24,244 nucleotides of DNA from a virus. Made by a program: the position numbers and the translations under genes. The notes beneath the pieces were generated by a model. The model had not been told where the DNA came from. It did no database searches and saw only the letters and a program-made list of their open reading frames with translations. Each line of letters begins with the position of its first letter. The first letter of the stretch is position 1. The stretch is from positions 1 through 24,244 of IMG/VR virus record IMGVR_UViG_3300007735_000512. One strand, given 5' to 3'. Below are positions 1 through 24,244 of this stretch, one piece after another.

Positions 1-2900
1 CACAACTGAATCGTGATAATCCAGTTTCGGATCCAAAGGCAGCAGCATCATTTGCTCTCTCAAGTCCAATCGGTCAGGTTGTTGTTGATGATCCACAGAG
101 TAGCATTACAAGAGAGAGTTTAAGTAAGGGTCTGGTTGATTTTGGTGTGGGTATTGGTCTCACTGATATTGTATCTTCGGCAACTGGAATTGCACACACA
201 TTTCATACTACAATTGATCACGGATTTAATCCGATTACATCTGTTGGTATTACAAGCACTGGTCTTGCTTATGGTGGAGGATCCGGAGGAGTTGAAAATC
301 TTTATAATGCAAGATTAGTCGGATTTGCAGGATCAACCACAGGAGCAAATGCAACGGCAAGAATCACTGTAAATGCATCTGGATCGATTACTGCAATTAA
401 GATTATTGATGGTGGTTCTGCATATGGAATTGGAAATACTCTTGCGGTGGTTGGAGTCGCAACAACATCTGGATTCGTTCAAGGTTATGTAACTGTAACT
501 GGAGTTCATAATCATATTGGAGAATGTCTCACGGTTGCCGGAGTTGTTCCTGCTGCTCTGGATGGTTATAATGGTGCTTATAAAATCACTGGTATTGCAA
601 CCGGAAATATAAAACAACTTCAGGTTGAATCTGCAAGAGCATTTACGACTGGATCTTCAACTGGAATTGGAGTTACTGTAACTGCATATTCACGAGCAAT
701 TAATGCAGGGAAATCAATTGATATTACTACACTTGCTTATAATAATGTAACTGGAATCTCAACGATTACCACGATTCAGAATCACGGATTATCAGTTGGG
801 AATAAAATTACCATCGGTGGAGCAGACTCTTCTCTCTTTAATTCAGATTTTCTGGTTAAAAAAGTCAATAGTCTGGTTCAATTCGAAACCTTTGTTGGAA
901 TCGGAACCACATCTCCGGTCACCACAGGAACAAAAACAATCTATATCAAGGCATTTGGATCACAGGGAGGAACAGTTACTCCGGAAGATGAGAATATTGC
1001 CGGAAGATTAGAACCACAATATGCAGGGATTACAACAACTCTTTCTTCTGCAATTAATACTGCAACGGTTGATAACTTTAACATACAAAATATCACTAGT
1101 TTAGATTTAAATATTGGAGATTATTTACTGATTGATTCTGAAATAATGAGAATCAAAACAACAGTCACAGGAAACCCTGTTTTTGTTTTTAGAGGGATTT
1201 ATGGAACGAATGCATCTACTCACGATAATGGTTCTGTTGTTCGTAGAATTAAACTTCGTCCGATTGAATTAAGAAGACACTCTATTATTCGTGCATCTGG
1301 ACATACATTTGAGTATGTTGGATTTGGTCCAGGAAACTATTCTACGGCATTCCCAGATCGTCAAGATAGAGTTCTATCAGATCAAGAAGAACTGCTCTCA
1401 CAATCCACCAAAGTGAATGGTGGTCTGGTTGTATTTACAGGAATGAATGATCGTGGTGCATTTTATGTGGGAAATAAGAAAGTAAACTCTGCAACAGGAC
1501 AAGAACAGGTCTTTGATTCTCCGATTCCGACTGTGACCGGAGAAGATATTTTGACCGGAGTGAGTGTCGGATTTGATGCTCTGACTCCTCTTGAAATTTC
1601 AGTTTCTCGTTCGATTCGTGTTGAGGGTGGAACAGACGGAACACTCATCTCTGAATTTGATGGTCCAGTAATCTTCAATCAAAAGATTACCTCAAATGCA
1701 CCTGATGGAATTGAGGCAAATAGTATTTTCCTTCAGGGAGATGCAACAGTATCACGTAAGTATACAGTTGGAGTCACACAACCAACAGTTTCAGGGAATC
1801 CTGGAGATATTGCATATTATGCAGACCCAAATCGGGGTGGATATGTTGGTTGGATTTATACTCTAGAAAATGATTGGTATCGTTTTGGAAATATAAGCAT
1901 TTCTGAAACCGAAAATCATATGATTTTTGATCGTGTTGGAATTGCGACTACCAGTGCAGGAACCGATACATTTAGAATTGGTGCAGGTTCTTCACTCTTC
2001 TCTGTGGATGTGACGGGTGGTGTTGGAATTGGAACGACTGCAAATGGATATAAACTGAATGTAAATGGAAACACAAATATTGGTGGAACAATAACTGCAT
2101 CTTATTTCTCTGGTGATGGTAGTTCTCTTACAAACCTAAATGCTGCTGCACTTGGATGGACTCAAATAACTGGAGGTATTTACAATACTGCACTGAATAA
2201 TGTTGGTATTGGTACTTCTGTTCCAAGATTTAATTTGGAACTAGGTGCAATTGGAACCTCATCAACTTCACTTTATGTGAATGGTAGAGCAGTCTTTGCT
2301 GGATTTACAACGACTCAAGATGTAGTTGTTGGTGGAATGTTAACTTCCACATCATTCCGATTGGATGGTTCATCAAGTAATATTCGTACAGGTATTATTA
2401 CTACAACAACATTAAATGTTGGTACTGGTGGAACCATAATTACAACAGACTCTACTTCTGTTGGTATTGGAACCACAGTACCAAGAGCAAAACTTGATAT
2501 AGAAGGTCATACAAGATTAAAGACATACAGTGAAAATATAGAATACTTATCGGTTGTTGCAAATCAGGTAACCATAGACCTTTCCAAGGCACAATCATTT
2601 ATTTGTACTGCAACAAGTAATATTGATCAGTTTAATCTACTCAACCCTCCTTCTGCATCCACTCAATTTACGATTAAAATAGATCAAGATTCTACAGGAA
2701 GTCGTACTGTTGGTATTGATACCTTTAAGAATTCTGTCGGAACTGCAATTCCTGTTTATTGGCCTGGTGGTGGTGTTCTTCCGATTGTAACTCCAACAGC
2801 AAATCGTTCTGATATTTACAGTTTTAAAACTTTTGATGGTAGTAATATTACCAGTGTAGGACTTTATGGAGTGGTTGTTGGTCAAAACTTTGCTAACTAA
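1..2900 (+). CDS. Large virion structural / fibre-like protein, 5'-partial
   Basis: The reading frame is open from the first complete codon at base 3, so the gene starts upstream of the window. The GTG at 147 is internal and not the start. About 965 residues are visible. They are rich in Gly, Thr, Val, Ile and Asn with almost no Cys, as in secreted beta-structured phage fibres. An N-terminal part carries GSITAIKIIDGGSAYG-type strands. A module at about residues 434-480 begins HTFEYVG and contains GGLVVFTGMNDRGAFYVGN. From about residue 675 come VGIGTT motifs, the NVNGNTNIGGTITASYF strand and the GDGSSLTNLNA motif common in cyanophage fibres. The tail ends GVVVGQNFAN. The likely role is a tail-fibre or baseplate-attached component acting outside the host cell. 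The HTFEYVG module recurs in the fibre at 12988-16554. The family is clear in style, but the exact homologue and T4 gene number are not. Confidence 0.85.
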   Translation, partial: QLNRDNPVSDPKAAASFALSSPIGQVVVDDPQSSITRESLSKGLVDFGVGIGLTDIVSSATGIAHTFHTTIDHGFNPITSVGITSTGLAYGGGSGGVENLYNARLVGFAGSTTGANATARITVNASGSITAIKIIDGGSAYGIGNTLAVVGVATTSGFVQGYVTVTGVHNHIGECLTVAGVVPAALDGYNGAYKITGIATGNIKQLQVESARAFTTGSSTGIGVTVTAYSRAINAGKSIDITTLAYNNVTGISTITTIQNHGLSVGNKITIGGADSSLFNSDFLVKKVNSLVQFETFVGIGTTSPVTTGTKTIYIKAFGSQGGTVTPEDENIAGRLEPQYAGITTTLSSAINTATVDNFNIQNITSLDLNIGDYLLIDSEIMRIKTTVTGNPVFVFRGIYGTNASTHDNGSVVRRIKLRPIELRRHSIIRASGHTFEYVGFGPGNYSTAFPDRQDRVLSDQEELLSQSTKVNGGLVVFTGMNDRGAFYVGNKKVNSATGQEQVFDSPIPTVTGEDILTGVSVGFDALTPLEISVSRSIRVEGGTDGTLISEFDGPVIFNQKITSNAPDGIEANSIFLQGDATVSRKYTVGVTQPTVSGNPGDIAYYADPNRGGYVGWIYTLENDWYRFGNISISETENHMIFDRVGIATTSAGTDTFRIGAGSSLFSVDVTGGVGIGTTANGYKLNVNGNTNIGGTITASYFSGDGSSLTNLNAAALGWTQITGGIYNTALNNVGIGTSVPRFNLELGAIGTSSTSLYVNGRAVFAGFTTTQDVVVGGMLTSTSFRLDGSSSNIRTGIITTTTLNVGTGGTIITTDSTSVGIGTTVPRAKLDIEGHTRLKTYSENIEYLSVVANQVTIDLSKAQSFICTATSNIDQFNLLNPPSASTQFTIKIDQDSTGSRTVGIDTFKNSVGTAIPVYWPGGGVLPIVTPTANRSDIYSFKTFDGSNITSVGLYGVVVGQNFAN

Positions 2901-2911
2901 AACAAAGTAAA

Positions 2912-4582
2912 ATGAAACAAACAACTTTAGATCTAAATGGCCCAATTTTAGGATTTTCTACAAATCCTCAAAATGTTACGGTCAATAATGCAGGAATAGC
3001 AACATTTGTTGGAATTGCATCTGCATACTTTATAAGTCAAAATCCAACAAACATATTTGCATCAAACACTGGAATCGTAACACATCGTTGGTATGCTGCT
3101 GGGATTGGTGCCCTATCTGATGGAACCAATACAACTTTAGGAGCAACTCTTTCTGGGACTGCAACAACAACACTAACTTTAAGTAGTGTAACAAGTCCAA
3201 CAACGAATAGAATACAATTTTTTGTAGGTGCAGATTACATACCCTCTGCATATCAGTTATCATCACCAGTAACCGCAGGAACTGGTCGTTCTACAGGAAA
3301 TGCAATTAATGAGATATTATTCTCAAATAGTGCAACATTAACAGTAAACCCCTTTATATCAATCACCGGACAACCATCAAATTCTACAGTTGCTCAAGGA
3401 CAAACAACAACATTTTCCGTAACAGCACCATCTAGTGATAATACTAATGTTGCATATCAATGGTATATTGGTGGTTCTCCAGTATCAAATGGAACTTCTG
3501 GTGGAAATACAATTAGTGGAGCAACCACAAACATTCTTACGGTGACTACCAGTTCCGGAACTCCTGCAGGAACTTCTAATGTTTTCGTTTCTGTTTCTCA
3601 TCCAACTGCAGGAAATTCTCCTGTGACCTCAAATACGGTGACTTTATCTGTCGTTGCCGCAAGACAAATTATTAATGTAGAAACTTTTAATCAAGGTAGT
3701 GGAGATGCATCTTTATCAAGTTATAATATCTTTAATGGAGAATTAACTATTGAACCATCACCTGGAGCACCACAAGGAACCGCATTTTGTTTTTATGCTC
3801 CAGAAAAAGACGTTGAGGTGTTTATAGATTTATATGCTTCTATTGGTTCTAATAATGGTGGTTACATTGGCGGTCAAGGAGGATTATCAACCATTAAAAT
3901 GACAATACAACAAAATGTTGAATATGTGATTTCCCCTTTACCTCAAGTATCTGGTGGTGCTGGTGTTTTTCTCTGGAGAAAAGCATCTCTCATTGCCTGC
4001 TGTGGTGGTGGAGGAAATGCTGGTAATGGTGGAAATGGTGGTGATGGTGGTGGAGTAAATGTTTCTGGACAAAATGGATCTGGTAGAGGTGCTGGTGTCG
4101 GAGCAAGTAGAATTTCAGCAGGAAGTCTACCTACAACTAGTGGTATTTTTGGATCTCTTGTGGGTGGAACCATTCCCCTTGCTTCTGGAGATAGCAATGC
4201 AAGTGGTACTTCTGGAGGGAGAGCTCTTGGGTGTACAAAGGGTGGTACTTCAGGATCCAATAGTTATTGGATGAATAGAGGATATTCTCCATGTCAAGAT
4301 GTAGGAAAAACTAAATTAATCAATGCAAATGGTCAAGTAGTCCCTTCTAGCACTGACACAATTCAAAGGGGACATAAAGTTGGTTATGCTATTCGTCAAA
4401 CTGCTGGAAGAGGATTAAATGGTGGTGGTAATGGAGCAAATGGTGCTACTGGTGGTGATGGTGGTGATGGTGGGGGCGGAGGAGGTGGTGGAAGTGGTTA
4501 TACCGACGGTTCGGTCACAGTGATTGCCACACGTCAAGGTGGTCATTCAGGGCAAGGAAAGGTTGTAATTAGAAAAGTATAA
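2912..4582 (+). CDS. Virion protein with Ig-like domain and glycine-rich adhesin-like tip
   Basis: This gene encodes 556 residues and starts 11 nt after the previous stop. Residues 1-140 resemble fibre-type beta structure. Residues about 147-249 look like an immunoglobulin-like domain: PFISITGQPSNSTVAQGQTT, then the central strand NVAYQWYIGG, then NILTVTTS and closing TVTLSVVAA. From about residue 355 the protein becomes extremely glycine-rich (CCGGGGNAGNGGNGGDGGG, and later GGNGANGATGGDGGDGG) and ends GQGKVVIRKV. Ig-like domains are common on phage capsids, tails and fibres, where they bind glycans or surfaces. The Gly-rich C-terminal third recalls receptor-binding tips of T4-like adhesins of the gp38 type, which form polyglycine-II sheets. 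The similarity is compositional rather than an alignment. Placement between two fibre genes supports a host-recognition role. No strong Shine-Dalgarno precedes the ATG, so it may be translationally coupled to the upstream gene. Confidence 0.75.
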   Translation: MKQTTLDLNGPILGFSTNPQNVTVNNAGIATFVGIASAYFISQNPTNIFASNTGIVTHRWYAAGIGALSDGTNTTLGATLSGTATTTLTLSSVTSPTTNRIQFFVGADYIPSAYQLSSPVTAGTGRSTGNAINEILFSNSATLTVNPFISITGQPSNSTVAQGQTTTFSVTAPSSDNTNVAYQWYIGGSPVSNGTSGGNTISGATTNILTVTTSSGTPAGTSNVFVSVSHPTAGNSPVTSNTVTLSVVAARQIINVETFNQGSGDASLSSYNIFNGELTIEPSPGAPQGTAFCFYAPEKDVEVFIDLYASIGSNNGGYIGGQGGLSTIKMTIQQNVEYVISPLPQVSGGAGVFLWRKASLIACCGGGGNAGNGGNGGDGGGVNVSGQNGSGRGAGVGASRISAGSLPTTSGIFGSLVGGTIPLASGDSNASGTSGGRALGCTKGGTSGSNSYWMNRGYSPCQDVGKTKLINANGQVVPSSTDTIQRGHKVGYAIRQTAGRGLNGGGNGANGATGGDGGDGGGGGGGGSGYTDGSVTVIATRQGGHSGQGKVVIRKV

Positions 4583-4585
4583 ATA
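4578..4585 (+). promoter_or_regulatory. T4-type late promoter TATAAATA
   Basis: TATAAATA is an exact match to the T4 late -10 element recognised by the phage late sigma factor. It overlaps the TAA stop of the preceding gene (4580-4582). Transcription would begin about 6 nt downstream, giving a leader of roughly 25 nt before the ATG at 4617. The extended sequence TATAAATAATAATAACT is identical to the one at 6061. Confidence 0.8.
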
Positions 4586-4616
4586 ATAATAACTAACAGG
4601 TTGGCGTTCTCCACCT

Positions 4617-6065
4617 ATGTCTGCGATTAATAAGAATTTCGTCATAAAAAATGGATTAGAGGTTAATAATAATCTCATTTTTGCCGATATTGTAACTGAT
4701 AAGGTTGGTATTGGTACCACAAATCCACAATACACTCTTCATGTTAGTGGTGGAATTGGTGTAACTAATGCCTATGTGAGTGGTATTGGTACAATTGTTA
4801 CCTTACAAAGTACTACAGGAACAATCACCAATCTAACAGCAACCAATTTATCTGTTGGTGTTGGGACCATTGGTAGTATACAATCAACTCATATTAATAA
4901 TACTGGTGTTACTACATCAACAACTCTTAATATAACAGGAACTGGAACAATTGCTGTTGGTGTTGTTACCTTTTTATCTGGAACTAATTTAAATTATTCT
5001 GGTATAGGAACAATTAATTCTCTGAATTCAACAAATGTAAATGTTTCTGGTGTAGGAACAATAGTAAATGCAAGAGTCACAAACTTAAATGTAACTGGTA
5101 TAAGTACATTTTCTTCAGTTAATACTGGAAACATTAATATTGCTGGTATTGTTACAGGGTTAAATGTTTCTGGTGTAGGAACAATAGTAAATGCAAGAGT
5201 CACAAACTTAAATGTAACTGGTGTAAGTACAATTGCATCTCTTTCAGTTACTGGTTCTACTTTTGATACTCTAGTAGTTAATAATTTCAGCACATTAAAT
5301 GGGATTACAACTTTAACTAATGCAAGAGTCACAAACTTAAATGTAACTGGTGTAAGTACATTTTCTTCAGTTAATACTGGAAACATTAATATTTCTGGTA
5401 TTGTTACAGGGCTAAATGTTTCTGGAGTTAGTACATTAGGAACAGTAAAGATTTCTTCTGGTATTATTACTGCAACATCAGGTATTGTAACTTACTTTGG
5501 TGATGGTTCTTATCTAACGGGAATTGCTGCAAATCCAACACTACAAACAGTCTTAAATACTGGAAATACTTCTACTATTGGAATGTCCATTAGTGGTATT
5601 ATAACTGCATCTAGTGGTTTTGCTGGTAATATTTCTGGTACTGCTGGAACTATTACAACACTGAATAGTACTTCTGGAACCATTACTAATATTTCTGGTA
5701 CTAATCTTAATTATTCTGGTATTGGTACCATTACTAATTTAAGTGGTGTTGCAATTAGTATTACTGGTATTGCAACTGCGCAAGATTTTGATGCACTTTC
5801 TGATGAGAACTACAAAGAAAATGTAATCACTGTCAATAATGCTCTGAATAAAGTAGAACAACTTCGTGGTGTATCATTTGATTGGAAAGAGAATGGTAGA
5901 AGTTCTTATGGTGTGATTGCACAAGAACTACAAAAGGTTTTACCAGAACTTGTACACGGAGACAATCCAAAAACAGTCAACTATAATGGTATTATTGGTG
6001 TATTGATAGAAGCAATCAAAGAACTTAAGAAAGAAGTAGAAGAATTGAAGAGTTTAATTATATAA
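4617..6065 (+). CDS. Tail fibre with C-terminal S74-type intramolecular chaperone
   Basis: This is a 482-residue fibre. Residues 1-385 are short beta-strand repeats such as GIGTI, NVSGVGTI, NARVTNLNVTGVSTF and NTGNINISGIVTG, the pattern of a trimeric fibre shaft. Residues 395-482 match the peptidase S74 / intramolecular chaperone domain: SDENYKENV, then ALNKVEQLRGVSFDW, then YGVIAQELQKVLPELV, then VNYNGIIGVLIEAIKEL and a short terminal coiled coil. In this family the chaperone drives trimerisation and then cleaves itself off before a conserved Ser, using a Ser-Lys pair. Ser395 and Lys400 are in the expected places. Nucleotide-level direct repeats inside the shaft imply recent internal duplication. 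The gene has its own late promoter at 4578. Confidence 0.87.
   Translation: MSAINKNFVIKNGLEVNNNLIFADIVTDKVGIGTTNPQYTLHVSGGIGVTNAYVSGIGTIVTLQSTTGTITNLTATNLSVGVGTIGSIQSTHINNTGVTTSTTLNITGTGTIAVGVVTFLSGTNLNYSGIGTINSLNSTNVNVSGVGTIVNARVTNLNVTGISTFSSVNTGNINIAGIVTGLNVSGVGTIVNARVTNLNVTGVSTIASLSVTGSTFDTLVVNNFSTLNGITTLTNARVTNLNVTGVSTFSSVNTGNINISGIVTGLNVSGVSTLGTVKISSGIITATSGIVTYFGDGSYLTGIAANPTLQTVLNTGNTSTIGMSISGIITASSGFAGNISGTAGTITTLNSTSGTITNISGTNLNYSGIGTITNLSGVAISITGIATAQDFDALSDENYKENVITVNNALNKVEQLRGVSFDWKENGRSSYGVIAQELQKVLPELVHGDNPKTVNYNGIIGVLIEAIKELKKEVEELKSLII
5038..5223 (+). repeat. Tandem in-frame direct repeat in fibre gene (41-codon step)
   Basis: Bases 5038-5100 are repeated at 5161-5223, apparently without a mismatch over 63 nt. 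The step is 123 nt, exactly 41 codons, so the copies encode the same peptide containing NVSGVGTIVNARVTNLNVTG. The unit is part of the fibre shaft. Confidence 0.85.
5067..5425 (+). repeat. 107-bp direct repeats in fibre shaft (252-nt step)
   Basis: Bases 5067-5173 and 5319-5425 align without gaps over 107 nt with three mismatches that I can see (A/G, G/T, T/C). The step is 252 nt (84 codons), so recombination between copies would delete or duplicate shaft segments in frame. A shorter third copy begins at 5190. Confidence 0.85.
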
Positions 6066-6068
6066 ATA
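6061..6068 (+). promoter_or_regulatory. T4-type late promoter TATAAATA
   Basis: This is an exact TATAAATA overlapping the TAA stop (6063-6065) of the S74 fibre gene, 31 nt before the ATG at 6100. It shares the 17-nt sequence TATAAATAATAATAACT with the promoter at 4578, so the match extends into the initially transcribed region. Confidence 0.8.
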
Positions 6069-6099
6069 ATAATAACTTAAGCCGAGTGATTACACGAAG

Positions 6100-6408
6100 A
6101 TGGCAATTAAAATTTCAGGAACAACTGTAATTGATGATAGCCGGAATCTTGTCAATATTAATTCTGGACTAGGTGTTGGTATTCAGTCAGGTGGAAATTC
6201 TGTTGGAACTGGTATTACAGTTCTCAACTTTGTTGGGACTGGAACTACTATATCTGTAAGTAGTGGAAGAGCTAATATTAGTGCTGGCGGTGGTGGATCA
6301 CAAACTCTTGTAGTTGGTCTTCGTACCACAGCAGCAAATATACCAATAACTTCTAGAGTTACTATTATTGGACTCCGTGGTGGTGGAACTGCAAATCTCC
6401 CTGTATAA
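6100..6408 (+). CDS. Small virion structural protein (fibre-like)
   Basis: This gene encodes 102 residues starting MAIKISGTTVIDDSRNLVNI, an opening that is common at the N-terminus of phage tail-fibre and tail-associated proteins. The remainder is low-complexity beta-type sequence (GLGVGIQSGGNSVGTG, VLNFVGTGTTISVSSGRANI, then SAGGGGSQTL), without Cys or charged clusters. It has its own late promoter at 6061 and sits directly after the fibre gene. The likely role is a short fibre or decoration protein. A specific function cannot be assigned. Confidence 0.65.
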   Translation: MAIKISGTTVIDDSRNLVNINSGLGVGIQSGGNSVGTGITVLNFVGTGTTISVSSGRANISAGGGGSQTLVVGLRTTAANIPITSRVTIIGLRGGGTANLPV

Positions 6409-6431
6409 ATTTCAAAAAAGAGGTTAAAATT

Positions 6432-6674
6432 ATGGCAGAAAGATCCCCTTTAATTTATAATCCATCAGCAAATCAACTTCAAGAAGTTTCTCTTTCTGAT
6501 GAAGTTTCTGTTGGTATCCTCAGTGCCAGATCATTTTCTACTGCAAACTTAATTCAAGATGCAGTGGTTTCACTAGCAAATTCTTCGTTTAATTATGGGA
6601 TGTTTGGTCCAGTTACTGTTGGAACCTCAGGAACAATTTTTGTTGGCGCCGGTGTATCTTTTGTAATTTACTAA
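6432..6674 (+). CDS. Small virion structural protein
   Basis: This gene encodes 80 residues, MAERSPLIYNPSANQLQEVS and onward. AGAGG at 6419-6423 lies at Shine-Dalgarno distance from the ATG. The centre contains VGILSARSFSTANLIQDAVVSLANSS, and the end is strand-rich (VTVGTSGTIFVGAGVSFVIY). Composition and position match the neighbouring mini-fibre genes, so a late virion role is likely. I do not recognise a domain beyond the fibre-like style. Confidence 0.6.
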   Translation: MAERSPLIYNPSANQLQEVSLSDEVSVGILSARSFSTANLIQDAVVSLANSSFNYGMFGPVTVGTSGTIFVGAGVSFVIY

Positions 6675-6688
6675 ATAAAGAGGTAAAA

Positions 6689-6925
6689 ATGAGCACTTTA
6701 AAAGTAAACTCAATAACAGGACGAACAGGAAACACCCCAGTTTTTACAAGAGGGGTTTTTATTTCAAACCCAACAGATCCAACAGGAATATCCATATTAA
6801 CGGTAGATACCGTTAATGTTACTGGTGTGGTTACAGCAACTAATTTTGTTGGAGATGGTCAAAATATTGAAAATCTGCCCGGCATTACGGTAACCAGAGC
6901 TTTTGCACTAACATCTATTTCATAA
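6689..6925 (+). CDS. Mini-fibre paralogue 1
   Basis: This gene encodes 78 residues, starting MSTLKVNSITGRTGNTPVF with AGAGG upstream at 6679-6683. The C-terminal half reads VNVTGVVTATNFVGDGQN then IENLPGITVTRAFALTSIS. The segment VTATNFVGDGQNIENL is one copy of the GDGSxLTNL fibre module seen in the large fibres. It is clearly paralogous to the next two genes: the same start pattern MSxxxVxSI, the same length and the same NLPG(I/V)TVxxxFA(L/I)T ending as the second copy. It probably forms a small structural or fibre-associated subunit. The function is unknown. Confidence 0.6.
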   Translation: MSTLKVNSITGRTGNTPVFTRGVFISNPTDPTGISILTVDTVNVTGVVTATNFVGDGQNIENLPGITVTRAFALTSIS

Positions 6926-6930
6926 AAACC

Positions 6931-7161
6931 ATGTCAGTAATTAAAATAGATTCAATTACTTCAAATAGAAATTCTTATAATTCTCCGGTAATTTTTCCAT
7001 ATGGTATGGAAATTGGTGCTGGATATGCATTGACATGTGCAGGTGGAATAAATATTTCAGGGGCGTGTACAGCTGTTGCTTATAGTGGGTCTGGAGAATT
7101 ATTAACCAATTTGCCTGGCGTTACAGTTAGTAAAACATTTGCAATTACCACTATTCTATAA
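6931..7161 (+). CDS. Mini-fibre paralogue 2
   Basis: This gene encodes 76 residues, MSVIKIDSITSNRNSYNSPV and onward, starting 5 nt after the previous stop and without a visible Shine-Dalgarno, so translation may be coupled. It contains YALTCAGGINISGACTAVAY, then SGSGELLTNLPGVTVSKTFAITTIL. The last 20 residues parallel the first paralogue closely. Two Cys residues distinguish it. Like its neighbours it corresponds to a single repeat unit of a long fibre, expressed as a separate protein. Confidence 0.6.
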   Translation: MSVIKIDSITSNRNSYNSPVIFPYGMEIGAGYALTCAGGINISGACTAVAYSGSGELLTNLPGVTVSKTFAITTIL

Positions 7162-7174
7162 TCAATTTAAAATC

Positions 7175-7420
7175 ATGTCAATTCTTAGAGTCGATAGTAT
7201 TGTAAATAAAACTGCAGATGGGAGACCAATTTTATCAGTTGGTGCTTCTATTTCTGCTGGTTATGCACTTACCGCTACTAATATATCAATACCAGGAAAT
7301 CTTTTTGCAACTTCATTTCAGGGAGATGGTTCTGGATTGACAAACTTAAAAACTGCGTCAAGTAACAGAGTACTTGCAATTAAAATGATTGGAGTTTGGT
7401 TTGATGATTATCGTTTTTGA
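7175..7420 (+). CDS. Mini-fibre paralogue 3, divergent C-terminus
   Basis: This gene encodes 81 residues from the ATG at 7175 (MSILRVDSIVNKTADGRPIL). The start was chosen because it matches the MSxxxVxSI opening of the two upstream paralogues; an earlier in-frame codon at 7139 lies inside the previous gene. It has YALTATNISIPGNLFATSF followed by QGDGSGLTNLK, the canonical fibre motif. The end, RVLAIKMIGVWFDDYRF, departs from the TVxxxFAxT ending of the other two. Its last codons contain the -35 box of the promoter at 7401. Confidence 0.6.
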   Translation: MSILRVDSIVNKTADGRPILSVGASISAGYALTATNISIPGNLFATSFQGDGSGLTNLKTASSNRVLAIKMIGVWFDDYRF

Positions 7421-7429
7421 TGGTATAAT
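7401..7429 (+). promoter_or_regulatory. Sigma70-type promoter TTGATG-N17-TATAAT
   Basis: The -35 TTGATG (7401-7406) and -10 TATAAT (7424-7429) are separated by exactly 17 nt. It overlaps the stop of the gene ending at 7420 and lies 70 nt before the ATG at 7499. A host-type promoter is unusual inside a late structural block. The 5' leader is A-rich and carries the near-palindrome GTGTATATATAGACAC (7438-7453). Confidence 0.65.
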
Positions 7430-7498
7430 ACCTCAAGTGTATATATAGACACATAGAATAAAAAAAAACAACAACACTTAATTTCGGAGAAAAAAATT

Positions 7499-7876
7499 AT
7501 GGCACGTCCAAACATCGTAGGACTTGGAACAATCGTAGGATTTACGACAGTTAAATCAACAACAAATTCATCTGAAACTGTTTTTCTTGATCATCCTGCA
7601 GCATCATTAAATAAAGTAATGAAAGTAAATAATATTATTGTTACAAATACAACATCATCTTCAGTAAATGCCACAATTTCTATTAGAAATGCCTCGGGAG
7701 GTGGTGGAAGCGCATTTAAATTGACAAATAGTACTCCTATTGCAGCATTTTCATCTCTTGTTGTAATTGATAAAGCATCAGCAATTTATTTGGAAGAAAA
7801 TAGAAGTCTGACTATTACATCATCAAGTGGTTCTGGACTTTTGGATGTCACATCATCATATGAAGAAATAACATAA
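7499..7876 (+). CDS. Small virion-like structural protein with its own sigma70-type promoter
   Basis: This gene encodes 125 residues, MARPNIVGLGTIVGFTTVKS and onward. A good GGAG ribosome-binding site lies at 7485-7488, 10 nt before the ATG. The sequence alternates short strands (KVMKVNNIIVTNTTSSSVNA, then ATISIRNASGGGGSAFKL) and lacks catalytic motifs. It resembles a small jelly-roll-like or neck/tail decoration protein, but no family is recognised. It is separated from its neighbours by untranslated gaps and is preceded by the consensus promoter at 7401, so it may be expressed earlier or more constantly than the surrounding fibre genes. Confidence 0.6.
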   Translation: MARPNIVGLGTIVGFTTVKSTTNSSETVFLDHPAASLNKVMKVNNIIVTNTTSSSVNATISIRNASGGGGSAFKLTNSTPIAAFSSLVVIDKASAIYLEENRSLTITSSSGSGLLDVTSSYEEIT

Positions 7877-7886
7877 TACGACAAAA

Positions 7887-7894
7887 TATAAATT
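7887..7894 (+). promoter_or_regulatory. Possible weak late promoter TATAAATT
   Basis: TATAAATT matches the late consensus in 7 of 8 positions and lies 25 nt before the ATG at 7919. AAGGAG at 7906-7911 provides a ribosome-binding site. The mismatch falls at the last base, so the call is tentative. Confidence 0.35.
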
Positions 7895-7918
7895 ACATAA
7901 AAACTAAGGAGATTAAAG

Positions 7919-8386
7919 ATGTCTAAATTTTATTCCAAAAATGGAGAGGAACCTCAATCAATTCCATTTTTAATTCTTCCAGACGGAAGAACTAGAACCG
8001 GAGATGATTATACTGAAGAAGAATTAGAACTTTGTAAATATACTGGTCCCTATGATGTTCCAACATATGATGAAAATTTTCAAATATTGCAGTGGGATTC
8101 TAAAAATTTAGAATATGAAGTGTGCAATGTGTCCGATGAAACTTGTATGAAGTATATTCGGGAGTATAGAAATTATCACCTCAGAATTTCTGATCAATAT
8201 ATGATCGAAGATTTTCCAATTTCTAGTCTATCGAAAACTAAAATTAAAGAATATAGAGATTGGTTAAGAAATTTACCACAAAAAATTGAAAATAGGGGAT
8301 GTGAAATGCCAAGAACTTATGATGACTTAAAAAATTTAGTAGATTCAAAAATACCACCCATTCTCAATACATTAGAGGGAATTTAA
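7919..8386 (+). CDS. Putative tail-fibre assembly chaperone
   Basis: This gene encodes 155 residues and is preceded by a strong AAGGAG. The first 75 residues are acidic and aromatic (DGRTRTGDDYTEEELELCKY). Residues about 84-121 read RNYHLRISDQYMIEDF then PISSLSKTKIKEYRDWLRNLPQ. This resembles the phage tail assembly chaperone signature, in which an R-x-x-R/N-x-L-L-x-x-S/TDW..D.P segment is followed by a YRxxLRxLPQ segment. Such proteins fold or mature the adjacent fibre and are usually encoded directly downstream of it. Here it lies between fibre-type genes and 1 nt before the gene at 8388, which could be its client. It is soluble, with no membrane segment. The call rests on motif resemblance only. 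Confidence 0.55.
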   Translation: MSKFYSKNGEEPQSIPFLILPDGRTRTGDDYTEEELELCKYTGPYDVPTYDENFQILQWDSKNLEYEVCNVSDETCMKYIREYRNYHLRISDQYMIEDFPISSLSKTKIKEYRDWLRNLPQKIENRGCEMPRTYDDLKNLVDSKIPPILNTLEGI

Positions 8387-8387
8387 G

Positions 8388-9143
8388 ATGCCATCACCAA
8401 ATAAATTAAATGTTGTCAATAGACTTAGTGATAAAGAATTTAACTTATTTGTAAACAGTACTGTCGTTCAAAAACCCCAAAATTCTGTGGGTATTGCATC
8501 CACTACTATTACTTCAGGTAACATATGTTTGGTTGGTTCAAAAAGTCTTAGAACAAATAATATTAGAGCAAGTGTAGCTGTTCAGTCTTGTGGATCAGTT
8601 CCTGGTAGCGGCGCCAGTGGTAGACATGATAGTGGGTCGGGTCATTCTGAAACTTTCTATCCCGGTGGAACTGGAAATGGCGGAGGAAATTTCTTAATTT
8701 CCACTTTATCAAATTTTGACGTTGGTAATGCCTGCTGGGGTGTGAGTGTAGCAAGCACTTCAACAAAATTAACAAACGAAAATACATCTAGCAATTGGTT
8801 TTTGTTGGCATCTTCCCCACCATCGGCAATTGGTGCTCACATAAATGGACCACACGCGCCACACACACATCATCACGGTTCTCCTGGTAGTCCCGCTCCA
8901 GGCGTTCTATCTCCATTAAATTGCACATACGCTGCTAGGGGAGGGAGTGGAACTTGCGCTGATATATTTTTGTCTGTTACATGTGTCTCAGGTTGTCTAG
9001 TAGGTGCTGGAAATTCCAGTGGGTATGAAATGTCATCATCACAAGATAAATTAGTGCCTGCACCTTGCACATGTGGTGGCAGAGGTGCTACTACCTGCCC
9101 AGGATGGGTGCATGTTAATGTGTCAGCAAAATCTCCTAAGTAA
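8388..9143 (+). CDS. Cys- and His-rich virion-like protein of unknown function
   Basis: This gene encodes 251 residues and begins 1 nt after the putative chaperone gene. It starts MPSPNKLNVVNRLSDKEFNL. Two features stand out against the Cys-poor fibre neighbours. First, there are ten Cys residues, mostly after residue 55, including TCVSGC and PCTCGG. Second, there is a histidine cluster at residues 151-163 (HINGPHAPHTHHHG). Gly/Ser-rich segments (GSGASGRHDSGSGHSE) suggest exposed loops. HxH clusters in T4-like fibre tips bind metal ions, so a metal-stabilised distal tip is possible. Local base composition is also richer in G+C than its surroundings, hinting at a different origin. The function is unknown. 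Confidence 0.6.
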   Translation: MPSPNKLNVVNRLSDKEFNLFVNSTVVQKPQNSVGIASTTITSGNICLVGSKSLRTNNIRASVAVQSCGSVPGSGASGRHDSGSGHSETFYPGGTGNGGGNFLISTLSNFDVGNACWGVSVASTSTKLTNENTSSNWFLLASSPPSAIGAHINGPHAPHTHHHGSPGSPAPGVLSPLNCTYAARGGSGTCADIFLSVTCVSGCLVGAGNSSGYEMSSSQDKLVPAPCTCGGRGATTCPGWVHVNVSAKSPK

Positions 9144-9157
9144 AATATTACAAATCA

Positions 9158-9775
9158 ATGAAAAAACCTTTATTGTGGTATTTTACGGACATTCCAGAGG
9201 AAATTTGCAATTCCTTCGAAAAAGATATGGATTCTTATGATGATCAAGTTATAAATTCAACATTATCAAATAATATTATATATCCAAAAATAAGAAAATC
9301 AAAAAATGTTTGGATCCCAACAACACATTGGATTTATGGATTCATTTGGACTTATATATTAAAAGCAAATCAGGAAAATTTTAGATATGACATAACAAGC
9401 ATTGATGGACAGTCAATGCAATATACTTTATATGGAGATGGTGATTTTTATCAATGGCATACTGATGATGATTCAAATCATTACTCATCATTTTCTAAAC
9501 CAATTTCAATGTCAGAGGGGCAATTAATTGAGGATTATTTGACACTTCAAACAGAATATTCAAGAAAAATTTCTTTTTCTTTATTAATCTCAGATATAGA
9601 TGATTATGAAGGTGGAAATTTTCAAATTTTGGATGGAAATAAATCATATTTCACTCCAAGAAAAAGAGGAACTCTTATAATTTTTGATTCTAGAATGTCA
9701 CACAGAGTTTTAAAAGTTACAAAGGGGCAAAGAAAATCTTTAGTCGGATGGTGTATTGGTCCACGTTGGAAATAA
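9158..9775 (+). CDS. 2OG-Fe(II) oxygenase, PKHD / prolyl-4-hydroxylase type
   Basis: This gene encodes 205 residues. It carries the double-stranded beta-helix signature: the iron ligands H101-x-D103 in YQWHTDDD, the distal ligand H182 in FDSRMSHRVLKV, and R192 in TKGQRKSLVGWCIGPRW as the probable 2-oxoglutarate-binding arginine. The segment ISFSLLISDIDDYEGGNFQI between them is typical of this family. Members use Fe(II), O2 and 2-oxoglutarate to hydroxylate a protein side chain or a small molecule; such genes are common in marine cyanophages. It begins an island of sugar- and hydroxylation-type genes set among fibre genes, so a virion or host surface protein is a plausible substrate. It acts in the cytoplasm. 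Confidence 0.85.
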   Translation: MKKPLLWYFTDIPEEICNSFEKDMDSYDDQVINSTLSNNIIYPKIRKSKNVWIPTTHWIYGFIWTYILKANQENFRYDITSIDGQSMQYTLYGDGDFYQWHTDDDSNHYSSFSKPISMSEGQLIEDYLTLQTEYSRKISFSLLISDIDDYEGGNFQILDGNKSYFTPRKRGTLIIFDSRMSHRVLKVTKGQRKSLVGWCIGPRWK

Positions 9776-9779
9776 TTTT

Positions 9780-10397
9780 ATGAATAAAAACATTTCATGG
9801 ACATATAATGATGAATTTGAAAAGCATGGATTTTTTATTATTAAAAATTTGTGCTATCCCTCACTTCTATATTCAGAAGTTCCAAGTGATGATTTTAAAA
9901 ATAAAGTTTTAAATTATTACAATAGAATTAAATCAATTGAAATTTCTGATGAACCACAAGTATTCAATTCATCTTCTAGACGTAATTTTCCACCATATGA
10001 ACAATTTCAATTTAGTATAAAACCAATAATAGAAAATTTTATAGGAAGAAAATTGTATACAACTTATTGGTATGATAGGTTTTATTTTTTAAATCAAGAA
10101 TTGAAAATACATACGGATAAAGAGCAGTGTGAAATTTCTTGTAGTTTACATATTTCATCTAATCTCAAAAAATATTGGGATTTTAAATTAATGAATCTGT
10201 ATGGAGAAGAAAAATCAGTTCAATTAAATCCGGGAGATGCTATAGTATATAAAGGTATCCAAATACCACATTGGAGAGATCCCTTGCCATCAAGGCATGA
10301 TAAAAAAAATTCAACACAAAATGATGATACATACTATCATCAAGCTTTTTTTCATTATGTCTTACAAGATGGAAATTATGTTCAATTTGCTAATTAA
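9780..10397 (+). CDS. Putative 2OG-Fe(II) oxygenase (second, divergent)
   Basis: This gene encodes 205 residues from the ATG at 9780, which lies 4 nt after the previous stop. An upstream in-frame TTG at 9756 would overlap the previous gene by 20 nt and is less likely. A cupin-like core is visible: H111-x-D113 in LKIHTDKEQCEISCSLHI as iron ligands, a turn NPGDAIVYKGIQ, and H164 in IPHWRD as the distal ligand, with R166 nearby. The closing FFHYVLQDGNYVQF is typical of double-stranded beta-helix oxygenases. The overall sequence differs strongly from the 9158 product, so it is not a recent duplicate. The substrate is unknown. An Fe-binding, 2OG-dependent hydroxylase is the best reading of the motif order. 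Confidence 0.68.
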   Translation: MNKNISWTYNDEFEKHGFFIIKNLCYPSLLYSEVPSDDFKNKVLNYYNRIKSIEISDEPQVFNSSSRRNFPPYEQFQFSIKPIIENFIGRKLYTTYWYDRFYFLNQELKIHTDKEQCEISCSLHISSNLKKYWDFKLMNLYGEEKSVQLNPGDAIVYKGIQIPHWRDPLPSRHDKKNSTQNDDTYYHQAFFHYVLQDGNYVQFAN

Positions 10398-10403
10398 AAA
10401 AAC

Positions 10404-11381
10404 ATGAGTACGATTATTTTTATTGATGGTGGAATAGGAAGAGTTCTTTGCTCAATCCCGGCACTTTTAAAATACTACAGATTAAATCCAAATAAAGAAT
10501 GGTATGTGATTGTTGCTGGATGGGAGTATTTGTTTTGGGGAATTCCCGAACTTCAAAATAGATCTTTTCATTCAGAAACAAAAGGAATATTTGAAAATTA
10601 TTGGTTGAATGCAGAAGAAGTTATATCTCCAGAACCATATAGAGTTCCAGAATATTATAAAAATCAAATTTCTATGGCAGAGTCTTTTGATTTTGAAATT
10701 AATAAGACTACAGACCATTCAGATCTTCCAAATTTGGATTTTTTCTGTTCTTCTGAAGAAGTTGATATTGCATATAGTGTTTTAAAAACTGCAAAAGAAC
10801 ATCAAGGAAAAGATAAAACAATTGTGGTTCAACCATATGGGAGCACCGCAAATAAAAGAGAATATGGAATTGTTGATTTTAGCAATAGATCTATTCCTGA
10901 AGATTTTTACGAATATTTGGTTGATTGTTTAATGGAAGACTATAATGTAATTTATATGGGAGATTCTTCTCTTCATGACGGAAAAACTTTTATACCAAAT
11001 CCAGATGTTGGAATAAGAGAGTGGGCAACTATTATTCAATATTGTGATTATTTTATTGGTTGTGATAGTTGTGGGCAACATATGGCAAAAGCAGTAAATC
11101 AAAAAGCGTCTGTTTTTATTGCAGGAACTCATGAAACAAATGTATCTTATCCAAAAGATTTTCATATTATCAAAAAAGATTTGCCATTTTATCCTGATAC
11201 GATGAGAATAAGTGGATTTTCTTCAAACTTATCATCAAGGTTGAATGAACAGAGAGTAGAATTTTCAGAAGAAGAAATGTATAAACATTACAAACAAATA
11301 ATACTGCAAATTGAATCTCATTCTACCTTTGATTTTGAAGAAAATAAAATTGACAAAAATGAATATTTGATTCATAATTAA
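10404..11381 (+). CDS. GT9 / heptosyltransferase-like glycosyltransferase
   Basis: This gene encodes 325 residues and starts 6 nt after the preceding oxygenase gene. The C-terminal half shows the GT-B nucleotide-sugar domain typical of ADP-heptose LPS transferases: IVVQPYGST at 140-148 starting the domain, IPEDFYEYLVDCLMEDYNVIYMGD, then WATIIQYCDYFIGCDSCGQHMAKA ending at 230, and SVFIAGTHETNVSYP to 250. The N-terminal FIDGGIGRVLCSIPALLKYY matches the GxGD-like glycine loop and helix that open GT9 enzymes, although the usual GD pair is replaced. The enzyme probably transfers a sugar in the cytoplasm to a lipid, glycan or protein acceptor. Lying between 2OG oxygenases and fibre genes, it could modify the fibres. 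The acceptor is unknown. Confidence 0.68.
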   Translation: MSTIIFIDGGIGRVLCSIPALLKYYRLNPNKEWYVIVAGWEYLFWGIPELQNRSFHSETKGIFENYWLNAEEVISPEPYRVPEYYKNQISMAESFDFEINKTTDHSDLPNLDFFCSSEEVDIAYSVLKTAKEHQGKDKTIVVQPYGSTANKREYGIVDFSNRSIPEDFYEYLVDCLMEDYNVIYMGDSSLHDGKTFIPNPDVGIREWATIIQYCDYFIGCDSCGQHMAKAVNQKASVFIAGTHETNVSYPKDFHIIKKDLPFYPDTMRISGFSSNLSSRLNEQRVEFSEEEMYKHYKQIILQIESHSTFDFEENKIDKNEYLIHN

Positions 11382-11398
11382 GTTTATTCAAAATAAAA

Positions 11399-11542
11399 AT
11401 GGAAGAAACAGAATTTGAAAATCTCAAAAAAACTCTTAAAGTATTAAAATTTTTAGATTATACTGAAGATGACATTCAAAGAGTTTTAAAAATAGAGAAA
11501 AAAGAAATTAAAGAAATTATGAAATATTTTGATGTTATTTAA
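11399..11542 (+). CDS. Small charged helical protein, 47 aa
   Basis: An ATG at 11399 opens a 47-residue frame in the 191-nt gap between the glycosyltransferase and the third oxygenase. The product, MEETEFENLKKTLKVLKFLD and then YTEDDIQRVLKIEKKEIKEI with MKYFDVI, is highly charged and predicted helical, with hydrophobic residues spaced as in a small helical bundle or a helix-turn-helix. Spacing (17 nt after one stop, 30 nt before the next start) fits the operon. No Shine-Dalgarno is obvious. The function is unknown; the segment YTEDDIQRVLKIEKKEIKEI looks like a DNA- or protein-binding helix pair. Confidence 0.5.
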   Translation: MEETEFENLKKTLKVLKFLDYTEDDIQRVLKIEKKEIKEIMKYFDVI

Positions 11543-11572
11543 TAATATATAAGTATTGAAATGTAAAAAATA

Positions 11573-12241
11573 ATGAATTTAATTTTATTTGATAATTTTT
11601 TTGAAGGTCAATTTAGTGTTGATAATGTTAGAGAATTCGGTCTATCTCAATTTGTTGATAAAGATTTAATTAATGACAACTTTGACAATTATCCAGGAAT
11701 AAGAAGTAAATCTCTTTGTATCATCAACCCAAAATTATATGAATATATTAAATTTAAAGTAATAGAACCTATTTTAAATTTTTCTGAGCATAAAGAAAAT
11801 TTTAAAAATAAATGTGAACTGACAATAAGATATCATTTAACAACATCTATACATGAATGTGGATTAATTCATAGGGATTCGGTCTGGAATGAAAATAATT
11901 CAGAAAATTTAGTTTTTTCCGGAGTGATATATTTAAATCCAAATCCTCCAAAAAATTCTGGAACCAAATTGTTTAGAAAAAATTGTTTGAATAAACCAAC
12001 AATTCCATCTAGCAAATTTCTTTCTTTTATTACAAAAGATAAAGATATTATTTCATCTTTCAATAAAGAAAAAATTGAATATAACACAAAATATTTTGAT
12101 TTAAAATATGAAGTTCCAAACGTATATAACACTGCAGTAATATATCCAGGATATTATTATCATGCACCAGATCAATATTTTGGAGAAGGATTGGAAGATT
12201 CTAGACTTGTTATTGTTTTTTTTGTTAAGTTTATAGATTGA
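11573..12241 (+). CDS. Putative 2OG-Fe(II) oxygenase (third, DUF6445-like)
   Basis: This gene encodes 222 residues. The order of motifs fits a dioxygenase: I99-H100-R101-D102 (iron ligands H100 and D102) followed by FSGVIYLNPNPPKNSGTKLF, then a distal H197 in YPGYYYHAPDQYFG, and R211 in EDSRLVIVFFVKFID as the 2OG-binding arginine. The pattern of YLNxxPPxxxGT, then PGxxxH, then FGxxxxxSRLxxVFFV resembles the DUF6445 group of 2OG enzymes. It is unrelated in detail to the other two oxygenases, so three distinct hydroxylases lie within 3.1 kb. The codon use is strongly AT-rich, like its upstream neighbours. The substrate is unknown. Confidence 0.65.
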   Translation: MNLILFDNFFEGQFSVDNVREFGLSQFVDKDLINDNFDNYPGIRSKSLCIINPKLYEYIKFKVIEPILNFSEHKENFKNKCELTIRYHLTTSIHECGLIHRDSVWNENNSENLVFSGVIYLNPNPPKNSGTKLFRKNCLNKPTIPSSKFLSFITKDKDIISSFNKEKIEYNTKYFDLKYEVPNVYNTAVIYPGYYYHAPDQYFGEGLEDSRLVIVFFVKFID

Positions 12242-12246
12242 AAAGT

Positions 12247-12600
12247 ATGATAAAAATACCAATATCAACAGGAGAACTGTTAGATAAGATTTCTATACTC
12301 TCAATTAAGTCTCAATACACAAACAATCAATATGTCTTAAAAGAACTCCAAGACCTCATCCAAATCGCAAAGAAACATCAAGTTTATAATGATTCTTACC
12401 TTACAAAATTATTTCAAGTAAATCAAAAACTTTGGAAAATAGAAGATAGATTGAGAGAAAAAGAAAAACTTCAAGAGTTTGATGAAGAGTTTATAGAACT
12501 TGCAAGAAGTGTTTATATCACCAATGACTTAAGAGCACAAATCAAAAAAGAAATCAACGAAGAAACTCAATCAATTTATCAAGAGATAAAATTATATTGA
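12247..12600 (+). CDS. DUF6165-like protein
   Basis: This gene encodes 117 residues from the ATG at 12247. An in-frame TTG at 12238 would add three residues and overlap the previous stop. The opening MIKIPISTGELLDKISILSIK and the closing pattern LWKIEDRLREKEKLQEFDEEF, then FIELARSVYITNDLRAQIKKEIN match my recollection of the DUF6165 family, which has no known activity and is often encoded beside glycosyltransferases in surface-polysaccharide clusters. That association agrees with the GT9-like gene upstream. It is predicted all-helical and soluble. It starts 5 nt after the third oxygenase gene, which suggests a single transcript. Its last codons contain the next late promoter. Confidence 0.65.
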   Translation: MIKIPISTGELLDKISILSIKSQYTNNQYVLKELQDLIQIAKKHQVYNDSYLTKLFQVNQKLWKIEDRLREKEKLQEFDEEFIELARSVYITNDLRAQIKKEINEETQSIYQEIKLY

Positions 12601-12606
12601 TAAATA
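12599..12606 (+). promoter_or_regulatory. T4-type late promoter GATAAATA
   Basis: GATAAATA matches the NATAAATA form of the T4-like late -10 element and overlaps the TGA stop at 12598-12600. Predicted initiation near 12612 leaves a leader of only about 9 nt before the ATG at 12621. Confidence 0.55.
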
Positions 12607-12620
12607 TCTAAAAAACCACA

Positions 12621-12953
12621 ATGGCAGTCATCGCAGAGAACTTTACAATACAACAAGGAGAAACTTTCTCTAAAGATTTTATTCTCAAAAACCCAGACCA
12701 ATCTTTAGTTGGTATTTCTTCTTATACTTCTACTGCATTTCTTGCAAAGTATGCAGGAGACACAACGACTTATGCATTTACTGTAGGTATCACAACAAGT
12801 ACCTCCACAATAAGAATCTCACTTGCAAGTACCATTACTGCGACATTAGATTCTGGTAGGTATTATTATAATGTCTTTACTGTTGATGGAAGTTCGGTCA
12901 AACAAAAACAGAGAGAAGGTAATGTTCTTGTAAATGCATCAGTTTTGAGTTAA
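12621..12953 (+). CDS. Small virion structural protein (baseplate-like)
   Basis: This gene encodes 110 residues, MAVIAENFTIQQGETFSKDF and onward. The pattern is that of a small Ig-like beta sandwich: an opening GETFSKDFILKNPDQSLVGI, a central ISSYTSTAFLAKYAGDT, and a closing DSGRYYYNVFTVDGSSVKQK followed by REGNVLV. This fold style is seen in baseplate upper-protein N-terminal domains and in cyanophage structural proteins that precede a fibre. It lies immediately before the 1188-residue fibre and behind a late promoter, so it may be the fibre's docking partner. The exact family is not established. Confidence 0.6.
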   Translation: MAVIAENFTIQQGETFSKDFILKNPDQSLVGISSYTSTAFLAKYAGDTTTYAFTVGITTSTSTIRISLASTITATLDSGRYYYNVFTVDGSSVKQKQREGNVLVNASVLS

Positions 12954-12961
12954 AATAAATA
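12954..12961 (+). promoter_or_regulatory. T4-type late promoter AATAAATA
   Basis: AATAAATA (NATAAATA form) follows the TAA stop at 12951-12953 directly and lies 26 nt before the GTG at 12988. It would give the large fibre its own late transcript. Confidence 0.55.
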
Positions 12962-12987
12962 TAATACCAGTCGTAAAAATTATATAA

Positions 12988-15900
12988 GTGTCTCTTAAAA
13001 AACCAACTGAATTTTTTGGAAAAAATAACAATCAAAAGGAAGAGATTACAACAAATCTTCCTGAAAATTTGAGTGAATATAAATCCAACCTAAAGAACAT
13101 TGAAGTTCTGAATGAGTTTACAGAGAACTTTGGTTCTTTTGCAGATAACATTACAAAAATCAATTCTCTTGAAGAGGGAATCCAAGAGTTAAAAGAAGAA
13201 CTCAAAAATACTCTTACACAAGAGGATTTAGACAATGCAGTAATGTCTAACTTACTCATTTTAGAGAAGAATATTGATAATATACAAAAAAGTCTAAAAG
13301 GAATCAATAGAGAAAATCTTAAAAATATCTATGAAGAAGTAGAAAATATATCAAATCAAGTTCTATTAGTTACAGAAGAACTTCCAAGATATAAAAATCT
13401 TATCAAATCCAATGAAGTTTATCTTGATAAGAAACTAGTTGGATATCAAGAAAGTGTAAACGAACATTTAACTGATTTTAGTAACTTTATTGATAATAAG
13501 TTTGAGACTATTGAACAATCTATTGAAAATAGTATTGAAGGTATTAATGAAAGTGCATTAAATGAGATTAAAACAGATGTAAAAAACATTGAGAAGTTAA
13601 TTAATACAGAAATCCCAAGACATAAAAAACAAGTCACTGAAAAAGTCATAGAGATTGATGAGAAGTTCTCTTCTTATCAAAAAAACATTGAGAACTATCA
13701 AGAACAAATCCAACTTAAAATACAAGAGGTTCAGCAATCATTTGAGACTTTACTTGAAAATGAAGTTCCAAAATATCAAAACCTTCTTACAAATGTAAAA
13801 ATTGAGAATGATAAGAAAGTTGAGAATATTGTAAATAAACTGACTCATAAGATTAAGGCACTTGCAGAAAATGCTTTAAAGTTAAATGAGGAACTGGAAG
13901 AAAAATCAAATGTTCTGGACCAGGCATTTGAGACTAAAATCAGTGCATTAGAAAGTTATATTCTAAATGCAAAGAAAGAAGCAGAAGAGACAACTCAAAC
14001 TTATAGAAAGTTATATCAGGTTATTGAATCCAAAGGATTGAGTGACCGGTCACAATTTGATACTTATGAAAAAGCAATCTCTAATATTTCAAGTCAGTTC
14101 TCAAGTGTTTATGAAAAAATTGAGGAAACAAAAAAAGAAATAGAGAAGAAAGAACTTTATCAAGAAGAACTCAACAATATTCAGGAAAGTTTTAATCAAA
14201 AGTTTATACAAATAGAAACTTTAATTGAAAATAAAAATCAAAGGTTAAAAGAAGCAAACGAAGTTCTTGTTGATAATATTGTAAGTCTCAAAGAAGAAGT
14301 CAGTAAGATTTCTGTAGATGAGTTACATCAAAACTATCAACAGATTTCAAGAAAAGTTAATCATATTGAAGAAGTCTTTAATAAGTTTAATGAGAAAACA
14401 TTATTAAACGAAGGATTACTTAATGAACCACCAACAATTAAAAATAGTGACTCATTAACACCATTAGATCAAAAGTTTGTTACATTAGACCAACTTCAAG
14501 AACATTATAGAACATTTATTAATCGTATTCAACAACAACTTTCTACGATTGGTGGTGGTGGAGAAACACGTCTTGAGTTTTTAGATGATGTTGACAGGAA
14601 TAGTGCAAAGGTTGATGGTAAGTTCTTACAATATGATGCATCAGTTGGAAAATGGGTCGGTGCAACAGGAAGTGGTGGTGGTTCAGCATCTCAATGGGTA
14701 TCTACAACAGTAGGTATTCATACATTTTCTAGTGTTGGAATAGGAACTACAAATCCAACCGAAGCACTTTTTGTAGTGGGTAATGCAGTTTTCACTGGTA
14801 ATGTTTCTGTTGCAGGAACTGTTACTTATGAAGATGTAACTAGTATTGATTCGATTGGTATTATTACTGCAAGACAAGATGTTATTGTTCAAAGACATTT
14901 ATTTGTAGCAGGCATTACAACTCTTGGTGCAGCTAATGGTATTGGTACTGTCACTATTGGTGTTGGAAATACTGCACTTCTTGTGCAGGGTAATGCCAGA
15001 GTTACCGGTATTCTTTCTATTGGTCAAGGAACAGTTACGATTGATGGTAATAATAATACTATTACATCAGGACAAGTTACCATTTCAGGTTCTTCTATTA
15101 CTATTGGTGATAATGTAACCATTAATGCAGGTGCAAGTGGTATTAATAGTGCTCCTAATGTTCTTTATGTCGCAAAAGATGGTAATAATAATAATAATGG
15201 AACATCTATTGATAATGCAAAACTGACTATTGCAGGTGCAGTATCAATTGCACAATCAGGAACAACCATTAAGGTTCTTTCTGGGTCATATAATGAGAAC
15301 AATCCAATCACTGTTCCTCCATTTGTTTCTATTGTAGGTGATAGTCTCAAAACAGTTACTATTGTACCAAATAACTCAACACAAGATATTTTTCATCTCA
15401 ATAAAGGAACTTATCTAGCAAATATGACCTTTACTGGACACACTGCACCATCAGCAGCAGTGGCTTTCCCAACAGGAATCGCAACAAATGTGGGTGGTGG
15501 TTCTTGGGAAAGTCCTTATGTACAGAACTGTACCAGTAACACAACGACTGGAACTGGAATGAGAATTGATGGTGCTCTTGCAGAAGAACTTAAATCAATG
15601 GTTGTGGATAGTTATACTCAATACAATCAAGGTGGTGTTGGAATTGCAATCACAAATAATGGTTATGCTCAATTAGTATCTGTATTTACAATTTGTTGTG
15701 ATAAAGCAATTACTGTACATAAAGGAGGGCAGTGCTCACTTACAAATAGTAACAGTGACTTTGGAACTTTTGGATTAGTTGCAGATGGTGTAAGTGACCT
15801 TCAGTTTGTAGGAACAGCAGCATCTGCAACAGCAGGAACTGATAATGTAACTGTTGCAATCACAACCACCACAAGACCCTATGAAGGGCAGGTAGTTTAT

Positions 15901-16554
15901 TTTGGAGAACTATATCAGTCTGTGGACACAATCACTGTTACAAATGGTGGGAGTGGGTATACAACAGCACCAACAGTCACGATTGCTGCACCAGCAGGTC
16001 CTAGTGGAATTACAGCAACAGCATTTGCGTCTATTCTAAATGGAAGTGTAACTGAAATCACATTGATTACAAGTGGTTCTCAATACACGGGAGTCCCAAG
16101 TATTACAATTTCAGCACCAGATTCTGGTACAACTGCAACTGCAACTGCAACTACAGCACCTATTTACTATACAATAAATAGTTCGACTCCAATTATTTCT
16201 GGTACTACTACTCTTACACTTGAAGAAAATTTAAACAATAATGTTTCTACAGGTTCTACAGTTTATTTCTTTCAGGTTAGCAAAATCACAGCAAGTTCTC
16301 ATACATTTGAGTATGTTGGTTCTGGAAATACCATCGCAATAGCAACACCATCAAGAGGTGGTGTTGCTATTCCTGGAAATGAAATCATAGAAACTGCTGG
16401 TGGTAGAGTTGTTTTCACAAGCACAGACCAGTCTGGTAATTTTAAAATTGGCAATGATATTACAATCAATCAAAATAATGGTACAATTACAGGAAGAGCA
16501 TTCACAAGAAGTTTATTTAATCAAATGACACCCTTTATTCTTGCATTAAATTAA
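12988..16554 (+). CDS. Long tail-fibre protein: coiled coil plus beta-helix, GTG start
   Basis: This gene encodes 1188 residues. The GTG at 12988 is the only reasonable start after the late promoter at 12954; the product begins MSLKKPTEFFGKNNNQKEE. Residues about 15-515 are a long, charged, heptad-like coiled coil. A conserved junction TIGGGGETRLEFLDDVDRNS starts near residue 520. Fibre motifs (SVGIGTTNPTEALFVVGNAV) follow, then from about residue 722 a segment starting APNVLYVAKDGNNNNNGTS that looks like a right-handed parallel beta-helix. Next come GSGYTTAPTVTIAAPAGPSG repeats and, at residue 1105, the HTFEYVG module shared with the first gene. It ends FTRSLFNQMTPFILALN. The layout suggests a rod with a flexible stalk and a folded tip. 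It is probably a long tail fibre or whisker-like appendage. No S74 chaperone is present. Confidence 0.8.
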   Translation: MSLKKPTEFFGKNNNQKEEITTNLPENLSEYKSNLKNIEVLNEFTENFGSFADNITKINSLEEGIQELKEELKNTLTQEDLDNAVMSNLLILEKNIDNIQKSLKGINRENLKNIYEEVENISNQVLLVTEELPRYKNLIKSNEVYLDKKLVGYQESVNEHLTDFSNFIDNKFETIEQSIENSIEGINESALNEIKTDVKNIEKLINTEIPRHKKQVTEKVIEIDEKFSSYQKNIENYQEQIQLKIQEVQQSFETLLENEVPKYQNLLTNVKIENDKKVENIVNKLTHKIKALAENALKLNEELEEKSNVLDQAFETKISALESYILNAKKEAEETTQTYRKLYQVIESKGLSDRSQFDTYEKAISNISSQFSSVYEKIEETKKEIEKKELYQEELNNIQESFNQKFIQIETLIENKNQRLKEANEVLVDNIVSLKEEVSKISVDELHQNYQQISRKVNHIEEVFNKFNEKTLLNEGLLNEPPTIKNSDSLTPLDQKFVTLDQLQEHYRTFINRIQQQLSTIGGGGETRLEFLDDVDRNSAKVDGKFLQYDASVGKWVGATGSGGGSASQWVSTTVGIHTFSSVGIGTTNPTEALFVVGNAVFTGNVSVAGTVTYEDVTSIDSIGIITARQDVIVQRHLFVAGITTLGAANGIGTVTIGVGNTALLVQGNARVTGILSIGQGTVTIDGNNNTITSGQVTISGSSITIGDNVTINAGASGINSAPNVLYVAKDGNNNNNGTSIDNAKLTIAGAVSIAQSGTTIKVLSGSYNENNPITVPPFVSIVGDSLKTVTIVPNNSTQDIFHLNKGTYLANMTFTGHTAPSAAVAFPTGIATNVGGGSWESPYVQNCTSNTTTGTGMRIDGALAEELKSMVVDSYTQYNQGGVGIAITNNGYAQLVSVFTICCDKAITVHKGGQCSLTNSNSDFGTFGLVADGVSDLQFVGTAASATAGTDNVTVAITTTTRPYEGQVVYFGELYQSVDTITVTNGGSGYTTAPTVTIAAPAGPSGITATAFASILNGSVTEITLITSGSQYTGVPSITISAPDSGTTATATATTAPIYYTINSSTPIISGTTTLTLEENLNNNVSTGSTVYFFQVSKITASSHTFEYVGSGNTIAIATPSRGGVAIPGNEIIETAGGRVVFTSTDQSGNFKIGNDITINQNNGTITGRAFTRSLFNQMTPFILALN

Positions 16555-16555
16555 A

Positions 16556-16891
16556 ATGGCACAACTACCAATCAATACTTTTAAGACAGTAACTTTTGAA
16601 GTTACAAATTCTACAAGTACAGTTTATACTGCACCAACTGGAATTACTTCTATTATTTTGTATGCTCACATCACAAATGTGACCACTGGTGCAACAAGTT
16701 ATTCAATGTTTCATAAAAGAAGTTCTGTCTCTACTGAAATCGCAAATAGTGTGATTGTTCCTGCAAATGATGCTCATATTCCATTAGATGGTAAATTAGT
16801 TCTTGAAACTGGTGATGAGGTTACTATTTCTGCAGGTGCAAATAGTTCTCTCAAACTTATTTTAAGCATTTTGGAGACTGCAAATGCCTAA
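16556..16891 (+). CDS. Small virion structural protein
   Basis: This gene encodes 111 residues and starts 1 nt after the fibre stop. MAQLPINTFKTVTFEVTNST begins a compact beta-strand pattern (VYTAPTGITSIILYAHITNV, then LVLETGDEVTISAGANSSLK and LILSILE). This resembles small decoration or tail-tip proteins of cyanophages. It shares style with the 114-residue product that overlaps its end. There is no catalytic motif. It may decorate or cap the upstream fibre; this is inferred only from position. Confidence 0.6.
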   Translation: MAQLPINTFKTVTFEVTNSTSTVYTAPTGITSIILYAHITNVTTGATSYSMFHKRSSVSTEIANSVIVPANDAHIPLDGKLVLETGDEVTISAGANSSLKLILSILETANA

Positions 16892-17228
16892 ACTAATCTC
16901 ACAAAAAAACTTTACAAATATTGAAACAAACTATACAGAAACAACCTCAACTTCACAACAAATAATTGATTCATTTTCAAAGAATAGATTTAGATCTGTA
17001 AAATACCAAATACAAGTTACAAACGGCACTTCACATCATACCACAGAAATCTTATTAGTTCACGATGAAATCATTACATATCTTACAGAATATGGGACAA
17101 TTTTAACTGACGAAAGTTTAGCAACATTTAGTTCTGTTATTGTTGGTAATAATGTAAGACTATTAACAACACCTATACTTGGAACAACAACGAAGTTTAG
17201 GACTATAAGAACTGCAATCAACTCATAG
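16884..17228 (+). CDS. Small virion structural protein, end of late module
   Basis: This gene encodes 114 residues, overlapping the previous gene by 8 nt, so translation is probably coupled. The sequence is MPKLISQKNFTNIETNYTET followed by beta-type strands (RSVKYQIQVTNGTSHHTTEI, then EILLVHDEIITYLTEYGTIL and VRLLTTPILGTTTKFRTIRT). This pattern fits the small phage proteins that sit next to fibre genes. It is the last gene before the terminator at 17252, which probably ends the late structural transcript. The precise role is unknown. Confidence 0.6.
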   Translation: MPKLISQKNFTNIETNYTETTSTSQQIIDSFSKNRFRSVKYQIQVTNGTSHHTTEILLVHDEIITYLTEYGTILTDESLATFSSVIVGNNVRLLTTPILGTTTKFRTIRTAINS

Positions 17229-17246
17229 ACCACTTCACAAACTGAC
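17228..17246 (+). repeat. Degenerate copy of the intergenic element
   Basis: GACCACTTCACAAACTGAC begins at the end of the TAG stop and resembles GACACTTC-TAAACTGGCACA at 19693, 23295 and 24156. It directly precedes the terminator at 17252. Confidence 0.5.
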
Positions 17247-17251
17247 CACTC

Positions 17252-17280
17252 ACCCTCTGGAATCTCACCAGAGGGTTTTA
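17252..17280 (+). terminator. Intrinsic terminator
   Basis: The stem ACCCTCTGG/CCAGAGGGT (9 bp) has the 7-nt loop AATCTCA and is followed by TTTTA. It lies after the last structural gene. The TATAGT at 17279-17284 could act as a weak -10 for the next gene, although no good -35 lies 17 nt upstream (TCTGGA). Confidence 0.85.
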
Positions 17281-17310
17281 TAGTATGTAAGAATCCAAAA
17301 AGAACCAAGA

Positions 17311-17412
17311 GTGTCCCTTTCTAACCTTGACCGATTGATTTTTATTGTTTCATTTCTTGCATTTATGAACTGGGGAACTCGAATCGTTAAAGTTGTTCTG
17401 ACTTCTTTTTAA
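17311..17412 (+). CDS. Small membrane protein, 33 aa, GTG start
   Basis: An open frame from the GTG at 17311 encodes MSLSNLDRLIFIVSFLAFMN followed by WGTRIVKVVLTSF. Residues 9-19 form a short hydrophobic stretch flanked by charged residues, as in a single-pass membrane peptide. Its TAA stop is immediately followed by the ATG of the metallopeptidase gene (17413), suggesting coupling. A shorter version could start at the ATG at 17365, which would leave 15 residues. The Shine-Dalgarno is weak. Support is the exact abutment and the composition only. Confidence 0.4.
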   Translation: MSLSNLDRLIFIVSFLAFMNWGTRIVKVVLTSF

Positions 17413-17832
17413 ATGCTCACGATTTATACCAGTGGTTATGCATACTCTCACAGGCACTGCTGTTCTCTTGTAATCTGGTTCTGTGAGAAGTATCTACCCA
17501 GACATAAGATTGAGATAGAAGTTCTTCACAGGGGTCTTGTGAGAGAAGGTGTTTATGGTTGGTGTAGTATTCAGGATTGTGACTGGAGACCACGAAGTTT
17601 TTTGATTGAGATTCATAATCGTCTTTCTAAAGAAGATTATATGAAGACATTATTTCACGAAATGCAACATATTTTACAACATATTCGTGGTGATTTAAGA
17701 GATAAGAGAGGTATTCGTTGCTGGAAAGGTATTGATTGTTCTGATTTAGATTATAAAGAAATGCCATGGGAACTTGATGCTCATCAAAGAGAATTGGAGC
17801 TTTATGAAGAGTACTTGACAGAGAACTCATAA
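17413..17832 (+). CDS. Putative zinc metallopeptidase (HExxH)
   Basis: This gene encodes 139 residues. The zinc motif H82-E83-M-Q-H86 lies in the helix YMKTLFHEMQHILQHIRGDL. A downstream MPWELDAHQRELELY supplies E120 as a probable third ligand, as in SprT-, IrrE- and WSS1-like minimal peptidases, where a second helix carries the third ligand. Upstream is FLIEIHNRLSKEDY, the edge strand and helix that precede the active site in these folds. The first half is Cys-rich (HCCSLVIWFCEKY). It is probably a soluble cytoplasmic protease or a protease-derived protein that acts on host proteins early in infection. A consensus sigma70 promoter for downstream genes lies inside its 3' end. Confidence 0.65.
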   Translation: MLTIYTSGYAYSHRHCCSLVIWFCEKYLPRHKIEIEVLHRGLVREGVYGWCSIQDCDWRPRSFLIEIHNRLSKEDYMKTLFHEMQHILQHIRGDLRDKRGIRCWKGIDCSDLDYKEMPWELDAHQRELELYEEYLTENS

Positions 17833-17843
17833 ATTGATATAAT
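17815..17843 (+). promoter_or_regulatory. Consensus sigma70 promoter TTGACA-N17-TATAAT
   Basis: Perfect TTGACA (17815-17820) and TATAAT (17838-17843) hexamers are 17 nt apart. The -35 lies within the last codons of the metallopeptidase gene. The expected start near 17850 gives a long leader (about 130 nt) to the ATG at 17980. That leader contains the palindrome at 17901 and a small hairpin over the ATG. Confidence 0.85.
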
Positions 17844-17900
17844 ACCTTTGTGAGGGTTGATAAGCATGTATAAGATTCTTTAAGGGTAATCATGTCATGA

Positions 17901-17914
17901 TGAGGAATTCCTCA
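17901..17914. other. Perfect 14-bp palindrome in 5' leader
   Basis: TGAGGAATTCCTCA is a perfect palindrome with an EcoRI-type core, inside the leader downstream of the 17815 promoter. It has no T-run after it, so it is not a standard terminator. A protein-binding operator or an RNA hairpin are both possible. A second small stem, ATCTTA/TAAGAT (17967-17981), covers the next start codon. Confidence 0.45.
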
Positions 17915-17979
17915 CAAATAAAACTCTAAATTATTCAATAAGGATTAAATAATAAAAAATAATCTTATCTTAATCTAAG

Positions 17980-18219
17980 ATGACAAATTCCTACATTTGG
18001 TTTCTTCCATTCGGTGTTATTCTTTATTTGATGATAATGGACGAAAACATTACAAAATATGTAATACTACTCTTTGAATCTCTTTCTGTTTATGCCGAAA
18101 AAAAATATCTAATGATTAAACTTCATCCATTCTGGTTCACAAATCCAATCTCTCAAAGAATAATGATGAAGAAATATGAAAAGATGGCACAAAAACTCTT
18201 GACAAATCATAAACCATAA
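17980..18219 (+). CDS. Small membrane-associated protein, unknown
   Basis: This gene encodes 79 residues, MTNSYIWFLPFGVILYLMIM then DENITKYVILLFESLSVYAE, followed by a basic C-terminal half ending RIMMKKYEKMAQKLLTNHKP. The hydrophobic N-terminus (residues 5-20) could anchor it in the inner membrane, with the basic tail in the cytoplasm. No family is recognised. It follows the strong promoter at 17815, so it is probably an early gene. The start codon lies in a small stem-loop (17967-17981) and has no good Shine-Dalgarno, so initiation may be regulated or the start may be misplaced. Confidence 0.5.
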   Translation: MTNSYIWFLPFGVILYLMIMDENITKYVILLFESLSVYAEKKYLMIKLHPFWFTNPISQRIMMKKYEKMAQKLLTNHKP

Positions 18220-18228
18220 CCTTATCAT

Positions 18229-18236
18229 AATAAATA
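18229..18236 (+). promoter_or_regulatory. T4-type late promoter AATAAATA
   Basis: AATAAATA fits the NATAAATA late form and lies 26 nt before the ATG at 18263, with GGAG at 18250-18253 as ribosome-binding site. It would give this small gene a late transcript within an otherwise early-type region. Confidence 0.5.
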
Positions 18237-18262
18237 TAATCAAGTCATTGGAGACTTCAATT

Positions 18263-18484
18263 ATGTCAAGAACTTTCAGAAATCCTGTTTATGAGTATAA
18301 TTATTTTCGTCATCCAAAAACGCAAGGAGAACGTAAAAAACTAGACGGATTTATTCGTGATTCTGTTTTTGAAGAGTTTAGTATTTCCGGAATCAATCAT
18401 GCACATCATAGGTTAAATCGTATTCCAACCTCTTATGATGACGTTGGTTTCAGTGCCCGACAAGAAGTTCACGAGACTGTTTAG
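18263..18484 (+). CDS. Small hypothetical protein, 73 aa
   Basis: Start chosen at the ATG at 18263, 9 nt after GGAG at 18250-18253; an in-frame TTG at 18248 overlaps that site and is unlikely. The product MSRTFRNPVYEYNYFRHPKT followed by QGERKKLDGFIRDSVFEEFS and INHAHHRLNRIPTSYDDVGF is basic, aromatic and His-rich, with no hydrophobic segment. It has a nucleic-acid-binding look, but no family is recognised. A putative late promoter at 18229 suggests expression with virion genes. Confidence 0.6.
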   Translation: MSRTFRNPVYEYNYFRHPKTQGERKKLDGFIRDSVFEEFSISGINHAHHRLNRIPTSYDDVGFSARQEVHETV

Positions 18485-18496
18485 AAACCGGCACAC
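18485..18496 (+). repeat. Partial copy of the intergenic element
   Basis: AAACCGGCACAC after the stop at 18484 matches the AAACTGGCACA part of the recurring intergenic element, immediately ahead of the terminator/promoter composite. Confidence 0.45.
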
Positions 18497-18522
18497 AGAC
18501 CCCTTGACTGGGGTCTTTTTTT
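18497..18522 (+). terminator. Intrinsic terminator with -35 hexamer in its loop
   Basis: A 7-bp stem AGACCCC/GGGGTCT with loop TTGACT is followed by a run of seven T including the last stem base. The whole loop is also the -35 element of the promoter below, so the DNA ends one transcript and starts the next. Confidence 0.88.
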
Positions 18523-18532
18523 ATGCTATACT
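18504..18532 (+). promoter_or_regulatory. Sigma70 promoter TTGACT-N17-TATACT
   Basis: TTGACT (18504-18509) and TATACT (18527-18532) have the ideal 17-nt spacing. Transcription from about 18539 would give a short leader to the ATG at 18556. Confidence 0.8.
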
Positions 18533-18555
18533 ACACTCATACACACAAACTCCTG

Positions 18556-18753
18556 ATGTCTGAAAGAGCACAAAATCTAATGGATCAGATTTGGAACATT
18601 AGATACTCAAATCCTGATATGACAGAGAAAGAACTGGTATCATCGGTTCTTCAACTTGCGGTAGAACATATACAATTTTATAATGCCCAGAATGATATGA
18701 TAGTTCTGGATCGAGATGACCTCTTAAAACTTGCTGAAGAATTAAATAATTAA
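18556..18753 (+). CDS. Small acidic helical protein, 65 aa
   Basis: This gene encodes 65 residues from the ATG at 18556. A further in-frame ATG at 18523 lies ahead of the -10 box and so would not be in the transcript. The product MSERAQNLMDQIWNIRYSNP then DMTEKELVSSVLQLAVEHIQ and ending VLDRDDLLKLAEELNN is acidic and predicted helical. It resembles the many small early proteins of cyanophages, but no family can be named. Its promoter is the composite at 18504. Confidence 0.6.
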   Translation: MSERAQNLMDQIWNIRYSNPDMTEKELVSSVLQLAVEHIQFYNAQNDMIVLDRDDLLKLAEELNN

Positions 18754-18803
18754 AAATTGTTCACTAAATATTGATGCCTGCGTTGGGTGCAATCTTCACA
18801 GGT

Positions 18804-18829
18804 AGAAAAGGAGCATATGCTCCTTTTCT
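18804..18829. terminator. 26-bp perfect palindrome, probable bidirectional terminator
   Basis: The palindrome has arm AGAAAAGGAGC and centre ATAT. Folded as RNA it gives an 11-bp stem with a 4-nt loop and U-rich 3' half (CUUUUCU). The A-tract on the other side gives the same on the opposite strand. It could terminate upstream transcripts just before the late promoter. Confidence 0.6.
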
Positions 18830-18837
18830 TATAAATA
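18830..18837 (+). promoter_or_regulatory. T4-type late promoter TATAAATA
   Basis: This is an exact TATAAATA directly after the 26-bp palindrome and 26 nt before the endonuclease ATG. The expected start (about 18843) falls inside the 3' arm of the outer inverted repeat. Confidence 0.75.
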
Positions 18838-18863
18838 TTATTGCACCCAACAAAAGAACAGTT

Positions 18864-19691
18864 ATGACTTCTCAAAGTCCAAGAATTTACACATATAAAA
18901 TTACTTTTGAAGAAGTTCCTTACTATTATTATGGTGTAAAGAAGGAAAAATATTATAATCAAAAATATTTTGGTTCTCCTGTAACTAATAAGTGGTGTTG
19001 GAAACTATATACACCAAATAAGCAAATATTGGAATTTTTTGATTATAGTGATAGTGGATGGTTGAAAGCAAAAGAAATTGAAGATAAATTGATTAAACCA
19101 CTTTATCAAACAGATAAATGGTGTTTAAATGAAAATTGTGGTGGATTAATATCTCTTGAAATTTTGCGTGAGAGTGGTAAAAGAGCATATAAAAATGGTC
19201 TTCTTTTGTTGACGGCAGAGCAGAGAAAGAAAAATGGAAAAAGTGGGGGTACAAAAACAAAAGAACTTGGTTCTGGTATTCATGCATTAACTACGGAACA
19301 GAGAATAGAAAATGGAAGAAAAAGTGGATACAAAACACAAGAACTTGGTGTCGGTATTCATGCATTAACTACAGAACAGAGAAGAGAAAATGGTAAATTG
19401 ATAGGAAAACAACATTTTAAAAATAAAACTGCATGTTTTTCAATAACACCAGAAAAAAGAAAGGAAACAATTAAAAAATCTCACGAAACTAATAAAAAAA
19501 ATAAAACCGGAATATATGGAATATCAAAAGAAGAAAGACGAGAAATTGGTATAAAAGCATCTAAAAAAACGAATTCTCAAAAATGGGAATGTTGTGAAAC
19601 TGGTTATGCTTCAACTGCTGCTGGTGTTGCTGCTTACCAAAAAGCAAGAGGTATAGATACATCCAAGAATAATAGACGCAAAATATCATAA
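18864..19691 (+). CDS. GIY-YIG-like homing endonuclease 1
   Basis: This gene encodes 275 residues from the ATG at 18864. Longer in-frame starts (18771, 18774) would lie in the structured leader and break agreement with the second copy at 22543. The N-terminal 100 residues, IYTYKITFEEVPYYYYGVKK, then YFGSPVTNKW, then EIEDKLIKPLYQ and WCLNENCGG, look like a divergent GIY-YIG nuclease core (YTY...YYG, a GS motif, then a Glu helix and an LN-N-GG end). Residues about 110-215 contain three units of about 23 residues of the form ELGVGIHALTTEQRRENGK, the NUMOD-like DNA-binding repeats of phage homing nucleases. The tail KWECCETGYASTAAGVAAYQ then KARGID is shared with copy 2. It probably cleaves a specific site in related phage genomes and spreads its own gene. 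Confidence 0.7.
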   Translation: MTSQSPRIYTYKITFEEVPYYYYGVKKEKYYNQKYFGSPVTNKWCWKLYTPNKQILEFFDYSDSGWLKAKEIEDKLIKPLYQTDKWCLNENCGGLISLEILRESGKRAYKNGLLLLTAEQRKKNGKSGGTKTKELGSGIHALTTEQRIENGRKSGYKTQELGVGIHALTTEQRRENGKLIGKQHFKNKTACFSITPEKRKETIKKSHETNKKNKTGIYGISKEERREIGIKASKKTNSQKWECCETGYASTAAGVAAYQKARGIDTSKNNRRKIS

Positions 19692-19692
19692 A

Positions 19693-19748
19693 GACACTTC
19701 CTAAACTGGCACAATACCCCACCAAAACCCCCTGTGATGCCTTATAAT
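19693..19748 (+). promoter_or_regulatory. Intergenic element plus -10 promoter
   Basis: GACACTTCCTAAACTGGCACA (19693-19713) starts 1 nt after the endonuclease stop, then an ACCAAAACCCCCTGTGATGCC segment and TATAAT (19743-19748). No TTGACA lies 17 nt upstream; ACCAAA is found there instead. A near-identical arrangement occurs at 24156-24211. It probably promotes the operon starting at 19790, which has GAGG at 19779-19782. Confidence 0.55.
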
Positions 19749-19789
19749 ATTCAAATCCCCAACGAAACTCAACTTGCCGAGGAACTCAA

Positions 19790-20005
19790 ATGAATTCTTG
19801 GTCTTTATTACAAGAACAAATGGATACCGAAAAGAAGCAAAAGAGATGTGATGCTCTGGGTCTGATTATTGAGTCTGTTTTACAACCAGATCATAAACTA
19901 CGTCAGTGTGCCCATAATCAAAAATGTTATAATGAATTGATGGAATGGAGAGAAGAAGCATTAGTGTATCTAAATCAAAGAAGAAAAGATGAGTTTGATG
20001 TATGA
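19790..20005 (+). CDS. Small hypothetical protein, 71 aa
   Basis: This gene encodes 71 residues, MNSWSLLQEQMDTEKKQKRC and ending LVYLNQRRKDEFDV, with GAGG 7 nt before the ATG. It is charged, contains three Cys (RCDALG, QCAHNQKCYNEL) and is predicted helical. It opens a run of seven genes linked by overlaps. The next gene begins in its stop codon (ATGA overlap). No family is recognised; the style is typical of cyanophage early accessory proteins. Confidence 0.6.
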   Translation: MNSWSLLQEQMDTEKKQKRCDALGLIIESVLQPDHKLRQCAHNQKCYNELMEWREEALVYLNQRRKDEFDV

Positions 20006-20322
20006 CTGACCCCAAAGATGATGAACCTTGGTTGGATTGTATGGATGGTTTTGATGAAGAGCAAATCCTAAAAGTATTGAAATCACAACGACAAGCACAA
20101 AAACTTCTTGATGCGGCACATCGTGTTGCTGATGGTGAAGTTCCTCTTGGGAAACTTATTCGTTTGGGACATAAAGACCCTATGAGTGTTCGTGTTCGTT
20201 ATGAATATGGTGCAATTCTTCTTGCACTTGTAGAAGAATGTGCTTATAAGAAGGATGAATTGTATTTGGTGAATGTTCGTGATATACTGGATATTATTGA
20301 GGTCTTGAATAATGGATGCTGA
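20002..20322 (+). CDS. Hypothetical protein, 106 aa
   Basis: This gene encodes 106 residues overlapping the upstream gene by 4 nt (ATGA). The N-terminus is acidic (MTDPKDDEPWLDCMDGFDEE), followed by a helical core (QILKVLKSQRQAQKLLDAAH, then YGAILLALVEECAYKKDELY, then VRDILDIIEVLNNGC). It has no signal or membrane segment. No family is recognised. Coupled translation indicates it is co-expressed with its neighbours. Confidence 0.65.
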   Translation: MTDPKDDEPWLDCMDGFDEEQILKVLKSQRQAQKLLDAAHRVADGEVPLGKLIRLGHKDPMSVRVRYEYGAILLALVEECAYKKDELYLVNVRDILDIIEVLNNGC

Positions 20323-20851
20323 TGAAAAAGTATTAGAAATTGGAAAGAAGTTTATGGAAACACACGATAATGCTCTCAAACAACTTGCTGCCATTGAGGG
20401 GGAAGAGTTAAAAGAAGAGTTGGAAGTGTTGAAAAAGAAAAACTTCCAAGATGTTGCTGATCGGTGTGTGAAAGAGTATGCCGAAACATATGGTGAGATG
20501 CCAGAAGATGACAGCTGGATGTTTCTGGAAGCAGAATACTATGGGACTGGTGAGGGACAAACTATTTGTTTACAGATGACACAGGCAAATCCTCGTGGTG
20601 GTGATAATGGTGATTTTGACGAAACACTACCATACCCAGACAACTACAAACCAATAAATACAAAACAATATCGTGCTGTAAGAGGGTTTCACAAGTTGTT
20701 TGGAACTTTTTTTCTTCACGGATTAAGATTTCATACTCGTGAGGCATTCTTCACTAGATATTCAAATCAACTACCAGTAACATTAGTGAAACTCAAAGAC
20801 CAACAATGTTTCCTTGAGTATCATTCTGAACTACATTACAATTTTGCATAA
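20312..20851 (+). CDS. Hypothetical protein, 179 aa
   Basis: This gene encodes 179 residues overlapping the previous gene by 11 nt. Residues 1-50 are a charged helix (MDADEKVLEIGKKFMETHDN). The centre has EDDSWMFLEAEYYGTGEGQT and the C-terminal half is aromatic and strand-rich (AVRGFHKLFGTFFLHGLRFH, then CFLEYHSELHYNF). No catalytic motif or known family is seen. The HGLRFHTREAFF and DQQCFLEYHSELHYNF clusters could bind metal, but this is speculative. Confidence 0.65.
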   Translation: MDADEKVLEIGKKFMETHDNALKQLAAIEGEELKEELEVLKKKNFQDVADRCVKEYAETYGEMPEDDSWMFLEAEYYGTGEGQTICLQMTQANPRGGDNGDFDETLPYPDNYKPINTKQYRAVRGFHKLFGTFFLHGLRFHTREAFFTRYSNQLPVTLVKLKDQQCFLEYHSELHYNFA

Positions 20852-21153
20852 TGACTAAACTACAAAGATTTCTTGATGGATTTGATGCAATTTATAATGC
20901 AATCTATTTCCGTTTTGATTTACAAGATAATATAGATCGTTGTGCCTTCTTTTATGAACTTAATCTTGGATGGTATGAGATGTATGACCCTGATGATATG
21001 GGAGTTAGAGACCCTTGGAACTTATTGGGAAGAAATACATATATCAAGGTGCCAAAAGAAGATTATGATGCTATAATGAAGGCACTTAATTCTCCCCCAA
21101 AATATATTGAAGGACTTGCAAATCTTATGAAGAGGAAACTACCATATGACTGA
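20851..21153 (+). CDS. Hypothetical protein, 100 aa
   Basis: This gene encodes 100 residues. Its ATG begins with the last base of the upstream stop (TAATG), a 1-nt overlap, so translation is coupled. The sequence is aromatic and acidic (MTKLQRFLDGFDAIYNAIYF then RFDLQDNIDRCAFFYELNLG, GWYEMYDPDDMGVRDPWNLL). It is soluble, with no recognised domain. Confidence 0.65.
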   Translation: MTKLQRFLDGFDAIYNAIYFRFDLQDNIDRCAFFYELNLGWYEMYDPDDMGVRDPWNLLGRNTYIKVPKEDYDAIMKALNSPPKYIEGLANLMKRKLPYD

Positions 21154-21394
21154 TTACGAATATCAAAAAACACTAATGATTGGTGCGATTATTGGTGCCT
21201 GTATTACATTACTTGCTTTTTATATGCTAAAACCATCTCCACAAACACACACAGTCGCACCAAAAACAAACTTTGCGGTGGTGGATAATTATAAAGGCCG
21301 ATGTGATGTAGTTCAGTGGTCGGACAATCAAATGGCAACTTATAAGTATTTCTTAGATTGCAACAACACTCGTCCTGTATATGGAGAAAAATGA
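21146..21394 (+). CDS. Single-pass membrane protein, 82 aa
   Basis: This gene encodes 82 residues overlapping the previous gene by 8 nt. Residues about 9-28 (TLMIGAIIGACITLLAFYML) form a clear membrane helix after the short polar N-terminus MTDYEYQK. The rest (PSPQTHTVAPKTNFAVVDNY, then CDVVQWSDNQMATYKYFLDC) would lie outside the cytoplasm if N-in. The two Cys after residue 50 could form a disulphide there. No family is recognised. It may alter the host envelope during infection, judged only from topology. Confidence 0.65.
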   Translation: MTDYEYQKTLMIGAIIGACITLLAFYMLKPSPQTHTVAPKTNFAVVDNYKGRCDVVQWSDNQMATYKYFLDCNNTRPVYGEK

Positions 21395-21648
21395 AAAACT
21401 CTTTAATTATCTGCGACAAAAGAGAAGACTATGGAACTGATTATTATGCCTCTCTTATAAACATAAGAAAGTGGAGTTTATTTCAAGTTTCGATTAGTTG
21501 GAACGAATATCCTTCCTGGCCTTATTTACAAATCCGCAGTGGGTCTGGGGATGTATTGAATGTCTTATTCTGGGCATATAAGTTTGGGTTGGATTTTGCT
21601 TTTATGAGTAGGACTTGGAACTGGACACGTTACGACAACTTAAAATGA
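21391..21648 (+). CDS. Hypothetical protein, 85 aa
   Basis: This gene encodes 85 residues from the ATG at 21391, which overlaps the preceding stop (ATGA). An upstream in-frame TTG is less likely. The product MKNSLIICDKREDYGTDYYA, then WSLFQVSISWNEYPSWPYLQ and WAYKFGLDFAFMSRTWNWTR, is exceptionally rich in Trp and Tyr, with seven Trp in 85 residues. It is probably a small folded beta protein. No family is recognised. Confidence 0.6.
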   Translation: MKNSLIICDKREDYGTDYYASLINIRKWSLFQVSISWNEYPSWPYLQIRSGSGDVLNVLFWAYKFGLDFAFMSRTWNWTRYDNLK

Positions 21649-22115
21649 AAAAAGATTGGAACGCAATATTTCAGGCACTGTCTGAAGAAGAGTTAGAAAA
21701 ACTTGCCCTCCTGCGTGTCATAGAGGCATCAAATGGTTGTATCCAACATTCTTTTAGAAATGGAGATGTTGATGCACTCTCCCCAGAAGAAACCAGAATA
21801 TCAATGAAATTTAGTATGAGTTGTATGAAGACCCAGACCATACCATTAGGAGATGAGGTGGTTACATTTGCACCAGAAACCGCAAAGATAATGAAAGAGG
21901 TACGAGAACTTTATATCTCTGGGTTCAAACAACAAAATGATGAGGACTATGAAGAGTTTATGAGAGCATCTGTCGCAAATCTAAATGCGATTGGTAAGGA
22001 ACGCATTCTTGATGCCCGGCAGATATTATTTTGTAGTTTATATGAAATCCCAGTACATTGTCTTGAGTGGGGAATTCAGTATATTTTTGGTCTGATGAAG
22101 TGGGACCACTCATAG
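21645..22115 (+). CDS. Hypothetical protein, 156 aa
   Basis: Start chosen at the ATG at 21645, which overlaps the previous stop (ATGA); an earlier in-frame TTG at 21615 would lie well inside that gene. The 156 residues begin MKKDWNAIFQALSEEELEKL and continue with helices (LLRVIEASNGCIQHSF, then EETRISMKFSMSCMKTQTIP, VTFAPETAKIMKEVRELYIS). Predicted helical and soluble. It ends ALEWGIQY-like aromatic sequence (HCLEWGIQYIFGLMKWDHS). No family is recognised. It closes the overlapping run that starts at 19790. Confidence 0.6.
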   Translation: MKKDWNAIFQALSEEELEKLALLRVIEASNGCIQHSFRNGDVDALSPEETRISMKFSMSCMKTQTIPLGDEVVTFAPETAKIMKEVRELYISGFKQQNDEDYEEFMRASVANLNAIGKERILDARQILFCSLYEIPVHCLEWGIQYIFGLMKWDHS

Positions 22116-22160
22116 AACTGGCACAACCACCCCCAAAATGGGTGAAACTACCCCTATAAT
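22104..22160 (+). promoter_or_regulatory. Intergenic element plus -10 promoter
   Basis: GACCACTCATAGAACTGGCACA (22104-22125 in two adjoining parts around the TAG stop) resembles the recurring element and is followed by CACCC/GGGTG inverted repeats and TATAAT (22155-22160). No clear -35 lies 17 nt upstream (CCCAAA). It precedes the gene at 22182. Confidence 0.5.
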
Positions 22161-22181
22161 GAGTATATCCAAAACAGACCG

Positions 22182-22397
22182 ATGACCCGCACAGTTACAG
22201 TCAAACCCAAATCAAGTAAGGCAAAAAACCGTCTTGCTAACATGATGGATGGTAATTCTGTGTGTGTTGTAGAGCAGGATACTGGTGAAGAATTGTTTCT
22301 TGCATCAGAAAACCGAAAATACTTTTTCTGGGTAGCACTTCGTAGTGGTATCTGTCGTTTCGGTAAGAAAACAGATGCTGACTGGGAGGTGTTATGA
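22182..22397 (+). CDS. Small basic protein, 71 aa
   Basis: This gene encodes 71 residues, MTRTVTVKPKSSKAKNRLAN and then MMDGNSVCVVEQDTGEELFL, closing KYFFWVALRSGICRFGKKTD. The N-terminus is basic and low in acidic residues; the C-terminal part is a short beta pattern. It may bind nucleic acid, judged only by charge. It is preceded by the -10 box at 22155. No family is recognised. Confidence 0.6.
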   Translation: MTRTVTVKPKSSKAKNRLANMMDGNSVCVVEQDTGEELFLASENRKYFFWVALRSGICRFGKKTDADWEVL

Positions 22398-22432
22398 AAA
22401 TCAAACCCCTTGTGGGACTTTATGATAAATAG
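22394..22432 (+). CDS. Possible 12-residue peptide or truncated gene remnant
   Basis: An ATG overlapping the previous stop (ATGA) opens MKIKPLVGLYDK followed by TAG at 22430-22432. It then meets the leader of endonuclease gene 2. It could be the 5' remnant of a gene interrupted by insertion of the endonuclease cassette, or chance. GATAAATA (22424-22431) overlaps its end, another late-promoter-like sequence. Confidence 0.25.
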   Translation: MKIKPLVGLYDK

Positions 22433-22465
22433 TATGCCTGTGATTGACTTGCATCTTTTCAGGTT

Positions 22466-22485
22466 GGGGAGTGCTCTTACTCCCC
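22466..22485 (+). other. Inner hairpin of leader 2
   Basis: GGGGAGT (22466-22472) pairs with ACTCCCC (22479-22485) across a 6-nt loop GCTCTT. The following bases are TCAAAAAAGC, so the structure lacks the T-run of an intrinsic terminator, unlike the 26-bp palindrome in leader 1. Confidence 0.7.
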
Positions 22486-22504
22486 TCAAAAAAGCATTAT
22501 CTCT

Positions 22505-22512
22505 TATAAATA
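22505..22512 (+). promoter_or_regulatory. T4-type late promoter TATAAATA
   Basis: This is an exact TATAAATA inside the outer inverted repeat, 30 nt before the ATG at 22543. The predicted start (about 22518) falls at the beginning of the 3' arm. Confidence 0.75.
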
Positions 22513-22542
22513 GTACTGCAAGTCAATTTATAGAGCAGAACT

Positions 22543-23295
22543 ATGTATCCACGAGTTTATACATACAAGATTACCTTTGAGGAAGTTTTGTATTATTACT
22601 ATGGAGTTCATAAAGAGAAAAAGTTTGGTGAGTATTATATGGGTTCTCCATATACTCATAAATGGGTTTGGGATTTTTATACTCCAAAGAAACAAATATT
22701 AGAAATCTTTTCTTTTACTGATGAGGGTTGGTTAGAAGCACAAGAAGTTGAGAAAAGATTGATTAGACCAGTTTTTAATACAGATAATTGGTGCTTGAAT
22801 GAAAATGTTGGTGGTATGATTTCTTTGGAAATATCTAGTAAAGTGGGTAAAAGAAATTATGAAAATAATATAGGTTTGGCTAAATTATCAAAAGAACAAT
22901 TAAGCGAAAATGGAAAAATGGGTGGAGAAAAAGCACAAGAACTTGGAGTTGGAATTCATGGTATCTCAAAAGAAAAAGTGATTAAGAATGCAAAAAATGG
23001 AGGTCAAAAATCATATGAACTTGGAGTTGGAATTCATGGAATTTCAAAAGAAGAAAAAATTGAAATTGGAAGAAAATTTGGTGGAATAAGTGGAAAAAGA
23101 ACATATGAACTTGGTATTGGTGTTCATGGTCGGTCTAAACAAAAAATGAGTGAAGATGGTAAGAAAGGTGGTTCAATATCTGGAAAACAAAAATGGAAAT
23201 GTATTGAAACTGAATTTATAACTAATGCTGGAAATCTAACAAAATACCAAAAAGCACGGGGAATAGATACTAATAATAGGGTAAGAATTCAGTAG
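22543..23295 (+). CDS. GIY-YIG-like homing endonuclease 2
   Basis: This gene encodes 250 residues, homologous over its whole length to the product of 18864-19691. The N-terminal 100 residues (VYTYKITFEEVLYYYYGVHK, then YYMGSPYTHKW, VEKRLIRPVFN, WCLNENVGG) form a divergent GIY-YIG-like core. Residues about 105-225 hold four repeat units of about 23 residues with consensus ELGVGIHGISKEE..IG..GG, a NUMOD-like DNA-binding array, followed by KWKCIETEFITNAGNLTKYQ and KARGID. The copies differ in number and sequence of the repeat units, which may give different DNA targets. The stop overlaps the first base of the intergenic element at 23295. Homing activity is inferred from family. Confidence 0.7.
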   Translation: MYPRVYTYKITFEEVLYYYYGVHKEKKFGEYYMGSPYTHKWVWDFYTPKKQILEIFSFTDEGWLEAQEVEKRLIRPVFNTDNWCLNENVGGMISLEISSKVGKRNYENNIGLAKLSKEQLSENGKMGGEKAQELGVGIHGISKEKVIKNAKNGGQKSYELGVGIHGISKEEKIEIGRKFGGISGKRTYELGIGVHGRSKQKMSEDGKKGGSISGKQKWKCIETEFITNAGNLTKYQKARGIDTNNRVRIQ

Positions 23296-23350
23296 ACACT
23301 TTCTAAACTGGAACATTTAGGTACCTTGAGTGCCCTTTTTGGTGTATAAT
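23295..23350 (+). promoter_or_regulatory. Intergenic element plus -10 promoter
   Basis: GACACTTTCTAAACTGGAACA (23295-23315) begins in the endonuclease stop codon. TATAAT is at 23345-23350. TTGAGT at 23326-23331 lies only 13 nt from it, so no standard -35 is present. AAGGA at 23362-23366 provides a ribosome-binding site for the gene at 23376. Confidence 0.5.
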
Positions 23351-23375
23351 AGTTTCATACGCAAAGGACTCTAAA

Positions 23376-24200
23376 ATGAGAGTAAAAATTTGCTCGGATT
23401 TGCACCTTGAGTGTTGTGAAAATAATCACGGAGTTCCTGACTTGGGTTCGGGGGAAGTATTAATATTGGGTGGTGATATTTTATGTGCTCGTCACTTTAA
23501 GAAGGATGGTAATCTTCATAAAGTTTATAATGATTTTCTAAAAAAGTGTGCTGATAACTTTGATTGGATTCTGTATATTGCAGGAAACCACGAAGCATAT
23601 GGATACAACTATGAAGGAACTTGGAATGTTCTCAAAGAAAATCTTCCAGAGGGTATTCACCTAATGGAGAATAGTGTGGTAAAGATTTCTGATTGGGTAT
23701 TTCTTGGAGCAACTCTATGGACTGATTTTCGTAACGAGAATGCTCTGGAGATGATGGAAGCTTCCCAATGTATGAATGATTATAAGGTCATTCGTATTGG
23801 TTCTAACTATCGCAAACTAAATCCTGATGATACTCTGGGGTTTCATAAGAAATCTAAACAGTTTCTGTTGGATACTCTACCAACATTCAAGAACCAAAAA
23901 GTCTGGGTTCTTACTCACCATGCTCCCTCATATCAATCTGTACATCCAAAATACCGAAATGCTGGTATTGCGAATGGTGCTTATGTAAGTGACCTTGATA
24001 ATCTTATTTTGGATAATCCTCAAATCAAATACTGGAGCCATGGTCATACTCACGAAAGTATGGATTATATGATTGGTGATTGTAGAGTTGTATGTAATCC
24101 AAAAGGTTACCACCCAGCAGAAGTTAATCCAAACTTTGATCCAAACTTTGGGGTCGACACTTCTCAAACTGGCACAGGGACACTCCAAAACCCCCTGTGA
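23376..24200 (+). CDS. Calcineurin-like metallophosphoesterase
   Basis: This gene encodes 274 residues. All metal-binding motifs of the calcineurin-like phosphoesterase fold are present: D8-L-H10 in CSDLHLE, G33-D34 in LGGDI, G70-N71-H72-E73, H181 in LTHHAPS, and G223-H224-T225-H226 in SHGHTH. Such enzymes use two metal ions to hydrolyse phosphomono- or phosphodiesters; the substrate (nucleotide, nucleic acid or phosphoprotein) is not predictable here. It is soluble and cytoplasmic, and is complete with a good ribosome-binding site. The final 14 residues (DTSQTGTGTLQNPL) are encoded by a copy of the recurring intergenic element, so the reading frame runs into regulatory DNA rather than stopping before it. 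Confidence 0.88.
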   Translation: MRVKICSDLHLECCENNHGVPDLGSGEVLILGGDILCARHFKKDGNLHKVYNDFLKKCADNFDWILYIAGNHEAYGYNYEGTWNVLKENLPEGIHLMENSVVKISDWVFLGATLWTDFRNENALEMMEASQCMNDYKVIRIGSNYRKLNPDDTLGFHKKSKQFLLDTLPTFKNQKVWVLTHHAPSYQSVHPKYRNAGIANGAYVSDLDNLILDNPQIKYWSHGHTHESMDYMIGDCRVVCNPKGYHPAEVNPNFDPNFGVDTSQTGTGTLQNPL

Positions 24201-24211
24201 TGCCCTATAAT
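24156..24211 (+). promoter_or_regulatory. Intergenic element plus -10 promoter, inside gene end
   Basis: GACACTTCTCAAACTGGCACA (24156-24176), a CACAGGG/CCCTGTG stem (24173-24199) and TATAAT (24206-24211) repeat the arrangement at 19693-19748, including ACCCCCTGTGATGCC. It would drive the gene starting at 24235. Confidence 0.55.
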
Positions 24212-24234
24212 ACTCTCATACACAAAGAACTCAA

Positions 24235-24244
24235 ATGATCGTCA
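24235..24244 (+). CDS. Start of next gene, 3'-partial
   Basis: ATGATCGTCA begins after GAACTCAA, the same spacing and leader sequence that precede the ATG at 19790. Only three codons (M I V) lie in the window, so nothing can be said about the product. The call rests on the promoter and leader just upstream. Confidence 0.4.

Follow-up and report, generated by a model that had tools for sequence, protein, structure and literature searches.

A candidate tail-fibre-tip modification cassette combining paired 2OG oxygenases with a heptosyltransferase-fold protein in a cyanophage-like virus

Results

The window, the whole 24,244-nt stretch of DNA analysed here, comes from an uncultured, cyanophage-like virus. 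Positions 9158 to 12600 hold five genes (g1 to g5) and a 47-codon ORF, all on the plus strand and almost without gaps, within a T4-like tail-fibre region. Matches to Pfam and phrog identify the neighbours as tail fibres, a fibre-assembly chaperone and fibre-assembly-like proteins. The chaperone-like gene (Phage_tail_APC, 7919..8386; PF16778, E = 3.9e-8; phrog_4912, tail fiber assembly) precedes a gene at 8388..9143, directly upstream of g1, whose Cys/Gly/Pro-containing product is tip-like. Intergenic distances from g1 to g5, including the small ORF, are 4, 6, 18, 29 and -4 nt in that order. The genes lie where the first-pass annotation had placed them. It had counted six, of which five stand; the sixth is the 47-codon ORF (about 11400..11543), which L012, the sister contig, likewise keeps open and across which the two are 97-100% identical in nucleotide sequence. 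The earlier residue numbering of g2 matches an ATG start at 9780 rather than the TTG at 9756. The window contained no tRNA or Rfam element, its 24 kb no sugar-nucleotide gene, and a near-identity search among phages returned short matches only. A DGR (RT and TR/VR with A-directed substitutions) was sought in the window and found to be absent.

The product of g1 (9158..9775; phrog_61, E = 2e-40; T4-GC 412) is a PKHD/P4H-like 2OG-Fe(II) oxygenase (PF13640, E = 1.1e-12), with PKHD hydroxylases and a prolyl 4-hydroxylase as its nearest solved relatives. H101, D103, H182 and R192 are invariant in an alignment of 43 relatives, R192 being the basic 2OG-binding residue after the distal His. The next gene, g2 (9780..10397; phrog_2954, T4-GC 615), goes by the name "ferrochelatase" in phages. 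H111, D113 and H164 are invariant in 60 relatives, and the AlphaFold2 model (pLDDT 92.7) has the double-stranded beta-helix that structure prediction was expected to show. Foldseek comparison of this model with the PDB gave 455 matches at E <= 0.001, all 50 of those listed being 2OG oxygenases, among them a Pseudomonas putida P4H (E = 2e-8). PDB sequence searches with the profiles of g2, g3 and g4 gave no significant match. Arg is absent from g2 at the usual spacing after the distal His; the invariant R166, H187 and H192 are candidate 2OG-binding residues. By predicted fold and iron-ligand motif, g2 is a 2OG-Fe(II)-type oxygenase. A ferrochelatase function was rejected, as the protein has no Pfam or NCBIfam match and its predicted fold is that of a P4H-type oxygenase. 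The likeness of g1 and g2 to prolyl hydroxylases is only one of nearness to PKHD and P4H enzymes, in fold or in sequence.

A full 2OG-Fe(II) signature is also present in g4 (11573..12241; phrog_1644, "minor coat protein"), a DUF6445 protein (PF20043, E = 3e-8; 34.2 bits against a gathering score of 24). H100, D102, H197 and R211 are 100% conserved in 56 sequences, with R211 as the basic 2OG-binding residue. The three oxygenases that had been read from their motifs are real, with invariant iron ligands, and represent three different families. Profile comparison of g1 with g4 and of g1 with g2, the two pairs compared, found them unrelated, and the possibility that the three are duplicates of each other was rejected on this basis.

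Between the oxygenase genes lies g3 (10404..11381), from the virus-centred family phrog_8954. Its AlphaFold2 model (pLDDT 92.1) has a GT-B fold, as the first-pass annotation had proposed, and Foldseek matched it to WaaC (E = 2.5e-9), WaaF and TibC. Profile alignment with Escherichia coli GT9 enzymes by hhalign gave E = 3e-8. The Pfam score was 13 bits for PF01075, below the gathering score of 22, and 19 of 63 relatives matched that family at E <= 0.01. A C-terminal donor-site motif, D-[ST]-x-x-x-H, is preserved (D221 and S/T222 in 63/63 sequences, H226 in 62/63). The GT9 label did not extend to the catalytic Asp, which is invariant in aligned E. coli GT9s: the g3 family has GGxGR where GT9 has GxGD, with R13 at the Asp position in 63/63 relatives, and Arg is found in a Vibrio phage relative as well. 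Bacterial data with one genome per species contained g3 relatives on 7 MAG contigs only; these are probably viral, and so no cellular context was gained. Homologues of g3 have fibre genes on one side and heptose-pathway or carbamoyltransferase genes on the other, and the adjoining heptose genes hint at ADP-heptose as the donor.

The last gene, g5 (12238..12600), overlaps g4 by 4 nt and encodes a helper-like DUF6165 protein (PF19662, E = 1.3e-9; 38.4 bits against a gathering score of 27). DUF6165 lies within 1.1 kb of the glycosyltransferase (GT) gene at 10/11 loci of the nearest GT subfamily, against 1/51 for other GTs. Neighbourhoods in relatives bore out the earlier remark that DUF6165 genes sit beside glycan enzymes. 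Two relatives, L017 and L020, carry a DGR, and in L020 a DGR-diversified tip gene is situated between the GT and DUF6165 genes.

The cassette consists of two joined modules, g1-g2 and GT plus DUF6165. Adjacency of g1 to g2 in 56/59 loci makes the pair near-obligate. The GT was present at only 2/59 distinct g1-g2 loci and g1-g2 at 4/62 GT loci, all four within the window's own GT subfamily. The survey of neighbourhoods thus upheld linkage within each module, but not across the island, as the modules mostly occur apart. Their union does recur in other viral contigs, including L021 and L022, where a tip gene again lies upstream. The window and L012 share a block (9600..12600, plus strand) with 79-100% nucleotide identity per 100-base bin against 50-77% in the flanks; its edges are sharp, the left one inside g1 and the right one at the end of g5, with diverging fibres outside. 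No late-promoter-like site occurs from 7054 to 12600, which makes read-through from the fibre genes likely. Such sites are not more numerous in the window than expected by chance; their placement alone is suggestive.

A fibre-like ORF, as called from a crude motif list, lies within 3 kb of g1-g2 in 37/39 loci, compared with 5/31 loci of the g4 family (p = 5e-12). In isolates, the neighbours of g1-g2 are tail fibres, sericin-like or structural proteins. The proposed link of the island to fibres therefore holds for g1-g2 but not for g4, whose family occurs elsewhere without it. Proximity to fibres is commoner for GT loci (20/50) than for g4 loci (5/31; p = 0.03) and rare for DUF6165 loci (2/30). 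Gly-rich tips close to g1-g2 are richer in Pro (median 6.75% versus 4.12%, p = 2.5e-6), which may be a lineage effect; PG/GP motifs specific to g1-g2-linked tips were not above composition (0.81). The 8388..9143 product, which had no family match in Pfam and phrog searches, ranks top among the window's structural proteins measured (6.8% Pro, 24 PG/GP per 1000 residues) and is strongly diverged in L012. It is the best candidate for a g1/g2 substrate. Because g1-g2 are nearly always found beside Gly/Pro-rich fibre tips, the virus may be adding chemical groups to the structure with which it contacts its host.

Discussion

We propose, with a probability of roughly 0.45, that the locus is a mobile, late-expressed cassette of two modules plus g4 that hydroxylates, and perhaps glycosylates, the adjacent tail-fibre tip. 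The g1 and g2 enzymes would co-operate in hydroxylating the Gly/Pro-rich tip encoded at 8388..9143 on its side chains, with proline as the residue to consider first. The g3 and g5 proteins would attach a sugar to this tip (a host-surface glycan is the less likely acceptor), and in relatives carbamoyl- or sulfotransferases would go on to modify that sugar. The third oxygenase, g4, would have been taken in from another part of the phage. That the GT set varies and the tips are diversified suggests a role in altering or masking the surface that binds the receptor. Of the earlier overall reading, the oxygenase and heptosyltransferase-like folds, the DUF6165 context and the fibre link of g1-g2 stand, and the single sequential pathway does not. 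An obligatory order of hydroxylation and then glycosylation is not supported because each module is usually found without the other; moreover, g4 lacks the fibre link elsewhere and the GT9 Asp is missing. The strongest version is doubtful indeed, namely that the receptor-binding tip of the phage is hydroxylated at first and glycosylated afterwards, by the oxygenase pair and a new heptosyltransferase-fold family using Arg for the catalytic Asp, the sugar cassette of relatives acting on a DGR-hypervariable tip.

The sequence cannot tell a fibre acceptor from a host-surface one. The chief competitor, somewhat unlikely in our judgement, is a division of labour in which g1-g2 modify the tip while g3 and g5 alter the host surface, e.g., by placing a foreign sugar on LPS against superinfection, and proximity to fibres reflects a common insertion hotspot. 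The GT and DUF6165 families do cluster with heptose-pathway, epimerase, sulfotransferase and glycosyltransferase genes, comparable clusters were termed LPS genes by Sullivan et al. (PMC3037559), and DUF6165 is rarely near fibres. However, GT loci have fibres nearby more often than g4 loci, the L020 tip gene separates GT from DUF6165, and the cassette occupies a late-operon position. Moreover, heptose is mostly absent from cyanobacterial LPS (PMC4515613), so that the normal heptosyltransferase acceptor would be missing. The sharp recombination boundaries, and the mixing of modules with halogenase, PhyH, DUF6445 and homing-endonuclease-like genes, would also suit a frequently recombining fibre region that carries enzymes as unrelated passengers with no fibre-directed role. 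We consider this unlikely, since g1-g2 stay paired and fibre-linked over many loci, as g4-type oxygenases do not, and their relatives keep the catalytic residues invariant.

Two further explanations place the substrate outside the virion surface. Sullivan et al. 2010 (PMC3037559) proposed for cyanophages, 14/16 genomes of which have such oxygenases, that these enzymes lower or sense host 2-oxoglutarate and so tune NtcA-dependent expression. This metabolic role is very improbable here, as it gives no reason to expect the tight fibre linkage of g1-g2, two unrelated enzymes that occur as a pair, or a late-operon position. In phage DNA, the action of an oxygenase followed by a glycosyltransferase is known, and base hypermodification as in TET-type phages would follow the same formal order. 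The odds of this are slimmest of all: a profile search for a Tet_JBP domain found no match, the g3 fold is that of a heptosyltransferase, the best oxygenase matches are protein hydroxylases, no methyltransferase gene lies beside the oxygenases or GT in the island, and the fibre linkage would be left unexplained.

Modification of the tip would bear on a broader question, as 2OG oxygenases are common in ocean phages and largely unexplained; a pair tied to fibre tips in nearly all loci offers a testable substrate in cultured phages. The analysis also corrects a widespread wrong name for the g2 family and draws attention to viral heptosyltransferase-like proteins, the g3 family, whose catalytic site is altered. 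Were tips modified, predictions of host range that use only the fibre sequence would be incomplete. If they are hydroxylated and then glycosylated, with DGR tips in relatives, receptor binding of those relatives would be tuned both genetically and chemically.

Among known systems, g1 and g2 belong by sequence and adjacency to the cyanophage pair T4-GC 412 and 615 (phrog_61 and phrog_2954); the window differs in that the oxygenases are joined to GT-DUF6165, and the published name of T4-GC 615 is at odds with the predicted g2 fold. In the "LPS" clusters of P-SSM2 and S-SSM7 (T4-GC 302-308), the g3 homologue T4-GC 302 similarly lies beside carbamoyltransferase and heptose genes, near fibres, but the window has none of their sugar-synthesis genes. 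With the GT9 ADP-heptose heptosyltransferases WaaC and WaaF, g3 shares the GT-B fold and C-terminal motif; it differs by its Asp13-to-Arg change throughout the viral sequences, its score below the Pfam cut-off and its location outside an LPS operon. The protein heptosyltransferases TibC and BAHT have the same fold and provide a precedent for heptosylation of an adhesin (PMC4358343), although similarity is remote (8-11% identity) and g3 has no counterpart, at the GD position, of the base Asp110 of TibC, whose D110A variant is inactive. Phage-encoded GTs decorate virion proteins in the mycobacteriophages Che8, Corndog and Myrna (Freeman et al. 2023, as related in PMC12363180); in that account the targets are capsid and tail tube, the GT is different and no oxygenases are described. 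A functional precedent for the oxygenase and GT set is mimivirus L230, a collagen lysyl hydroxylase and glucosyltransferase whose substrate, a collagen-like protein of the virus, is hydroxylated before the sugar is added (PMC9546862). L230 is a single fused protein of a eukaryotic virus, with another GT type and collagen lysine as its target. Given this precedent, the hydroxylate-then-glycosylate principle is already known for a viral structural protein; its use on phage fibres would be new, as the first-pass annotation had said.

Layout of the fibre-region island

The 24,244-base viral record resembles a tail-fibre region from a T4-like cyanophage. On both flanks of the island (9158-12600), family and profile searches find families of the fibre, of the baseplate and of fibre assembly, and Synechococcus phages match the window in short stretches only. 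The island genes all lie on the plus strand, no more than 29 nt apart: the oxygenase genes g1 (9158-9775) and g2 (9780-10397), the GT9-like g3 (10404-11381), a 47-codon ORF, a third oxygenase gene, g4 (11573-12241), and the DUF6165 gene g5 (12238-12600). ATAAATA late-promoter-like sites, whose count in the window is not above chance, are found at 4579, 6062, 12600 and 12955, 5′ of several fibre genes. Because none occurs between 7054 and 12600, the island is probably transcribed by read-through from the structural genes 5′ of it.

Elsewhere in the window, a 65-bp stretch (24156-24220) with a CACAGGG/CCCTGTG hairpin and TATAAT is kept in S-PM2, S-SRM01, ACG-2014f and S-WAM2. It is possibly an early promoter element; its RNA fold is not unusual (z -0.67). 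Two paralogous repeat-rich ORFs (18771-19691 and 22543-23295) resemble relatives of NUMOD3-type homing endonucleases, with no match in PHROG, Pfam or NCBIfam.

Three oxygenases and an atypical GT9-like protein

The first-pass annotation was right to call the three oxygenases different, since no similarity emerged when the g1 profile was compared with those of g4 and g2. g1 matches 2OG-FeII_Oxy_3 and phrog_61, and the solved structures related to it are those of PKHD hydroxylases and one prolyl 4-hydroxylase. g2, which public records name ferrochelatase, matches no Pfam family. Structure prediction upheld its assignment as an oxygenase: the structural matches of its AF2 model (pLDDT 92.7) are P4H-type protein hydroxylases, and H111, D113 and H164 are invariant among 60 aligned sequences. 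We therefore rejected the name ferrochelatase. An Arg for 2OG binding is absent from g2 at the standard spacing, R166 being an alternative candidate. g4 belongs to DUF6445 and keeps H100, D102, H197 and R211 in 56/56 aligned sequences.

The description of g3 as GT9-like held for the fold but not for a catalytic hallmark. The top PDB matches of its AF2 model (pLDDT 92.1) are WaaC, a Veillonella GT9, TibC and WaaF, and its C-terminal donor domain aligns with four E. coli GT9 proteins in a profile alignment. Near the N terminus, at identical position numbers, WaaC has G12-D13 and g3 G12-R13. The Asp is invariant in the E. coli enzymes compared (4/4) and essential in TibC, as shown by D110A (PMC4358343); the Arg is invariant in the g3 family (63/63 viral sequences) and also kept in a Vibrio phage relative. 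Judging from this replacement, g3 is GT9-like yet lacks one defining GT9 feature. Either another residue would perform the chemistry, E77 being invariant, or g3 would be no ordinary transferase.

Two modules, usually apart, recurrently united

Three independent IMG/VR surveys yielded 62 (g3), 59 (g2) and 37 (g5) distinct loci at 90% identity. g1 adjoins or is close to g2 in 56/59 g2 loci. By motif-based detection, which makes the counts approximate, 37/39 g2 loci have a fibre-like ORF no farther than 3 kb away, compared with 20/50 g3 loci, 2/30 g5 loci and 5/31 g4 loci (g2 versus g4, p 5e-12); the any-ORF background among surveyed loci (300/869) is inflated by the way loci were picked. A carbamoyltransferase lies within 4 kb in 50/62 g3 loci, but in just one locus each of the g2 (1/59) and g5 (1/37) sets. 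Genes for heptose-type kinases and nucleotidyltransferases are found near g3 only, except for one nucleotidyltransferase near a g5 locus. In the window's GT subfamily, 10/11 members have a DUF6165 gene no more than 1.1 kb away, compared with 1/51 of the remaining GTs (p 1e-9).

The annotation had suggested that the island enzymes could act as one set on fibre or tip proteins, or build a sugar masking the virion. The g1-g2 pair is indeed tied to fibres, and its union with the GT-DUF6165 module recurs, because g2 lies near 4/11 GTs of the window's subfamily (L012, L014, L021 and L022) and 0/51 others (about 6e-4 by hand), and L021 and L022 repeat the gene order fibre tip, g1, g2, carbamoyltransferase, GT, DUF6165, at 41-51% identity for g1, g2 and GT. 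Yet either module is mostly found without the other, and g4 does not share the fibre linkage.

Among isolates, S-MbCM6, S-SM2 and Bellamy have the pair 3′ of sericin-like or fibre-region proteins; in P-RSM4 and S-SSM5 it adjoins a carbamoyltransferase. In Sf-CH11 (L264, 1695-5558), as in P-RSM4 and S-SSM5 (L262 and L263, 2725-8480), the fibre-tip hotspot of g1-g2 also holds genes for tryptophan halogenase and for PhyH-like and leprecan-like proteins. Very Cys-rich fibre-like proteins with many CC and CxxC (L008, 6009-9154 and 13446-16709) lie by a heptose/GT cluster in marine virus AG-345-O18.

Fibre tips as candidate substrate

Close to g1-g2, Gly-rich tips contain a median of 6.75% proline, against 4.12% in such tips elsewhere (p 2.5e-6), an enrichment that lineage may confound; PG pairs in these tips are not above composition. 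The window's tip-like protein (8388-9143) has 6.8% proline.

Relative to L012, the sister contig, the tip gene shows about 50-70% identity and the 5′ portion of g1 68-77%; identity then leaps above 90% near 9600, stays mostly at 82-100% (one bin, 79%) up to 12600 and is 51-69% beyond. Position 9600 is thus a recombination boundary inside an enzyme gene. As the two g3 genes differ in just six synonymous and six non-synonymous codons, the block was shared recently, the fibres having diverged meanwhile. The 5′ part of g1 keeps the tip-side haplotype, which, in this single comparison, would fit g1-tip co-adaptation. The sister genome, whose fibre region seems longer than the window's, has a second Gly-rich tip and, after it, another g1-g2 pair plus one more oxygenase (L137, 7334-8672, contig 3300028553_000103).

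The GT cassette is also linked to hypervariable tips: in L013 (5462-7654), L017 (4234-6080) and L020 (777-8556), it adjoins reverse transcriptase, bAvd and Lcl_C-like target proteins. Every mismatch between template and variable repeats in L017 and L020 falls on a template adenine (21/21; 8/8 and 13/13), which shows that these are real diversity-generating retroelements. The ORF that separates GT from DUF6165 in L020 contains one of the variable repeats. The window lacks such elements.

Proposed mechanism and comparison with known systems

We infer all catalytic steps of the following scheme. With moderate confidence, g1-g2 would hydroxylate the tip late in infection; with lower confidence, g3-g5 would put a sugar on the tip or, less likely, on the host envelope, g4 acting as an additional oxygenase. 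For relatives that carry heptose genes, ordinary LPS mimicry is mildly disfavored, since cyanobacterial LPS mostly lacks heptose (PMC4515613). An older proposal has such oxygenases tune 2-oxoglutarate and NtcA (PMC3037559), but it does not predict the fibre linkage.

The single parts of the island are already known as gene clusters, and the principle is known both for phage virion glycosylation (PMC12363180) and for mimivirus hydroxylation and glycosylation (PMC9546862). As far as we found in the open-access literature, an earlier description elsewhere being possible, what is new is the GGxGR heptosyltransferase-fold family, an oxygenase pair linked to fibres, one member of which is here reassigned, and the recurrent union of that pair with the GGxGR family and DUF6165.
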